From an uncultured Muriicola sp. (GTDB lineage: Bacteria > Bacteroidota > Bacteroidia > Flavobacteriales > Flavobacteriaceae), in the NCBI RefSeq assembly GCF_947258935.1, contig NZ_CAMYKH010000017.1, forward strand, positions 18,233-82,232: a stretch of DNA of 64,000 bases, in the 5' to 3' direction. The notes below the pieces were generated by a model. That model searched no databases and was not told the DNA's origin. It saw nothing but the letters and a program-made list of their open reading frames with translations. Positions 1 to 64,000 of the stretch are shown here, piece by piece. The translations under genes and the position numbers were made by a program. Position 1 is the first letter of the stretch. Each line of letters begins with the position of its first letter.

Positions 1-191
1 CTTCCAAAAATAATTTTCCTTCGTATTTGTTCTGTATAGCCCGGACTGCCTCAGCAGTGCCGTCTGGTGAATTGTCATCTACCACTAAAACATGGAATTC
101 CTTTGGAAGGTTGAAAACAGCAACTATAATGTCTTCAATATTCTCAAGTTCATTGTAGGAGGGGATAATAACTAAACTGTCTGTCATCGAA
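1..191 (-). CDS. Polyprenol-phosphate mannosyltransferase-like GT2 (partial, 5' part)
   Basis: Only the first 63 codons lie in the window; the gene runs off the left edge. The translation starts MTDSLVIIPSYNELENI and contains VVDDNSPDGTAE, the nucleotide-sugar binding start and DDNSPDGT signature of dolichol/polyprenol-phosphate mannose synthases (DPM1-like GT2). Such enzymes load a sugar onto a lipid phosphate at the inner membrane, making the donor used by GT39-type transferases. A GT39-like gene starts divergently about 130 bases away, which fits that donor-transferase pairing. The family call is firm; the sugar is unknown. Confidence 0.85.
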
Positions 192-292
192 AGGTGGCAA
201 TTATGGCAAAAATAGTGCTTTAATGCGACTGAACCGAAATCATACTTTAATTTTCTTCCTCGAATAAACTTAGGGTTACGTGCTATTATTTG

Positions 293-300
293 TAATTTTG
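293..300 (+). promoter_or_regulatory. Bacteroidetes -7 promoter element (TAATTTTG)
   Basis: TAATTTTG is a perfect match to TAnnTTTG. It lies 18 bases before the ATG at 319 and inside the N-terminal extension given by the ORF track (280), so translation should start at 319. No clear -33 TTTG is seen at the ideal distance. Confidence 0.6.
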
Positions 301-318
301 ACACGAATTCGATCTAGA

Positions 319-1983
319 ATGAAACAAAAGTTTCCTGCAGCATTCCTTTATTTTCTGGCCGCCGTTTTAATATTGAATATTCTTCAGGCGGCAATTACAG
401 AATTGATCTTTGACGAGGCGTACTATTGGTATTACGCCAAGGATCTGGCCTGGGGATACTTTGATCATCCTCCTATGGTGGCCTTTTTGATCTCCCTGGG
501 GAGCACCTTATTTAATGGAGAATTAGGGGTCAGATTATTAAGTTGTTTATTAGGTGTGGGCACTATGATAATATTGTGGTTGCTCATAGATAACCCAAAA
601 AAGAAGGAATACATTCCGCATTTCTTTGTGTTGATCCTATCAATGACCCTGATTCAGGCCTATGGATTCCTAATGTTGCCAGATACCCCACTGTTGTTTT
701 TTACCGCTTTGTTCTTTTTGGTCTATAAGAAATTTATTAATGCTCCGGGAATGCTTATTTCTTTGTTCTTGGGAATTGTGATGGCCGCTTTGATGTACAG
801 TAAATACCATGCCTTTTTGGTGATCTTTTTTGTCCTTCTCTCCAATTTAAAACTCTTAAAAAACCACTTTGCCTGGGTTGCCGTCCTTGTCTCACTACTT
901 TGTTATACCCCGCATTTCCTCTGGCTTTATGAGAACGATTTTGTATCCATTAAATATCATCTATTTGAAAGGCCAAACAGACCCTATGAATTCTTTGATT
1001 TTACACTGGGCTATTTTTTGAACTTACTAGCCATTTTTGGGCTAACCTTTCCTTGGATATACAAAGCATTGATCAAATCTAAAGGGAAGGATCAATTTAA
1101 TCGGGCCTTGTTATTTGTCAGTTATGGAATCTTATTATTTTTCTTGCTTTCAAGTCTGCAGCGCAGGGTACAAACACAATGGATCATTCTAATTTGCATT
1201 CCCATGGCCGTAAATGCCTACGAATATATGTTGGAATACCCAGGGGCCAGAAAATGGATAGTACGCCTGGGATTGGCAAATATTGCCATTTTACTTTTTC
1301 TTAGAATTGGATTGGTATACGAGCCACTGTTCCCCGTGGTTTATGAGACGCATGGAAATAAAGCCTGGGTTGGAAAGATCACTTCACAAATAGGGAATAT
1401 TCCTGTTGTTTTTAAAAATTCCTACAGGATGGCGCCTATGTTTTCTTATTATTCCGGCAATTCTTCTTTTTCATTAAATGATGTAAATTATCGAGAAAAT
1501 CAATATTCTATAGATGAATCTGAAGAAGTGGTACGCGGTCAGAAAGTACTTTTTGTTTCTGGAAAAATGAAGGAAGGTGGTATTTCTTTTACTATGCCAG
1601 ACAGTACTTTACTTTATGGGATCTATGTAAATCCTTTTGAATCTTTCAGAAAGTTGAAAACCCGGTTAAACTTAACCCTGAATGCCAAAACAGATCGCAA
1701 TTCTTCTTTTATGGTTTACAATCCATATTCATTCGCAGTTCCAATCAGTAAACTTAAGTTTGGCTTGGTTATAATGGATAGTTATAAACGGGTCTTGGAA
1801 ATAGTTCCGGTAAAAGCGCTTCCCAAAGGGGAAATCATAGACCTGCTTGCACCTATGGCTGAGCATGAATTTGAATTTACATTGCCAAATTTCTCCTATG
1901 AAAAGGCTAGCTATTTGAAAATAGTGATTTCAGAAAATGGACTATCCTGGGGTTTGAACGGCGAAAAATTAAAGTTAGACTAA
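319..1983 (+). CDS. GT39/ArnT-like membrane glycosyltransferase
   Basis: This is a 554-residue polytopic membrane protein of the dolichyl-phosphate-mannose mannosyltransferase (GT39/PMT_2) type. After the first membrane segment comes FDEAYYWYYAKDLAWGYFDHPPM, the acidic D-E loop and the DHPPM motif typical of ArnT-like enzymes that move a sugar from a polyprenyl phosphate to lipid or protein outside the inner membrane. About ten hydrophobic segments are followed by a C-terminal soluble domain from about residue 370. The start at Met14 of the ORF is chosen because a TAnnTTTG promoter box covers codons upstream of it. The stop overlaps the next ATG (TAATG), so it is co-transcribed with the DUF4271 gene. 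The acceptor cannot be read from sequence. Confidence 0.85.
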   Translation: MKQKFPAAFLYFLAAVLILNILQAAITELIFDEAYYWYYAKDLAWGYFDHPPMVAFLISLGSTLFNGELGVRLLSCLLGVGTMIILWLLIDNPKKKEYIPHFFVLILSMTLIQAYGFLMLPDTPLLFFTALFFLVYKKFINAPGMLISLFLGIVMAALMYSKYHAFLVIFFVLLSNLKLLKNHFAWVAVLVSLLCYTPHFLWLYENDFVSIKYHLFERPNRPYEFFDFTLGYFLNLLAIFGLTFPWIYKALIKSKGKDQFNRALLFVSYGILLFFLLSSLQRRVQTQWIILICIPMAVNAYEYMLEYPGARKWIVRLGLANIAILLFLRIGLVYEPLFPVVYETHGNKAWVGKITSQIGNIPVVFKNSYRMAPMFSYYSGNSSFSLNDVNYRENQYSIDESEEVVRGQKVLFVSGKMKEGGISFTMPDSTLLYGIYVNPFESFRKLKTRLNLTLNAKTDRNSSFMVYNPYSFAVPISKLKFGLVIMDSYKRVLEIVPVKALPKGEIIDLLAPMAEHEFEFTLPNFSYEKASYLKIVISENGLSWGLNGEKLKLD

Positions 1984-2639
1984 TGGAGCCGGTACTAAGA
2001 GAAATTGGAAAAGTAGACTGGATCACACTGATCATTTTTTCGAGTGTAATATTTCTCGTGCTTGCCAAAAGTCTGTTTTATGGCCGTTTTCTAAATTTTA
2101 TGATTCTTCCTTTTAATAACAAGTACATTTTTCTCTATAACAAGAAGGACCGTTTGATGAATTGGTTTCATATTTTTTTTACTGCTTTTCAATTACTTAA
2201 TTTATCCTTGTTCCTGTACCTGGCGATCTCCATTTATAAGCCCAATGAAGTAGTGCCGTCACCCTTATTATTTACACTTATCCTTGGCCTTGTTTTTTTA
2301 TTTCTTTTTATCAAGATCCTAATTCAATTAGGCAATAGTACCATCTTTAATAATCAATATGTAATTACCGAGATCCTCTTTAAAAAGATCTCCTATTTGA
2401 ATTATAGCAGTCTTGTTATGTTTCTAGCCAATGTGCTATTGACATACGTTTTTATGGGATCTAAGACAGTTGTAATTTTATGTAGTGGTCTTATTTTACT
2501 TATTCTTATTCTTGGTTGGGTCACAATAATTAAAACGCATCTTAAGTTCCTTACGAGCCACTTTTTCTATTTTATTTTGTACCTTTGCGCTCTTGAAATT
2601 GCCCCGATTATTATTATTGTGAACGCTCTAAAAGTTTGA
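1983..2639 (+). CDS. DUF4271 integral membrane protein
   Basis: This 218-residue protein has about six hydrophobic membrane segments separated by short loops and matches the DUF4271 family I know from Bacteroidetes, where it is commonly next to the uroporphyrinogen-III synthase gene, as here. Function is unknown. It overlaps the preceding glycosyltransferase gene by one base and ends six bases before the hemD ATG, so the three genes form one operon. Confidence 0.75.
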   Translation: MEPVLREIGKVDWITLIIFSSVIFLVLAKSLFYGRFLNFMILPFNNKYIFLYNKKDRLMNWFHIFFTAFQLLNLSLFLYLAISIYKPNEVVPSPLLFTLILGLVFLFLFIKILIQLGNSTIFNNQYVITEILFKKISYLNYSSLVMFLANVLLTYVFMGSKTVVILCSGLILLILILGWVTIIKTHLKFLTSHFFYFILYLCALEIAPIIIIVNALKV

Positions 2640-2644
2640 TATCT

Positions 2645-3391
2645 ATGAAAATCAAAACGATTTTGGTTTCCCAGCCAGAACCTAAGATGGAAAACTCTCC
2701 ATACTTGCGGCTTATTGAAAAACAGCACGTACGAGTAGATTTCAGGCCTTTTATCCACGTGGAAGGAGTAAACGCAAAATCGGTAAGGCAACAAAAAATA
2801 GATCTCAATGACTTTACTGCTATTATATTAACGAGTAGAAACTCGGTCGACCATTTTTTCCGTATTGCTGAGGAGATGAGATTTAAGGTGCCTGATTCGA
2901 TGAAATACTTTTGTCAGTCAGAAGCAGTTGCTTATTATCTTCAGAAATACGTGATATACAGGAAGCGTAAAATCTATGTGGGGAAACGCAATTTTACAGA
3001 TCTGCAAACCTTGTTCAAAAAATATAAGGAAGAAAAATTCTTACTGCCATCCTCCGATGTATTAAAAAGCGTTGTCCCGGATATCCTCAATGAGATGAAC
3101 CTAAATTGGACAAGAGGTATTTTCTATAAGACCGTTATAAGTGATCTTTCGGATCTGCGTAATGTGTATTATGACGTCCTGGTATTTTTCAGTCCTTCCG
3201 GTATCGAGTCGCTTTTAAAGAATTTCCCCGATTTTGAACAAAATGAGACAAGAATTGCGGTTTTTGGTAATTCTACTATTGCAGCGGCTACAGATGCTGG
3301 CTTAAGAATAGACATTCAGGCGCCTACGCCAGAAACTCCTTCTATGACCATGGCCTTACAGAAATATATTACAAGTGTCAACAAGAAATAA
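2645..3391 (+). CDS. hemD: Uroporphyrinogen-III synthase
   Basis: This 248-residue protein has the HemD bilobed layout: an N-terminal KTILVSQPEPK strand, TAIILTSRNSVDHFF near residue 65, and FFSPSGIESLL plus FGNSTIAAATDAGL in the C-terminal part. HemD cyclises hydroxymethylbilane to uroporphyrinogen III in the cytoplasm during heme synthesis. The ORF track begins at a TTG (2636) that overlaps the previous stop; the ATG at 2645 gives the normal N-terminus and is preferred. A hairpin terminator follows directly. No other heme gene is nearby. Confidence 0.85.
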   Translation: MKIKTILVSQPEPKMENSPYLRLIEKQHVRVDFRPFIHVEGVNAKSVRQQKIDLNDFTAIILTSRNSVDHFFRIAEEMRFKVPDSMKYFCQSEAVAYYLQKYVIYRKRKIYVGKRNFTDLQTLFKKYKEEKFLLPSSDVLKSVVPDILNEMNLNWTRGIFYKTVISDLSDLRNVYYDVLVFFSPSGIESLLKNFPDFEQNETRIAVFGNSTIAAATDAGLRIDIQAPTPETPSMTMALQKYITSVNKK

Positions 3392-3413
3392 TTCTTGATC
3401 AGATCATATAAAA

Positions 3414-3438
3414 AAAGCCTCCCAACGGAGGCTTTATT
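3414..3438. terminator. Bidirectional rho-independent terminator between hemD and pckA
   Basis: The inverted repeat AAAGCCTCC-CAAC-GGAGGCTTT (3414-3422/3427-3435) has a T-rich tract on the plus side and an A run on the other side. It can end both the plus-strand hemD operon and the convergent pckA gene. Confidence 0.85.
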
Positions 3439-3441
3439 CTT

Positions 3442-5058
3442 TTAAAAAGCATATCGTTGTGGCCCACCCCTACGAATCTCCTCATTTGCATATGACTCAA
3501 ATTTTATGAAATTCTCGCGGAAGGCATTAGAAAGTTTAAAGGCAGTTTTATAATAAGCCTCGTCATTGTTCCATGTTGCTCTGGGACTTAAAACGCTGGT
3601 AGGAACTCCGGGGCACGATCTTGGTTGAGCTACTCCAAAAACCGAATGGATATGATACGTATCATAGGAATACAATCCTAAATCCCCGTTTAAAGCAGCA
3701 TGAATCATAGCCCGGGTGTATTTTAATTTCATTCTTGTTCCCACACCGTAAGGCCCACCGGTCCATCCGGTATTCACTAGCCATACATTTACTCCGGATT
3801 CTTTCATTTTTCTACTGAGCATTTCTGCATATTTTGTAGGATGTAATGGCATAAATGGTGCACCAAAACAAGCTGAAAAAGATGGTATTGGTTCAACAAC
3901 CCCTGCTTCTGTTCCTGCCACTTTTGCCGTATATCCCGAAATAAAATGATATGCTGCCTGACTTGGTGTTAATTTACTGATAGGAGGAAGTACCCCAAAT
4001 GCGTCTGCCGTTAAAAAGAAAATATTCTTAGGGTTTTTTCCAATAGATGGTTGCTGGATATTATCTATATGATAGATGGGATAACTAACACGAGTATTTT
4101 GAGTGATAGATGTGTCTTCAAAGTCTACGTTCCCTTCGTCATCCATGATCACATTTTCCAGGATCGCCCCTTTTTTAATGGCATTATAGATCTCAGGCTC
4201 ATTCTCCTGGGATAAATTGATAACCTTGGCATAGCATCCACCTTCAAAATTAAAAATGGTGTCCTCTTTCGTCCAGCCATGTTCATCATCGCCTATTAGT
4301 CTGCGATGTGGATCTGTTGACAATGTGGTCTTACCAGTGCCAGATAATCCAAAAAATATGGCGGTGTCTCCTTTTGGACCCACATTGGCTGAACAGTGCA
4401 TAGGGAGGATATTGTGGTAGACGGGGAGTAGAAAGTTTAAGGCAGAGAAGATGCCTTTTTTTATCTCTCCTGTATATCCTGTACCACCTATAAGAGCAAT
4501 TTTCCTGGTGAAGTTTAAAATAGCAAAATTGTGCTGTCTGGTCCCGGAAGTAGCTGCATCAGCCAAATATCCAGGCGCATTTAGAACGATCCAATCTACA
4601 GAAAATGATTCCAATTCCTTATCAGTAGGTCTAATGAACATGTTCGATGCAAACATACTAGACCATGGATATTCTGTAATAACTCTGATTCCCAGCTGAT
4701 ATTCCTTGTCTGCACAGGCAAAACAATCTCGTACATAGACTTCTTTGTCTGAAAGATAGGATGCTACTTTTTCGTAAAGCACATCGAATTGATCCGGATC
4801 GAAAGGCTTATTAATTGGCCCCCACCATACCTTATCCTCGGTAATTTCATCTTTCACAATAAATCGATCCTGAGGTGCCCTACCTGTGAACTCCCCTGTA
4901 TTAACAGCCAGAGCACCAGATGAGGCTTCAGTACCCATCCCTCGTTCAATGGTCATATCATGCAGCATATCCGGGGCTAATTGATAATGAATATGTTTGC
5001 TTTCAATACCATATGCATGTAACGAAATCGATTTCGTAGATGGGTTAGAATAAGTCAT
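3442..5058 (-). CDS. pckA: Phosphoenolpyruvate carboxykinase (ATP)
   Basis: At 538 residues this is full-length for the ATP-dependent enzyme that converts oxaloacetate plus ATP to PEP and CO2 at the start of gluconeogenesis. The kinase-1a P-loop FGLSGTGKTTLS is at about residues 236-247, the metal-binding kinase-2 motif LIGDDEHGW at 254-262, and the substrate-binding TGEFTGRAPQDRF near residue 54. The N-terminal strand and C-terminal FESYANEEIRRGGP are complete. It is a single-gene unit with its own -7 box upstream and a shared terminator downstream. Confidence 0.97.
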   Translation of the reverse strand: MTYSNPSTKSISLHAYGIESKHIHYQLAPDMLHDMTIERGMGTEASSGALAVNTGEFTGRAPQDRFIVKDEITEDKVWWGPINKPFDPDQFDVLYEKVASYLSDKEVYVRDCFACADKEYQLGIRVITEYPWSSMFASNMFIRPTDKELESFSVDWIVLNAPGYLADAATSGTRQHNFAILNFTRKIALIGGTGYTGEIKKGIFSALNFLLPVYHNILPMHCSANVGPKGDTAIFFGLSGTGKTTLSTDPHRRLIGDDEHGWTKEDTIFNFEGGCYAKVINLSQENEPEIYNAIKKGAILENVIMDDEGNVDFEDTSITQNTRVSYPIYHIDNIQQPSIGKNPKNIFFLTADAFGVLPPISKLTPSQAAYHFISGYTAKVAGTEAGVVEPIPSFSACFGAPFMPLHPTKYAEMLSRKMKESGVNVWLVNTGWTGGPYGVGTRMKLKYTRAMIHAALNGDLGLYSYDTYHIHSVFGVAQPRSCPGVPTSVLSPRATWNNDEAYYKTAFKLSNAFRENFIKFESYANEEIRRGGPQRYAF

Positions 5059-5078
5059 AGATGAGATATTTTCTTGTA

Positions 5079-5086
5079 CAAAACTA
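5079..5086 (-). promoter_or_regulatory. -7 promoter element of pckA (TAGTTTTG)
   Basis: On the minus strand the sequence TAGTTTTG matches TAnnTTTG exactly and lies about 20 bases upstream of the pckA ATG. Confidence 0.6.
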
Positions 5087-5125
5087 GATAAAAATAGAGC
5101 AGTGCCCTATAAAATAGGACAATGT

Positions 5126-5512
5126 TTAGCCTAAATACTTAAAAACACGATGTCCAATTAACACCCAACCGCTTATAAGGAATCCGCCCCCCAAAGGAGT
5201 AATAAAAGCGAGGGATTTGAAATTAATAGAAGTTAGCTCATTGGTGGCCAATAAATAAATGGAGAATGAAAAAAACACAACCCCAATAGTGAAACAGTAA
5301 TAGATCCATTTTTTTTGCGTAGCTGTCCATTGTACCGTAGAACCTAACCACAAAAGTACTAATGCGTGATACATTTGATAAGTGACCCCTGTTTGGAAAC
5401 TATCAAGGGAAGACTCACTTAGCATGCTCTTCAATCCATGAGCCCCAAATGCCCCTAAAATCACAGAAAGCACTCCAAAGAAAACAGCTGTAAGTAAAAT
5501 TGTTCTGTTCAT
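5126..5512 (-). CDS. DUF423 small membrane protein
   Basis: This 128-residue protein consists of four hydrophobic helices and carries the family hallmark GAFGAHGLKSML near residue 22, followed by FQTGVTYQMYHALVL. It belongs to DUF423 (YgdD-like), a family of inner-membrane proteins with no assigned biochemical role. It lies upstream of pckA on the same strand with a 67-base gap that holds a separate pckA promoter. Confidence 0.85.
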   Translation of the reverse strand: MNRTILLTAVFFGVLSVILGAFGAHGLKSMLSESSLDSFQTGVTYQMYHALVLLWLGSTVQWTATQKKWIYYCFTIGVVFFSFSIYLLATNELTSINFKSLAFITPLGGGFLISGWVLIGHRVFKYLG

Positions 5513-5591
5513 AACTTAATGGCCTTGTTTTTTTATAAATGTAACAAATTGATACCTTAGTATTTCTTGAATTCAAAAGTAACTCATAAGA

Positions 5592-6965
5592 ATGACGCGT
5601 AAAATTTTGATCTTAGGAGCTGGGAAATCTACCTCCTATATGTTAGATTATTTTCTGGAGAAATCCTTGAGTGAAAACCTGCAGATAACCATTGCCGATC
5701 TTAATACCGATGCTATTCCGGCTCATATTAAAGAACATAGTGCCTGTACTCTTTTAACCCTTGATATCTCAAATTCTGAGAAAAGACAAGATACTGTCTC
5801 ACAGGCAGATATTGTTGTATCCATGTTACCTGCACGATTCCATGCTACTATTGCTTCGGACTGCCTGTTGCTTAAAAAAAATCTCGTCACAGCATCCTAT
5901 GTAAATGATGAAATGAGATCAATGAATGAGAGAGTCAAAAAGGCCGGACTAATCTTTATGAATGAAATAGGTCTAGATCCGGGGATAGATCATATGAGTG
6001 CCATGCAGGTCATTGATCGTATTCGAGATAAAGGAGGAAAAATGCTCTTATTCGAATCCTTCACCGGAGGTTTGGTTGCTCCTGAAAGTGATTCTAACCT
6101 GTGGAACTACAAATTTACCTGGAACCCGAGAAATGTTGTGATAGCCGGGCAGGGGGGTACTGCCAAATTCATTCAGGAAGGAACCTATAAATATATTCCG
6201 TATCACAAGCTCTTTCGTCGTACAGAATTCATGGAAATAGAAGGCTACGGAAAATTTGAAGCCTACGCCAACCGCGACTCCCTGAATTACAGGGAAGCTT
6301 ATGGTTTAGAAGATGCCCTTACCCTTTATAGAGGTACTATGCGCAGGGTTGGCTTTTCGAATGCATGGAACATGTTTGTACAACTTGGCATGACAGATGA
6401 CAGCTATATTGTCGAAAATTCGGAAAGATTGTCCTATAGAGACTTTACGAATCTATTCCTGCCCTATTCTCCCACAGATTCTGTGGAACTAAAATTACGG
6501 CATTATCTCAAAATAGATCAGGATGACAGTAAGTGGAGTAAGCTGCTAGAATTAGATCTTTTTAATCCCAAAAAGATAATTTCGCTTAAAAAGGCAACAC
6601 CCGCACAAATGTTACAAAAGATACTTGAAGATCAGTGGACCTTAGCAGAAGATGATAAGGATATGATCGTTATGTATCACAAATTTGGCTATGAAATTAA
6701 TGGGAAAAAAGAACAAATAGATTCAAATATGGTAGTGTTGGGAGAAAATAGAACCCACACAGCGATGGCCAAGACCGTTGGACTTCCCGTTGCAATGGCA
6801 ACCCTTTTGATCCTAAATAAAAAGATCACTACTCCCGGGGTGCAGATCCCGATCAAAAAGGAAATTTATGAGCCAGTATTAAAAGAACTAATCACTTATG
6901 ATGTAGTATTCAATGAATATAAAGTGCCCTATCTTGGGTATAATCCAGATTCTGTTGCTGGTTAG
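5592..6965 (+). CDS. Saccharopine dehydrogenase-family oxidoreductase
   Basis: This 457-residue enzyme opens with ILILGAGKSTSYMLDYF, a Rossmann nucleotide-binding motif, and includes MNEIGLDPGIDHM near residue 128, typical of saccharopine dehydrogenases (reductase-type, glutamate-forming). The family interconverts saccharopine, lysine/glutamate and aminoadipate semialdehyde using NAD(P). An Lrp-type regulator gene follows at 47 bases and alanine dehydrogenase is nearby, so a role in lysine or general amino-acid catabolism is likely. A strict lysine 6-dehydrogenase or another substrate cannot be ruled out. Confidence 0.85.
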   Translation: MTRKILILGAGKSTSYMLDYFLEKSLSENLQITIADLNTDAIPAHIKEHSACTLLTLDISNSEKRQDTVSQADIVVSMLPARFHATIASDCLLLKKNLVTASYVNDEMRSMNERVKKAGLIFMNEIGLDPGIDHMSAMQVIDRIRDKGGKMLLFESFTGGLVAPESDSNLWNYKFTWNPRNVVIAGQGGTAKFIQEGTYKYIPYHKLFRRTEFMEIEGYGKFEAYANRDSLNYREAYGLEDALTLYRGTMRRVGFSNAWNMFVQLGMTDDSYIVENSERLSYRDFTNLFLPYSPTDSVELKLRHYLKIDQDDSKWSKLLELDLFNPKKIISLKKATPAQMLQKILEDQWTLAEDDKDMIVMYHKFGYEINGKKEQIDSNMVVLGENRTHTAMAKTVGLPVAMATLLILNKKITTPGVQIPIKKEIYEPVLKELITYDVVFNEYKVPYLGYNPDSVAG

Positions 6966-7012
6966 AATATGTAAGGAGAAATAGTATCTTTAGTAAATTT
7001 CAAAACATAAAT

Positions 7013-7483
7013 ATGTCTTCTTCTAACGATAAAGTAAAAATAGATGGTATTGACAAAAAGATACTGCGGTATTTGATGGAAGATGCCAGGAGACCTATTC
7101 TGGAAATTTCACGAAATATTGGTATCTCTGGTGCCGCTATTCACCAACGGTTGCGGAAACTAGAGAAATCTGGTTTAATCGCCGGGTCTAAATTTGTAAT
7201 AAATCCAAAAATTCTGGGCTATACGACCATGGCATATATTGGAATTTTTCTCGATAAGGCAATGAGTAATCCTAAAGCTGTAAAAGCACTGGAGAAGATC
7301 CCCGAAGTTCTGGAATGTCATTACACCACCGGGAATTGGTCTATCCTAATCAAGGTGCTATGCAGAGACAATGAACATCTAATGCATCTCCTTAATAAAA
7401 ATATTCAGCAAATTGAAGGAGTGTCAAGAACAGAGACCTTTATTTCGCTCAATCAGCAAATAGACCGTCAAATTACTATCTAA
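7013..7483 (+). CDS. Lrp/AsnC-family transcriptional regulator
   Basis: This 156-residue protein has the Lrp layout: an N-terminal winged helix (IDKKILRYLMEDARRPILEISRNIGISGAAIHQRLRKLEKSGLI, residues about 13-57) and a C-terminal RAM ligand-binding domain with the GNWSILIKVLCRD strand. Lrp-type proteins sense amino acids and regulate amino-acid metabolism. It lies 47 bases after the saccharopine dehydrogenase gene on the same strand and is a plausible regulator of it. A near-match -7 box (TATCTTTA, 6985-6992) precedes it. Confidence 0.93.
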   Translation: MSSSNDKVKIDGIDKKILRYLMEDARRPILEISRNIGISGAAIHQRLRKLEKSGLIAGSKFVINPKILGYTTMAYIGIFLDKAMSNPKAVKALEKIPEVLECHYTTGNWSILIKVLCRDNEHLMHLLNKNIQQIEGVSRTETFISLNQQIDRQITI

Positions 7484-7486
7484 TAA

Positions 7487-7519
7487 AAAAAGCCAGTTCG
7501 TTAGGATCCAAACTGGCTT
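7487..7519 (-). terminator. Rho-independent terminator of the zinc metallopeptidase gene
   Basis: The inverted repeat AAGCCAGTT/AACTGGCTT (7490-7498/7511-7519) is followed on the minus strand by a T run. The plus side lacks a U-tract, so it mainly serves the minus-strand gene ending at 7538. Confidence 0.75.
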
Positions 7520-7537
7520 CACTCAATATTATTCAAA

Positions 7538-8251
7538 CTAATCTCTTCCTCCTAATACTTGTAACCCCCAATAAACGAGAGTTGCCAAAGATCCTATGGC
7601 CGCTACTAAATAAGTGCGTGCGGCCCAATTAAGGGCATCTTCAGATCCTTTAAACTCTTCCTGGGTTACCATGTTCTTTTGTTTTAACCAAGCCAATGCT
7701 CTGTTACTGGCGTCGTATTCCACCGGAAGTGTAATAAAACTAAATAAGGTAGCTAAACCCATCAAAATTAGTCCAGTAACCGCTACCCAAAATCCAAGTC
7801 CGGCTCCTGCTGCTGCACCTAAAATAATACCCCCGAAAACAATCCAGGTAGACATACCAGAAGTAACACTTACTACCGGGACCAGTTTGGAGCGTAAGGT
7901 CAACCATTCATAGGCATGTGCATGTTGCACCGCATGGCCACATTCATGAGCGGCCACCGCCGCCGAAGCTGCATTTCTCTGATTATATACACTCTCACTC
8001 AAATTTACTGTCTTGTTTACAGGATTATAGTGATCTGTTAACATCCCTGACGTAGAGACCACTTTTACATCTCTTATGCCATGGTCTGCCAACATCTTTT
8101 CTGCAATTTCTGCTCCACTCATTCCATTTCTAAGATGCACCTTGGAATAATGTTTGAACTTGCTTTTCAATTTACTACTTACCAGCCAACTTACCAATGC
8201 AATGGCTCCAAGCAAAATATAATAGATCATCATATAATTCTCATTTAACAA
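7538..8251 (-). CDS. Membrane zinc metallopeptidase (YugP/COG2738 type)
   Basis: This 237-residue protein has an N-terminal membrane helix, the zinc motif AAHECGHAVQHA (HExxH) near residue 110, and two or three further hydrophobic helices. This is the pattern of the Zn-dependent neutral metallopeptidases of the YugP family, whose substrates are unknown. The sequence DVKVVSTSGMLTDHYNP before the motif is also typical. It is a single minus-strand gene with a terminator on each side. Confidence 0.88.
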   Translation of the reverse strand: MLNENYMMIYYILLGAIALVSWLVSSKLKSKFKHYSKVHLRNGMSGAEIAEKMLADHGIRDVKVVSTSGMLTDHYNPVNKTVNLSESVYNQRNAASAAVAAHECGHAVQHAHAYEWLTLRSKLVPVVSVTSGMSTWIVFGGIILGAAAGAGLGFWVAVTGLILMGLATLFSFITLPVEYDASNRALAWLKQKNMVTQEEFKGSEDALNWAARTYLVAAIGSLATLVYWGLQVLGGRD

Positions 8252-8273
8252 TTAAAATTACAAAATACATAGC

Positions 8274-8298
8274 AAAAACCCCGCCAAGGAAGGCGGGG
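8274..8298 (-). terminator. Rho-independent terminator of ald
   Basis: The GC-rich hairpin CCCCGCC-AAGGAA-GGCGGGG (8279-8285/8292-8298) is followed on the minus strand by TTTTTG, 31 bases after the ald stop. Confidence 0.88.
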
Positions 8299-8328
8299 TG
8301 AAAAATACTGACAAAATGTAAGTAAATC

Positions 8329-9429
8329 TTACGCTAGTACCTCATCCCATTGAAATGTTTCAACGATTTCCTGATAGGCTACTTCACCTTCTATAATGTT
8401 CAATCCTTTGTGCAGTGAAAGATCTTCTTCGCATGCCTTATACCAGCCTTTGTTGGCCAGTGAAAGAACATATGGCAGTGTTACATTGGTCAATGCCATG
8501 GTAGAGGTATATGGCACAGCACCGGGCATATTGGCTACTGAATAATGAACCACGTCATCAATAATATAGACCGGATCTTCATGAGTAGTTGGTTTCGTGG
8601 TTTCCACACACCCTCCCTGATCTACAGCCACATCTACGATAACAGTTCCCGGCCTCATAGATTTCAGCATATCCCTGGTAATAAGATTAGGAGCTTTTGC
8701 GCCTTTCAAAAGTACCCCTCCTATGATCAGATCATGGGTTTTTATGTGCTTTCTAATATTAAATTCATTTGAAAACTCTGTAACGACATGACTTGGCATT
8801 ACATCATTGATGTAACGTAATCGTTTCATGTTAATATCCAAAATAGTTACGTGTGCCCCCAAACCTGCTGCCATTTTAGCAGCCTGAGTTCCTACGATAC
8901 CGGCACCCAGGACCAACACTTTCCCCGGAGCAACACCTGGTACGCCTCCCAATAGAACTCCTCTTCCTTTTGCAGGTTTTTCCAGATACTTAGCTCCTTG
9001 TTGAATAGCCATTCTTCCTGCCACTTCAGACATTGGTGTTAGTAATGGTAATGAACCATCCTCATCTTCCACAGTTTCATACGCAATGCAAATGGCCCCG
9101 CTTGCAATCATGGCCCGTGTCAATTTTTCACTAGAGGCAAAATGAAAATAAGTAAATATGACCTGCCCTTTTTGAATTAAGTTGTATTCCTCCTCTATGG
9201 GCTCCTTCACTTTAACGATCATATCGCCAAGTGCGTAGACTTCAGCAATAGAGTTCAGTATGTCTGCACCAGCCTCTATATAATCCCTGTCATAAAAGCC
9301 ACTACCCTCCCCTGCAGTAGTTTGTACGTACACCGTATGATTGTTTTTTACTAATTCAAAAACGCCCGCAGGTGTCATGCCTACGCGACTCTCATTATTC
9401 TTAATTTCTTTTGGTACCCCGATGATCAT
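8329..9429 (-). CDS. ald: Alanine dehydrogenase
   Basis: This 366-residue protein begins MIIGVPKEIKNNESRVGMTPAGV, the classic Ald/PntA N-terminus with the substrate-binding Arg and Lys residues. The NAD-binding segment GKVLVLGAGIVGTQAAKMAAGLGAHV is at about residues 170-196. The enzyme reversibly deaminates L-alanine to pyruvate. The C-terminus is complete. It is transcribed alone, downstream of leuS on the same strand but 200 bases away. Confidence 0.95.
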   Translation of the reverse strand: MIIGVPKEIKNNESRVGMTPAGVFELVKNNHTVYVQTTAGEGSGFYDRDYIEAGADILNSIAEVYALGDMIVKVKEPIEEEYNLIQKGQVIFTYFHFASSEKLTRAMIASGAICIAYETVEDEDGSLPLLTPMSEVAGRMAIQQGAKYLEKPAKGRGVLLGGVPGVAPGKVLVLGAGIVGTQAAKMAAGLGAHVTILDINMKRLRYINDVMPSHVVTEFSNEFNIRKHIKTHDLIIGGVLLKGAKAPNLITRDMLKSMRPGTVIVDVAVDQGGCVETTKPTTHEDPVYIIDDVVHYSVANMPGAVPYTSTMALTNVTLPYVLSLANKGWYKACEEDLSLHKGLNIIEGEVAYQEIVETFQWDEVLA

Positions 9430-9628
9430 ATGTATATGTTTATTTCGTTCACCTCAAATTTGTAATTATTATTCGAAGTTTGAAAATAATATCGACAAAA
9501 TGCAGGGGTTAAATTATAAAATACAATAGTTTAATAAGATTACACCCCTTATTTTTAGGGGGTATTGTCTAAAATATTAATATTTCTAAGCTTTTTAGGC
9601 TAAAATTGGGGGGGTCAAATAATTTGTG

Positions 9629-12463
9629 TCATCCTACTATATTGACAATCTTACCGGGGACCACAATGATCTTCTTTGGAGTCCGACCTGCTAATTGCGC
9701 CTTTGTCTTTTCGTGGTTAAGCACTTGCACTTCTATTTCATCTTTGGAAAGGTCTAACGGCAATGTGAGTGTAAATCGCATCTTACCATTAAAAGATATT
9801 GGATACTCCTTGTTATTCTCCACAAGGTATTTTTCCTCGAACTTAGGGTAGGCTGCAACACTTACAGAGGTAGTATGTCCTGCCTTTTCCCACAATTCTT
9901 CTGCCAGATGAGGGGCGTAAGGAGCTATAAGTATGGTTAAGGACTCCAATATGCTTCTACTGTAACATTTTTGAGCAGATAGTTCATTGACACAGATCAT
10001 AAAGGTTGCTACTGAGGTGTTAAACGAAAAGTTTTCAATATCCTCGTTTACTTTCTTAATGGTTTTATGAAGGGTCTTTAGTGACTCTGCTTTAGGTTCT
10101 TCATCGGACAGAAGAAAAAGTCCATCTTTCTCTGAATGGTACAAACGCCACATCTTTTTTAGGAAAGAATACACCCCGGTGATCCCTGCGGTATTCCATG
10201 GCTTAGATTGCTCTAAGGGCCCCAGAAACATTTCGTATAACCGCAAGGCATCTGCGCCATATTCTTCACAGATTGCATCGGGATTTACAACATTGTATTT
10301 AGACTTCGACATTTTTTCTACTTCCCGTCCTACATAAAAAGAACCATCTTCAAGAACAAAATCTGCCTCTTTGAATTCGGGACGCCAGGCTTTAAAGGCT
10401 TCTATGTCTAGCTCATCCGAGGAGTTCACCAAAGATACATCGGCATGGATAGGATCTACGCGTTTGTCTTTTGTCAATCCCTTTGAAAGCAACTTATTGG
10501 TTCCCTCTTCTCTATACACAAATGCACTGGTACCCAGGATCATTCCCTGATTAATGAGTTTCCTGGCATATTCTTCCTTGGTTACCCAGCCCATATCGAA
10601 CATAAACTTTTGCCAGAACCTGGAATACAATAGGTGACCAGTTGCGTGCTCAATTCCACCTATATATAGATCAACATCTTGCCAATAGCCAATGGCCTCC
10701 TTTGAAAAAATAGCCTCGGTATTCCCCGGATCCATATATCTGTTGAAGTATTGAGAACTCCCGGCCCAACCCGGCATAGTATTTAACTCTAATGGGAAAA
10801 CTTCTTTATGATCTATGCGGTCATTGGAGACTACTTTCTCTGTCTTACTGCACCAGGCCCAATGGACGGCATTCCCCAAGGGGGGCTCACCTGTTTCGGT
10901 TGGTAAATATTTCTCCACCTCAGGCAAGGTTAAAGGCAGCTTGTCTTCAGGGATCATCTTTGGCACATCGTTTACATAGTATACGGGAAATGGCTCTCCC
11001 CAGTATCGTTGCCTGCTAAACACGGCATCTCGCAGTCTGTAGTTTACTTTTCCTTTTCCAATCCCTTTCTTTTCCAACTCCTCTATTACTCTTTTTGAAG
11101 CTTCCTTGTAGGGAAGCCCGTTTAAAAAATCGGAATTAGCAATAATAGTCTGCTCCTTATCCGCAAATGCTTCTTCAGAAATATCTATCCCTTCAAAAAT
11201 GTTTGGAATGGGAATATTAAAGTGCTTAGCAAAATCATAATCGCGTTGATCCCCGCATGGAACTGACATTACCGCCCCTGAACCATATCCGGCCAGGACA
11301 TAGTCTCCTATCCATATTGGAATTTTTTTCTGCGTAAAAGGATGAAGCGCATAGGCCCCGGTAAATACACCACTTACAGTTTTTACATCGGCCATACGGT
11401 CGCGTTCTGAGCGCTTAGAAGTCTTAAGCACATAGCTATTTACAGCTTTTTTCTGTTCTTGGGTGGTGATCTTATCTACCAGTTCATGCTCCGGTGCAAG
11501 AGTCATAAAACTCACTCCAAACAAAGTGTCGGGTCTGGTTGTAAATACCTCTATCGGATAGGAGGAATTGTTCTCTGAAGAAGGTGCCGTAAAAAAAGTA
11601 AGAGATGCCCCTACAGAGCGGCCAATCCAATTGGTTTGAGCATCTTTCAATGGTTGTGGCCAGTCAATAGTGTTCAACCCATCTAATAATCGTTGTGCGT
11701 AAGCCGTGATCCGCATACTCCATTGCGTCATTTTCTTTCGAACAACAGGATGACCACCACGCTCTGATACTCCATTTATGATCTCATCATTCGCCAATAC
11801 AGTTCCCAGAGCGGGACACCAATTAACCTCTGTATCTGCCAGATAGGTAAGTCGATATTTTAAAAGTAGCTTTTGTTGTTCACTTTGGCCTAATGCATTC
11901 CATTCTTCAGCAGATATTATTGGTGTTTCCTCATCACAAACCGCATTGATCCCTGCGTTTCCATCAGATTGTAACCTTTCTTCCAGATCTGATATTGATT
12001 CTGCTTTGTTAGTGTCTATGTTATACCAGGAGTTGAATAATTGAATAAAGATCCATTGGGTCCATTTGTAATAAGCCGGATCTGAAGTGCGCACTTCCCG
12101 ACTCCAGTCGAATGAAAATCCCAATTTATCTAATTGCTCTCTATACCTTTTAATATTAGTTTCGGTCGTAAGGGCAGGATGCTGACCAGTTTGAATAGCA
12201 TATTGTTCAGCAGGCAATCCAAACGAATCATATCCCATAGGATGGAGCACATTAAAGCCTTTATGCCTTTTGTAGCGCGCATATATATCGCTAGCGATAT
12301 AGCCAAGCGGGTGGCCCACATGCAATCCTGCCCCTGACGGATACGGAAACATATCCAGGACATAGAACTTTTCCTTATCCGATTGATTGGTTGCCTTAAA
12401 AGTCTGGTTCTTGGCCCAATAATGCTGCCATTTATCCTCGATTCTCCTAAAATCGTAGCTCAT
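9629..12463 (-). CDS. leuS: Leucyl-tRNA synthetase
   Basis: At 944 residues this is a full bacterial-type LeuRS that charges tRNA-Leu. The class I motif appears as PYPSGAGLHVGHPLGY (HIGH variant HVGH, residues about 41-56), and KMSKSKYN lies in the C-terminal third. The large editing CP1 insert with FTTRPDTLFGVSF sits between them. The C-terminal domain ends with TPKKIIVVPGKIVNIV. The start is supported by a -7 box 28 bases upstream. Confidence 0.98.
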   Translation of the reverse strand: MSYDFRRIEDKWQHYWAKNQTFKATNQSDKEKFYVLDMFPYPSGAGLHVGHPLGYIASDIYARYKRHKGFNVLHPMGYDSFGLPAEQYAIQTGQHPALTTETNIKRYREQLDKLGFSFDWSREVRTSDPAYYKWTQWIFIQLFNSWYNIDTNKAESISDLEERLQSDGNAGINAVCDEETPIISAEEWNALGQSEQQKLLLKYRLTYLADTEVNWCPALGTVLANDEIINGVSERGGHPVVRKKMTQWSMRITAYAQRLLDGLNTIDWPQPLKDAQTNWIGRSVGASLTFFTAPSSENNSSYPIEVFTTRPDTLFGVSFMTLAPEHELVDKITTQEQKKAVNSYVLKTSKRSERDRMADVKTVSGVFTGAYALHPFTQKKIPIWIGDYVLAGYGSGAVMSVPCGDQRDYDFAKHFNIPIPNIFEGIDISEEAFADKEQTIIANSDFLNGLPYKEASKRVIEELEKKGIGKGKVNYRLRDAVFSRQRYWGEPFPVYYVNDVPKMIPEDKLPLTLPEVEKYLPTETGEPPLGNAVHWAWCSKTEKVVSNDRIDHKEVFPLELNTMPGWAGSSQYFNRYMDPGNTEAIFSKEAIGYWQDVDLYIGGIEHATGHLLYSRFWQKFMFDMGWVTKEEYARKLINQGMILGTSAFVYREEGTNKLLSKGLTKDKRVDPIHADVSLVNSSDELDIEAFKAWRPEFKEADFVLEDGSFYVGREVEKMSKSKYNVVNPDAICEEYGADALRLYEMFLGPLEQSKPWNTAGITGVYSFLKKMWRLYHSEKDGLFLLSDEEPKAESLKTLHKTIKKVNEDIENFSFNTSVATFMICVNELSAQKCYSRSILESLTILIAPYAPHLAEELWEKAGHTTSVSVAAYPKFEEKYLVENNKEYPISFNGKMRFTLTLPLDLSKDEIEVQVLNHEKTKAQLAGRTPKKIIVVPGKIVNIVG

Positions 12464-12490
12464 CTTTATGTCTTTCTCATTCTATAGCGG

Positions 12491-12498
12491 CAAAAATA
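12491..12498 (-). promoter_or_regulatory. -7 promoter element of leuS (TATTTTTG)
   Basis: TATTTTTG on the minus strand is an exact TAnnTTTG match 28 bases upstream of the leuS start codon. Confidence 0.6.
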
Positions 12499-12612
12499 GG
12501 CGTAATCCCTGAAACGGGAAAGCCAATACTTCGAACAATAGTGCGTTTAAATAAAAGGCAGTGCTAAAACAGCGCTACAATGAATCTTAAAATTATATAT
12601 TTAGCCCTCGAA

Positions 12613-14490
12613 ATGAGAATTTTTAAAGCTATTGTTATAATTATCGCCTGTAATTTTACCCAACCACTTTTTGCTCAATTGGGTTTTTGTGCTGGTAATT
12701 CCGGGAGTCCAATATTTTCCGAAGATTTTGGAACGGGCACTGCAAATGGCCCGGCATTGCCGGCAGGCACCACCACCTATACCTATGTAAATGGCGCCCC
12801 GAATGATGGTAGTTATACCATTACGAGCAGCACGGCAGGTTATTTCGATTGGTTTAATATACAAGATCATACCCCGGATGACATAAGCGGTAAAGCGTTT
12901 ATCGTAAATGCAAGTTTTACCCCAGGAGAGTTTTATAGAAGAACTATTACCGGTCTATGTGAGAACACCTCCTACGAATTCTCATCCTGGCTTTTGAACC
13001 TACATCCCAGATCTGGTGCCGGATGCCCGGGAAATGGTATTCCTGTTAATGTAAAATTTCAAATTTTAGATAGTACAGGAACAAACATACTAGCGGAAGG
13101 TGATACAGGAGATATAGAGGACAAGACCACTGCGGAATGGGGACAGTATGCCTTGTTGTTTACAACGGTGCCTGGCCAGACGTCTGTAATCTTGAAAATG
13201 ATCAATAACGGCAGCGGCGGATGTGGAAATGACCTGGCTATAGACGATATTGTATTTAGGTCCTGTGGAGATCTGATAACACTTTCTGATACTACAAACG
13301 AGACATCCATTTATGCCTGTGAAGATGACGGCCCGGTAAGCACTACAATTAATGCCACTCCAGATTTCAGCATTTTTACTACTCATTTCTATCAATGGCA
13401 GGAAAGTACAGATGCCATAAATTGGACCGATATTCCCGGGGAAACAACAGACACTTACACCACACCACTTGTCAATACTGATAGCTACTATAGGGTAAAG
13501 GTTTCGGAAGACCTCATAAATATTTCCAACGACCTCTGCAATGTTATTTCCGAAGTTTTTGAAATCATATTAGTGCCAACACCCAATCCCCCAAATAACA
13601 TTGGGGATGTACGTATTTGTGAAAATATAGAAAATGGGATCCTTACTGTCAGGGTACCGCCCGGAATAATTGTAAACTGGTATGATGCTCCCACAGGAGG
13701 TACATTGCTGGAGTCTAATAATTCATCGTATACTACAGACACAGCCGGTACTTATTATGCAGAGGCGGTCCCAACTCTAGCTATTTGTCCTTCCGATACA
13801 AGAACTCCGGTTACACTAGAATTTTATCCTTTGCCGGTAGTAACTGATGAGGAATTGTTTTTTTGTGAAAATACCAACATTACGTTGGAAGCGAAGGTCA
13901 CAGGTGTAAATTATGAATGGAATACAGGAGAAACCACCGCAAACATCACTGTTTCTCAACCAGGAACCTATACAGTGGAGGTTACAGATCCCAGGGGATG
14001 TTCAAATATCAAAACCATTCTTCTAAATCAGATCGATCTGCCGGTCATTGATGAGGTTATTTCAACTGATCTTGATATCTCGATCTCAACACTTAATGAA
14101 GGTGAGTTTGAGTTTTCATTAGACGGAGTTAATTTTCAGGACGACCCGATATTTTTTGATATTCCCGGTGGTGTTTATACGATTTCTTTAAGAAATAATT
14201 CGAGTTGCGGAATTGTTACCCAAGAATACTTTCATCTGGTGGTCCCTAAATTTTTTACGCCCAACGGGGATAATATCAATGATGTTTTCAAAATTGATGG
14301 CATTGATTCCACTCCTGATTACGAAATCAACTTATATGATCGGTATGGTAAACTGCTAAAAAGCTCTTACAATGCGCCTTTACAATGGGATGGAAGGTAC
14401 AATAACCGAGAGCTTCCTTCCGGTGATTATTGGTATTCAATAAGGATAGAAGACAAAGTAATCAAAGGACACGTTTCCTTAAAAAGATAA
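12613..14490 (+). CDS. Secreted protein with type B T9SS C-terminal domain
   Basis: The 625-residue product has a signal peptide (MRIFKAIVIIIACNFTQPLFAQ) when started at the ATG at 12613 rather than at 12580; a near-match -7 box (TATATTTA, 12596-12603) lies between the two. The N-terminal 200 residues resemble a jelly-roll-like adhesion or carbohydrate-binding module. Two or three Ig-like repeats follow (YQWQESTDAINWTDI; VNYEWNTGETTANITV). The last 85 residues are a gliding-motility-associated (CHU_C) type B sorting domain, with FFTPNGDNINDVFKIDGI and LYDRYGKLL. It is therefore probably exported by T9SS and surface-attached; its ligand is unknown. Confidence 0.85.
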   Translation: MRIFKAIVIIIACNFTQPLFAQLGFCAGNSGSPIFSEDFGTGTANGPALPAGTTTYTYVNGAPNDGSYTITSSTAGYFDWFNIQDHTPDDISGKAFIVNASFTPGEFYRRTITGLCENTSYEFSSWLLNLHPRSGAGCPGNGIPVNVKFQILDSTGTNILAEGDTGDIEDKTTAEWGQYALLFTTVPGQTSVILKMINNGSGGCGNDLAIDDIVFRSCGDLITLSDTTNETSIYACEDDGPVSTTINATPDFSIFTTHFYQWQESTDAINWTDIPGETTDTYTTPLVNTDSYYRVKVSEDLINISNDLCNVISEVFEIILVPTPNPPNNIGDVRICENIENGILTVRVPPGIIVNWYDAPTGGTLLESNNSSYTTDTAGTYYAEAVPTLAICPSDTRTPVTLEFYPLPVVTDEELFFCENTNITLEAKVTGVNYEWNTGETTANITVSQPGTYTVEVTDPRGCSNIKTILLNQIDLPVIDEVISTDLDISISTLNEGEFEFSLDGVNFQDDPIFFDIPGGVYTISLRNNSSCGIVTQEYFHLVVPKFFTPNGDNINDVFKIDGIDSTPDYEINLYDRYGKLLKSSYNAPLQWDGRYNNRELPSGDYWYSIRIEDKVIKGHVSLKR

Positions 14491-14589
14491 GTTGGAGTTC
14501 CGCACTCTAACACTAACATAAAATAATAGTAATCTCCTCAACATAAGGTTCATCATACTTTAGTATTTTTACGCTATTAAAAGCCTACC

Positions 14590-15468
14590 ATGAGTACATC
14601 TTTTGAACGCTATCAAAAAAGGAAATTGATTTCTTCTTATTTCTCTGTGGTGCTAAGTATTGGACTGGTTCTTTTTCTTCTTGGTGTATTGGGACTCTTA
14701 GTCCTTAATACAAAAAAACTGGCAGATCATTTTAAGGAACAAATTACGTTATCGGTCTTTTTAAAAGACAATGCCAAACAAGTGGAGATAGATCAGCTTC
14801 AAAAAAGTCTGGTGTTGGCGCCCTATACAAAAACAGCCACCTATGTTTCCAAAGAGGAGGCCGCGGAACAGCACAGTGATGAAATAGGAGAGAATTTTAT
14901 AGATTTTTTGGGATATAATCCTCTTAAGAATTCAATAGACGTTCAGTTAAAAGCTGAATTTGTTTCTACAGATCAGATCGCCTCTATTGCCGAAGAAATT
15001 TCAACAAAGGGCTATGTTGAGGAAGTGAGCTATGACAAACCTTTAATTGCGCTACTCACAGACAATGTTAAAAAGATCTCTTTTTGGATACTGATAGTAT
15101 GTGCCATTTTTACATTTATCGCAGTACTATTAATTAACAGTTCTATTCGTCTTTCTATATACTCCAAACGATTTATTATTAAAACCATGCAAATGGTAGG
15201 GGCAACCAAGACTTTTATTAGAAGGCCTTTTCTCTGGACCAACATTAAATTGGGAATGTTAGGGGCCTTATTGGCATTACTGGTTCTGGGAGGGCTTTTG
15301 TACTATATGGATTTAAATTTTCCGGAACTCAATCTTTTTGCCGATCTGTGGTTCCTTGGGGGGTTGTTCTTAGGGGTTTTCATCCTGGGTGTATTGATCT
15401 CCCTGTTGAGTACCTTTTTTGCGACCCAACGATTCTTAAATCTAAGAACAGACGATTTATATTATTAA
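14590..15468 (+). CDS. ftsX: Cell division permease FtsX
   Basis: This 292-residue inner-membrane protein has one N-terminal helix (about residues 20-42), an extracytoplasmic domain with the ITLSVFLKDNA segment, and three C-terminal helices, the FtsX topology. FtsX pairs with the ATPase FtsE to activate cell-wall hydrolases at the septum; ftsE is not in the window. It is the first gene of a tight plus-strand run ftsX-DUF3098-uppP-truB-TonB-like. Confidence 0.9.
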   Translation: MSTSFERYQKRKLISSYFSVVLSIGLVLFLLGVLGLLVLNTKKLADHFKEQITLSVFLKDNAKQVEIDQLQKSLVLAPYTKTATYVSKEEAAEQHSDEIGENFIDFLGYNPLKNSIDVQLKAEFVSTDQIASIAEEISTKGYVEEVSYDKPLIALLTDNVKKISFWILIVCAIFTFIAVLLINSSIRLSIYSKRFIIKTMQMVGATKTFIRRPFLWTNIKLGMLGALLALLVLGGLLYYMDLNFPELNLFADLWFLGGLFLGVFILGVLISLLSTFFATQRFLNLRTDDLYY

Positions 15469-15478
15469 CTTTGCAGCC

Positions 15479-15742
15479 ATGGGTAAGAAGCAAAAGAATC
15501 AACAGGAAAGCAATAGAAAGGAGTTTATCTTTCAAAAAAAGAATTATCTGTTTATGTTCATAGGCATTGCCTGCATGGCCCTGGGCTTTATTTTGATGAG
15601 TGGGGGAGGAAGTGATGATCCCACTGTTTTTAATCCCGACATCTACAGTTTTAGAAGGATACGTCTGGCGCCTACCCTGGTACTACTCGGTTTAGGGTTG
15701 GAAGTATATGCTATCCTGTTAAACCCTCATAAGAAAAAATAA
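15479..15742 (+). CDS. DUF3098 membrane protein
   Basis: This 87-residue protein has a basic N-terminus, the segment KNYLFMFIGIACMALGFILMSGGGSDDPTVFNPDIYSFRRIRLAPTLVL with two transmembrane helices, and a short basic tail. This is the DUF3098 pattern found next to ftsX and uppP in Bacteroidetes. Function is unknown. It starts 10 bases after ftsX and its stop abuts the uppP start. Confidence 0.85.
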   Translation: MGKKQKNQQESNRKEFIFQKKNYLFMFIGIACMALGFILMSGGGSDDPTVFNPDIYSFRRIRLAPTLVLLGLGLEVYAILLNPHKKK

Positions 15743-16537
15743 TTGGAAATCATTGACGCCATCATTCTTGGCATTGTTCAGGGGTTAACGGAATTTCTTC
15801 CTGTTTCATCCAGCGGACATTTAGAATTGGGAAAGGCCATTCTAGGAGATGCTTCCATTCCGGAAGACAGTCTTCTGTTTACGGTGGTTCTGCACTTTGC
15901 TACTGCTCTCAGCACTTTAGTGGTCTTCAGAGCCGATGTATTGGAGATATTAAAAGGATTATTCAGTTTTAAATGGAATGAAGAGACCCAGTTTTCTCTT
16001 AAAATCATTCTTTCAATGTTCCCTGCTGCTTTAGTGGGCTTGTTTTTTGAAGAAAGACTAGAAGGGCTTTTTGGTGAGAATGTTCTGCTTGTTGGTTATA
16101 TGCTTATGATAACGGCACTGCTATTATATCTGGCAGACAGAGCTAAAGAAACCGAGAAAAAAGTTACTTTTTTGAATGCTTTTATTATTGGAGTTTCACA
16201 GGCCATTGCAATTTTACCCGGGATCTCCCGAAGTGGAGCTACCATCTCAACATCGGTGCTCCTTGGAATAGACAAATCAAAAGCAGCCCGATTTTCATTC
16301 CTTATGGTCGTACCCCTAATTCTTGGTAAAATGGCAAAAGATCTTTATGGGGGGCAAATAGATTTTCAAAGTGCCCAAATAGCAAGTTTAGGAGCCGGAT
16401 TTATAGCGGCATTTATAGCCGGACTCTTTGCCTGTACCTGGATGATCCAATTGGTAAGACAAAGCAAATTGCAGTATTTTGCTATTTATTGCTTCCTGGT
16501 AGGCCTTATTGCCATCGGTTTTGGCCTTTGGAATTAA
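15743..16537 (+). CDS. uppP: Undecaprenyl-diphosphatase UppP
   Basis: This 264-residue membrane enzyme dephosphorylates undecaprenyl diphosphate, recycling the lipid carrier of peptidoglycan and O-antigen synthesis. Both catalytic motifs are present: GLTEFLPVSSSGHLE (residues 14-28) and PGISRSGATIS (159-169). The start is a TTG directly after the DUF3098 stop; the family N-terminus aligns exactly from this codon and no ATG precedes the first motif, so TTG is the real start. Confidence 0.95.
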   Translation: MEIIDAIILGIVQGLTEFLPVSSSGHLELGKAILGDASIPEDSLLFTVVLHFATALSTLVVFRADVLEILKGLFSFKWNEETQFSLKIILSMFPAALVGLFFEERLEGLFGENVLLVGYMLMITALLLYLADRAKETEKKVTFLNAFIIGVSQAIAILPGISRSGATISTSVLLGIDKSKAARFSFLMVVPLILGKMAKDLYGGQIDFQSAQIASLGAGFIAAFIAGLFACTWMIQLVRQSKLQYFAIYCFLVGLIAIGFGLWN

Positions 16538-16546
16538 CATTTTTAT

Positions 16547-17260
16547 ATGCAAGCCTCGGTTGAATCCATATCTAAAGATGAGTTCCTGGAAGGGCAAGTA
16601 TTGCTCATTGACAAACCCTTGGGCTGGACATCCTTCCAAGCGGTAAATTCCGTAAAATGGACGATCAGGAAAAAGTTTCAGCTTAAAAAAATTAAAATTG
16701 GGCATGCGGGCACTCTAGATCCGCTAGCTACGGGTTTATTGGTGGTGTGTACAGGAAAGTTCACGAAGAAGATCGCAGAGTTACAAGGGCAATTAAAAGA
16801 GTATACCGGTACCATGACACTTGGTGCAACCACTCCATCCTATGACCTAGAGACGGAAGTGCAAGAATTTGCTAACACGGATGGTCTAAATAAACAGGAA
16901 ATCCTCCAAACAACCGCCCAGTTTACAGGTATAATTCAACAAAAACCACCACTATTCTCCGCCTTAAAAAAAGATGGAAAAAGATTGTACGAATATGCCC
17001 GGGAAGGGAAGGAAGTTGAAATACCATCCCGTTCTGTCGAAATTTTGGTTTTTGAGATTACGGGCGTTAAAATGCCGAATGTACACTTCCGAGTTGTATG
17101 CAGCAAAGGCACTTATATGCGATCACTGGCCCACGATTTTGGAAAGGCATTGGGAGTTGGGGCACATCTTTCGGCCTTAAGAAGAACCAAAATAGGGGAC
17201 TATTACGTAGATAATGCAGTAGATCCTACTATTTTCAGAGAACTCTTATTAAAAGAGTAA
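16547..17260 (+). CDS. truB: tRNA pseudouridine(55) synthase TruB
   Basis: This 237-residue enzyme makes the universal pseudouridine 55 in the tRNA T loop. The catalytic motif GHAGTLDPLATGLL is at residues 52-65 with Asp58 as nucleophile, preceded by LIDKPLGWTSF. KPPLFSALKKDGKRLYEYAREG and VVCSKGTYMRSLAHDFG complete the family core. It starts 9 bases after uppP, inside the same operon. Confidence 0.96.
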   Translation: MQASVESISKDEFLEGQVLLIDKPLGWTSFQAVNSVKWTIRKKFQLKKIKIGHAGTLDPLATGLLVVCTGKFTKKIAELQGQLKEYTGTMTLGATTPSYDLETEVQEFANTDGLNKQEILQTTAQFTGIIQQKPPLFSALKKDGKRLYEYAREGKEVEIPSRSVEILVFEITGVKMPNVHFRVVCSKGTYMRSLAHDFGKALGVGAHLSALRRTKIGDYYVDNAVDPTIFRELLLKE

Positions 17261-17303
17261 GCTGTACTTTTTGTATTTTTAGTAACCTGCTTAGAACTTT
17301 TTT

Positions 17304-18065
17304 ATGAAAAAAGTATCAGATCTTTTCCATGGGTTAATGAATTTGAATAGAAATCAGCTTTCTTTTATCATTACCTTTTTTTCCCTTTCCCTGATGATCT
17401 TGCTGCTTTACAATCTACATCTGGGAGCAGAGCAAGAGGATGAATATGTAATAGAAATGAGTCTGGCCGATGAAGATTTGCAGGCACTTTTGGAAGAAGA
17501 AGAGAAAAGGGCCGAAGAATTGGCCAATGCAGATCCTATAAAAAGTAGCCAGGCCGTCAATGAAACTGCTAAACCTAGTATCGGTAGCCCTGAGCCTTTA
17601 AAAACGCTGGAAGAGCTTATGGAAGAGCATAATATTAATCCGGAAGACAATTCCATGGAAGACATTATAAATGCCGATCCCGAATTTGCAGCTGCTTTAA
17701 AGGAAATGGCCAAAATAAGGGAAGAGCGCAAACAGGAGTTAGGTGAAAAAGAAGCTGAGAAAAAAGAATTCACAGATTACCTGGCAAACAAACGCACTCG
17801 TATTACCTATTCTTTGATAGATAGAAGGAATTTTGAACTTCCTCCTCCCATCTATACCTGTCTGGAAGGCGGAACAGTAGTGATCAACATTAAGGTAGAT
17901 AAGTTTGGCTATGTTACGGATGCCGAATTTAATTCCACCAGCTCTAACACTTCTAACGGGTGTCTGGTTGAAAATGCCATAGAATATGCGCTTAAAGCCA
18001 GATTTAACTCCTCCACAAAGATCTCGCAAATAGGGACAATCACCTATCTATTTCAGAGCAAGTAG
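17304..18065 (+). CDS. TonB-like energy transducer protein
   Basis: This 253-residue protein has one N-terminal membrane helix (about residues 20-38), a long acidic and coiled-coil-prone periplasmic region rich in E, A and K (residues 55-155), and a C-terminal domain with PPPIYTCLEGGTVVINIKVDKFGYVTDAEF that resembles the TonB C-terminal fold. It may bridge the inner membrane and cell wall in an ExbB/ExbD-type system, but no exbB or exbD lies near. It closes the ftsX operon, and its 3' end overlaps the convergent thioredoxin-like gene by 18 bases. Confidence 0.7.
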   Translation: MKKVSDLFHGLMNLNRNQLSFIITFFSLSLMILLLYNLHLGAEQEDEYVIEMSLADEDLQALLEEEEKRAEELANADPIKSSQAVNETAKPSIGSPEPLKTLEELMEEHNINPEDNSMEDIINADPEFAAALKEMAKIREERKQELGEKEAEKKEFTDYLANKRTRITYSLIDRRNFELPPPIYTCLEGGTVVINIKVDKFGYVTDAEFNSTSSNTSNGCLVENAIEYALKARFNSSTKISQIGTITYLFQSK

Positions 18066-18674
18066 CTTTTGAAAGTCGTTTAGGATATTTTGTCCTTTAT
18101 CCTTATTGAACCATTGTTGTAGTTCTTCCTTAAATTCCGGAGATAAGGCTCCATGTTTTTGTCTGTACTCATTAGCCATTATGGTAGCTTTTGTAGGTAG
18201 CGGACCCCAGGTTCCCAAAACTTCTGAAGTCTCTTGATCTATCACGATCAATTTAGGGATCGCCATTTTCTCATTGGTAAGAAATGCATCCATCAATTTT
18301 GGATGTTCATTGCGAAGTACGATCTTAAGATCTATTCGATCGTTGTAGGAGGCAATCTTATTCATCACAGGAAGTGAAGGAGCGGAATCACCGCACCAAC
18401 TTTCAGTGATGACCAACCAGTATACTTTTTGTTGATAGTCTGTTAGCTGCTTTACGACCTCTTCCAATATTTTCAATGTTTTATCCCAGCGGCGCATTCT
18501 TTTATCGTTCAGCACAGTATAGTGCTTATTGTCTTCGGTTTGTTCCGGTCCGGTGGTGCCATTATTAGCAGCTAGTTTTGAGACCAATTCCCGAAATTGA
18601 GCATAAGACATGGATTTGGAAATGGCCTTATGGATGATATCTTTTGTAGTATGTTCAGTAAGCGTATTGTTCAT
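18048..18674 (-). CDS. Thioredoxin-family protein with a single active-site Cys
   Basis: This 208-residue cytosolic protein has a thioredoxin-like core (VYWLVITESWCGDSAPSLPVMNKIA near residue 88, KLIVID downstream). The usual CxxC is CGDS here, so only the first cysteine remains; such proteins are common in Bacteroidetes and are not classical disulfide reductases. About 80 residues precede the fold. It is downstream of the TolC gene on the same strand but separated by 107 bases. It overlaps the convergent TonB-like gene at its 3' end. Confidence 0.75.
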   Translation of the reverse strand: MNNTLTEHTTKDIIHKAISKSMSYAQFRELVSKLAANNGTTGPEQTEDNKHYTVLNDKRMRRWDKTLKILEEVVKQLTDYQQKVYWLVITESWCGDSAPSLPVMNKIASYNDRIDLKIVLRNEHPKLMDAFLTNEKMAIPKLIVIDQETSEVLGTWGPLPTKATIMANEYRQKHGALSPEFKEELQQWFNKDKGQNILNDFQKLLALK

Positions 18675-18781
18675 TATAGTGGTATTAGTACTTTGGAATA
18701 ATTATTCGATTCAATTGTTGACCTGTACTTGGTAGGGTAAAGCATTCTTTCCTTACAATTCTAATGCAAGAATACAGGTAT

Positions 18782-20185
18782 TTACAAATTCTCCGGATTG
18801 ATCGCCAGACTCTTAAAAAGCTTTGCTTTGGCCCCAAAGAACTTGTTTTGAAGCTCGTTTTGTTTAAGCCTGGCATCTATAAGTTTGTTTTCCCTGCTAT
18901 TGATCAGGAACAATGAACTCTCGCCAAAACTAAATTTACGTTCTTCACCGTTAAGCAATATTCCATAATTATTTACAATATCAAAAACTAGTTCATTTTG
19001 CTCTTCATAGGAATCGAGTTCATTGTAGATAGCAAGGATCTTATTAGTAATAGATACGGTAGCACTAGAATATTCATATTCTGCATCGCGCAATTTATAT
19101 TTTGCCAATTTTAACTCCCCCCGCTCCTTCCGCAAGAAGAGAGGAAGACTAATATTAACGCCTCCCTTATAATTTTCTGTCTCCAACGAATTGATCAATT
19201 CCGGCGTCTCTGTCAAAAAATTATATTCCAGATCAATCTTTGGCAACAATTGGTTTGTCTTTAGCCTTCTATCTATGATCAACTGATCTATTTTAAGGCC
19301 CAACGATTGTATTTTTGGATGATTTTCAATGGTAAAGCTATCTAGAGACCGTCCAAGTATCTCCAGGGCAGTATCAATTTCATCTTGCAGAGAAGTGTCA
19401 GGTATTACATTATCCTCTAGTTCTAATGGCACATTATTAGACATCCAAAGGAAATTAGAAAGCTCTAAACTCTTGTTCTGTAGTTGCACTTCAGCCTGGG
19501 TTAAACTTAAGGCCCTGTTCTGATAGGCAATTTTTGCTTCCACAGTATCTATTGCAGCAATGTCGCCAGAAAGTGCCCTTGCCTTCACGCCATTAAAGCG
19601 GATCTCTGCATTGTTCAAAAATTGCCTGTATATCTCCCTGGAATTATAGGCTCTTAACCAGTCAAAATACGCCACTGATGCATTAAAAAGGATTTCATTG
19701 ACCAGAAGGTCCCTGTCTACAACAGATTGCTCTCTGAAGAACTTAGCCTTTCGCAGTGTCGCCATCCTATCATTTGCCAGAAACCCCCTCCCTAGTGAGA
19801 AAGAAACACCTGCGCTATAGAGTCCGTCTTCCGGTAAGGTTTCATCCGGGTTTAGAAATTGGCCATCTGTTTGTTCAAAATTTCCCTTTAATTCAATTCC
19901 GTACCAGGTGGGGATCTTAAAAGTAGCATTCAGCCTATCGTAATATTCTGTCCCTTTAAATTTCTTACGGTCATAGTCAACTTCCACTTTGGGATCAAAA
20001 CCACCTCTTGCCTTCATAAGGTTGGCCTCTCCAATGGCCAGGACCAATTCGGCTTGTTTCGCAATTGGATGGTATTTCTTAACATATCCCAGGTATTCCC
20101 GGAAATTCAGTTTGAGGGTGTCATTCCCCTGACCTGAAAGCGACAGGGATACTAATAAACACAACAATGGAAGATACTTCTTCAT
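18782..20185 (-). CDS. TolC-family outer membrane efflux protein
   Basis: This 467-residue protein begins with a signal peptide (MKKYLPLLCLLVSLSLSGQ) and contains long alpha-helical repeats of the outer-membrane efflux family (AELVLAIGEANLMKARGGFDPKVEV near the start; AYFDWLRAYNSREIY in the middle). It would form the outer channel for the HlyD and ABC proteins encoded just upstream. The gene begins two bases after the HlyD stop, so it is the last gene of a tetR-ABC-HlyD-TolC operon. Confidence 0.9.
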   Translation of the reverse strand: MKKYLPLLCLLVSLSLSGQGNDTLKLNFREYLGYVKKYHPIAKQAELVLAIGEANLMKARGGFDPKVEVDYDRKKFKGTEYYDRLNATFKIPTWYGIELKGNFEQTDGQFLNPDETLPEDGLYSAGVSFSLGRGFLANDRMATLRKAKFFREQSVVDRDLLVNEILFNASVAYFDWLRAYNSREIYRQFLNNAEIRFNGVKARALSGDIAAIDTVEAKIAYQNRALSLTQAEVQLQNKSLELSNFLWMSNNVPLELEDNVIPDTSLQDEIDTALEILGRSLDSFTIENHPKIQSLGLKIDQLIIDRRLKTNQLLPKIDLEYNFLTETPELINSLETENYKGGVNISLPLFLRKERGELKLAKYKLRDAEYEYSSATVSITNKILAIYNELDSYEEQNELVFDIVNNYGILLNGEERKFSFGESSLFLINSRENKLIDARLKQNELQNKFFGAKAKLFKSLAINPENL

Positions 20186-20187
20186 AC

Positions 20188-21540
20188 TTACTTTTTCTCA
20201 TTTTGTGCCATCCCATCTTCGGGCTGATAATAATTTGGCGGAAAACCATTTAATTGTCTCCAGAGCTCATACCAGATAGGAACATCATCAAGTAGCGCGA
20301 GTGTATTTGCTCCGGAGCCTACGCGAATGTCCTTAGGCCAAGGATTATCATCCGGATCCTGAGCGAGTAATACCCTGTACTTCCCATTATTACTTATAAA
20401 TGTTTCAATAGCGATGATCTTACCGCCATAGGTTCCATAGGATACATTGGGCCACCCACTAAAAACAATGGCAGGCCATCCATCAAATTGTATCCTCACT
20501 TTTTCTCCTATACTTACCAAAGGCAGGTCTATGGGAGCCACATAGGTTTCCACAGCCATGGCATATTCTGAAGGCATGATCCCTACCAATTTATCTCCTT
20601 CCTTAAAGGTCTCACCAATTCCTGCCTGCAAGGCTTTATTGATATAACCACTCTGAGGTGCCCGGATATAGTACATCTGGCTGCGGATCTCGTAATTGGT
20701 GTATTCGTTTTCGAGCTTGGTCACCTGGGCCTCCGAATCGAACTGATTAGACTGGGCAGTGAACATATCGCTCTGGGCTTTAGAGATCTTATCCGTGTAT
20801 TCTGCCTGCACCCGATTTATCTCCATTGAAGCATTAAGAATCTCGTTCTTAGATGCCAGTAGTTTATTTTCCTGAGAAATTAGTTTTGCCTGTGTTTCCT
20901 GAAGTTTCAGCCTTTTTTCTTCCACATCTGTCACGGCTTTTAGTCCTTCTTCTTCTAATTTCTCAACCCTCTCGAACTGTCTTTGCGCGATAGTTAGGTT
21001 AGTTTTGGCAGCCTCCAAGTCAATACTATCGCTTTGTACTTTTAAATTGGCTTGTAGCAACTTGTTCCTGGCCTGTTCTAATTTTAATAAACGTTCCCTG
21101 TTAAGGGCAATAACCTGAGAGTTAAGTGCCTTTACCTTTCCTTGATAAGAAGTTACGGCCATGGACTTCGATTTAATTTGATCGCCGGTTCTCTCGATTA
21201 GATTTGGATCGAAATATTCATTTTTTACTTCAGATATAAAAAGGATGGTATCCCCTTTTGTCACAAAATCGCCTTCCTGAACATACCACTTTTCAATTCT
21301 ACCGGGGATAGGTGATTGTATTGTTTGAGGACGGTGCTCGGGATTCCGCGTTGTGAGGTATCCTTTTCCTGAGATTGTTTGGGTCCAGGGCAGAAAAAGC
21401 ACTATGAGTCCAAAAAAGGAAAATGCTAGCAGAAAGCGATTAAAATGCTTGTAATGCCTTTTATGAAATACCCTTTGAGAAGATTTATATCGCAAAAGAT
21501 CTACCTGCCTATTTAATTTATTAGGTGAAATATTCAACAT
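20188..21540 (-). CDS. HlyD-family membrane fusion (adaptor) protein
   Basis: This 450-residue periplasmic adaptor has one N-terminal membrane helix (FLLAFSFFGLIVLFLPW, about residues 35-52), a biotinyl-lipoyl-like hairpin (GRIEKWYVQEGDFVTKGDTIL) and a long coiled coil (residues about 120-280), then the barrel region with YYIRAPQSGYINKAL. It links the ABC protein to TolC in type I-like export. It starts 5 bases after the ABC gene. The cargo is unknown. Confidence 0.92.
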   Translation of the reverse strand: MLNISPNKLNRQVDLLRYKSSQRVFHKRHYKHFNRFLLAFSFFGLIVLFLPWTQTISGKGYLTTRNPEHRPQTIQSPIPGRIEKWYVQEGDFVTKGDTILFISEVKNEYFDPNLIERTGDQIKSKSMAVTSYQGKVKALNSQVIALNRERLLKLEQARNKLLQANLKVQSDSIDLEAAKTNLTIAQRQFERVEKLEEEGLKAVTDVEEKRLKLQETQAKLISQENKLLASKNEILNASMEINRVQAEYTDKISKAQSDMFTAQSNQFDSEAQVTKLENEYTNYEIRSQMYYIRAPQSGYINKALQAGIGETFKEGDKLVGIMPSEYAMAVETYVAPIDLPLVSIGEKVRIQFDGWPAIVFSGWPNVSYGTYGGKIIAIETFISNNGKYRVLLAQDPDDNPWPKDIRVGSGANTLALLDDVPIWYELWRQLNGFPPNYYQPEDGMAQNEKK

Positions 21541-21545
21541 AACTT

Positions 21546-23213
21546 CTAACTTTCTTTAATGATTTCGCCATTTTTCATGGTAATGATCCTTGTACAGTTT
21601 TTTACCCACTGAGGATTCTGACTTACGACAACGAGTGCCCATGGATTTTTTCTGTCTACTAGGAAATCCATGATCTTCCGGGATTCATCGGGATTAAAAT
21701 GATCTAGAGGGTCTTTCAGGATCAATAAACGTGGCTTTCGCACAATACTTCTGGCCAGTACAATCTTTTTTGAGATCACGTAAGGTATTTGTTGCCCCTC
21801 AGGATAAAGCATAGTCCTCAGGCCTTTTGGTTGCTCTTTAACAAACTCAGTGAGCCCTGCCTTTTCTAGTGCCCAATAGACATCGTCCTCACTTACTGAA
21901 ACATCCCCAAAGGTGATATTTTCGAGTATGCTGCCTTCAAATGGTGATTCTTCGGTTAAGGACTGACCTACATGAGAGCGGTAGTAATTAAGAGAAATAG
22001 AGGTCAAGGACACATTATTAACATAAATGGCTCCTGCATCGGGCTCCAGAATACCTGCCATTAGTCTTAATAGGGTAGATTTGCCCGAACTACTATCACC
22101 GTTTATTAAAATGGTACACTCAGGAGTGATCATAAGTGACAACTTTTTTATGACGTATTTATTGGTTTTGGGAACTTTGTATTCAATATCCTTCAATTCT
22201 ACATTGAACGGGGCATTATCGCTAAAAGGGTGCTCCCCATCCTGAGATTCCAATTCTTTATCTACAACCTGACCGAGTTTTTCGAGCGAAGTAAGCAGGT
22301 CATAGAAAGTTTCCAGTCCCAGGATAAGTTTTTCAACACTATTGATTACCAGAAGAATGATAATCTCTGCTGCTACGAACTGGCCTATATTCATCTCCTG
22401 ATTCAAAACGAGGATTCCACCAATAAGTAAAAGGCCAACTGTAACCAGTACTTTAAAGCCGATCATCTGAATAAACTGGATTACCAGAATACGGAAATGA
22501 CCTTCACGGGCTTGTAGGTACTTCTCCACCAGAATATCATTTTTATCCATGGCAAGACTGGTCTTCCCGGATAGCTTAAAACTGATGATAGATCTGGCAA
22601 CTTCCTGTAACCAGTGTGCCACCCTATATTTATTTTCAGACTCTTCCAGGCTGGTGTCCAAACCTTTTTGTGCGGTAAATTTGAACACAAAATAAATTAA
22701 TAGCAGTAACAGGAAACCATAGATAATAAAGAAGGGGTGGTAAAATGATAGCAACATAAGACCAAAGATGATCTGCAGTAATGCAGCCGGAAAATCTATC
22801 AGGATCTTTGCCAACCCCTTTTGAACGGTAAGGGTGTCGAAGAAACGGTTAGCCAGCTCCGGGGGATATACATTACGAAGCTCGCTCATCTTAATTTTTG
22901 GAAAGCGATAAGCAAATTCAAAAGATGAACGCGTAAAGATCTTTTGCTGTATATTCTCAATGATCCTGATTTGCATAAGCTGTAAAATCCCAACAAATGC
23001 AACCCCAAGAGTTACCAGTATAACAAGGACAATCCATGAGGTGCTAATCTGCGCTCCCTGAATTAAGTTAATGATAGCCTGGATACCCAAAGGAAGAGAG
23101 AGGTTAACCAGACCGGCAAAGATGGCATAGTAAAATACCTGCATTACATCTCTTTTATCTAACTGGAGCATTCCCAGTAATCTTTGCCAGGCAGTAAGTA
23201 CAGTTTTAGCCAT
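21546..23213 (-). CDS. ABC exporter (fused TMD-NBD) with degenerate ATPase motifs
   Basis: This 555-residue fused exporter has six membrane helices (about residues 25-300) and an NBD from 335. Walker A GDSSSGKST (372-380) and the Q-loop Gln417 are present. The LSGGQ signature is absent (the position reads IPYVISKK), the Walker B Asp-Glu pair reads Lys-Asp (LLILKDPLDHF), and the switch His is Gln (VVVSQNPQ). No peptidase C39 domain is present. The gene overlaps tetR by 8 bases and the HlyD gene follows after 5 bases. The layout is a type I secretion-like exporter, but ATP hydrolysis is uncertain. I believe relatives share the degeneracy, but this is unchecked. Confidence 0.85.
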   Translation of the reverse strand: MAKTVLTAWQRLLGMLQLDKRDVMQVFYYAIFAGLVNLSLPLGIQAIINLIQGAQISTSWIVLVILVTLGVAFVGILQLMQIRIIENIQQKIFTRSSFEFAYRFPKIKMSELRNVYPPELANRFFDTLTVQKGLAKILIDFPAALLQIIFGLMLLSFYHPFFIIYGFLLLLLIYFVFKFTAQKGLDTSLEESENKYRVAHWLQEVARSIISFKLSGKTSLAMDKNDILVEKYLQAREGHFRILVIQFIQMIGFKVLVTVGLLLIGGILVLNQEMNIGQFVAAEIIILLVINSVEKLILGLETFYDLLTSLEKLGQVVDKELESQDGEHPFSDNAPFNVELKDIEYKVPKTNKYVIKKLSLMITPECTILINGDSSSGKSTLLRLMAGILEPDAGAIYVNNVSLTSISLNYYRSHVGQSLTEESPFEGSILENITFGDVSVSEDDVYWALEKAGLTEFVKEQPKGLRTMLYPEGQQIPYVISKKIVLARSIVRKPRLLILKDPLDHFNPDESRKIMDFLVDRKNPWALVVVSQNPQWVKNCTRIITMKNGEIIKES

Positions 23214-23892
23214 TCGTGTTCTTGTTTAAAGAATTAAATACCAAATGAGAGAAGTATTCCGTTGGGGTAACCTCTTTGTTACAATTGGTCAGAGAAGGGA
23301 AATGTTGTGTCAGGAAATACTGGTGAAGGGTTCCATCCAATGCAGTACTCGCAAGGCTTGAAGGAAAGGGGTACTCCTGATCAACCTCTATGATCATTTC
23401 ACTGATCCGTAAGACCATACGCTTATATATTTCAAAATATCCTTCTTTATTTTCGGTGTCTACTTCTTTTGTAAGATAAGATTTTGAGTATTCATTTATA
23501 ATGATATTATTTAACAAGACCTCATTAATATGAGAAAAGGAGGTATCCAGAACTACTGGCTTGCTTATGATCTCAATTGCTATTCTGAGTTTCTCTGAAG
23601 GATCGGCAATACTGTTTGTTGCAAAGACCAACTGATATTCTAACCAACCCCAGTACCAGGAGGTCAAATAAAGTAACAACTTATGTTTGTTCTCAAAATA
23701 TCGGTATATAGAACTCTCATTGGAACTTATCCTATCTCCTAATTTTTTAAATGTAAATGCCTCAAATCCTATTTCATGGATCAAGAGAATACTGTGTTCC
23801 ACTATTCTTTTACCCAAAGCAGAAGATTCAGGATCCTTCAAATATGTCTTTTTGTTTACTTCAATCTTGATTGTTTGCAGCAAATGTTTCAT
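23206..23892 (-). CDS. TetR/AcrR-family transcriptional regulator
   Basis: This 228-residue protein has an N-terminal TetR helix-turn-helix (LIHEIGFEAFTFKKLGDRISSNESSIYRYFENKHKLLLYL, about residues 36-75) and a helical ligand-binding domain. It is the first gene of the exporter operon and overlaps the ABC gene by 8 bases, so it probably controls the operon and itself. A perfect palindrome directly upstream of its -7 box is a good candidate operator. Confidence 0.9.
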   Translation of the reverse strand: MKHLLQTIKIEVNKKTYLKDPESSALGKRIVEHSILLIHEIGFEAFTFKKLGDRISSNESSIYRYFENKHKLLLYLTSWYWGWLEYQLVFATNSIADPSEKLRIAIEIISKPVVLDTSFSHINEVLLNNIIINEYSKSYLTKEVDTENKEGYFEIYKRMVLRISEMIIEVDQEYPFPSSLASTALDGTLHQYFLTQHFPSLTNCNKEVTPTEYFSHLVFNSLNKNTNG

Positions 23893-23912
23893 AGTAACTT
23901 AAATTAAAGGTG

Positions 23913-23920
23913 CAAATATA
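23913..23920 (-). promoter_or_regulatory. -7 promoter element of the tetR-exporter operon (TATATTTG)
   Basis: TATATTTG on the minus strand matches TAnnTTTG exactly, 21 bases upstream of the tetR ATG. A palindrome abuts it on the upstream side. Confidence 0.65.
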
Positions 23921-23933
23921 ATAGTATTACTAT
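23921..23933. promoter_or_regulatory. Candidate TetR operator (palindrome ATAGTATTACTAT)
   Basis: ATAGTA-T-TACTAT is a perfect inverted repeat lying between the -7 and the expected -33 position of the tetR promoter, where repressor binding would block polymerase. A second, partly palindromic stretch TGTTATTTAACA (23953-23964) lies farther up. The assignment to the adjacent TetR protein is inferred. Confidence 0.45.
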
Positions 23934-23997
23934 CACATACTAGTAGTTTAACTGTTATTTAACAATAGTATTGCTTTTTAATATATTATTTATCTTT

Positions 23998-24005
23998 TAT
24001 ATTTG
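23998..24005 (+). promoter_or_regulatory. -7 promoter element (TATATTTG) of the interrupted gene at 24033
   Basis: TATATTTG is an exact TAnnTTTG match 27 bases before the ATG at 24033. It is divergent from the tetR promoter. Confidence 0.6.
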
Positions 24006-24032
24006 TAGTGATCAATTAATAAAACAAAACTT

Positions 24033-24392
24033 ATGGTATTAAAAAGATTGTTTATCGGATGTTTTTTCTGCCTATGCTCTTTTGCGTACGCTCAGGAGAA
24101 AAAATAGGTTCCAATAAAAGAAGGGACCATCTTAACTATTGCCCAACCAGCTTCGGCCGAATACCAACACATTCATTTCCCGAGGAAAAACTTTATCATT
24201 AAACGAGGTGGTATCGCAGACATGAAATCTGTTTATGGAAAGCAAGTAGAAGTTGTTGCTTTTGCCTATACTGATGAAGGTGACACTAAGGTTACTATTA
24301 AACGTACAGATGGAAAGAAGTTTTTTAGAAATTTCCGTACAGTTGATGCACATTTAGAGGATGCATTGTCTTCTGGTGAATTGAAAAAGTAA
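24033..24392 (+). pseudogene. Small secreted protein gene interrupted by an in-frame TAG
   Basis: An ATG opens a signal peptide (MVLKRLFIGCFFCLCSFAYAQ) that ends at TAG at codon 25 (24105-24107). The same frame then stays open for 94 codons to TAA at 24392 with normal coding character (VPIKEGTILTIAQPASAEYQ, VEVVAFAYTDEGDTKVTIK). Promoter, start, signal peptide and downstream frame are all intact, and a terminator follows. A single substitution, for example CAG to TAG, explains it; an indel would not. The family is unknown. It may be a true nonsense mutation, readthrough or a base-call error. The ORF track omits it. Confidence 0.75.
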
Positions 24393-24406
24393 GAGTTTAT
24401 TCTCTG

Positions 24407-24460
24407 CACCGGCCATTTCATTAATTAGAACTAATTCTTGGATGTGGCCGGTGTTTTTTT
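24407..24460 (+). terminator. Rho-independent terminator after the interrupted gene
   Basis: A perfect 9-bp stem CACCGGCCA/TGGCCGGTG (24407-24415/24445-24453) is followed by seven T. A nested AATTAG/CTAATT stem sits in the loop. Confidence 0.88.
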
Positions 24461-24553
24461 CCGTAACCCATTCGTATTTCAACTACTATGCAATTTGTTC
24501 ATGTTTATGCAAATTGATATAATCCACTATCTTTAAGAAAAAGACAGTATAGC

Positions 24554-25117
24554 ATGGAAAAACATCGTTGCGGGTGGTGTCTAAGCAGTGAGCTGTACAA
24601 GTCCTATCACGATCATGAATGGGGCGTGCCGGTCAAAGACGATGCTACAATCTTCGAATTCCTGATTTTGGAGACCTTTCAGGCCGGACTTAGTTGGATC
24701 ACTATCCTAAATAAACGGCAAAATTTCAGAAAAGCATTCGATAATTTCGACTATAAAAAAATAGCTGCCTATAATCAGCAAAAAATAGATTCTCTGTTGC
24801 AGGATGCCGGAATTATTCGAAATAAGCTCAAGATCAAAGCAACAATCAGTAACGCTCATGCGTTTATGGAAGTACAAGCTCAGTTTGGAAGCTTTAGCAA
24901 CTATATTTGGGAATTTGTGGATCATACCCCCATAAAGAATTCCTTTAATAATTATAAAGAAATGCCCGCAACCACTGAAATATCTGATCGCCTAAGCAAG
25001 GATCTGAAGTCCAGAGGTTTTAAATTTGTTGGCAGTACAGTGGTTTACGCCCATATGCAGGCAACAGGGATGGTAAATGATCACGAAATCACTTGTTTCC
25101 GATACCATGAAGTATAA
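24554..25117 (+). CDS. tag: DNA-3-methyladenine glycosylase I
   Basis: This 187-residue enzyme excises 3-methyladenine from alkylated DNA. The zinc-binding N-terminus (MEKHRCGWCLSSELYKSYHDHEWGVPV) and the catalytic-core segments FLILETFQAGLSWITIL and FKFVGSTVVYAHMQATGMVNDH are all present. The length matches the family. The next gene starts inside its last codons (11-base overlap), implying co-translation. Confidence 0.96.
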   Translation: MEKHRCGWCLSSELYKSYHDHEWGVPVKDDATIFEFLILETFQAGLSWITILNKRQNFRKAFDNFDYKKIAAYNQQKIDSLLQDAGIIRNKLKIKATISNAHAFMEVQAQFGSFSNYIWEFVDHTPIKNSFNNYKEMPATTEISDRLSKDLKSRGFKFVGSTVVYAHMQATGMVNDHEITCFRYHEV

Positions 25118-25691
25118 ACAAATTCTCTTTATTTTAATATGTTCCTGTTGTATTCAGGGTGTAGCTCAAGCCAAGTATGAAAGAGAACATCGAATTAAAA
25201 AAAGTCAGTTCCCTGAAGAGGCTCATGCCTTGCTCGCCAATGAGATCACTAAAGTAAAAAGGTTGCGCTTCTACAAAGAAACAGATAGTGCCAAAACCAG
25301 ATTTGAGGCCAAATTTAAAAAAGACAGGCTGCATTATAGCATGGAATTTGATTCTGATGGAATACTTGAAGATGTTGAGATCCTTATCAAAGAAATAGAT
25401 ATCCCCAATGACACCTTTACTTCTATAGAAAGCTACTTAAATCAGTCGTATTCAAAATATCATATTCGAAAAATACAACAACTGTACCCGGTGAAGAATA
25501 GGGAAGAGGTTAAAAAGACCCTGAAAGAGGCCTTTCAAAACTTGCTTCTCCCTTCTGTTAACTATAAGCTATTGGTCTCTTGTAAAACTGAGGATGGCAA
25601 GATGGATTTCGAATTTCTCTTCGATTCGGCCGGAACTTTTAAGAAAAAGAGAGCATTACTCCCCCCTAACTATGACCACGTTCTTTATTAG
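25107..25691 (+). CDS. Hypothetical secreted PepSY-like protein
   Basis: Started at the ATG at 25107 (the ORF track start is upstream), the 194-residue product has a signal peptide (MKYKQILFILICSCCIQGVAQA) and two roughly similar halves, each with charged helices and short strands (RLRFYKETDSAKTRFEAKFKKDRLHYSMEFD; VNYKLLVSCKTEDGKMDFEFLFD). The pattern recalls PepSY-like periplasmic proteins, but I do not recognise a family with confidence. It overlaps tag by 11 bases. Confidence 0.6.
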   Translation: MKYKQILFILICSCCIQGVAQAKYEREHRIKKSQFPEEAHALLANEITKVKRLRFYKETDSAKTRFEAKFKKDRLHYSMEFDSDGILEDVEILIKEIDIPNDTFTSIESYLNQSYSKYHIRKIQQLYPVKNREEVKKTLKEAFQNLLLPSVNYKLLVSCKTEDGKMDFEFLFDSAGTFKKKRALLPPNYDHVLY

Positions 25692-25708
25692 TGGTCTTTA
25701 GTATGAAA

Positions 25709-26374
25709 TTATTTGTCCACTTCTTTTAATAGTTCCAGATAGTGATCACGAGAGATCAATTCAGCACCTAAGCTTTCCAAGTGATCAGTGTGCAATTGAC
25801 AATCGATCAGAGCGTAGTTCAATTTTTCCAACTCCCTCGCAAGATGGATCAGGGCATATTTAGAGGCATCTTTCGCTTTACTGAACATGCTTTCTCCACA
25901 AAACACATGACCCAGGTCTAATCCATACAAACCTCCAACCAACGTTTCTCCTTCCCAAACTTCATATGAATGTGCATACCCTTTTTTATGAAGCAGAATA
26001 TAAGCTTCCGTCATCCTATCAGTGATCCAGGTACCTTTTTGGCCAGGTCTGTACGCCTTGGCACAATGTTGAATTACTTCTTTGAATGCCTTGTCTTTAG
26101 TAACCTTAAACTTGCCCTTATTTAAGGTATTGCGCATACTCTTAGAGATCTTTATCTTCTCAGGGAACAACACCATTCGTGGATCGGGACTCCACCATAG
26201 GATTAAAGAATCTTCATTAAACCATGGAAAAATTGCATTCTTATAGGCCAATAGCAATCGCTCTGGCGAAAGATCACCTCCAACGGCCAAAAGTCCTTCA
26301 GAGTTGGCCATGTCTACTGCCGGAAAAAGTAGCCGGTCATCTAGAAATGATATGGGCCTGTTCTTATTCTTCAC
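25709..26374 (-). CDS. aat: Leucyl/phenylalanyl-tRNA-protein transferase
   Basis: This 221-residue enzyme adds Leu or Phe to N-terminal Arg/Lys of proteins, marking them for ClpAP degradation by the N-end rule. The family motifs are FPWFNEDSLILWWSPDPRMVLFP near residue 48 and GGLYGLDLGHVFCGESMFS near 145. The start codon appears to be GTG. It lies downstream of the DUF3127 gene with a 54-base gap. Confidence 0.95.
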   Translation of the reverse strand: MKNKNRPISFLDDRLLFPAVDMANSEGLLAVGGDLSPERLLLAYKNAIFPWFNEDSLILWWSPDPRMVLFPEKIKISKSMRNTLNKGKFKVTKDKAFKEVIQHCAKAYRPGQKGTWITDRMTEAYILLHKKGYAHSYEVWEGETLVGGLYGLDLGHVFCGESMFSKAKDASKYALIHLARELEKLNYALIDCQLHTDHLESLGAELISRDHYLELLKEVDK

Positions 26375-26428
26375 GGTACTAATTTATCCTCCCTAATACT
26401 TGGGAAACTCTTTAAAGGTAGTTATCCT

Positions 26429-26803
26429 CTAGAAAGGCAGGTCATCGTGGTCTTCTTCATTTAATTCATTGGCAGGCTCAAAGGCGTCCATTGGCGGTAC
26501 CGGAGGCATTTCTTGAGAGGCACCTGAATCTTGTTTTTCAATGCGCCACCCCTGTATAGAATTGAAATATTTGGTTTCCCCCTGAGGATTTACCCATTCC
26601 CTACCGCGAATGTTAATACTCACTTTCACTGTATCGCCTTCTTTAAAAGTGTCTAAAAGATCGGTTTTGTCTTGCACAAACTCAATCATTATAGTTTGTG
26701 GATACTGTTCTTCAGTGGTTACAACTAATTCGCGCTTTCTGAAACCTTTAGATCCATAGGTTTTGGTTTCATCAATCATTTTAACTTTTCCCTGTATTTC
26801 CAT
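26429..26803 (-). CDS. DUF3127 OB-fold protein with an SSB-like acidic tail
   Basis: This 124-residue protein has an N-terminal beta-rich domain (MEIQGKVKMIDETKTYGSKGFRKRELVVTTEEQYPQTIMIEF) consistent with an OB-like fold, then a disordered linker and the acidic C-terminus NEEDHDDLPF. Bacterial SSB proteins end in DDDLPF, and the ssb in this window ends in SEQDDDLPF. The function is unknown; nucleic-acid binding with SSB-like docking to partner proteins is an inference. It starts 2 bases after the flavoredoxin-like gene and is followed by aat. Confidence 0.8.
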   Translation of the reverse strand: MEIQGKVKMIDETKTYGSKGFRKRELVVTTEEQYPQTIMIEFVQDKTDLLDTFKEGDTVKVSINIRGREWVNPQGETKYFNSIQGWRIEKQDSGASQEMPPVPPMDAFEPANELNEEDHDDLPF

Positions 26804-26805
26804 AT

Positions 26806-27672
26806 TTATTGTTTTATCATGAGCACCTTCCAGGCAGAAGACACATCATTATTCATTAAAAATTCCTTTGCTTTCTTGTGCAGATCTTTCTTTCCTGCCA
26901 TACTCTTTAACTCCGGATGTTGATCCAAAAAAGCATGTATTTCCTCTTTCCCCGGTAAAGCTTCCACATTTCCCAACATCCCCAGGTCATTCCCGGACAG
27001 TACCGTACTTGTTCTGATTGGTTCCGGCAAACTATCCACACCTATGCCTCGCGTTCTAACAGGCTTAGGCACTTCAAACATACCAACATTAGCTCGGCTG
27101 TACCAATTGCCTCCCATTCGGGCAACCTGATCTATTTTAGACTGGTCAATGCCTCCTTGAGGATCGAGGATGCTTTTTTTAATATGGAGCTTTACCACTT
27201 CTGAAAAAACCAAGTTTCCGGCACCTCCCTCTTCCCCAAGGGGTTCTACTTTGGTTACCTTACATTCAAATTGCACGGGTGATTCACCTACACGAAAAGG
27301 ACGTACAATATCTGAAGGCACCATGGAAAGGCCAGCTTTTATAAATTCGTTCTCTCCTTCGCCATATTCAGTGCTTGCCAGGGACATTTGTTGTACCATA
27401 TCATAATTGACGACATTGATCACAACTTCTTTGGTGGCCAATATGTTTTCAAGAGTATGTTTGGTCGTATTATCACGTACCCTTCTGGCAGGCGAAAAAA
27501 TCAAGACCGGAGGATTCGCACTAAATACATTGAAAAAGCTAAATGGAGATAAATTAGGTCGTCCGTTACTGTCTACGGTACTCGCAAAAGCAATAGGGCG
27601 TGGGCCTACGGCTCCTAACAGATACCCATGTAATTGGGAGGTAGAGAGTTCTGCGGGATGTACGGCAATCAT
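26806..27672 (-). CDS. Flavin reductase-like (flavoredoxin) protein
   Basis: The FMN-binding split-barrel family is indicated by LGAVGPRPIAFASTVDSNGRPNLSPFSFFNVFSANPPVLIFSP and by VVINVVNYDMVQQM. Members bind FMN and reduce flavin or unknown partners using NAD(P)H. The product is about 288 residues. The ORF track starts at a TTG at 27711, but a TACCTTTG box (27688-27695) lies inside that extension; starts at 27681 or 27672 fit better, and 27672 (MIAVHPAELS) matches the family N-terminus. It begins an operon with DUF3127 and possibly aat. Confidence 0.85.
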   Translation of the reverse strand: MIAVHPAELSTSQLHGYLLGAVGPRPIAFASTVDSNGRPNLSPFSFFNVFSANPPVLIFSPARRVRDNTTKHTLENILATKEVVINVVNYDMVQQMSLASTEYGEGENEFIKAGLSMVPSDIVRPFRVGESPVQFECKVTKVEPLGEEGGAGNLVFSEVVKLHIKKSILDPQGGIDQSKIDQVARMGGNWYSRANVGMFEVPKPVRTRGIGVDSLPEPIRTSTVLSGNDLGMLGNVEALPGKEEIHAFLDQHPELKSMAGKKDLHKKAKEFLMNNDVSSAWKVLMIKQ

Positions 27673-27687
27673 ATTCGACATAGATGA

Positions 27688-27695
27688 CAAAGGTA
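27688..27695 (-). promoter_or_regulatory. -7 promoter element of the flavoredoxin-like gene (TACCTTTG)
   Basis: TACCTTTG on the minus strand matches TAnnTTTG 16 bases before the preferred ATG, and it rules out the upstream TTG start. Confidence 0.55.
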
Positions 27696-27788
27696 CATAA
27701 ATTGTATCCAATTTATTATACAGACCAAGGCGTCAAATGCAACAAATGAACTCATTTTAAGTTATCTTTAAAACACGTTTTCCAAAGG

Positions 27789-28937
27789 ATGAACTTTAAT
27801 CCCAAAAACAAAATCTCCAATATATTCTTGCTGATAGCATCTTTTGTTATCGTAAGTCTCATTCTCTGGAATACCAACAGCTTTTTTAAAAAATTCAAGG
27901 AGGAAGAACGGTATAAAATGGAGATCTGGGCCACCGCTCAGTCAGAATTACTTCAGTCCTCTGAAGACCGCGATCTTGGTAACCTGCATGTTAAGATATT
28001 TCAGAACAACACCTCTACCCCTATGATCCTTGTGAATAAGGACGGTTCTGTGAAGACCAATAACATGGCCGATAAAATTGAATCAGATTCAGCCCTAATT
28101 CAAAAGAAAATTATAAAATTCAGGAGTGAGAATACGCCTATTTCTATTGACTATGAAGGAGAGTCCCTTGCTACTTTATATTACGGTAATTCTGAAGTGC
28201 TTAATAAGCTTAAATATTATCCCATAGCCCTGCTACTCATTATTCTTTTATTTGGGACCGTAATCTTCTTTTTCTTTAAGACCAACAAAGCCTCAGAGCA
28301 GAACAAATTATGGGCAGGTATGGCAAAGGAAACCGCACATCAGATCAGCACTCCTCTAACATCACTACTGGGTTGGAATGAGCTTTTAAAAAATGAGGAT
28401 ATCAATAATGCAATCACTACAGAAATTGAAAAGGATATTGATAGATTACAAACCATTACTGAGCGTTTCTCCAATATAGGTTCGCTTCCTAAGTTAGAAA
28501 GAAAGGACATTGTGGAAGAAACGAGGAAGGCCTTTGACTATTTGCAATTACGAAGTTCTCGCCTTATTCAATATTCTTTTAACACGCATATAGATGCCCT
28601 GCCAATTATGCTAAACAGTGCCTTATATAACTGGACCATTGAAAACCTGGTTAAGAATGGTATTGATGCCATGAAAGGGAAAGGATCAATATCTATAGAA
28701 ATTATGCCCGATGGTAAGTATGTTAACATCCTTATCTCAGATACCGGACAAGGGATCCCAAAAAGCCGTTTTAATACGATTTTTGAACCCGGAGTCACTT
28801 CCAAAAAGAGAGGGTGGGGATTGGGTTTATCTTTGGTGAAACGAATTGTAGAAGAATACCATCAAGGTAAGATCAAGGTCCTCAATTCTAGTAAAGAAGG
28901 GACTATAATGCAAATTTCATTACTAATAAACCCATAA
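27789..28937 (+). CDS. Sensor histidine kinase without an adjacent response regulator
   Basis: This 382-residue protein has membrane helices at about residues 10-28 and 145-163 flanking a roughly 115-residue periplasmic sensor. A HisKA-type H-box follows (AKETAHQISTPLTSL, His184), then an HATPase domain with the N-box NLVKNGIDAM, G1 DTGQGIP and G2 GWGLGLSLV. It should autophosphorylate on His184. No response-regulator gene is near, so its partner is elsewhere. The next gene (zinc ribbon plus helix) starts 2 bases after its stop. Confidence 0.92.
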   Translation: MNFNPKNKISNIFLLIASFVIVSLILWNTNSFFKKFKEEERYKMEIWATAQSELLQSSEDRDLGNLHVKIFQNNTSTPMILVNKDGSVKTNNMADKIESDSALIQKKIIKFRSENTPISIDYEGESLATLYYGNSEVLNKLKYYPIALLLIILLFGTVIFFFFKTNKASEQNKLWAGMAKETAHQISTPLTSLLGWNELLKNEDINNAITTEIEKDIDRLQTITERFSNIGSLPKLERKDIVEETRKAFDYLQLRSSRLIQYSFNTHIDALPIMLNSALYNWTIENLVKNGIDAMKGKGSISIEIMPDGKYVNILISDTGQGIPKSRFNTIFEPGVTSKKRGWGLGLSLVKRIVEEYHQGKIKVLNSSKEGTIMQISLLINP

Positions 28938-28939
28938 GT

Positions 28940-29302
28940 ATGGCCAGGGAACAACAGATCGTCATTAAAGAATCAATTCTTAATAATAACTGTCCTGAAT
29001 GCTTTAATCAGGAATTGAAACTTACGTTTTTTCAGAAACACCTCATCAGTAGGTTCTACCATAAGACCACAAATGAAGTAAGCCAGGAAATTCGTTGTAA
29101 TAAGTGTGGATCATTGATCTATCCGGTACAATGGACAAAAGATATTGAACGCAGTTTTGATTATTTCCAGAAGATGATCAGTCCGGAACCAAGATCTTTG
29201 CGATTTTCGAGATTGACCTATGGACTTTTGGTCTTTTTACTTGTTTTGATAGGAGCTCTCTCCTATCTCTATTATGCAGGGTATCTTACAGCTTGGCTCT
29301 GA
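28940..29302 (+). CDS. Hypothetical zinc-ribbon membrane protein
   Basis: This 120-residue protein has a four-cysteine zinc-ribbon-like N-terminal part (CPEC near residue 18 and CNKC near 53) and one C-terminal membrane helix (about residues 95-115). The family is not recognised. It is translationally close to the histidine kinase gene, and its 3' end overlaps the convergent HIT gene by 17 bases. Confidence 0.6.
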   Translation: MAREQQIVIKESILNNNCPECFNQELKLTFFQKHLISRFYHKTTNEVSQEIRCNKCGSLIYPVQWTKDIERSFDYFQKMISPEPRSLRFSRLTYGLLVFLLVLIGALSYLYYAGYLTAWL

Positions 29303-29675
29303 TACTTTCTGCTATTGCCTTAAATTCTGTTTCGGTGAAGGATTCCTTATGTTGAAAAGTAGCATTGGCCATACTTTGCAGGGGAATAAGATGCACATGA
29401 ACATGAGGTACCTCTAGACCAATAACTGTCATACCTACTCGTTTACAAGGCACAGCTGACTCCAATGCCCTTCCAATTTTTCTTGCAAAACGCATTAGAC
29501 CCATATAGGTCTCTTCATCCAGATCCATGATCTTATTTACTTCTTTTTTCGGAACGCATAGCGTATGTCCCTTGGCATTTGGATTAATATCTAGAAAAGC
29601 AAAAAATTGATCATTTTCAGCAATCTTGTAACTGGGAATCTCCCCATTGATGATTTTTGTAAAAATACTGGACAT
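29286..29675 (-). CDS. HIT-family nucleotide-binding protein
   Basis: This 129-residue histidine-triad protein (HINT type) carries IFTKIINGEIPSYKIAENDQFFAFLDINP at the N-terminus and HVHVHLIP (residues about 98-105), the HxHxHxx active site. HINT proteins hydrolyse purine nucleoside phosphoramidates. It lies downstream of greA but across a hairpin terminator. Confidence 0.95.
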   Translation of the reverse strand: MSSIFTKIINGEIPSYKIAENDQFFAFLDINPNAKGHTLCVPKKEVNKIMDLDEETYMGLMRFARKIGRALESAVPCKRVGMTVIGLEVPHVHVHLIPLQSMANATFQHKESFTETEFKAIAESIRAKL

Positions 29676-29698
29676 GGGCTTACTATCTTATAATAAAA

Positions 29699-29723
29699 AA
29701 TCCTATCAGCTTATGATAGGATT
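29699..29723 (-). terminator. Rho-independent terminator between greA and the HIT gene
   Basis: The inverted repeat AATCCTATCA-GCTTA-TGATAGGATT (29699-29708/29714-29723) is followed on the minus strand by a T run. It would end greA transcripts before the HIT gene. Confidence 0.75.
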
Positions 29724-29744
29724 AAATATAAAGAATATAACTGC

Positions 29745-30221
29745 TTAGTTTCGTGTAATTTCCAATATTTCAAACTTTAAGGTACCATTAGGGACGCTTA
29801 TTTCAGCGGTATCTCCTACTTTCTTACCTAAAAGTCCTTTCCCTATAGGTGAAGTGACAGATATTTTACCGGTCTTGAGGTCAGCTTCACTCTCGGCAAC
29901 AAGGGTATATTTCATTTCCATCCCATTTTGCTTGTTCTTAAGTTTAACGGTAGAAAGGACCAGAACTTTAGAGGTGTCTAGCTGAGATTCATCAATGAGT
30001 CGGGCATTGGCCAATGTTTCCTCCAATTTGGCGATCTTCAATTCCAGATGGCCCTGGGCTTCCTTAGCGGCATCGTATTCTGCATTTTCGGAAAGGTCCC
30101 CTTTATCTCGCGCATCAGCAATGGCCTGCGAAGATAATGGGCGCTCTATATCCCTTAAATGATTTAGCTCTTCTTTTAATTTTTTTAATCCTTCAGGGGT
30201 GTAATACGATATATTGCTCAT
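29745..30221 (-). CDS. greA: Transcription elongation factor GreA
   Basis: This 158-residue factor cuts backtracked RNA in stalled RNA polymerase. The N-terminal coiled coil (SYYTPEGLKKLKEELNHLRDIERP) contains the acidic tip DLSENAEYDAAKEAQ, and the C-terminal FKBP-like domain has SPIGKGLLGKKVGDTAEI. It is complete and ordinary. A -7 box lies 77 bases upstream. Confidence 0.97.
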   Translation of the reverse strand: MSNISYYTPEGLKKLKEELNHLRDIERPLSSQAIADARDKGDLSENAEYDAAKEAQGHLELKIAKLEETLANARLIDESQLDTSKVLVLSTVKLKNKQNGMEMKYTLVAESEADLKTGKISVTSPIGKGLLGKKVGDTAEISVPNGTLKFEILEITRN

Positions 30222-30297
30222 AACATCCTCATTTAATAAATAGAAAATCCCCTACAGCTACCATGCATTTAGCATGTATTTTAGAGAGGATTTAACG

Positions 30298-30305
30298 CAA
30301 ATATA
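30298..30305 (-). promoter_or_regulatory. -7 promoter element of greA (TATATTTG)
   Basis: TATATTTG on the minus strand matches TAnnTTTG, 77 bases before the greA ATG. Confidence 0.55.
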
Positions 30306-30353
30306 CAGAATTTTTGATCAATTTTGCAGCAGCAACACATCCATGAATCCCTT

Positions 30354-30754
30354 ATGAGACATTCCTACTTTCTACTTTTATTGCTGTTATTACAAGCTTG
30401 TAGTAATGATCAGGGGCAGCGTAATCCTTATCTGCAAGAAATTGGTTTCCGTTTTGAGATCAACCTCAATTTGCCGCTCTACAGTCCACTTACCAATCCT
30501 GGCAGTGCCGTTTATATTGGTTCTCAAGGAGTAGGGATCCGTGGAGTATTTGTTATGAATACCGGGTTTGCATACCGTGTATTTGAAGCCAGTTGTCCTA
30601 ATCATTCACCAAGCGCTTGTTCAACAACTGAATTAAATGGCCAAACGGCCGTTTGTGGCTGCGAAGGATATGAATACAGCTTGTTTACCGGGCAACAATT
30701 ATCACCTCCCGATGATGGAGAACGTTATTTCAATATGCTGGAGTACAGACCTGG
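30354..30754 (+). pseudogene. Rieske-like lipoprotein, C-terminus lost (truncated)
   Basis: From the ATG at 30354 the product has a lipoprotein signal (LLLLLQACSND) and then a conserved domain: EINLNLPLYSPLTNPGSAVYIG, CPNHSPSACSTTELNG, CGCEGYEYSLFTGQ. The arrangement resembles Rieske-like secreted proteins of Flavobacteria, although the histidines needed for a classical 2Fe-2S Rieske site are not all present. After about MLEYR (30752) the frame continues for 84 codons antisense to the TonB receptor gene. The expected end is missing, as if a deletion fused the two convergent 3' ends. Truncation is inferred from remembered family endings. Confidence 0.55.
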
Positions 30755-32751
30755 GCTGCTAAAATCATCATCAAAGGTGAAAAAATACCCATTAGACACA
30801 TACTTAGCATCAAAAACATTATTCACCAAACCGGAGATGACGATGCTCTTAATCACGCTTTTGGGTTGTAGTGTATATGAGATATTAAAATCGGTCTGTG
30901 AGTATGCATCCAATACTGAAGATGTAGCGTCAATATTGCCCATATACTGTTCTCCAACATATTTGGTTAGCAAGGCTAGTGAAAAAGTTTCACTGGGTTC
31001 ATAGGCTATCCTATTGCCTATAACGAAGCCAGGAGAATACGCAATATTGGTATTCCCTAATTCCTCCAAAATTCCATCTCGCTGAAAAACAAAATCAATA
31101 TTCTTGTTGGCACTGATCGCCAAATTTGGTTGCCATACAAGATCGCTTCCCAATTTTATTGCTGCATCTACTTCCAATCCAAGACGGTAGCTATCCCCTA
31201 CGTTAGCTCGCAAAGGAGCTCCCACATCATTCAATTCTCCGGTGAGTACTAATTGATCTTTATACCGCATGTAGAAAATATTGGTGTTGATCTGTACATC
31301 GGGAGTAATATATCGCCATCCTAATTCGAGGTCATTTAGCCGTTCTGGTTTTGGATTTCCATTTTCATAATCATTCCTGTTTGGTTCACGATTTCCTACA
31401 GCCCACGAAAAGTAAAAGTTATGATTACTGTTCAGATCATAGATTAATCCGGCCTTCGGATTGAAAAAATCAAAGCTGTCATCTACCAGTCCCGTTTCAT
31501 TACCATTGGCCCGATAATTCACCGTTCTATATTGCAAATCGCCGTAAAGACTCCATCCTTCATTCCATTTGAAAGTTCCCTTACCTCACCAAAATGATCA
31601 CCCTCATACAGGTTGTAACCGCCACCTAAGATGAATTTTACCTTTTCAAAGGAACGGTCTAATGAAAAAACAGTTCCATAAAAGTCATTGACTAACCATC
31701 TTCTGCGCACCAGGTCTGTAGATGTGATCTCCTCGCCATTAACCGTAACAGGCTCAAAGCCGTAGGTGTCAAAATCATCATTTTGCCTGTATTGTTCAAA
31801 ATAACCCCTCCCTCTGGTATAGTGCAGGGCCAGACTAGAATTCCAGCCGCTTCCCAATCTTTGGTTCCAATGAAGTTGGGCATGATCTTGCTTGTAGTTG
31901 TCCACTTCATTCTCATAGAATTGGATCTCCCCATTCTCATCTGTATATAAACCAGCCGGATTAAATCTCCTGTTGGTTGCCAATGTGGCCGCATCTATCC
32001 CGAAATAAGCCTGGTAGGTAACTTCATGTCCGCCAAATAGCAATGCCTTGATCAGGGTATTCTTATCTCTAAATGCCGCTTGTAAAAAATAGGAGTCGAG
32101 CGCAGCAGAAGCCCTGTCTATGTATCCATCTGATATGATCCTGGACAATCTGCCAGATACCTCAATGGCATCATTTAGGAGTCCTGTGGAGAATTTGATA
32201 TTGTTTCGCATGGTGTTGAAACTCCCATAGGAAGAGCCAAATTCGGCATACGCCTTTTTAGCGACGGCATCCGTCAACAAATTCAAACTAGCTCCAAAGG
32301 CACCGGCTCCATTGGTAGAGGTGCCAACTCCTCTTTGTAATTGCAGATCTTCCGTGGAAGAAGCAAAATCTGGAAGATTTACCCAAAAAGTGCCATGCGA
32401 TTCTGAATCATTGTACGGAATTCCGTTGATGGTGACGTTCACCCTGGTGGCATCACTTCCCCTTACCCGAATTCCGGTATAACCTACCCCGGCACCGGCA
32501 TCGGAAGTGGTCACTACAGATGGGAGGAAATTTAGGAGAATAGGTATATCCTGTCCCAGATTCCTGGAACTTAATTCTTTCTTGGTAAGATTGGAAAATG
32601 TCACCGGAGATTCCTTGGTAACCCTTATAGATGAGACTAGAACCTCATCAAGTATGATCTTCGTGCCCTGAACCGAATCTTTGGGCTGTTCCTGACCACG
32701 AAAAATTGTTATGCAACCTGCCAGTAATAAAAATAATAATCCTCGTTTCAT
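30725..32751 (-). pseudogene. TonB-dependent receptor (thiamin type), frameshifted and 3'-truncated
   Basis: Two ORFs (31519-32751 and 30725-31537) are the halves of one TonB-dependent receptor. The N-half has a signal peptide and a plug domain (VRVTKESPVTFSNLTKKEL; VRGSDATRVNVTINGIPYNDSES). The C-half has beta-strands of a barrel (DSFDFFNPKAGLIYDLNSNHNFYFSWAVG). Around 31580 the frame changes: a different frame continues as GTFKWNEGWSLYGDLQYRTVNY. The barrel also ends early at FSSPGLYSSILK, without the usual aromatic last strand. A TPP riboswitch upstream suggests thiamin or a thiamin precursor as ligand. Decay or assembly error are both possible. Confidence 0.75.
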
Positions 32752-32806
32752 TCAATATTGGTTGTGAATAAAAGGGATAATTATTCAGGTTTCAAAAATT
32801 GATGGT

Positions 32807-32836
32807 AACCCATTTGGAAAGAAACGAAACTGGGTT
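32807..32836 (-). promoter_or_regulatory. Possible expression-platform hairpin of the TPP riboswitch
   Basis: On the minus strand AACCCAGTTT and AAATGGGTT form a stem, then ACCATCAATTTTT follows before the receptor start. It could be a terminator or sequestering stem controlled by the aptamer, but the alternative pairing was not modelled. Confidence 0.35.
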
Positions 32837-32879
32837 TGAATCTTTCTCAAATTTGCACTAAACCAATTGTTCTGGAAAA

Positions 32880-32985
32880 GTACAAGTCCCTTGGCGGCAT
32901 AACCCGCCCAGGTTCATTGGGTGTACTCTCAGCCTACCTAGAATCTGATCAAAGATCAAACACCAAAAAGGCACCCCTTTGAGAT
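32880..32985 (-). ncRNA. TPP (thi-box) riboswitch
   Basis: On the minus strand the conserved TPP aptamer elements appear in order: GGGGTGCC, CTGAGAG followed by ACACCC, TGAACCTG, GGGTTATGCCGCCAAGGGA. They sit 130-230 bases upstream of the TonB receptor. The aptamer binds thiamin pyrophosphate and usually represses thiamin uptake or synthesis genes. The intergenic space 32752-33054 holds only this leader and its promoter. Confidence 0.93.
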
Positions 32986-32989
32986 GATG

Positions 32990-32997
32990 CAAAGATA
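32990..32997 (-). promoter_or_regulatory. -7 promoter element of the TPP riboswitch leader (TATCTTTG)
   Basis: TATCTTTG on the minus strand matches TAnnTTTG and ends a few bases before the aptamer, so the transcript begins with the riboswitch. Confidence 0.65.
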
Positions 32998-33054
32998 CAT
33001 GCTAGAAACGGAATATCTATAAATATTTAAAACCGCCTGGTGCAACTATCTTAC

Positions 33055-34593
33055 TTATGCCTGGTGCGCAGGTTTTAGCAGGTCATTGACGGTCTTTACA
33101 GGGTTAAAGGTAGCAGAAGGAACTTCTACAAAAATAGTGTTCCAGTAAGCCATGGCTCCGTTCCACAGGCCTGGTAGTTCCAAGGCCTTCAGATCCTTTC
33201 CTTCTTTGGTTTTTTGTGTGATGAACCCTTGTTTTTCATCTATGTAATTCAATAGGTGATATTTCTGTCGCTTATGGTCCTTTACCCCACAAACAATATC
33301 CACGGGATTAAAATGAGTAGCTTCCTTGAATATTTTGTTCTGGTGATCATTGTTAAGATCTACCTGGGCAGATTCTACGATCTGTAAACTCACATTTCCA
33401 TTCCTGTCTTTTACCCAATAAGGGCCTCCCCCCGGTTCCCCTTCATTCTTAACCATGCCACATACGCGAAGTGGTCTTTGTAGTTTGTCTTTTAAAATCT
33501 CGATCTGTTGCCCCAGGGTGAAACCATTATAATTATCAGAAAAACGAACATTGAGATCCTCTTCCAGAAATGTCTTTATAGCTTCTAGACGTTCCCCGTC
33601 CAAGGAATTATCATCAATCATTTTTGTATACCGGAATACCTTTTCCTGAACCTCCAACAATACCCCTGCAAGCACCTTTTTAGAGGCAGCATTTTCGAGA
33701 CTTTTGGCCTGTGTTACAACGTTATCTATGTTCTTAATAAAGATGATATCCGCATCTTGTTCATCCAGGTTTTCGATAAGCGCTCCATGGCCTCCGGGTC
33801 TGAACAACAAACTGCCATCTTCATTTCTAAATGGCTCATTTTCCAGAGTAACGGCGATCGTATCCGTGGATGATTTTTGGTAAGAATAGCCCACCTTAAA
33901 ATACGTATTAGTGGCCTTAGTAGACTCTGAACCTATGTTTTCCCACTCTTTGTCAAAAAGTGTCTGGTGCTGATCGGAAATAGTAAAGTGCAAATTAGCT
34001 TTTCCTTGAACACTGGCATATTGGGCAGCTTCAAATAAATGTTCTTGAAAGGGTGTTGCTACATGATCCCTGTATTTGTGAAAGGGCAGTAAACCTTTAG
34101 GATAAAACCCATAGTTTAACCCTTCTTCACTCAATAATTCCTTTACAAACAGGTATTTGTGCTTGTCTAGAGAAAGATCCTTTTGTTGAATTCTCTTTAA
34201 GACCGTAGTATAGAATGGGAAGCTAGTTACACTTTTAAAAAAGTGGAGTATTTCGCCATTTCCAGCACTGGCCGCGTATTCAGCTACAGTGTGTTCTTTG
34301 GGGTCATAAGAATCCAGAAATTCAAAAAGTGATTTGAACATCCTTGAAGCGGCTCCGGAAGCGGGGACGAATTTTAATAGTGAAAGTTCTTTGATTGAAT
34401 TATTAAACCGTTCTACAAAGGCGCTTTCCTGTTTGGGCGACAATTTTAGGATCCCATTTTTGACCACGGCAGGAGCTTGGAGATGAACAAAGGGGATCCC
34501 TTCCATAAAGGTCCTTATTTGATCTTCCACCTTCTTCTTGGTAATGCCTTTTCCGGTAAGTTGTTTCACATCCTTTTCGGAGAACTCAATCAT
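33055..34593 (-). CDS. DUF4301 protein
   Basis: This 512-residue cytoplasmic protein carries the segments LSLLKFVPASGAASRMFKSLFEFL and LLFRPGGHGALIENLDEQDADIIFIKNIDNV, recognisable as DUF4301; the second resembles nucleotidyltransferase or UTP-glucose-type motifs. Function is not established. It overlaps the NadR-like ATPase gene by 8 bases and ends the minus-strand run from the phosphopantetheinyl transferase through pnuC. The riboswitch receptor unit starts downstream with its own promoter. Confidence 0.8.
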   Translation of the reverse strand: MIEFSEKDVKQLTGKGITKKKVEDQIRTFMEGIPFVHLQAPAVVKNGILKLSPKQESAFVERFNNSIKELSLLKFVPASGAASRMFKSLFEFLDSYDPKEHTVAEYAASAGNGEILHFFKSVTSFPFYTTVLKRIQQKDLSLDKHKYLFVKELLSEEGLNYGFYPKGLLPFHKYRDHVATPFQEHLFEAAQYASVQGKANLHFTISDQHQTLFDKEWENIGSESTKATNTYFKVGYSYQKSSTDTIAVTLENEPFRNEDGSLLFRPGGHGALIENLDEQDADIIFIKNIDNVVTQAKSLENAASKKVLAGVLLEVQEKVFRYTKMIDDNSLDGERLEAIKTFLEEDLNVRFSDNYNGFTLGQQIEILKDKLQRPLRVCGMVKNEGEPGGGPYWVKDRNGNVSLQIVESAQVDLNNDHQNKIFKEATHFNPVDIVCGVKDHKRQKYHLLNYIDEKQGFITQKTKEGKDLKALELPGLWNGAMAYWNTIFVEVPSATFNPVKTVNDLLKPAHQA

Positions 34594-35152
34594 GTTTTAA
34601 TAATTTATCTATCGTATGTATGGCCGTTGCGAGCCTCGCTTTATTGTCGCCTTTTAAGGTAATAAAATTCCGTTGATGCTTTTCCAGTGTATTCTTAAAA
34701 TACAGAAACATATTGTCGCGCTCATCCGGTTTATCTCTAAGATCATCTTTTACCCAAGGCGTATCTATATAGGTTAGCAAGTAAAGGTCATAGCTATTTT
34801 GCAAGGCGTATTTCTCCAATATTGGATCCGAATATCCCAGATAATAGGCCTCAGAGTATACTTTTGTTTCCAAAAGATCAGTATCACAGATCAATAGGGA
34901 ATCTACTTTGGTAGTGTATTCATTCTCCAAACGCATTTGTCCTTCTGCAATAGGTAACAGATCATCTGGTTCACATGTCTTTTGCTCTTTGTTCCATTTA
35001 TCCTGCAAATACTCCCTGGCATATTCTGGTACCCAGAGGGTGTTGTAATGAGCTGCCAGTTGTTTTGAAAGTGTAGTTTTTCCCGTTGATTCGGGCCCAT
35101 ACAGAACTACCTTGATGATGTCTGAAGGGTGCTGTCTAAATCTTTCTTCCAT
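34586..35152 (-). CDS. NadR-like AAA/P-loop ATPase (kinase domain)
   Basis: The ATG at 35152 gives 188 residues: VVLYGPESTGKTTLSKQLAAHY (Walker A, about residues 15-36) and LWVPEYAREYL, the C-terminal ribosylnicotinamide-kinase-like domain of NadR without the adenylyltransferase domain. Next to a PnuC-type transporter this kinase would trap a transported vitamin by phosphorylation. In NAD salvage the substrate is nicotinamide riboside; near a thiamin riboswitch a thiamin substrate is also possible. It overlaps pnuC by 46 bases. Confidence 0.78.
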   Translation of the reverse strand: MEERFRQHPSDIIKVVLYGPESTGKTTLSKQLAAHYNTLWVPEYAREYLQDKWNKEQKTCEPDDLLPIAEGQMRLENEYTTKVDSLLICDTDLLETKVYSEAYYLGYSDPILEKYALQNSYDLYLLTYIDTPWVKDDLRDKPDERDNMFLYFKNTLEKHQRNFITLKGDNKARLATAIHTIDKLLKHD

Positions 35153-35745
35153 GCAAGATAGCCTTGTATTGCTAAAACGGTAAAGATAAGATATTGCAGG
35201 GAAAGCATGCCCCACCCCCTATAGGCATATAAGGGCACTGTAATAATGTCTGCCAGGATCCAGAGTGTCCAGTTCTCTAACTTTTTATTGGCCATATACC
35301 ACATAGCGGTAAAGAATATACCAGAGGTTAAAATATCTACATAATTGGTATAGTTCAATTCGGTGCCGTATAGTCTATAAACCCCATAAGTGACCATCAT
35401 GGTAAGAAGGAAAAAAACAACTCCAACTTGTTTTTCCCTAACATTGGTCCTTGAGATCCGCACTACTTTCCTATTTTGTTTCACTCTGGCCCAATTCCAC
35501 CACCCATAAATGCTCATGATGGAATAGTAAAAATTCATCATCATATCCCCAAATAAGCCGTCTATGTAAAAAAGATAAACGGTGATCACCGTGGCAACCA
35601 AGCCCGTTGGATAGACCAAAATATTCTCCTTTTTTGCATATACCACACTGGCAATTCCAAAGAAAAATGCAATAGCTTCCAATACTATTAGAGAGAACTC
35701 CCTGTTCTTATATGGGTCGAGGAAAAATTCAAAGATGGGGCTCAT
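35107..35745 (-). CDS. PnuC-family vitamin transporter (possible PnuT)
   Basis: About 212 residues with seven hydrophobic helices and the PnuC signature IYGWWNWARVK near residue 82, followed by YVDILTSGIFFTAMWYMANKKLENW. PnuC proteins transport nicotinamide riboside; the PnuT branch transports thiamin. The neighbouring thiamin-type TonB receptor with a TPP riboswitch favours PnuT, but the substrate cannot be read from sequence alone. A GTG at 35751 overlaps the upstream stop; the ATG at 35745 is preferred. Confidence 0.82.
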   Translation of the reverse strand: MSPIFEFFLDPYKNREFSLIVLEAIAFFFGIASVVYAKKENILVYPTGLVATVITVYLFYIDGLFGDMMMNFYYSIMSIYGWWNWARVKQNRKVVRISRTNVREKQVGVVFFLLTMMVTYGVYRLYGTELNYTNYVDILTSGIFFTAMWYMANKKLENWTLWILADIITVPLYAYRGWGMLSLQYLIFTVLAIQGYLAWKKDLDSTLQTSSR

Positions 35746-35750
35746 ACTCA

Positions 35751-36404
35751 CTATGATCTGATTTGACTATTACCCGGTTCTAATGCATATGCGCAGGTAA
35801 ACCCTTCTAGTTCCAGAAAATAGATCTTAAAATATGATACAGCACCATTTAAGGTAATGACACCAGAGGTTTCACCCGCTTCCATTGTAAAATCTTCAAT
35901 GTTGATATTATTCAGAAAGCTCAGACCAAGAATAGAGCTGATCTTATAAAGCGATTCTTTGGCACCCCATACAACTGTAAGTTTCCTAATCAGGTTTAAA
36001 GGATCAGATAAAGAGCCATACTCTGCTATTGGAGTAAACTTGTGGGCTATTTTCAGGATCTTTTCGCGTTGTTTTTCAATATCGATCCCAACGGGCAGCT
36101 CTGTGCTCACTATGATCCCTGTAAAAGTGAATGAATGTGTAATTGAAATATAGGTCCCATCTTTCAAGTGTGGCTTACCAAGGCTGTCATAAAACAGGTC
36201 ACTATCCTGATATCCTTCTAAGGCCAATAAATGTCTTATACTCAGAAATCCCCTTCGGTGTAATTCAGATTTCATTCCATCTATACGCTGCTGGCAAGGG
36301 GGTGTTAAAAAAATTCCCGTTGCCAGGTCTTTTTCGCTTTCAGTGATCTCCCAAATATGAACTCTGGTTGCGGTACTAACTGTTATTGTTTTGTAAAGAG
36401 GCAT
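35751..36404 (-). CDS. 4'-phosphopantetheinyl transferase
   Basis: This 217-residue enzyme (Sfp/EntD type) moves phosphopantetheine from CoA to carrier proteins. The motifs VGIDIEKQREKILKIAHKF and WGAKESLYK (the metal- and CoA-binding W-x-x-KE-A-like motif) are present. It begins the operon with pnuC and is divergent from ahcY, whose -7 box lies about 20 bases from the start. Confidence 0.88.
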   Translation of the reverse strand: MPLYKTITVSTATRVHIWEITESEKDLATGIFLTPPCQQRIDGMKSELHRRGFLSIRHLLALEGYQDSDLFYDSLGKPHLKDGTYISITHSFTFTGIIVSTELPVGIDIEKQREKILKIAHKFTPIAEYGSLSDPLNLIRKLTVVWGAKESLYKISSILGLSFLNNINIEDFTMEAGETSGVITLNGAVSYFKIYFLELEGFTCAYALEPGNSQIRS

Positions 36405-36424
36405 GGGAATTTTTAAGTTATTAC

Positions 36425-36432
36425 TATCTTTG
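36425..36432 (+). promoter_or_regulatory. -7 promoter element of ahcY (TATCTTTG)
   Basis: TATCTTTG matches TAnnTTTG and covers the upstream GTG start of the ORF track, so the ATG at 36489 is the start. Confidence 0.65.
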
Positions 36433-36488
36433 TGGCTGAAAAAAAAGCGGTTTTCCGCACGCTAACGAAAGTAAAAATAAAAAAAGAG

Positions 36489-37805
36489 ATGAGCACTAAA
36501 ACCATGCCCTATGTACCTTATAAAGTGAAAGACTTGTCACTTGCCGCCTGGGGAAGAAAGGAGATAGAACTTGCCGAAGCTGAAATGCCGGGTTTAATGT
36601 CGTTAAGAGAAGAGTACAAAAAAGAACAGCCCCTTAAAGGAGCCCGCATCGCAGGATGCCTTCATATGACCATTCAGACGGCTGTTTTGATTGAGACATT
36701 GGTGGCACTTGGTGCCGATGTAACCTGGAGTTCTTGTAATGTTTTTTCTACTCAAGACCATGCCGCAGCTGCTATTGCCGCTGCGGGAATACCTGTTTAT
36801 GCATGGAAAGGGATGAATGAAGAGGAATTTAACTGGTGTATTGAACAAACCTTGTTTTTTGGTGAAGAACGAGCACCACTTAATCTGATCCTCGATGACG
36901 GAGGCGATCTGACCAATATGGTACTAGATCAATATCCGGAATTGGCTGCGGGCATTAAAGGATTGTCTGAGGAAACAACTACAGGAGTGCACAGATTGTA
37001 TGAGCGCGTTAAGAATGGAACACTTACTATGCCGGCAATCAATGTGAACGATTCGGTTACCAAGTCGAAATTTGATAATAAATACGGGTGTAAGGAAAGT
37101 GCGGTAGATGCTATCAGAAGAGCTACAGATACTATGCTTGCCGGAAAAAAAGTTGTTGTTGCGGGCTACGGAGATGTCGGTAAAGGAACTGCCGCCTCTT
37201 TTAGAGGAGCAGGTGCAATAGTCACCATAACGGAAATAGATCCTATATGTGCCCTACAGGCTTGTATGGATGGATATGAAGTAAAGAAATTGGAAACAGT
37301 TATCGCCAATGCCGATATCGTTATTACTGCCACCGGCAATAAAGACATTATCAGAGAAAAGCATTTCCGTGCAATGAGAGATAAGGTCATTGTGTGCAAT
37401 ATTGGACATTTCGACAATGAAATAGATATGGCATGGTTAAATAGCACCTATGGAAATACCAAAGATGAGATCAAGCCTCAGGTAGATAAATATACTGTAG
37501 ATGGAAAGGATATCGTTGTTTTAGCCGAGGGCCGACTAGTAAACCTCGGTTGTGCAACAGGTCATCCTAGTTTTGTGATGAGTAATTCTTTTACCAATCA
37601 GACGCTTGCGCAAATTGAGCTTTGGAAACACAGTAAGAAATATGAGAACGATGTATATATGTTACCTAAACATCTGGATGAAAAAGTTGCTCATCTACAT
37701 TTGTCGCGTTTAGGTGCTGAACTCACTGAGTTAGATGAAGATCAGGCCAACTATATTGGGGTTCCAAAGAAAGGTCCTTTTAAACCAGATTATTACAGGT
37801 ATTAG
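36489..37805 (+). CDS. ahcY: Adenosylhomocysteinase
   Basis: At 438 residues this is a full S-adenosylhomocysteine hydrolase, which splits SAH to adenosine and homocysteine in the methyl cycle. The substrate-binding [22 protein letters not shown], the NAD-binding [19 protein letters not shown] and the C-terminal KPDYYRY are all present. The ORF track extends the N-terminus to a GTG, but the promoter box overlaps that codon. A strong bidirectional terminator follows. Confidence 0.97.
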
Positions 37806-37823
37806 AAAGTAAATATTAGATTA

Positions 37824-37858
37824 CAAAAAAAGCTCTTGAGAATTCAAGAGCTTTTTTT
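37824..37858. terminator. Bidirectional terminator between ahcY and rpmA
   Basis: AAAAAAAGCTCTTGA-GAAT-TCAAGAGCTTTTTTT is a near-perfect palindrome with U-tracts on both strands, serving ahcY and the rpmA operon. Confidence 0.92.
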
Positions 37859-37880
37859 ATTTGTTTTATGGTAAGTGTTC

Positions 37881-38141
37881 TTATGCCTGAAAAGGCTCAA
37901 TAGAAACAAAGGATTTACCTCCGGCTTTTTTCTCGAACTTAACGAGACCGTCTATTCGTGCATGTAAGGTATGATCTTTACCAGCATACACATTCTCACC
38001 CGGGTTATGTTTAGTGCCTCTTTGTCTTACGATAATATTTCCGGCAGCGGCGGCCTGACCACCAAAGATCTTAACTCCTAATCGTTTCGATTCTGATTCT
38101 CTACCGTTCTTGGAACTACCTACACCTTTTTTATGTGCCAT
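37881..38141 (-). CDS. rpmA: Ribosomal protein bL27
   Basis: This 86-residue protein begins [24 protein letters not shown] and contains [26 protein letters not shown], the standard bL27 sequence. Its N-terminus reaches the peptidyl transferase centre. No cleavable N-terminal extension like that of Firmicutes is present. It follows rplU in the same operon. Confidence 0.98.
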
Positions 38142-38173
38142 AATTCTAAATTTTTGTGAGCAATGCTCTTTTC

Positions 38174-38770
38174 TTATTTACTTAATGCTGCTATAAGATC
38201 TGCTTTCTTCATTGAAGAGATACCTTCAATACCCTTAGCTTTTGCCATTTCTTTTAGCTCTGCCACGGTATTTTTACTTAGATCTACAGTTTTCTTTGCT
38301 TTTTTCGGAGCTGCTGCCTTCTTAGGAGCTGCTTTCTTAACTGCTGCTTTTTTAGGAGCCTCAGCTTTTACCTTGGGAGCCGCTGCTTTAGCTTTAGGTG
38401 CTTCTTTTTTAGGAGCGACCTTTACAGCTTCTTTTTTTGGGGCTTCCTTTTTGGCACCTTTAGCAACAATACCTTCAATATGGATCTCCGTTAGATACTG
38501 ACGATGTCCATTTTTCTTTTGGTACCCTTTTCGTCTTTTCTTTTTAAAGACGATTACTTTGTCACCTTTAAGGTGCTTAACGATCTTTGCCTCTACAGCA
38601 GCGCCGTCTATAGCCGGGGCGCCAATAGTGATATTCTTACCATCTTCTAAAAGAAGAACATTGTGAAAAGAAACTTTCTTTCCTTCTTCTTCTTTTAAAC
38701 GGTGAACGAACACTTTTTGGTCTTTCGCAACCTTAAATTGCTGCCCTGCTATTTCTACAATTGCATACAT
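38174..38770 (-). CDS. rplU: Ribosomal protein bL21 with a long Lys/Ala-rich C-terminal extension
   Basis: Residues 1 to about 102 are a standard bL21 ([43 protein letters not shown]). A Lys/Ala/Pro-rich repeat region follows (repeats of APKKA/APKKEAP, about 103-163), then a compact 35-residue domain [29 protein letters not shown] that resembles SAP/Rho-N helix-turn-helix modules. The family's usual length is about 100 residues. The extension is known in many Bacteroidetes but has no assigned role. A -7 box lies 75 bases upstream. Confidence 0.95.
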
Positions 38771-38844
38771 AGCGTTTCTATTAATGATTAAACCTAATTG
38801 CGCAATAGCATCTTAATGTATGCTAAGGAACTTTTAGGAGGGTG

Positions 38845-38852
38845 CAAATATA
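38845..38852 (-). promoter_or_regulatory. -7 promoter element of rplU-rpmA (TATATTTG)
   Basis: TATATTTG on the minus strand is an exact TAnnTTTG match upstream of rplU, leaving a leader of about 70 bases. Confidence 0.65.
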
Positions 38853-38898
38853 CTGCTAAATTGGGAATTCACAAGCGATTTAAAAACAAAATCCCTTA

Positions 38899-39345
38899 TT
38901 AAGAAGTAGTGTTTTTGCTCGACTTAAATAATTGCATAAAACTGAGTGTTAGTACTATGGTAGTAGCGAAGCCCATGATGGCTACCGTAAAGAATACGAT
39001 CGCTTCAAAACTCTCAAAGCTGCTGAACCATTGAGAGGACAAATGTTCTAAAAACTCAGGATCTATCTCCGTTGCATAGATGGCAAAGAAAATAGTAAAA
39101 ATAAGGGTGGCTACAAATCCGGTAACAAGTCCGGCTTTAAAGCCTGTGCCATAGGTGAATTTCTCTTTTTCCTGTATTCTAAAGTATTTAATAGCCTCAT
39201 AGATCGCAAAGCCCGTGATGACTCCATTAAACAGACTGTAAAAGACGTTTGTATGTAGATCTACAAGGGAAAGAATTAAAAAATATGCTATAAGACTGCC
39301 ACTTGCGGCAATGCCAAAACGAATTGGGAGGGTTACTCTGTTCAT
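38899..39345 (-). CDS. DUF4199 membrane protein
   Basis: This 148-residue protein has four hydrophobic helices. The second pair is separated by a charged loop (KYFRIQEKEKFTYGTGFKAGLVTGF), matching DUF4199 proteins of Bacteroidetes. Function is unknown. It lies alone upstream of rplU on the same strand. Confidence 0.8.
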   Translation of the reverse strand: MNRVTLPIRFGIAASGSLIAYFLILSLVDLHTNVFYSLFNGVITGFAIYEAIKYFRIQEKEKFTYGTGFKAGLVTGFVATLIFTIFFAIYATEIDPEFLEHLSSQWFSSFESFEAIVFFTVAIMGFATTIVLTLSFMQLFKSSKNTTS

Positions 39346-39431
39346 CGGTATATCTGGTTAATGTGATGCTCTCAAAATATGAAATTATCGTTAATATTGC
39401 TGTTAATTCTTGTTAAAGCTATAGGAATCTT

Positions 39432-39439
39432 TATATTTA
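39432..39439 (+). promoter_or_regulatory. Probable promoter of the M16 peptidase pair (TATATTTA)
   Basis: TATATTTA differs from TAnnTTTG at the last base, and a TTG lies 19 bases upstream at 39410-39412, the usual -33 distance. It precedes the ATG at 39525 by about 85 bases. Confidence 0.4.
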
Positions 39440-39524
39440 CGTGGGAAAATTGTAAGCCCCAACTAGGGAAGTACAATGTACCAATTTTCTATACACACTT
39501 CATATTAATAAATTAAAAAAAAAC

Positions 39525-40856
39525 ATGAGAAAAAGAAGATTTACAGGCCTTGCCTTTGCCTTTCTCTTTATGACCCTTGCGGCCAACGCCCAAGAGGTTG
39601 TTTATGAGGAATACGACTTAGATAACGGGCTACATGTAATCCTGCATCAGGATAATACTGCGCCTATTGTGGTAACCTCGATTTCCTATCACGTTGGTGC
39701 AAAGGATGAAGATCCTGAGCGAACCGGCTTTGCGCATTTTTTCGAACATTTACTATTTGAAGGAACCGAAAACGTGGATCGCGGAGAATGGGATAAAATT
39801 GTTTCATCAGTGGGTGGAAAGAATAATGCCACTACCAATGATGACCGTACCTATTACTACGAAGTATTTCCGTCTAATGCAATTGAAACCGGACTTTGGC
39901 TAGAATCTGAAAGACTACTACATCCTGTCATAGAACAAATAGGTGTTGATACGCAGAATGAAGTAGTAAAAGAAGAAAAAAGACTGAGAGTAGATAATCA
40001 GCCTTATGGAAATCTTTTGGCTGAAGTGAAGAAAAACCTCTTTACAAAACATCCTTATAGATGGACTACCATTGGCTCTATGGAGCATCTTGATGCGGCT
40101 ACACTTGAAGAATTCAGGGCCTTTAATAAGAAATTTTATGTGCCTAATAATGCCGTCTTAATTGTGGCAGGAGACCTTGATATTGAGAAAACCAAGAAAA
40201 TGATCCAAGACTATTTTGGTCCAATTCCAAAAGGAGAAAAGATCATTCGAAATTTTCCTGAGGAGGACCCCATTACATCAGAATTAAAGTCAACATCCTA
40301 TGATCCCAATATTCAAATTCCTGCAATTATAGCAGCCTATAGAACTCCTTCCTTTAAAACAAGAGAGGCAAGAGTTCTAGATATGGTCTCTACTTACCTA
40401 AGTGGAGGGAAAAGTTCTAAGCTATTTAAAAAAATGGTCGATGACAAAAAAATGGCGCTTGTAGTGCAGGCGGTAAATTTAAGTCAGGAAGATTACGGTA
40501 TATATGCTTTATTTTCCCTTCCACAAGGGGATACGAGCCTTGAGGCTTTGGTGATAGAATTCGACGAAGAAATAGCCAAACTCCAAAATGAATTAATCTC
40601 TGAATACGATCATCAGAAACTATTAAATCAATTTGAAAATCAATTTGTAAATAGTAATGCAAGGATTGAAGGCATTGCCGGTTCCTTGGCAAATTATTAT
40701 CTACTTTACGGTGACACCAATCTGATCAATACTGAAATTGATCTATACAGATCAATAACACGGGAAGAAATTAGAGATGTCGCTAAAAAATATTTGAATG
40801 CCAATCAACGCATTTTAATTGAATATTTACCAAAGAATGAAAAAGAAAATCAATAA
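39525..40856 (+). CDS. M16-family zinc peptidase (catalytic member of a pair)
   Basis: This 443-residue secreted protein has a signal peptide (RFTGLAFAFLFMTLAANA) and the inverted zinc motif HFFEH (His71-His75) with a downstream NEVVKEEKR. This is the catalytic M16 (insulinase/pitrilysin) half. The next gene, one base away, lacks the zinc motif, matching the known two-subunit M16 arrangement (active plus non-catalytic subunit) that degrades peptides in the periplasm. Confidence 0.93.
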   Translation: MRKRRFTGLAFAFLFMTLAANAQEVVYEEYDLDNGLHVILHQDNTAPIVVTSISYHVGAKDEDPERTGFAHFFEHLLFEGTENVDRGEWDKIVSSVGGKNNATTNDDRTYYYEVFPSNAIETGLWLESERLLHPVIEQIGVDTQNEVVKEEKRLRVDNQPYGNLLAEVKKNLFTKHPYRWTTIGSMEHLDAATLEEFRAFNKKFYVPNNAVLIVAGDLDIEKTKKMIQDYFGPIPKGEKIIRNFPEEDPITSELKSTSYDPNIQIPAIIAAYRTPSFKTREARVLDMVSTYLSGGKSSKLFKKMVDDKKMALVVQAVNLSQEDYGIYALFSLPQGDTSLEALVIEFDEEIAKLQNELISEYDHQKLLNQFENQFVNSNARIEGIAGSLANYYLLYGDTNLINTEIDLYRSITREEIRDVAKKYLNANQRILIEYLPKNEKENQ

Positions 40857-40857
40857 T

Positions 40858-42930
40858 ATGAAAAATATAATATTTAGTATATGCATTCTGGCCGTATTTT
40901 CTCTAAATGCCCAGATAGACAGAAGCAAGCAACCATTGCCGGGTGCTGCACCTGAAATAAATCTTGGTGTACCACAGTCCTTTGAATTGCCAAATGGCTT
41001 AAAAGTAATCGTTGTTGAGAATCATAAACTTCCAAGAGTATCTTACACCCTCACCCTGGATAATCCACCTGTCCTTGAAGGGGAAAAAGCAGGAGTTAGC
41101 CAATTAATGGGTAGCCTTCTCGGAAAAGGTTCGAAGTCTATTGAAAAAGATGCCTTTAATGAGGAAGTTGACTATATGGGCGCAAGGATCAATTTTAGTG
41201 CCAATGGGGCTTCTGCCGCAGGCTTATCCAAAAACTCAGAACGTATTATGGAGCTTCTCGCAGATGCTGCCATCAATCCTAATTTTACCCAGGAAGAGTT
41301 TAAGAAAGAACAAGACATCTTATTAGATAATCTAAAAGCTGATGAAAAGAATGTTCCAAGTGCTGCAAGAAGGGTTGAAAATGCCTTGGCTTACGGGATA
41401 AATCATCCTTACGGGGAGTATATTTCTGAAGAAACCGTCAAAAATGTTTCCCTAAGCGATGTAGCTACTCATTATAGGAATTATTTTGTTCCCAAGAATG
41501 CCTATCTCGCAATTGTTGGAGATGTAGATTTTAATAAGATAGAAAATCAAGTAACAGATCTCTTTGGAACATGGAAAAAAGCTAGTCCGCCAGATATCTC
41601 GATTTCCAAGCCGAATAATGTACAGTACACTCAGATCAACTTTGTAGATATGCCTAATGCCGTACAGTCAGAGATTGCAGTTCAAAATTTAGTTGATCTT
41701 AAAATGACCGATCCCGACTATTTTCCAGCATTGTTGGCGAATAAGGTACTTGGCGGTAGTTTTAGAAGCTATCTCAATGGGAGTTTAAGAGAAGATAAGG
41801 GATATACATATGGAGCCGGGTCTCGAATTGGTGCAGACAAATATGCTTCAAGATTTAGGGCCGCTGCGAGTGTGAGAAACGCAGTGACAGATAGTGCTAT
41901 TGTGGTGTTTATTGATCAATTAAAGCGAATTCGGGAAGAAAAAATTGATTCGCAGGAAATGGCAATTGCCAAAGCCGAATATGTTGGGGAATTTGTAATG
42001 GCCCTTGAGAGCCCTCAAACCATTGCTAGATTTGCTTTAAACATAATGACAGAAAATCTTCCAGAGGATTTTTACGTTTCATATTTGGAAAAAATAAACG
42101 CAGTTACTCCAGAACAAGCTCAAGCAGCTGCACAAAAATATGTGGGAATAAATAATGCGAGGATAGTTGTCACTGGTAAGGGAAGTGAAATCCTTGAAAA
42201 CTTAGAAAAAGTAACTTTTAATGGAAAGACTATTCCTGTTTTCTATTTTGACAAATATGCCAAGGACGTTGAAAAACCAAATTATGAGGCCGCTATTCCA
42301 GAAGGGGTAACTGTACAATCTATCATTGATAAATATTTTGAAGCTATCGGGGGGAAAGACAAAGTGGCTCAGGTTACATCGTTGAAATTGGTATTTGAAG
42401 GGTCTGCCATGGGTGCCACAATAAAGATCGAGGAGAAAAGAACTCAGGACAAATTTGCACAGATAAGCTATATGAACGGGTCTGCCGTAGGCGGCGTAGT
42501 AGCAAAAGGAGACGAGCTATTTATGAAGCAAGGAGCCAACAATGTACCGCTTCCTCCAGACATGCAAAAAGATATGTTGCAATCTCTGGGTATTTTTGCG
42601 GAACAACGCATTGCCGCCAATCCCGCAGCAAAAGTGGCAGGCACAGAAATGGTAGAGGGCAAAGAGGCCATTAAAATTGAAGTTCCCGGAACTGTTGTAC
42701 AGACTACTTATTTTTATGACGTAGAGACCGGACTTAAAGTTAAGGAAGCCTCGGTAACTTCTATGAACGGACAAACACAGAATCAGGAAGCTTTCCTAAA
42801 AGACTATACTGAAGTAGATGGAATAAAATTTCCATCTGTTAGAATGAGTCAATTAGGGCCTCAGATGGTAGAATTCAAATTGATGGAAGCGGTGATCAAT
42901 GTTGAGGTTACTGATGCCGATTTCGAATAA
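40858..42930 (+). CDS. M16-family non-catalytic partner with extra C-terminal domain
   Basis: From the ATG at 40858 the product has a signal peptide (MKNIIFSICILAVFSLNAQ) and an M16 domain where HxxEH is absent (VSQLMGSLLGKGS at that position). The M16 domain spans about residues 25-470. About 220 further residues (SIIDKYFEAIGGKDKVAQVTSLKLVFEG to the end) form a LolA-like beta-rich domain. It is 690 residues, longer than a simple M16 protein. The partner is encoded directly upstream. Confidence 0.9.
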   Translation: MKNIIFSICILAVFSLNAQIDRSKQPLPGAAPEINLGVPQSFELPNGLKVIVVENHKLPRVSYTLTLDNPPVLEGEKAGVSQLMGSLLGKGSKSIEKDAFNEEVDYMGARINFSANGASAAGLSKNSERIMELLADAAINPNFTQEEFKKEQDILLDNLKADEKNVPSAARRVENALAYGINHPYGEYISEETVKNVSLSDVATHYRNYFVPKNAYLAIVGDVDFNKIENQVTDLFGTWKKASPPDISISKPNNVQYTQINFVDMPNAVQSEIAVQNLVDLKMTDPDYFPALLANKVLGGSFRSYLNGSLREDKGYTYGAGSRIGADKYASRFRAAASVRNAVTDSAIVVFIDQLKRIREEKIDSQEMAIAKAEYVGEFVMALESPQTIARFALNIMTENLPEDFYVSYLEKINAVTPEQAQAAAQKYVGINNARIVVTGKGSEILENLEKVTFNGKTIPVFYFDKYAKDVEKPNYEAAIPEGVTVQSIIDKYFEAIGGKDKVAQVTSLKLVFEGSAMGATIKIEEKRTQDKFAQISYMNGSAVGGVVAKGDELFMKQGANNVPLPPDMQKDMLQSLGIFAEQRIAANPAAKVAGTEMVEGKEAIKIEVPGTVVQTTYFYDVETGLKVKEASVTSMNGQTQNQEAFLKDYTEVDGIKFPSVRMSQLGPQMVEFKLMEAVINVEVTDADFE

Positions 42931-42952
42931 AATATAATTCAAAACACTTGTT

Positions 42953-42990
42953 AAAAAGCGTATCTCAGTGTTGAGATACGCTTTTTCTTT
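42953..42990. terminator. Bidirectional terminator after the M16 pair
   Basis: The stem AAAAAGCGTATCTCA/TGAGATACGCTTTTT (42953-42967/42972-42986) has U-tracts on both sides and also serves the convergent EamA gene, whose last codons overlap the stem. Confidence 0.88.
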
Positions 42991-43855
42991 TATTGACCAG
43001 ATATACTCCACCTAAAATGATCCCTGCAGCGCCTACCTGCCAAACACTAAAAAGTTCTCCATCCAGAAGGCCCCAAAAAATACCTACAATTGGGATCAAA
43101 TAGGTAACCGATACTGAAAAAACGGGGGAAGAGATCTGTATTAATTTATTGAACATAACCTTAGCCACGCAGGTACCTAGAATACTTAAGATTAGCACAT
43201 AGCCAAGCGAACTCATAAAGTATGTCCCTTCCCTCACTGGTGCGCTTAAGGCTCCTGAATAAAAAAGTAAAATCAATGCCGGAGGTAACATAAAGACAAA
43301 ATTCCCAACTGCAATACCCATGGGAGATACTTCCTGCAACTTACTTTTGATGATATTGGCATTACAGGCATAGAGGATGGTTGCCAGAACAACCAAACCG
43401 GCATACCAGTAATTTTGATTGGGATTGATATCTGAACCAACATAAATAAGGAGAATGGCACCTAACAAGCCTACTAATACTCCTACTACCTGATTTCTGC
43501 TAAAGGCGATCTTAAAGGCCATAAATCCGATTATAATGGTAAAAAGCGGTACCAGGGAATTCAAAATGGAAGCAATACCGCTATCTATTTCTGTTTCTGC
43601 ATATGAAAAGAGAAATACCGGGATAAAACTTCCAAACAATCCGGAAAGACCTACCCAGAACCATTCCTTTTTTGAAATATTCCTGATAGATCGGTAACCT
43701 ACCAGAAAAAGAAAAAAGGAGGTAATTACAATTCTTACTGAACCTAATTGTATAGGAGTAAAACCTTCCAGGCCTTTTTTGATCAATATGTAGGATGTTC
43801 CCCAAATAATTGAAAGAACGATCAGGTACAGCCATTTACGGTTTACATCACCCAT
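42965..43855 (-). CDS. EamA/DMT-family transporter
   Basis: The ATG at 43855 gives 296 residues (MGDVNRKWLYLIVLSIIWGTSYILIKKGLEGF) with ten hydrophobic helices in two repeats, the EamA drug/metabolite transporter layout. The longer ORF-track start is only an open frame antisense to the next gene's 5' end. Substrate is unknown. It diverges from the lipoprotein gene at 43944. Confidence 0.88.
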   Translation of the reverse strand: MGDVNRKWLYLIVLSIIWGTSYILIKKGLEGFTPIQLGSVRIVITSFFLFLVGYRSIRNISKKEWFWVGLSGLFGSFIPVFLFSYAETEIDSGIASILNSLVPLFTIIIGFMAFKIAFSRNQVVGVLVGLLGAILLIYVGSDINPNQNYWYAGLVVLATILYACNANIIKSKLQEVSPMGIAVGNFVFMLPPALILLFYSGALSAPVREGTYFMSSLGYVLILSILGTCVAKVMFNKLIQISSPVFSVSVTYLIPIVGIFWGLLDGELFSVWQVGAAGIILGGVYLVNKRKSVSQH

Positions 43856-43915
43856 ATTAGATTTAATTTTCGCAAAAATGACGCTTTTTGCCGAATTACT
43901 TACAGCTCTCTTTTG

Positions 43916-43923
43916 TAATTTTG
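43916..43923 (+). promoter_or_regulatory. -7 promoter element (TAATTTTG) of the lipoprotein gene
   Basis: TAATTTTG is an exact TAnnTTTG match 21 bases before the ATG at 43944, inside the ORF track's upstream extension. Confidence 0.6.
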
Positions 43924-43943
43924 TCTTAACAAAAATTCTTGTA

Positions 43944-44369
43944 ATGACGTTTAAAACTACCACAGTGTTCTTGTCCCTATTTTTAATCCTGGTTTCTTGT
44001 AAAACCGAACCTAAGAAAGAAGAGCTCCCTTCACAAATGGAAGAGGTAATGGCGGTACATGATGAGGTGATGCCTAAAATGGGTACTATCAGCAATCTTA
44101 TCGCTGATCTAAAACCAAAAGTAGATTCTACTGAAGTAGGTAAAGAATATTTGAAGGCTATTCGAGATCTTCAGGGGGCTCATAAATCTATGATGATATG
44201 GATGCAGGACTTTGGAAAAAGATTCGATTATGAAGAGATCATGAATGGAAAGGAACTCAATGCTGAGAAACAAGGTTGGTTAAAGGAGGAAGAAATAAAG
44301 GTAAACGAACTTCGCGAAAAGATCAATACAAGTATTGCCAATGCCGAAAGGGTGTTAGCAGAGAATTAA
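43944..44369 (+). CDS. Small helical lipoprotein, function unknown
   Basis: The ATG at 43944 gives 141 residues with a lipoprotein signal (FLSLFLILVSCKTEP) and then nearly all alpha-helix (MEEVMAVHDEVMPKMGTISNLIADLKPKVD). Such proteins are often annotated in Flavobacteria under names such as viral A-type inclusion protein, which has no functional basis. It overlaps the convergent dehydratase gene by 4 bases. Confidence 0.7.
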   Translation: MTFKTTTVFLSLFLILVSCKTEPKKEELPSQMEEVMAVHDEVMPKMGTISNLIADLKPKVDSTEVGKEYLKAIRDLQGAHKSMMIWMQDFGKRFDYEEIMNGKELNAEKQGWLKEEEIKVNELREKINTSIANAERVLAEN

Positions 44370-45301
44370 AATGGGAGGTTCCCCAGATCTACATTACCAC
44401 CTGAAATGATGATGCCTATCTTTTGACCTTTATACTTATCCCGGTCTTTGTATAGTCCGGCCAGAGCCACCGCACTGGAAGGCTCCACGATGATCTTCAT
44501 CCGTTCCCAAATAAGACGCATGGCAGCTATTATCTCTTCCTCTTCAACCCGAACTATTGTTTTGACGTGTTTTAAAATTACCGGCAGCGTATTACTTCCT
44601 AATTGAGTTTTTAAGCCATCTGCGATGGTGTTGGTAGTTGGGTTCGATTCTATTTTACCGCTTTTTAAAGATCTATAGGCATCGTCTACTTCAAAAGGCT
44701 CTGTGCCTATCACCTGGCAATTCTTTCCCATAGCGGTTGCCGCTATGGCCGTACCGGCGATTAATCCTCCGCCTCCTACGGGAACAAATATGGTGTTTAA
44801 GTTTGGGTAATCCTCCAATAGTTCCAGGGCCGCCGTTCCTTGTCCCAGGATCACATTAATATCATTAGAGGGGTGTAAAAAAGTAGCGCCCGTTTTTTTT
44901 TGTATTTCCCCTGCCATGGCATTTCTTGCTTCAAGAGTTGGCTCGCATTCATAGATGATCCCTCCATATTCTTTCACCCCATTCTTTTTTACTTCAGGAG
45001 CAGTTGTGGGCATAACTATATGGGCCTTAACTCCCAAGATCTGGGCCGCCAAGGAGAGTGCCTGAGCAAAATTGCCGGAAGAATGTGTAACTACACCCAG
45101 GGCCTTTTGTTCGGGGCTGAGTTTTAAAATGGCATGGGTAGCCCCGCGCATTTTATAAGCTCCCATACGTTGAAAATTCTCACATTTAAAAAAGACCTCA
45201 GCACCTACAAAATCATTAATAAGCCTTGATGTTAGGACAGGGGTCCTATGAATATAAGGCCTGATTTTATCATGACAAGCTAAAAGTTGTGTCCCGTCCA
45301 T
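44366..45301 (-). CDS. Threonine/serine dehydratase (PLP, fold type II)
   Basis: This 311-residue PLP enzyme carries FFKCENFQRMGAYKMRGA with the PLP-binding Lys and the glycine-rich FVPVGGGGLIAGTAIAA. It deaminates Thr or Ser, or racemises Ser, and belongs to the biodegradative threonine dehydratase / serine racemase group; it has no ACT domain like the biosynthetic IlvA. The genes gldD-gldE follow upstream on the same strand. Confidence 0.88.
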   Translation of the reverse strand: MDGTQLLACHDKIRPYIHRTPVLTSRLINDFVGAEVFFKCENFQRMGAYKMRGATHAILKLSPEQKALGVVTHSSGNFAQALSLAAQILGVKAHIVMPTTAPEVKKNGVKEYGGIIYECEPTLEARNAMAGEIQKKTGATFLHPSNDINVILGQGTAALELLEDYPNLNTIFVPVGGGGLIAGTAIAATAMGKNCQVIGTEPFEVDDAYRSLKSGKIESNPTTNTIADGLKTQLGSNTLPVILKHVKTIVRVEEEEIIAAMRLIWERMKIIVEPSSAVALAGLYKDRDKYKGQKIGIIISGGNVDLGNLPF

Positions 45302-45327
45302 TGCTGAAATGTTGCATTTTTATACCG

Positions 45328-45882
45328 TTACTGCCACTCCAGGCTTTCCAGGATCCTTCGAACGTCATTTTGAAGATAGGCAGCCGCAGGGTATATAGAA
45401 TCATAATTTGGCTTTGCATAGAAATACAGCGAGCCGGTTAAAAAGTGTTCTGTGCTATCTGTGGCGTAGAATTGAGCCTGAGAGGCCGCATTTCCTTTTA
45501 CTTCATAGAACATTCCAAATACTCGAGCATCTTCATTTATAAATTTTTGCTCCAGAATATTATCGGCCTTTGCCACATGCTCATAAGATAACCTTTGAGC
45601 ATCAGACAATAAGTCGTTCAAATTATTCTCTACCGGCTTGTATGTAAGATAAATGGCGCCTTTTAAAGAAGGGTAATCCAAGGTAAGAGAAGATCTTTTA
45701 AGGTCCTTTACAGTTGCCAGATTATTGTATTGAAAATTATAGTTTTCAGTTTGCACCACTTTTATCTCGCCCTTGGGATATTCCAAACGCAATTGGGCCT
45801 TGGGTTTGGGCAGCACCTCTTCTTTACACCCATTTAGGAATAAGAGAAATAATATTCCTACAAATATGAAATTACACCTCAT
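45328..45882 (-). CDS. gldD: Gliding motility lipoprotein GldD
   Basis: This 184-residue lipoprotein has a signal with the lipobox LFLNGCKEE and the GldD body (QLRLEYPKGEIKVVQTENYNFQYN; LSYEHVAKADNILEQKF). GldD is required for gliding and type IX secretion in Flavobacteria and is always next to gldE, as here, where the reading frames overlap by 11 bases. Confidence 0.93.
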   Translation of the reverse strand: MRCNFIFVGILFLLFLNGCKEEVLPKPKAQLRLEYPKGEIKVVQTENYNFQYNNLATVKDLKRSSLTLDYPSLKGAIYLTYKPVENNLNDLLSDAQRLSYEHVAKADNILEQKFINEDARVFGMFYEVKGNAASQAQFYATDSTEHFLTGSLYFYAKPNYDSIYPAAAYLQNDVRRILESLEWQ

Positions 45883-47206
45883 GTGGCAAGGTAATTTTTA
45901 TCTGTTTTAACCGTTTTCTATCAAGGCTCTCCACCACGAACTGGAAGTTCTCAAAAATGATCTTCTCACCCTTTTTGGGAAAGTTTCCTGCAATTTCCAG
46001 TACAAATCCTGCTATTGTCTCGGACTCCCCTTTTTGTGCTTCAAAAGCGGATTCATTTTCAATTTTGGCCACTTTGTAAAAGTCTTTTAAGGTTGTTTTT
46101 CCATCAAAGACGAAATTGTGGTCATCTAGTTTTGAATAGATCAGGCCTTCATCATCGAATTCGTCACTAATATCTCCTACTATTTCTTCTATTATGTCCT
46201 CGAGGGTTACTATCCCTGAAGTACCTCCATATTCATCCACAACAACGGCAAGGTGGTTCTTCTTCTCCTGAAATTCCAGGAGCAAATCGTCTAATTTCTT
46301 ATTCTCTGGTACAAAATAAGGCTCGCGTATAAGGGTGATCCAATTAAAATTCTTTCTGTCGATGTACGGAAGAAGGTCCTTAACATAAAGTACCCCCACT
46401 ACCTTGTCTATATGGTCTGAAAAGACTGGAATACGAGAATACCCATGTTTTTTGATCTCTTCGAGCACTTCGGGAAACTTCATGACTTCCTGCAAGGCAA
46501 AAATATCGATACGTGGCCGCATTACTTGTTTGGTATCTGTATTGCCAAAAGAAACGATGCCTTCCAGGATCTTCTGTTCCTCTTTAGTGGTATCACCATC
46601 AGAAGTGAGTTCTAGTGCCTGAGATAGATGATCTACACTAAGATTTGTCTTTTGTTTTCCAAACTTCTCATAAATATAAATCGTTGTGGCGCGCATTGGA
46701 GCACTAAGCGGGGTTAACAAGAAATCCAAAACTTTAAGCGGATACGCCATAAAATGTGAGAAAATAAGCTTGTTCCTATTTGCATAGATCTTGGGTAGTA
46801 TTTCACCGAACATTAAAATAAGGAATGTTGCAACCACTACCTCTAATAAAAAGCGAATAGAAAGAACACCCATTATATGGTAAGTTATTGAAGCAAATAG
46901 GGTGTCGCCAATATCACTAAAAAGAAGAACGATCCCAATGTTAATGGCGTTATTGGCAATAAGAATGGTGGCCAATAATTTCTTAGGCCTTTCCAGTAAT
47001 TTCACGACGATACTACCTTTGGAGGTATTTCGATCCTGTATCTCCTTAAGTTCCGTGATTGAAAGGCTGAAAAATGCGATCTCTGCCCCGGAGACAAGCG
47101 CTGAGCAGGCCAACAAAGCAATCAGTACAATGATCTTAATTACTATAAGAGTTTCGTTACCTGCAAAACCTAATAATAATTGAATGGGATCCGGATCCAC
47201 GTGCAA
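45872..47206 (-). CDS. gldE: Gliding motility-associated protein GldE
   Basis: This 444-residue protein has an N-terminal CNNM/DUF21 membrane domain (about residues 20-190), a CBS pair (VMRPRIDIFALQEVMKF; DEYGGTSGIVTLEDIIEEIVGDISDEFDDE) and a C-terminal CorC/HlyC domain. Overexpressed GldE compensates for some gldD defects in F. johnsoniae, consistent with the shared operon. It is in the conserved order mutY-ssb-gldE-gldD. Confidence 0.93.
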   Translation of the reverse strand: MHVDPDPIQLLLGFAGNETLIVIKIIVLIALLACSALVSGAEIAFFSLSITELKEIQDRNTSKGSIVVKLLERPKKLLATILIANNAINIGIVLLFSDIGDTLFASITYHIMGVLSIRFLLEVVVATFLILMFGEILPKIYANRNKLIFSHFMAYPLKVLDFLLTPLSAPMRATTIYIYEKFGKQKTNLSVDHLSQALELTSDGDTTKEEQKILEGIVSFGNTDTKQVMRPRIDIFALQEVMKFPEVLEEIKKHGYSRIPVFSDHIDKVVGVLYVKDLLPYIDRKNFNWITLIREPYFVPENKKLDDLLLEFQEKKNHLAVVVDEYGGTSGIVTLEDIIEEIVGDISDEFDDEGLIYSKLDDHNFVFDGKTTLKDFYKVAKIENESAFEAQKGESETIAGFVLEIAGNFPKKGEKIIFENFQFVVESLDRKRLKQIKITLPHEV

Positions 47207-47224
47207 TTCAGTTAGTTAATAAGA

Positions 47225-47695
47225 TCAAAAAGGCAAATCGTCATCCTGCTCGGAAGTTGCCATAGAACTTTGTGGTTCAGCTTTATCAGATTTGGGACCT
47301 TTTGGGGCAGCTGAGGCCTTCTTGGCTGAAGGTTGTGGCTCATTTGCCGAACTTTCCTGTTTGGTAGAAAGGAAGGTAAAGTCTTGCACATGTATTTCGG
47401 TGGTATATTTTGTAACGCCATCATCTCCCTGCCATTGTCTTGTCTTTAATCGTCCTTCCACATAGATCTTATCTCCTTTGTTCAGGTATTTTTCACAGAT
47501 CTCGGCAGCCTTGTTACGCACTACTATATTGTGCCACTCAGTGGAAGTCACCTTTTCACCGGTTTGCTTATTTGTATAGGTTTCATTAGTAGCTATTGGG
47601 AATCTTCCAATACAATTTCCTCCTTCAAAATAATGAAGTTTTACTTCATCTCCCAGATGCCCTATAAGCATCACTTTATTCAATGTTCCACTCAT
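47225..47695 (-). CDS. ssb: Single-stranded DNA-binding protein
   Basis: The ATG at 47695, overlapping the mutY stop (ATGA), gives 156 residues. The N-terminal OB fold (TLNKVMLIGHLGDEVKLHYFEGGNCIGRFPIAT) is followed by a disordered linker and the acidic tip SEQDDDLPF that docks repair and replication proteins. The TTG start of the ORF track (47713) is rejected because ATGA coupling with mutY fits the family N-terminus. Confidence 0.95.
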   Translation of the reverse strand: MSGTLNKVMLIGHLGDEVKLHYFEGGNCIGRFPIATNETYTNKQTGEKVTSTEWHNIVVRNKAAEICEKYLNKGDKIYVEGRLKTRQWQGDDGVTKYTTEIHVQDFTFLSTKQESSANEPQPSAKKASAAPKGPKSDKAEPQSSMATSEQDDDLPF

Positions 47696-48753
47696 GATAT
47701 TGATTTGGACCAAAAGTACGAATTTTTAAATGTATCTAGGAATTCTGCAAGCAATACTGGTACAGGATATTTAGGAAGACTCTCAAGAGTAATTCCACCT
47801 TTTATTTCCCCCTTTAATTCCACGATCCAAAACCTGGTAATAAGATGCTGATGCGATAATTTATGGACAACAGGATCTTCTTTCCACAATACAATATCCT
47901 TTATCTTTTCTTCTCTGGAGGATACCCTGCCATACATTTCGGTTTCCTCCATCAATGTATCTGTTTCTATCAGAGGAAATTCGTACAAATGTTGCCAAAT
48001 TCCCTTCCCAATTCGTTTGTTGAGCTTCGTATTCCCAAGCTGGTCAATAAAAATGAGGTAATTAAAATATCTGATCTTAACTTTATTCTTTTTGAGCTTT
48101 ACGGGTAAGGTGGCAACTCTTGTTTGCTGAAGGGCCATACATCCCGAATTGAGCGGACAATGTTCACAATCTGGTTGTTGCGGGGTGCATTGCAGGGCGC
48201 CAAATTCCATGATCGCCTGATTGTACTCACTTATGGAAGATGCCTCCATCACTTCTATGGCTAAGTTCTTAAAATACCTTATTCCCTTAGTGCTGTTAAT
48301 TGGGAGATCTACGCCAAAATACCTTGCTAATACCCTATAAACATTGCCATCTACCACAGGTCTTGCCTCCCCAAAACAAATAGACGCAATTGCGCTGGCG
48401 GTGTAATCACCAATGCCCTTTAATTGTATCAGCTCTTCATATGAGTCAGGAAACTGACCATTATTATCTGTTGTGATAGTCTTGGCCGTGAAATGCAGGT
48501 TCCGTGCACGGGAGTAGTATCCCAGCCCTTGCCATAATTTTAACACATCCGATTCTTCAGCTGCGGCCAATTGGTCCACTGTTGGATAGTGTTCAATAAA
48601 TTTCTGGTAGTATGGAAGGCCCTGAGCTACCCTTGTTTGTTGAAGGATGATCTCGGACAGCCAAACCTTGTACGGATCCCTTGTATTTCGCCAGGGAAGT
48701 GGTCTTTTATATTTAGAATACCAGTGGAGGATTGTTTTGGAAAAAGTATTCAT
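47692..48753 (-). CDS. mutY: A/G-specific adenine glycosylase
   Basis: This 353-residue enzyme removes adenine paired with 8-oxoguanine. The N-terminal catalytic domain has the HhH motif LIQLKGIGDYTASAIASI with the catalytic Asp, the Cys cluster CTPQQPDCEHCPLNSGC for the 4Fe-4S centre, and a C-terminal NUDIX-like domain that recognises 8-oxoG. It is the first gene of mutY-ssb-gldE-gldD. Confidence 0.95.
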   Translation of the reverse strand: MNTFSKTILHWYSKYKRPLPWRNTRDPYKVWLSEIILQQTRVAQGLPYYQKFIEHYPTVDQLAAAEESDVLKLWQGLGYYSRARNLHFTAKTITTDNNGQFPDSYEELIQLKGIGDYTASAIASICFGEARPVVDGNVYRVLARYFGVDLPINSTKGIRYFKNLAIEVMEASSISEYNQAIMEFGALQCTPQQPDCEHCPLNSGCMALQQTRVATLPVKLKKNKVKIRYFNYLIFIDQLGNTKLNKRIGKGIWQHLYEFPLIETDTLMEETEMYGRVSSREEKIKDIVLWKEDPVVHKLSHQHLITRFWIVELKGEIKGGITLESLPKYPVPVLLAEFLDTFKNSYFWSKSIS

Positions 48754-48829
48754 ACTAAGAATGTGATCAAAAGTAAGATATTAAAGACTTAAAATTAGTC
48801 CTTTAAGATAAAAGAATGAATAATATTTA

Positions 48830-48837
48830 TATATTTG
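48830..48837 (+). promoter_or_regulatory. -7 promoter element of hup (TATATTTG)
   Basis: TATATTTG is an exact TAnnTTTG match 38 bases before the hup ATG. Confidence 0.65.
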
Positions 48838-48874
48838 CAGGCCTGAAAAAATAACAGATTAAGTATATACAAGC

Positions 48875-49165
48875 ATGACGAAAGCAGATATCGTATCTAA
48901 GATCTCAGAAAAATTGGGAATAGAAAAAGGTGATGTACAAGCCACTGTAGAAACATTTATGGAGGAGGTTAAAACATCGCTTGAGAATGGTGATAATGTT
49001 TACCTAAGAGGTTTTGGTAGCTTTATCATTAAAACACGAGCAGAAAAAACAGGAAGGAATATTTCGAAAAATACAACGATCAAAATACCTGCTCACAACA
49101 TTCCGGCATTTAAACCAGCGAAGGTTTTTGTTGAAGGAGTTAAAAGTAACGTAGAAGTAAAATAA
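48875..49165 (+). CDS. hup: HU/IHF-family DNA-binding protein
   Basis: This 96-residue histone-like protein (MTKADIVSKISEKLGIEKGDVQATVETFMEEVKTSL) carries RGFGSFIIKTRAEKTGRN and the DNA-intercalating arm NIPAFKPAKVF. HU bends and compacts DNA. It is divergent from mutY, and a 29-residue basic gene and rng follow. Confidence 0.95.
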   Translation: MTKADIVSKISEKLGIEKGDVQATVETFMEEVKTSLENGDNVYLRGFGSFIIKTRAEKTGRNISKNTTIKIPAHNIPAFKPAKVFVEGVKSNVEVK

Positions 49166-49189
49166 TAACCGAAATAAAAGCAGAGTTTT

Positions 49190-49279
49190 ATGCCGAGTGG
49201 TAAAAAAAGAAAGAGACATAAGGTGGCCACACACAAGCGAAAAAAACGCAGAAGAGCCAACCGCCACAAGAAGAAGTAG
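49190..49279 (+). CDS. Tiny very basic protein, probably ribosome-associated
   Basis: The ATG encodes 29 residues, MPSGKKRKRHKVATHKRKKR and then RRANRHKKK; more than half are Lys, Arg or His. No acidic residue is present. It lies 24 bases after hup, and its stop codon is part of the terminator hairpin. The composition and size resemble small ribosomal proteins (bS22/COX24-like or other Bacteroidetes-specific small subunits), but I cannot name the family. The ORF track is too coarse to list it. Confidence 0.65.
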   Translation: MPSGKKRKRHKVATHKRKKRRRANRHKKK

Positions 49280-49300
49280 TTTCAGTAACTACTTTTTCGT
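49274..49300 (+). terminator. Rho-independent terminator overlapping the tiny gene's stop
   Basis: AGTAGTT-TCAGT-AACTACT (49275-49281/49287-49293) is followed by TTTTCGTTTT. The stem includes the TAG at 49277-49279, so translation ends inside the terminator. Confidence 0.75.
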
Positions 49301-49380
49301 TTTAATACGTTCATTGACATAGAAATTCTAAAAAGGATTTCGACGGGTTAATACAACCTGTAACAACTAATGTTTAATCC

Positions 49381-49399
49381 ATTCCGCCATAGGCGGAAT
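49381..49399 (+). promoter_or_regulatory. Leader hairpin just before rng
   Basis: ATTCCGCC-ATA-GGCGGAAT is a perfect 8-bp stem with a three-base loop ending 5 bases before the TTG start of rng. It has no U-tract, so it is not a terminator. It may control rng translation or be an RNase cleavage site. Confidence 0.5.
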
Positions 49400-49404
49400 A
49401 TAAA

Positions 49405-50961
49405 TTGATTCAGGTGAATAGAGAATTAATCGTAAGATCCAATTCCGTTGCCGTCGATTTTGCCTTATTAAAAGATGGAAAACTCATTGAACTTCACAAA
49501 GATGAAAACGACCATAATTTCAATGTTGGGGATATTCTTATCGCTAAGATTCGAAAACCGGTAACAGGGCTAAATGCAGCCTTTGTTAATGTAGGTTATG
49601 AGAAAGATGCATTTTTGCATTATCATGATCTCGGACCTCAATTGTCGTCCATGTTGAAGTTTGTTAAAAGTGTGAGTACAGGGAAACTAAGAGATTATTC
49701 CCTAAAAAAATTTCCATTAGAAAAAGATATTGATAAGCATGGAACCATAAATAATGTGGTAAAAGCAAATCAATCACTTCTGGTTCAAATAGTAAAAGAA
49801 CCCATTTCCACCAAAGGACCCCGGATAAGTTCAGAACTTTCAATAGCGGGTAGGTATTTGGTAATGGTCCCTTTCTCCGACCGTGTTTCTGTTTCTCAAA
49901 AAATAGAAAGCAACGAAGAAAAGAATCGGCTTAAGAGACTTGTTAAAAGTATTAAGCCAAAAGGATTTGGAGTTATTATTAGAACAGTTGCAGAAGGCAA
50001 AAAAGTAGCAGAGCTGGATAAGGATCTTCAAAACTTGCTGAACAAATGGACAGCAATGTGTAAGAAATTGTATAAAGCACCCACTCCGTCCAAAGTATTG
50101 GTAGAGGTCAATAGAGCCTCTTCCATCTTAAGAGATGTTTTCAATGATACCTTCACAGGTATCCATGTGGATGATGAAACGCTTTATACCCAACTGAAGG
50201 ATTATGTGCATGAAATTGCACCAGATAAAGAATCCATTGTAAAGTTGTACAGTTCAACCGTTCCTATTTTTGAAAAATTTGGGATCGAAAGACAAATCAA
50301 AACCTCATTTGGGCGCACGGCGTCCATGAGTAAAGGAGCCTATTTGGTTATTGAACACACAGAAGCGTTGCATGTTATTGATGTAAATAGCGGCAACCGA
50401 TCTAATAAAGCCAATACCCAGGAAGATACGGCCCTTGAGGTAAATATGCTGGCAGCAGAAGAAATTGCAAGGCAATTACGACTGCGTGATATGGGAGGAA
50501 TTATTGTAATCGACTTTATCGATATGGTAAAATCTGATCATAGGAAAAAGTTGTTCGATCATCTTAGAAATGAGATGAAAGACGACAGAGCCAAGCATAA
50601 GATATTACCCCCTAGCAAGTTTGGTTTGGTTCAAATTACCAGACAACGTGTAAGGCCGGAAGTTAATATCAAAACCACGGAAGAAAACCCCAGTGGTAGC
50701 AATCAGGAGGTAGAAGCTCCCATTGTGCTGATCGAAAAGATCAATGATGATCTTGAACATATTTTGAAGAGTACAGCCAAGGATAAAGGGATATTTTTAA
50801 ATACGCATCCATTTATTGCTGCTTACTTAACAAAAGGATTTCCATCTATACGTTCCAAATGGTTTTTGGAACATAAGAAATGGATAAAGATCCAGCCAAG
50901 AGATGCTTTTACATATCTTGAATACCGTTTTAAAGACAAAGACGGAAAGGACATTACTTAA
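49405..50961 (+). CDS. rng: Ribonuclease G/E
   Basis: This 518-residue endonuclease cuts single-stranded RNA in 16S rRNA maturation and mRNA turnover. The S1-like N-terminus (GDILIAKIRKPVTGLNAAFVNVGYEKDAFLHYHDLG) and the DNase I-like catalytic part HVIDVNSGNRS with the magnesium site GGIIVIDFIDM are present. The start is TTG (49405) or GTG (49414); no ATG lies nearby, and the hairpin leader touches this region. The terminator at 50961 ends the unit before recX. Confidence 0.95.
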   Translation: MIQVNRELIVRSNSVAVDFALLKDGKLIELHKDENDHNFNVGDILIAKIRKPVTGLNAAFVNVGYEKDAFLHYHDLGPQLSSMLKFVKSVSTGKLRDYSLKKFPLEKDIDKHGTINNVVKANQSLLVQIVKEPISTKGPRISSELSIAGRYLVMVPFSDRVSVSQKIESNEEKNRLKRLVKSIKPKGFGVIIRTVAEGKKVAELDKDLQNLLNKWTAMCKKLYKAPTPSKVLVEVNRASSILRDVFNDTFTGIHVDDETLYTQLKDYVHEIAPDKESIVKLYSSTVPIFEKFGIERQIKTSFGRTASMSKGAYLVIEHTEALHVIDVNSGNRSNKANTQEDTALEVNMLAAEEIARQLRLRDMGGIIVIDFIDMVKSDHRKKLFDHLRNEMKDDRAKHKILPPSKFGLVQITRQRVRPEVNIKTTEENPSGSNQEVEAPIVLIEKINDDLEHILKSTAKDKGIFLNTHPFIAAYLTKGFPSIRSKWFLEHKKWIKIQPRDAFTYLEYRFKDKDGKDIT

Positions 50962-50994
50962 AAAAAGCGGCTTCGAAAGAAGTCGCTTTTTTTG
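50961..50994 (+). terminator. Rho-independent terminator of rng
   Basis: AAAAAAGCGGCTTC-GAAA-GAAGTCGCTTTTTTT (one G-U pair) follows the rng stop by one base. Confidence 0.85.
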
Positions 50995-51012
50995 TTTTAG
51001 TACCTTTGATCA

Positions 51013-51489
51013 ATGCTCAAAAGACCTACATATACCCTTTCTGAAGCTTCTAGAAAACTGGAATATTACTGTGCCTATCAAGACAGGTGCCACCAGGAAG
51101 TGTTGATGAAACTAAGGCAAATGAATATGATCCCAGCCGCAATAGACCATATCATTGGCAATCTTATTCAACAAGACTACCTCAACGAAGAGCGCTTTGC
51201 CCGTAATTATGCCCGGGGAAAATTTAATCATAAGCATTGGGGGCGTATCCGAATAACCCAGGAACTAAAAAAAAGGAATATCTCACCTATCAATATCAAA
51301 ATTGCTCTTCGAGAACTAGATGATTCCACCTATCTAAGTTCCCTTGAAACCCTTGCGAAAAAGAAACTGGACCAACTAAAAGGGAAAGAAAAAGAAGTGC
51401 AAAAAAGAAAACTGACCGACTATCTTTTGTACCGTGGTTGGGAAAGTTCTTTGGTCTATGAACAAGTTTTTACACTTATTCCTAATTGA
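51013..51489 (+). CDS. recX: Regulatory protein RecX
   Basis: This 158-residue helical protein has the RecX three-repeat layout: ALRKLEYYCAYQDRCHQEVLMKLRQM-like N-terminus, NLIQQDYLNEERFARNYARGKFNHKHWG and the C-terminal YLLYRGWESSLVYEQV. RecX modulates RecA filaments. recA is not in the window. It follows rng with a terminator between. Confidence 0.93.
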   Translation: MLKRPTYTLSEASRKLEYYCAYQDRCHQEVLMKLRQMNMIPAAIDHIIGNLIQQDYLNEERFARNYARGKFNHKHWGRIRITQELKKRNISPINIKIALRELDDSTYLSSLETLAKKKLDQLKGKEKEVQKRKLTDYLLYRGWESSLVYEQVFTLIPN

Positions 51490-51501
51490 CGGAATCTTCA
51501 T

Positions 51502-52368
51502 CTAAGCCATTGATTTAATGACTTTTTTTGTGCGTTCTATGGCCCGTTCATTCTTCCATTCTATCCATTGCTGCCCACGTAAGCGCCGCATACCGTTGTC
51601 AAAGTAGCGCATGAAAAGCACATTGTATATTGCCTTGCTCAAATGAAGAGGATTTCTGGCTACAGATCTAAGACTCATAGAAAATCCGGGAGTAATATAT
51701 TTCATATAATGCCAATAACCCTCGGGCATATACAATACTTCTCCGTGATTTAACTGAGTTTTATAACCAGTTGCAAATTTCAGTGCAGGCCATTCCTTAT
51801 AATCTGGTTTAGAAAAGTCGATCGACTCATGCGTAATAAGTGAATGCGGTATCTTATAAAGGAATTTATTTTCGGTTTGAGGGAAAAGAATACATTCCTT
51901 TTTACCTGCGAAATGGAAATGAAAAATATTCGCCAGGTCAATATCATAATGCATAAAGGTGTGTGATTCCTTACCACCAAAAAATAGCATTGGAAGGTTC
52001 TTCATTATGGGTATTCCAAATTCAGGAAAGTAAAAGTCTTTTTGAAGTTCCGGAACTTCTTTCATCAAATTCCAAAGAAAGATTCGGTAATTTGTAGGCT
52101 CTCTTAACAAAAGATCTATATAATCTTTCATCTTCATGGTGGAATGTGGCTCGTTAAAACCTTCTTTATGGTCCACCGGTCTGTCGTCATAAAGAGGAAC
52201 CTTTTTCTCCCCTGCAATTTCCTTGATGTAATCAAAATTCCACTTGGAATACGCAGGCCAGTCCTCGGTATACTTTTCTATGACCACCGGTCTTTGTGGC
52301 CGTAAGTAATCCTTTAAGAACTGATCTTTGGTAAGCGTGGTAACTCTTGGTATCTCAATTAATTTCAA
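51502..52368 (-). CDS. Cupin-like (JmjC/cupin_8) Fe(II)-dioxygenase-family protein
   Basis: This 288-residue protein has the cupin_8 metal-binding pattern: HTFMHYDIDLANIFHFHFAGKKECILFP (HxD) near residue 138 and GEVLYMPEGYWHYM near residue 205, with RPVVIEKYTEDWPAYSKWNFDYIKE at the start. The family includes protein hydroxylases. The substrate is unknown. It overlaps no neighbour and faces recX convergently. Confidence 0.85.
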   Translation of the reverse strand: MKLIEIPRVTTLTKDQFLKDYLRPQRPVVIEKYTEDWPAYSKWNFDYIKEIAGEKKVPLYDDRPVDHKEGFNEPHSTMKMKDYIDLLLREPTNYRIFLWNLMKEVPELQKDFYFPEFGIPIMKNLPMLFFGGKESHTFMHYDIDLANIFHFHFAGKKECILFPQTENKFLYKIPHSLITHESIDFSKPDYKEWPALKFATGYKTQLNHGEVLYMPEGYWHYMKYITPGFSMSLRSVARNPLHLSKAIYNVLFMRYFDNGMRRLRGQQWIEWKNERAIERTKKVIKSMA

Positions 52369-52456
52369 TACGTTCGCATTTAATCAACTTATCAAAGGTA
52401 AAAAATCGAAATTATCTGTAAATAAAACTCAATGAAAGTACTATACCGATGTAGAT

Positions 52457-53548
52457 CTATGAAGACTTTGATTTCTGCTTGGCCAATTCATTCCTTTCAA
52501 TGGTATGGCCCGGTCTGGACCATTTTGGGCGTTCACCAATTGCTTCATATTGCGACTCCTCTTCATCCAGAGTCTTGGGTTGAGGCATTTTTTCGAAAGC
52601 CTTTTGAGGTTGCAGTCCTAAAAGCCTGAACATCTCCATATCTTCATTCACATCTGGGTTGGGGGTAGTTAATAATTTATCTCCCGCAAAAATGGAATTT
52701 GCCCCGGCAAAGAAACACATGGCTTGTCCTTCCCGACTCATCTCTGTGCGACCTGCTGAAAGTCTAACCTGTGTCTTTGGCATCACCACACGAGTGGTTG
52801 CTACCATTCGGATCATATCCCAAATAGGAATGGGTTCCATATCCTCCATGGGGGTCCCTTCAACAGCTACCAAGGCATTTATTGGTACAGATTCTGGCTG
52901 AGGATTCAGAGTAGCCAGGGCCACCAACATCCCTGCACGGTCCTCCAGTTTTTCTCCCATACCAATGATACCGCCACTGCATACAGTAACGTTGCTCTTC
53001 CGAACATTATCTATGGTTTCGAGACGATCTTGAAAAGCTCTTGTTGAAATGACATCCTTATAATAATCTTCTGATGTATCCAGATTATGGTTATAGGCAT
53101 AAAGTCCTGCCTCTGCCAGGCGTTTGGCCTGGTTCTCTGTAATCATCCCTAAGGTGCAACACACCTCCATATCTAATTTATTGATAGTTCGAACCATTTC
53201 CAATACCTGGTTAAATTCTGGTCCATCCTTAACATTTCGCCATGCAGCACCCATACATACCCTCGAACTCCCAGAAGCCTTCGCCCGCAATGCCTGGGCC
53301 TTTACATGAGATACGGTCATTAGATCGTTCCCTTCAATGTCTGTATGGTAACGGGCAGCCTGTGGACAATAGCCGCAGTCTTCAGGACATCCTCCTGTTT
53401 TAATAGACAAAAGCGTAGACACCTGCACTGTATTAGGATCATGATGCTCTCTGTGAATAGTAGCCGCCTTATAAAGCAACTCCATCATGGGAAGATTATA
53501 GATATCTAGTATTTCCTCTTTGGTCCAATTATGTCTTTCTTCGTTCAT
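52457..53548 (-). CDS. bioB: Biotin synthase
   Basis: This 363-residue radical-SAM enzyme inserts sulfur into dethiobiotin. The CxxxCxxC cluster is CPEDCGYC (Cys54, Cys58, Cys61), and a second Fe-S ligand set with NHNLDTSEDYY is present. It lies 83 bases downstream of a beta-ketoacyl synthase gene on the same strand. Confidence 0.97.
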   Translation of the reverse strand: MNEERHNWTKEEILDIYNLPMMELLYKAATIHREHHDPNTVQVSTLLSIKTGGCPEDCGYCPQAARYHTDIEGNDLMTVSHVKAQALRAKASGSSRVCMGAAWRNVKDGPEFNQVLEMVRTINKLDMEVCCTLGMITENQAKRLAEAGLYAYNHNLDTSEDYYKDVISTRAFQDRLETIDNVRKSNVTVCSGGIIGMGEKLEDRAGMLVALATLNPQPESVPINALVAVEGTPMEDMEPIPIWDMIRMVATTRVVMPKTQVRLSAGRTEMSREGQAMCFFAGANSIFAGDKLLTTPNPDVNEDMEMFRLLGLQPQKAFEKMPQPKTLDEEESQYEAIGERPKWSRPGHTIERNELAKQKSKSS

Positions 53549-53631
53549 GCAGCTAATTTAAGGCCTGTTCAAAAATAGAGAATCCTTTGAAATAGTGACA
53601 ACAATCGTTCATTATTCTGCACGAAATCCTT

Positions 53632-54792
53632 CTAGAGTGGATGCTTTATCAGGATACTTACGGCATTACCCCCAAATCCCACGGCATTGACCATGATCCT
53701 CCGAATAGTTTTGCTTTCGGCTTTTTTATTGTTATAAGGCACAGGTATAAACACCTGATGTTGCAACATTAGAATTGCCATTTCCAGACTCAATAATCCT
53801 GAAGCACCCAGGGTATGTCCTGTCTTCCATTTGTTTGAGGTTAATAAGGGCTTATGTGAACCAAAAATCTTTTCTATAGCCTTATATTCTGACAGATCCC
53901 CCTGGATTGTCCCCGGAGCATGCATTACTATTACATCCACAGAACTTGGCTCAAGGCTACTTAATGCCATTTTCATAGATCTCTGAAAACACTTTGCCTC
54001 AGTAGAGATAGACACTGAATGCTCCAATAGTTCGGTGGCATATCCCGCACCTTCAATAATAGCCAGACTTCTTTTAGAAACATCTTTTTCCAAACAAGCC
54101 ATTACCGCACCTTCCCCCAGGACCATGCTATTTTTTTTCTTGGTAAGATCTAGTGCTTTTGAAGGATAGGCATCAGTCTCTTGAGAATAGATCTTTAATG
54201 CCTTCATCTGGGCTATAGTAAAGGCAGTTAGGGGTGCTTCACTGCCTCCAACAAGGAATTTTTCGGCCATTCCGCTTTGGATCCATGCTATTCCATTCAA
54301 CAAAGCGTGCAAGGCCGTTGAGCACGTTATAGAATGAGAGATCTCAGGACCAGTTGTTTGCAGGTCATGTGCTACCCAGGAAGAAATGTTCCCAAGTGTG
54401 GTGCTTGGAGATGCCATAGGTACTGTTCTGCTTTCGGAGATAAAACCCTGATAGTAGTTTTCAAATACGCCCGTAGCACCACGGGAAGAGCCTATATTCA
54501 CACCAAAATTATCATCTGGCCCCCAGCCCGCTATTTGAACTGCGTTTCTGCTTGCATAAATGGCAAATAGTACAGTATCATCCAATACTTCGTATTTTTT
54601 ATTGGAATTTCGAAGCCGCATAATCTCTTTTTTAGCATTAGCAGTAAGCCGGGCTACCCATTCCTTTGTGCTACCTATCTTTTCTTGTTGTAAGAAATGC
54701 TGGCCATTAAGATAGTGTTGCCATGTGGCGTCCATTGCTGTACCAAGCGGCGAGATTGAAGAAATTGAAGTTATTCCGATAGGTGGGTTCAA
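53632..54792 (-). CDS. Beta-ketoacyl synthase-like protein in the biotin cluster
   Basis: This KAS-like protein of about 385 residues has the active Cys in SITCSTALHALLNGIAW, and the two His motifs HAPGTIQGDLSEYKAIEKIFG and NKWKTGHTLGASGLLSLE, so the Cys-His-His triad is present. It is shorter than FabF. The ORF track starts at a TTG at 54813, but a -7 box (54811-54818) overlaps it, so a downstream TTG (54792, NPPIGITSISS) is likelier. Position before bioB suggests a role in pimeloyl precursor synthesis; this is an inference. Confidence 0.82.
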   Translation of the reverse strand: MNPPIGITSISSISPLGTAMDATWQHYLNGQHFLQQEKIGSTKEWVARLTANAKKEIMRLRNSNKKYEVLDDTVLFAIYASRNAVQIAGWGPDDNFGVNIGSSRGATGVFENYYQGFISESRTVPMASPSTTLGNISSWVAHDLQTTGPEISHSITCSTALHALLNGIAWIQSGMAEKFLVGGSEAPLTAFTIAQMKALKIYSQETDAYPSKALDLTKKKNSMVLGEGAVMACLEKDVSKRSLAIIEGAGYATELLEHSVSISTEAKCFQRSMKMALSSLEPSSVDVIVMHAPGTIQGDLSEYKAIEKIFGSHKPLLTSNKWKTGHTLGASGLLSLEMAILMLQHQVFIPVPYNNKKAESKTIRRIMVNAVGFGGNAVSILIKHPL

Positions 54793-54810
54793 AGCAATTG
54801 ATATTTCGGG

Positions 54811-54818
54811 CAAAAATA
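54811..54818 (-). promoter_or_regulatory. -7 promoter element of KAS-bioB (TATTTTTG)
   Basis: TATTTTTG on the minus strand is an exact TAnnTTTG match and overlaps the ORF-track start of the KAS gene. Confidence 0.6.
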
Positions 54819-54859
54819 AAAGTTCTTATCTTCATTGAACTGAATCTAAACAAAAATTA

Positions 54860-55185
54860 ATGAATAATGTATTAGTCTTACAACCCAGTTGGTGGAAAAA
54901 CAACTGGAAATGGGTTGTTCCGGTTGGTGGATGTCTTACCCTATTAGTTCTAATTAATTTCTCTATTGCATCATTATGACATGGGGTAACCCCAATTTTA
55001 TAGAATGCGGAGCCCTGCGAATATGCGCAACAAAAAATAAACCAGAACAAGCAGCTTATCGAACTCCTGGGGACTTCAATTGAAAAGGATGAGATGGCGA
55101 AGGGTATAATTGGATATATGACAAGATAATGTTTACCGTCAAGGAGAATGAAGAAATAAATCTGTTAGAGAATAACTGGGAATAA
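54860..55185 (+). pseudogene. Decayed Coa1-family membrane protein gene
   Basis: The ATG at 54860 opens SWWKNNWKWVVPVGGCLTLLVL, the typical start of cytochrome c oxidase assembly factor 1 (Coa1) family proteins in Bacteroidetes. The frame meets TGA (54977) and TAG (55001), yet continues with EYAQQKINQNKQLIELLGTSIEKDEM, typical of the family, up to TAA at 55127. A different frame then continues KIMFTVKENEEINLLE, the usual C-terminus, to 55185. Two stops, a frameshift and a probable internal deletion of about 20-30 codons mean it is non-functional. The ORF track shows nothing here. Confidence 0.75.
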
Positions 55186-55197
55186 TATATAATATCA

Positions 55198-55971
55198 ATG
55201 CCAACCACCCCAATGAAACAAGCCGAAATTGCCATAATTATTCCTTGTTACAACGAATTTGAACGCCTTCCTGTTGCTGAATTCGACACATTTCTAAAGA
55301 CTCACAAAGACGTTATAATTTGTTTTGTAAACGACGCTTCTTCTGATCCAACCCATTTGCATCTTGAAGCACTTAAAAACAAATTCACACCTCAGATTTC
55401 CATTCTTAATAACGATAAAAATATAGGTAAAGCGGCATCTGTGCGTGCAGGGGTTTTGTACTGTGAACAGGAAAATATTGCCCCTGTATTTGCCTACCTG
55501 GATGCAGACCTGGCTACTTCTCTGGAAGAATGCTATTCCTTTTTAATTCCTATCAAAGAGCAAAAAATATTTGTTTTTGCTTCCCGTATCCTTATAATCG
55601 GTTCTATTGTTGAACGTAAGTTCTCCAGATTTCTTTTTGGCCGTATTATTGCGACCTTTATTTCAAATATCTTGGACGTTAAGGTATATGATACACAATG
55701 TGGTTGCAAAGTTTTTAAGGCAGAGCTTTCAGAAATACTCTTTAAAAAACCATTTATTTCGAAGTGGCTTTTTGATGTTGAATTATTTAGCCGATTATTA
55801 TGCCATTACGGCAAAGAAAATGCCTTAAAAAGTATGGACGAGATCCCTGTCAAAAGATGGGTAGACAAGGGAGAATCCAAGGTAAGGTTGAGTTACTTTT
55901 TTAGATTGTGGTACGATCTATATCTTATTAGAAAAGCACATCGAAAAAATTATCTGGCCCAATGGTCTTAA
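55198..55971 (+). CDS. GT2 glycosyltransferase (dolichyl/undecaprenyl-phosphate sugar synthase type)
   Basis: This 257-residue protein begins with EIAIIIPCYNEFERLP, has FVNDASSDPTHL, the DADLATS metal-binding motif and YDTQCGCKVFKAEL, typical of DPG/DPM-like GT2 enzymes that load a sugar onto polyprenyl phosphate. It is a plus-strand gene lying between KAS-bioB and bioA, and its 3' end overlaps bioA by 4 bases. A start at 55213 (KQAEIAIII) is also possible. Confidence 0.87.
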   Translation: MPTTPMKQAEIAIIIPCYNEFERLPVAEFDTFLKTHKDVIICFVNDASSDPTHLHLEALKNKFTPQISILNNDKNIGKAASVRAGVLYCEQENIAPVFAYLDADLATSLEECYSFLIPIKEQKIFVFASRILIIGSIVERKFSRFLFGRIIATFISNILDVKVYDTQCGCKVFKAELSEILFKKPFISKWLFDVELFSRLLCHYGKENALKSMDEIPVKRWVDKGESKVRLSYFFRLWYDLYLIRKAHRKNYLAQWS

Positions 55972-57251
55972 ACCAAATTCAGGGCTGATCTGATCCCACT
56001 GTAAATTTTTTCCATTTCGTCCTGGGATATAACATAGGGAGCAAGGATGTAAATTGTATTTCCCAAAGGCCGAAGGAAAATCCCATTATCCATAAAGTGT
56101 TTAAAAAGTTTATCCCTGAGGCTACCATAACGTTCCGTCTTTGTCTTTAAATCAAGAGCAAAAATGATTCCGCATTGCCTTGTGGCTAAAACTTTAGGGT
56201 GTTTTTTAATTTCCTTTTCAAAATTTTGATGAGATGTAATAATCCTTTTAATATTCTTTTGAATTTCATCAGATTGCAACAGGCTAATTCCAGCAATTGC
56301 GGCAGTACAGGCGAGTGGATTAGCTGTATAGGTATGTCCGTGAAACAGCCCTTTGGCAATCTCATCACTATAAAAGGCATTATATACCTGCATTGTACAA
56401 GTGGTTATCGCCATTGGCATTAGGCCAGCTGTAAGTGCCTTGGAAAGGCAAATTATATCGGGCTTGATACGCAAATAATCTGATGCGAAGTGTTTTCCAG
56501 TTTTTCCAAAACCTGTCATTACTTCATCCGCAATGGTAAGCACCTGATGTTCTTGCATTAGTCCCAGGATTTGTTCTAATCCACTTGCTGAATGCATCTT
56601 CATGGCAGCGGCTCCCTGAACCAATGGTTCATAAATAAAACCGGCTATATCTTCAGTTTGTAATCTGGTTTTTAAATGAGCAAGAAGGGCTTGAATATTG
56701 TCTGAGTTTGGCACAGGTATTCTTTCAACATCAATAAAGAAATCTTCAAAAGGGCCATTATAGACAGACAGTCCTGATACAGACATAGCTCCAAAAGTAT
56801 CGCCGTGAAAACCCTCTTCAAAAGCCAGCAAAACATTGCGTTTATGCCCGTGATTAAAATGATATTGCAAGGCCATTTTAATGCCTATTTCCGTTGCGGT
56901 GGATCCATTGTCCGAAAAAAACAACTTCTGTTGATTCTCCGGCAGAATCTTAATGAGCGCTTCAGATAATTCAACGGCAGGTTGGTGTGTAAATCCGCTA
57001 AAAACAACCTGATCTAACTCAGACATTTGCTTTTTTACATGGCTCAGGATATAATCATTACAATGCCCATACATACAGGTGTACCAGGATGAAATGCCAT
57101 CTATATATTCTCTGCCGTCTTCATCGTATAAGATGCATCCCTTTGCTCTTATGATCCCCAACATTTCCGGATGTAATTTATGCTGCGTGAGGGGGTGCCA
57201 AAGGTGTTTTTTGTCTCTTTCTGAAAGTTTTTTCAAGCCTGTCGATTTCAC
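55968..57251 (-). CDS. bioA: Adenosylmethionine-8-amino-7-oxononanoate aminotransferase
   Basis: This 427-residue PLP enzyme makes 7,8-diaminopelargonate using SAM as amino donor. The motifs HLWHPLTQH at the start, YIDGISSWYTCMYGH, and DEVMTGFGKTGKHFASDY with PLP-binding Lys in CLSKALTAG are all present. It is on the minus strand between two plus-strand glycosyltransferase genes. No -7 box is obvious. Confidence 0.96.
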   Translation of the reverse strand: MKSTGLKKLSERDKKHLWHPLTQHKLHPEMLGIIRAKGCILYDEDGREYIDGISSWYTCMYGHCNDYILSHVKKQMSELDQVVFSGFTHQPAVELSEALIKILPENQQKLFFSDNGSTATEIGIKMALQYHFNHGHKRNVLLAFEEGFHGDTFGAMSVSGLSVYNGPFEDFFIDVERIPVPNSDNIQALLAHLKTRLQTEDIAGFIYEPLVQGAAAMKMHSASGLEQILGLMQEHQVLTIADEVMTGFGKTGKHFASDYLRIKPDIICLSKALTAGLMPMAITTCTMQVYNAFYSDEIAKGLFHGHTYTANPLACTAAIAGISLLQSDEIQKNIKRIITSHQNFEKEIKKHPKVLATRQCGIIFALDLKTKTERYGSLRDKLFKHFMDNGIFLRPLGNTIYILAPYVISQDEMEKIYSGIRSALNLV

Positions 57252-57303
57252 TAAATCACCGATTTATCTATCTTGCAGTCCCGGGAAGAAATCCCCGCTG
57301 CTA

Positions 57304-58791
57304 ATGCTAGACAAAGTTATAACATCTCTTACTCCAAATTACAATAAACTTAAGGGAACAGCGGTATTTCTTTTACTATTTGCCCTCGCCCTTTTCATCA
57401 GACTTCCCTTTTTCTTCAGGGATTATGTAGACAGGGATGAAAGTACATTTATCCTTATAGGCCAGTCCTGGGTAGATGGATTCCTGCCATACACCCAACT
57501 CTGGGACGTAAAGCCACCAATAACATTTTTATTCTTTGCAGGGATCATTTACTTTTTTGGCAAAAGCTTTATTGCCATTCGCTTTATGGGTACAGTTTTA
57601 GTGGCGATCACAGCATTCTATACCTATAAATCTGGCGCACTAATATCCACAAAAAAGAATGGTTTCGTTGCAGCATACATATGTGTAATGCTCCTGAGTA
57701 TGTTTGGAAGCATACAGGGAGTAATGTCCGAACACATTTGCATGGCGTTTTTTATGCCTGCTTTTTACCTGCTCATAAAACATAAAAATCCTGTGGCCAT
57801 TTTAAATGCCGGCTTGTTGATGGGAATGTGCCTTATGTCCAAGCTCAATTTGGCATACGCCATTCTTTTTATCGGACTCTTTGTATTTTATGATTTTACA
57901 AAGTCTAAAGCATATTGGAAGAGCTTAAGGAATACCGGTCTTTTTGGAATAGGGATACTGCTCATTGTTTTTTTGACCCTGCTCCCATATTATCTTCAAA
58001 ATAATCTTGAATTGTGGTGGGAATCCGTATTTATTGCCCCTTTGGATTATGCCGCCGCAAGGCGTTATTCTCCGATGAGGCTTGCCCCGATTTGCTTGCT
58101 AATCATTATTTTTTTTCTATGGTCCTGGAAAAAAAAATATCTCGATATCCGAAAACGCGGAATGTTGCTTATTATCGCAGCAACAGCTGGTGTACTGCTC
58201 TCATTTATTAAAGGAGGTAGAATAAACAGTCATTATCTCATTCAATTGTTTCCGATATTTATAATCCCTGTGGTAATTGTATTCAGTAAGATTTCATTCT
58301 CAGGAAAGTTCAATTACCGCACTTATATCTTTTTTCTTTTATTGGCACTTCCTGCAGAAAGCTATCTGGAGTATTTCAATATTGCCAGGAACAAATTGGA
58401 GAGAGGAACTTTTTATAACGGTGAAGGATTTGCTGTTCCTGAATACATAAATCATTATGATCTGGATACGGAAAATATTCTATTTTTAGGCTACCATATA
58501 GGCTATTGGGTATTAGGGGTAAATCCGCCAACCAAAGCAGCTACTCATCCCAGTAATCTTTGCAAGGATGAAATGTTTTCGGCATATAAGAATCCCCGGA
58601 AAACATCAATGGAAGAGTTGCGATATATTATGGAAGAGTTAAGTCCAAAAACTATTGTTACAAGGAAAGGGCGTCGTATTTTTGATCAGGACGAGGTAGA
58701 GGAAAATGCATATATGGTGCAATATTTAAACGCCCATTATTCGGTTTTAGCTACAGTGGACAATGCTGAAATACATCAAAGATTAGAGTGA
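57304..58791 (+). CDS. GT39-like membrane glycosyltransferase
   Basis: The ATG at 57304 gives 495 residues (MLDKVITSLTPNYNK), while the track's start runs through bioA antisense. The loop RDYVDRDESTFILIGQSWVDGFLPYTQLWDVKPP carries the acidic DE motif of GT39/PMT-like transferases, followed by about ten membrane helices and a soluble C-terminus. It would use a polyprenyl-phosphate sugar, possibly made by the GT2 at 55198. Its 3' end overlaps the convergent bioD gene. Confidence 0.82.
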   Translation: MLDKVITSLTPNYNKLKGTAVFLLLFALALFIRLPFFFRDYVDRDESTFILIGQSWVDGFLPYTQLWDVKPPITFLFFAGIIYFFGKSFIAIRFMGTVLVAITAFYTYKSGALISTKKNGFVAAYICVMLLSMFGSIQGVMSEHICMAFFMPAFYLLIKHKNPVAILNAGLLMGMCLMSKLNLAYAILFIGLFVFYDFTKSKAYWKSLRNTGLFGIGILLIVFLTLLPYYLQNNLELWWESVFIAPLDYAAARRYSPMRLAPICLLIIIFFLWSWKKKYLDIRKRGMLLIIAATAGVLLSFIKGGRINSHYLIQLFPIFIIPVVIVFSKISFSGKFNYRTYIFFLLLALPAESYLEYFNIARNKLERGTFYNGEGFAVPEYINHYDLDTENILFLGYHIGYWVLGVNPPTKAATHPSNLCKDEMFSAYKNPRKTSMEELRYIMEELSPKTIVTRKGRRIFDQDEVEENAYMVQYLNAHYSVLATVDNAEIHQRLE

Positions 58792-59400
58792 CAGCAAAGA
58801 AGATCTGAATGCATCAGCATACCTCTTTATTACAGCTTTGTTGATGGATGTTTCATTTTGAATACGCCCAAGGGAACGGACACCGGTTTTTTTAAGAATG
58901 GCATTTTCTGTTGTTGGATGGGCTTCCCCATTGAAGAGAAGTGTAACATCAAACCCTGATTTTTGTAAACACGCTATAGTCAGCAAGGAATGATTGATGC
59001 TCCCCAGATAATGTCTGGACACTACAATTACCTTGTAATTTGGTCGAATAATATCCAAGATGGTTGCTTTATCGTTTAGGGGCACCAGTAAGCCTCCTGC
59101 TCCCTCAATTACTAAATGGTTTTCCGTTCTCGGTTCAATTATATTATCAATTTTAATTGAAATCCCATCTATATCCGCTGCTGCATGGGGACTCATGGGT
59201 GTTTTTAGAGCATAGCTATTCTCATGGATGACCGTTCTCTTATTGCTGATCAGTTGCGCGATCTTTTGGCTATCTGAATGCTCCAGGTCTCCTGCCTGAA
59301 TGGGCTTCCAGTAATCTGCCTCCAGGGCTTCAGTAATTATGGCTGATGCAATGGTCTTCCCCACTTCCGTGGAAATTCCTGTAACAAAGATTCGTTTCAT
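58783..59400 (-). CDS. bioD: Dethiobiotin synthetase
   Basis: This 205-residue enzyme closes the ureido ring of dethiobiotin using ATP and CO2. The P-loop FVTGISTEVGKTIASAI (about residues 4-20), KPIQAGDLEHSDSQ and LVIEGAGGLLVPLNDKA are present. It lies 3 bases after the DUF2007 gene, in the bioF-DUF2007-bioD operon. Confidence 0.96.
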   Translation of the reverse strand: MKRIFVTGISTEVGKTIASAIITEALEADYWKPIQAGDLEHSDSQKIAQLISNKRTVIHENSYALKTPMSPHAAADIDGISIKIDNIIEPRTENHLVIEGAGGLLVPLNDKATILDIIRPNYKVIVVSRHYLGSINHSLLTIACLQKSGFDVTLLFNGEAHPTTENAILKKTGVRSLGRIQNETSINKAVIKRYADAFRSSLLSL

Positions 59401-59403
59401 AGA

Positions 59404-59787
59404 TCAGGAAGGTTGGGTAATCATCTGACAGTTCAGACATTTATATTTTTTCTTTTCGAAAAAGGGAAACAGCTTATTAAAGATCCCTTTCCTGGTGTAA
59501 TAAACCTCTGACCGCTGTGCCTTACAATTAGGACAGGTAATAGGGTTTCCTTCTTCATCTATGGCATATCTCCTGAATTGATCATAGATCGCTATGGCCT
59601 TATCCTTATCCTTCGTATATACCTGTAGTTTTACACCGCCTATAGCCTGACTTACCAAAGGATCAGTATTAAGGAAGTTTTCATCTTTTAAATACACGAA
59701 GATCCCTTCGGATTCGAGTCTGCCCTTAATTACCTGAACATCTGCAGGGAATTCAAAGGCACCAAGGGTATAGAATTTATCAGACAT
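59404..59787 (-). CDS. DUF2007 / zinc-ribbon protein between bioF and bioD
   Basis: From Met5 (59787) this 127-residue protein has an N-terminal DUF2007 ACT-like domain (FYTLGAFEFPADVQVIKGRLESEGIFVYLKDENFLN), then a C-terminal zinc ribbon (CPNCKAQ and CLNCQ). The family is often annotated as putative signal transducing protein without evidence. It overlaps the bioF 3' end by 8 bases. Confidence 0.82.
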   Translation of the reverse strand: MSDKFYTLGAFEFPADVQVIKGRLESEGIFVYLKDENFLNTDPLVSQAIGGVKLQVYTKDKDKAIAIYDQFRRYAIDEEGNPITCPNCKAQRSEVYYTRKGIFNKLFPFFEKKKYKCLNCQMITQPS

Positions 59788-60955
59788 AAAACTCTGCATT
59801 AATGGAACTAGCCAATATACTCAATACTTCCTTTATTTCTTTCTCTGTATTGTAACTATGAAGACAAAATCGCAGCCGCTCCTGGCCTTCAGGAACGGTA
59901 GGTGATAAAATAGGTCGTATATCATATCCTTTCTCCTGTATAACAGCTGCGATCTTCTTGACTTCTGAGTTGCCAGGAACAATACAGGAATGGATAGCAG
60001 AAGTACTGGGAATAAAGGAATTACCCAGCTTTAGATTATATATCTCCTTATTAAAGATCCCAATATTTTCCTTCAAACCTTTCTTGCGTTCTTTTATTTT
60101 CGCAGTTTCAATCGTTCGAAAAGCAGTAAGAATGGAGGCAACGATAATAGGTGGAAGGGCGGTTGTATAGATAAAACTTCTGGCAAAATTGAGCAGATAG
60201 CTCTTTAGATCGTTGCTTCCCAGAATGGCAGATCCCTGCACCCCCATCGCTTTTCCAAAGGTTACTATACGCGCAAACAAAACCTTGTCTCTCAATTCTT
60301 TCTTGGAATGATCCTCTACGGTGTCATCTACTCCTTGTATGGAATGAGCTTCATCCAGGATCAGTTTACATTGATATTCCTTACAAAGCGCAGTGAGTCT
60401 TTCCAGGTCCGGACTATCTCCATCCATAGAAAAGACAGCTTCCGTAACTACATAGCATTCGGTACCCTTATCCGAATCCTTTCTAACTCTTTGAAGGATA
60501 CTGGTAAGATCATCCAGATCATTGTGTTTAAATTTCAGACTCTTGGCTGTTCCCATCCGGATGCCATCGCGCATGCTGGCGTGGATATATTCATCAAAGA
60601 CCACCACATCTGTCCTTTGAGGAACTGATGAAAAGAGACCGAGGTTGGCATCGTAGCCAGAATTAAATATCAAGGCTGCATCCGCTTTATAATATTCTGC
60701 AAGATATTGCTCGGTTTCCTCGTACAAGACACTATTCCCGGAAAGAAGCCTCGACCCCGTAGATCCATTTTGAATGATTCCCCGGTCTATTAATAATTTA
60801 TGAGCTCCATGAAAAACTACCTCATCCCTGGCCATTCCAAGGTAGTCGTTTGAGACAAAGTCGATTTTTCTTGAAACAGCCTGTAGCTCACGAAGTGCAT
60901 TCCTTGTACTTCGTTCCTGAAGTTTTTGATTCAATTTCTTTGGTAACCCTGTCAT
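59780..60955 (-). CDS. bioF: 8-amino-7-oxononanoate synthase
   Basis: This 391-residue PLP enzyme joins pimeloyl-CoA/ACP and alanine. The motifs SNDYLGMARD, NGSTGSRLLSGNS, DEAHSIQG and VTFGKAMGVQG with the PLP Lys are all present. The -7 box at 60960-60967 ends only 5 bases before the ATG, so the transcript may be nearly leaderless; a perfect palindrome overlaps this promoter. Confidence 0.95.
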   Translation of the reverse strand: MTGLPKKLNQKLQERSTRNALRELQAVSRKIDFVSNDYLGMARDEVVFHGAHKLLIDRGIIQNGSTGSRLLSGNSVLYEETEQYLAEYYKADAALIFNSGYDANLGLFSSVPQRTDVVVFDEYIHASMRDGIRMGTAKSLKFKHNDLDDLTSILQRVRKDSDKGTECYVVTEAVFSMDGDSPDLERLTALCKEYQCKLILDEAHSIQGVDDTVEDHSKKELRDKVLFARIVTFGKAMGVQGSAILGSNDLKSYLLNFARSFIYTTALPPIIVASILTAFRTIETAKIKERKKGLKENIGIFNKEIYNLKLGNSFIPSTSAIHSCIVPGNSEVKKIAAVIQEKGYDIRPILSPTVPEGQERLRFCLHSYNTEKEIKEVLSILASSINAEFYV

Positions 60956-60959
60956 GCCA

Positions 60960-60967
60960 CAAATGTA
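60960..60967 (-). promoter_or_regulatory. -7 promoter element of bioF (TACATTTG)
   Basis: TACATTTG on the minus strand matches TAnnTTTG, very close to the bioF ATG. Confidence 0.5.
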
Positions 60968-60989
60968 GCATTTACAACAATAAATGCTA
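60966..60989. promoter_or_regulatory. Candidate operator (inverted repeat) at the bioF promoter
   Basis: TAGCATTTA-CAACAA-TAAATGCTA is a perfect 9-bp inverted repeat (60966-60974/60981-60989) lying just upstream of and touching the -7 box. It could be bound by a biotin repressor or another factor. It is not the canonical E. coli BirA site. Confidence 0.45.
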
Positions 60990-61030
60990 TCTTACTTTAT
61001 GGAAACAGCCACTTAAAATTCCTGTTTAAC

Positions 61031-61561
61031 ATGGCAGTTGAGTATACCCGCGTAACTAATAAAGAAGAACTGGAAGAAATACTTGTGCTCCAGAAACAAA
61101 ATCTTCCTGATTATCTCACGGAAAAAGAAATTGAAAAGGAAGGTTTTGTAACCATTTCTCACACGTTTGATCTGTTGGAGAGAATGAATGCCGTTTGTCC
61201 TCATATCATTGCAAAGGATAAAGGGAGGGTCATTGGTTATGCGCTCTGTATGCATCCCGACTTTTCTAGAGAGATCCCCATACTTTTATCCATGCTAGAA
61301 CAATTGAAGGTAGTACTTCCTCATGAGGAATCTTTTATCATTATGGGACAGATCTGTATTGATAAGGCATACAGAGGACAAGGTGTTTTCCGGAGATTAT
61401 ATAAGACTATGAAAAAATCTCTAAGCTCAACTTTCAAATTGATCGTAACAGAAGTAGATGGAAGAAACAAAAGGTCTTTAAATGCTCATTTGGCATGTGG
61501 ATTCACCACCAAAAAAAAATACCAATCTGATGGGAGGGATTGGTATTTAATTGTACTGTAA
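61031..61561 (+). CDS. GNAT-family N-acetyltransferase
   Basis: This 176-residue protein has a GNAT core with IIAKDKGRVIGYALCMHPDF, QICIDKAYRGQGVFRRLYKTMKK (the acetyl-CoA-binding RGQGxxR/G loop, about residues 110-132) and a C-terminal NAHLACGFTTKKKYQ. Substrate is unknown. It is convergent with atpC. Confidence 0.9.
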   Translation: MAVEYTRVTNKEELEEILVLQKQNLPDYLTEKEIEKEGFVTISHTFDLLERMNAVCPHIIAKDKGRVIGYALCMHPDFSREIPILLSMLEQLKVVLPHEESFIIMGQICIDKAYRGQGVFRRLYKTMKKSLSSTFKLIVTEVDGRNKRSLNAHLACGFTTKKKYQSDGRDWYLIVL

Positions 61562-61585
61562 TTTTTTTTTAAGAGATCTAAGTCG

Positions 61586-61864
61586 TCAATCTACAAGGAC
61601 AATTACTCTGTTATCCTTCATCTCCATAGTACCCCTGGAAATTGGCAAGGCCGTCTTTCCTTCAGTGCTTTTGATAAATTTAGAGGCGTATTCCTCAAAA
61701 ATGCTCACCTCACCACCTATTTTCACATTCCCTTCCTGTAAGAGGGAAACGATAGGGGCGTGATTATCCAATACTTGGAACTCCCCATTAACACCGGGAA
61801 CCGTTACTGAAGTAACATCGCCTGAGAATAGGGTGGCTTCTGGAGATACTATTTCTAAATGCAT
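61586..61864 (-). CDS. atpC: F0F1 ATP synthase epsilon subunit (short form)
   Basis: This 92-residue protein has the epsilon beta-sandwich only (HLEIVSPEATLFSGDVTSVTVPGVNGEFQVLDNHAPIVSLL). The C-terminal two-helix inhibitory domain of the E. coli protein (about 45 residues more) is absent. It is in an operon with atpD, 53 bases downstream. Confidence 0.93.
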   Translation of the reverse strand: MHLEIVSPEATLFSGDVTSVTVPGVNGEFQVLDNHAPIVSLLQEGNVKIGGEVSIFEEYASKFIKSTEGKTALPISRGTMEMKDNRVIVLVD

Positions 61865-61917
61865 ATTATTCGCTTTCTAAATTTTACTGGTACTGATCTT
61901 TGTTGGGCCGCTTGATA

Positions 61918-63438
<1,521 letters not shown>

Positions 63439-63502
63439 TTATTTCGAATTAAGAGAAAATAAGTCGCGCTGATGTACTTCACTACGCGCTTTTTTCCGGC
63501 TG

Positions 63503-63510
63503 CAAAGATA
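63503..63510 (-). promoter_or_regulatory. -7 promoter element of atpDC (TATCTTTG)
   Basis: TATCTTTG on the minus strand matches TAnnTTTG exactly, 77 bases before the atpD ATG. Confidence 0.6.
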
Positions 63511-63555
63511 TATCTTCACATTGTAAATAGGAAGGCTTTGCCCTGATTTTTTCAC

Positions 63556-63589
63556 ATAAAAAAAACACCGGGATTCCGGTGCTTTTTTA
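63556..63589 (-). terminator. Rho-independent terminator of the upstream TonB receptor
   Basis: CACCGG-GATT-CCGGTG (63566-63571/63576-63581) has a T run on the minus strand and also a plus-side T run. It lies between the receptor 3' end and atpD. Confidence 0.85.
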
Positions 63590-63607
63590 GTTGCTTTATG
63601 CTGCCCT

Positions 63608-64000
63608 TTAAGGGTTTATCGTCCAGCTCACGTAAAAGATGGACCCCACAGCTCCTGTACCTATGGCCGAGAAATACTCTTGCCCCAGGATGTTGGATCC
63701 TCCCAGCTTAAAAATGGATTTGATGTCCGGCACGGCATAATTGATCTGAGCATCCAGAACGGTGAAAGAGGGTAATTGCCCGTCTGCAAAAGTGGCCTGC
63801 CAGAAATAAGTATCGCTCCATCTGTAGTTCACATTAAAGCCAAAATTCTTAAATAATTCTGTATTTCCGAAGGAAGCCTTTACCTTATGGTTGGGTGTAT
63901 TAAAATTAGTCCTGAAATCGGGGAAAGCCGCCTGGTCAAAGTCAATTTCGGCATAGGTATAGTTTACACCAAGATCAAAGTTGCCCAATACCTTGAAATA
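63608..64000 (-). CDS. TonB-dependent receptor, C-terminal fragment (continues off the window)
   Basis: Only the last 130 residues are present and the frame is open to base 64000. The text consists of outer-membrane beta-strands (FDLGVNYTYAEIDFDQA, FGFNVNYRWSDTYFWQATF) and ends with SIFYVSWTINP, a typical aromatic C-terminal strand. It is a SusC/TonB-type barrel end. The ligand is unknown because the plug is missing. Confidence 0.85.
   Translation of the reverse strand, partial: YFKVLGNFDLGVNYTYAEIDFDQAAFPDFRTNFNTPNHKVKASFGNTELFKNFGFNVNYRWSDTYFWQATFADGQLPSFTVLDAQINYAVPDIKSIFKLGGSNILGQEYFSAIGTGAVGSIFYVSWTINP

Follow-up and report, generated by a model that had tools for sequence, protein, structure and literature searches.

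The window, which is the whole stretch of DNA analysed (64,000 nucleotides), encodes a tripartite exporter system in which an ABC-type transmembrane domain (TMD) is combined with an HlyD-family adaptor and a TolC-family protein, together with a TetR-family regulator. We consider it likely that this system represents a Bacteroidota exporter family that has grown independent of ATP hydrolysis. Near the base of Bacteroidia, the Q-loop, signature, Walker B/catalytic and switch residues disappeared from the nucleotide-binding domain (NBD) of the family, and strong purifying selection continued to act on the TMD and the operon. The chances are slightly better than even that the whole family switched from an ATP-driven to a hydrolysis-independent mode near the root of Bacteroidia, through steps that are still extant and that end in an architecture in which the TMD is fused to HlyD.

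Operon and Motif State of the Window Protein

The four genes of the operon lie on the minus strand in the order TetR-ABC-HlyD-TolC. The TetR-family gene (23206..23892; PF00440, 3.7e-07) comes first, and its stop overlaps by 8 nt the start of the second gene, that of the ABC half-exporter (21546..23213), which is present with an intact frame of 555 aa. The genes for the HlyD-family periplasmic adaptor (20188..21540; PF13437, 1.4e-11; TIGR01843, 7.7e-24) and the TolC-family outer-membrane protein (18782..20185; PF02321, 5e-34) follow after gaps of 5 nt and 2 nt, respectively. The operon is thus tightly spaced, and its conservation and the strong purifying selection on it bear out the claim of a sequence-only reading of this DNA that it is intact. 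Control by a TetR regulator presumably hints, though weakly, at small hydrophobic ligands as the cargo. A gene for a thioredoxin-like protein of 208 aa (18048-18674, minus strand) is located downstream of the TolC gene. The HlyD protein of the window contains a strongly conserved motif, FDGWPA.VFSGWP..S.GT, which is also found in the fusions and TMD-only operons described below and is a possible marker of the family.

The ABC protein has the architecture of a type IV ABC exporter, in which the TMD (PF00664, 4.4e-08; residues 1-325, 22239..23213), the conserved core of the family, is followed by a degenerate NBD (PF00005, 1.6e-14; residues 331-555, 21549..22223). The catalytic columns of the NBD were set by alignment with 10 NBDs of the same phylum bearing the canonical Q, GGQ, D, E and H residues. 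In this alignment, Walker A is kept as GDSSSGKST (residues 372-380, 22074..22100), whereas the signature LSGGQ is replaced by IPYVI (residues 476-480, 21774..21788), the Asp-Glu pair at the end of Walker B by Lys500-Asp501 (21711..21716), and the switch (H-loop) His by Gln532 (21618..21620), in agreement with what had been noticed from the letters alone. The Q-loop had been taken as kept as well, and here the alignment corrects the earlier assignment: the Q-loop column contains Gln in 10 of 10 canonical NBDs and Thr420 in the window protein (21954..21956), and the 'GQ' that had been noticed lies three residues upstream of the column. The D-loop (SALD) is also missing. With the signature, the Walker B pair, the Q-loop Gln and the switch His of an active ATPase replaced, the NBD is not expected to hydrolyse ATP normally, as had been proposed.

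Conservation of the Degenerate Domain in Bacteroidia

A near-full-length orthologue was found in 30 of 59 related genomes at an identity of 38-93%. The signature GG and the switch His are lost in all 29 of these 30 orthologues that were aligned with the window protein, and identical losses in so many related genomes exclude chance or sequencing error as their cause. In a class-wide sample of Bacteroidia, a strong match was obtained in 149 of 295 genomes (138 of 253 among the genomes of good quality), and a query consisting of the TMD only matched 196 of 395 genomes. About half of the operons carry a TetR regulator. One genome (G073) contains two complete paralogous TetR-TMD/NBD-HlyD-TolC operons (L154, L155).

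The loss of the motifs extends throughout the class and is ancient, which answers the question of their conservation that the sequence-only reading had raised. Among 195 non-redundant NBD-bearing sequences, the Walker A Lys378 is kept in 178, whereas the Q-loop Gln is found in 5, the second signature Gly in 7, the Walker B Asp in 27, the catalytic Glu in 20 and the His in 5. When the set {Q, G, D, E, H} was counted in 99 diverse Bacteroidia-type NBDs, 56 kept none of the five residues, and the maximum of three was reached by one member. Walker A belongs to the best-kept parts of the NBD, the conservation being 0.93 at G372, 0.90 at G377 and 0.87 at K378. In a group of Maribacter sequences (L070, L076, L077, L079, L084, L092, L107, L123, L129, L132 and L135), the Ser/Thr of Walker A is changed to Asn (GSGKNT), by which the lysine is retained and a further Mg ligand is removed.

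The two domains differ clearly in the strength of selection. In the 99 NBD-bearing members, 65 of 315 columns of the TMD are conserved at 90% or more, compared with 9 of 222 columns of the NBD. Between congeners, the TMD has a dN/dS of 0.007-0.019 and the NBD one of 0.039-0.063, with synonymous sites near saturation in most pairs. The ratio of protein divergence between the NBD and the TMD is 3-6, compared with 1.0-1.8 in the single canonical exporter of the same genus that served as the rate control. These values indicate that the NBD is under selection, which is unusually weak relative to that on its own TMD.

Relatives in Other Classes and the Timing of the Loss

A phylum-wide search yielded relatives in other classes (L282-L299) with an identity of 31-37%, whose HlyD partners show an identity of 30-35%; the sole locus among them at which HlyD was undetected is L287. 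These relatives mostly retain the LDE of Walker B and the switch His, and their signature is half-eroded, ranging from LSTGQ to MPIGL. Four of the residues {Q, G, D, E, H} are kept in 13 of 17 members, the missing one being the Q-loop Gln. As most members from other classes keep four of the five residues, against at most three in Bacteroidia, we date the catalytic loss to a point close to the base of Bacteroidia. Two members from genomes labelled as another class, L300 (G483) and L301 (G603), nest within the degenerate group of the Bacteroidia type, which may be due to horizontal transfer or to an effect of the class boundary.

In many relatives (L144, L148, L154, L166 and L282-L297), an N-terminal domain of about 150-200 aa (130-200 aa at these loci) precedes the TMD. 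This extension is present in 15 of the 17 members outside Bacteroidia and absent from the TMD-only, fusion and window forms. Pfam scans of two members at E 0.01 and a PDB search with one member at E 1 returned no match for it, and it might descend from a secretion-type ancestor as a degenerate C39-like domain.

Relatives Without the NBD

The tree shows that Walker A was lost on several branches within Bacteroidia, and two forms of the protein have no NBD. In nine genomes of three families (L179-L183, L201-L208), the protein consists of the TMD only, with a length of 333-339 aa at the loci read. In ten genomes of six families (L185-L187, L230-L239), the TMD is joined directly to HlyD with no intervening NBD, giving a protein of about 750-780 aa. 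One example of each form was scanned with Pfam, and PF00664 alone was obtained for the TMD-only form and PF00664 plus HlyD for the fusion. Wherever the flanks were read, the operon is kept, as TMD-HlyD-TolC or as TetR / TMD::HlyD-TolC, and among these genomes are several complete or almost complete ones. An assembly or frameshift artefact was considered for the TMD-only group and rejected, as the frames are clean in nine genomes, near-complete ones included, and the start of HlyD overlaps the stop of the TMD at several loci. The dN of the NBD-less TMDs is 0.11-0.23, at saturated synonymous sites, which indicates that they are working proteins.

Trees were calculated from the TMD alone (126 rows) and from the TMD plus HlyD (135 rows, rooted on the other classes). 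In both trees, each NBD-less form is a single clade with a support of 99-100. The TMD-only clade is sister to the NBD-bearing L164 (SH-aLRT 98 and 100), and the fusions group with the NBD-bearing L149, L161, L030 and L167 (96 in the TMD plus HlyD tree). The minimum number of NBD losses is two on both trees, although a tree in which both forms are forced into one clade was not rejected by the AU test (p = 0.63 for the TMD, where the forced tree was slightly better, and 0.109 for the TMD plus HlyD). The NBD was thus deleted altogether at least once, and probably two times.

When the NBD-less genomes were searched with a sister NBD, no family-type NBD was found elsewhere in them; the best matches reached at most 103 bits and were nearly all ordinary exporters of about 600 aa, compared with 494 bits for the positive controls. 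A partner NBD in the operon, or a family NBD split off to act in trans, was found neither at the loci nor across these genomes. The coupling-helix region of the intracellular loop ICL2 (residues 197-218, 22560..22625) shows a conservation that tracks the presence of the NBD. The pairwise identity of this region minus that of the rest of the TMD is −0.16 in the TMD-only form and −0.44 in the fusions, where it is partly deleted, whereas it is about 0.00 in matched NBD-bearing control sets, with minima of −0.105 and −0.085 in 36 and 60 sets, respectively. Because ICL2 is conserved in the NBD-bearing members, among them that of the window, docking of the dead NBD on the TMD has most likely persisted in them. 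The relaxation or loss of ICL2 in the NBD-less members indicates that nothing docks there, which argues against a replacement NBD supplied in trans.

Charged Residues and Structure Model

Seven charged residues within or at the edge of the membrane, E86, K132, K136, K254 (K/R), E283, E294 and K295, hardly vary in any form of the protein, with or without an NBD, and the same holds for K195, R236 and K312. Glu283 (22365..22367) is invariant in 118 of 118 tabulated Bacteroidia-type members, among them those without an NBD. Relatives whose NBD is nearly canonical conserve the same candidates, which are therefore not specific to independence from ATP. A derived proton-binding residue gained together with the loss of the NBD was searched for and none was found; the conserved charges predate the loss, and being older than it they cannot yet be named as proton sites.

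The AlphaFold model has a mean pLDDT of 69.2 and a pTM of 0.53, with values of about 80-89 over most of the NBD and a weaker TMD of six long helices, and in view of this weakness it was used solely for the identity of the domains and the limits of the helices. According to these limits, TM6 would contain E283 in its outer part and TM5 would contain K254, and E86, K132 and K136 would lie towards the cytoplasmic side. Foldseek related the model with a probability of 1.00 to the type IV ABC exporters TM287/288, PCAT1, TmrAB, TAP, HlyB and PrtD; the TM-scores were low, about 0.45, presumably because the relative placement of the domains is uncertain.

Proposed Mechanism and Alternatives

In the mechanism that we propose, the TMD would work as a secondary transporter, probably coupled to the proton motive force, or as a gated conduit, and would pass its cargo to HlyD-TolC. 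SbmA, an ABC-type TMD without an NBD that is believed to have arisen by NBD loss from an ABC transporter, is driven by the proton gradient (PMC13316013), and by this analogy proton coupling would be the most economical guess. The NBD of the window protein would hydrolyse no ATP; it may remain attached to the coupling helix as a cassette with a structural or nucleotide-sensing role, and it is selected less strongly than the TMD. The retention of Walker A in most NBD-bearing members suggests that the binding of nucleotide may still matter there.

The main rival of this mechanism, which we regard as rather unlikely, is a non-hydrolytic transporter or channel gated by ATP binding, where ATP on Walker A closes or orders the NBD dimer and the NBD-less clades are later derivatives. 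The glycines and lysine of Walker A are indeed among the best-kept residues of the NBD, the coupling helix is conserved in the forms that bear one, and a parallel exists in the exporter TmrAB, where the binding of ATP was reported in a 2026 study to be sufficient to power the translocation of substrate (PMC13040083). However, the opposing signature, which would clamp the gamma-phosphate, has been lost, and so have the Mg ligands (the Q-loop Gln and the Walker B Asp, and in the Maribacter group also the Walker A Ser/Thr), which makes ATP-driven closure of the dimer doubtful; moreover, Walker A itself was lost repeatedly, and forms without any NBD persist. A different use of ATP binding, one of the two options offered by the sequence-only reading, could still apply to the window copy because its Walker A is kept, whereas the pattern across the whole family speaks for an exporter that does without the ATPase. 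If the protein were instead to serve the HlyD-TolC duct as a scaffold in the membrane or as a regulator, and were no transporter itself, both the tolerance of NBD loss and the fusion with HlyD would be accounted for; we judge this improbable, since the entire six-helix TMD and its invariant charges are maintained at a dN/dS of about 0.01, which is stronger than an anchor seems to need, and about half of the operons have a TetR regulator as efflux systems do.

Asp in place of the catalytic Glu and Gln in place of the switch His resemble the degenerate sites of TAP1, TM287 and other subunits of heterodimeric exporters, and the source genome encodes other ABC exporters, so that a canonical ABC subunit encoded elsewhere might supply the one working site of a heterodimer. 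Pairing with another NBD, the second option of the earlier reading, has nevertheless become very improbable: the locus contains no second NBD, no second ABC gene occurs inside about 60 inspected operons, and the flanks contain one other NBD-bearing gene (upstream, L151). Furthermore, the NBD-less genomes encode no family-type NBD elsewhere, and their coupling helix, on which a partner NBD would have to dock, is relaxed or lost. The lost catalytic motifs would also fit recent pseudogenisation of the window copy, a case that the intact frame, the conserved operon, the NBD dN/dS of 0.04-0.06 and the identical losses across the class leave practically ruled out. In the sequence-only reading, canonical homologues would have marked this copy as merely decaying, and more canonical homologues were found only in other classes of the phylum.

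Relation to Known Systems

SbmA/BacA (SLiPT), derived from YddA-type ABC transporters, resembles the NBD-less forms of the present family in that an exporter-type TMD functions without an NBD. The SbmA-type absence of the NBD applies to the TMD-only and fusion relatives only, the window protein having a degenerate NBD, and the TMDs of the window and of its NBD-less relatives match no SbmA/BacA family model, as Pfam gives PF00664 only. In addition, SbmA is a solitary importer of Gram-negative bacteria with a YddA-like ancestor, whereas the family studied here is a type-I-secretion-like half-exporter of Bacteroidota encoded in an operon with HlyD and TolC. Unlike the case of SbmA, the intermediates are all extant here, namely the dead NBD, the loss of Walker A, the absence of the NBD and the fusion with HlyD. 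The best reading is that the family would be analogous to SbmA yet independent of it.

The operon of an ABC half-exporter, HlyD and TolC is also similar to type I secretion systems of the HlyB-HlyD-TolC, PrtD and LssB type, in line with the Foldseek matches to HlyB and PrtD. The best NCBIfam match of the window protein is TIGR03375 (type I secretion permease/ATPase; 1.3e-50), which with 172.5 of 693.1 bits is far below the cut-off; the scores for the other type I secretion models TIGR01846 (143.8 of 725.6 bits) and TIGR01842 (131.1 of 510.2 bits) are also below theirs. In contrast to type I secretion, the Bacteroidia members have no functional ATPase motifs, and two clades have no NBD. The top Foldseek matches TM287/288, TmrAB and TAP share the type IV exporter fold; these exporters pair a degenerate site with a canonical one, whereas the window operon encodes a single subunit and contains no partner subunit with a canonical NBD, so that neither site of a homodimer would be active. 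The combination of an ABC protein, an adaptor and TolC in efflux is further shared with MacAB-TolC and other ABC tripartite pumps; MacB differs in its mechanism and is folded unlike the other ABC transporters characterised so far (PMC5985334).

No description of this exporter family was found in the literature searched, which contained few of the subscription journals and preprints. SbmA is already known as an ABC-type TMD that has shed its ATPase; the lineage, the direction of transport, the tripartite setting, the intermediates and the TMD::HlyD fusion are new to us. ABC exporters are defined by ATP hydrolysis, and to our knowledge only SbmA-like importers are well described as ABC-type TMDs stripped of the ATPase. 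Here, one family in the same operon presents nearly canonical, dead, Walker-A-less and NBD-less forms as well as a fusion with the adaptor. This series makes it possible to test the capabilities of an ABC-type TMD in the absence of hydrolysis, the source of its energy and the way in which a tripartite export machine is rebuilt. About half of the sampled Bacteroidia have the system, and since Pfam scores the family like any ordinary ABC exporter, ATP-driven efflux is probably the wrong prediction for its members.
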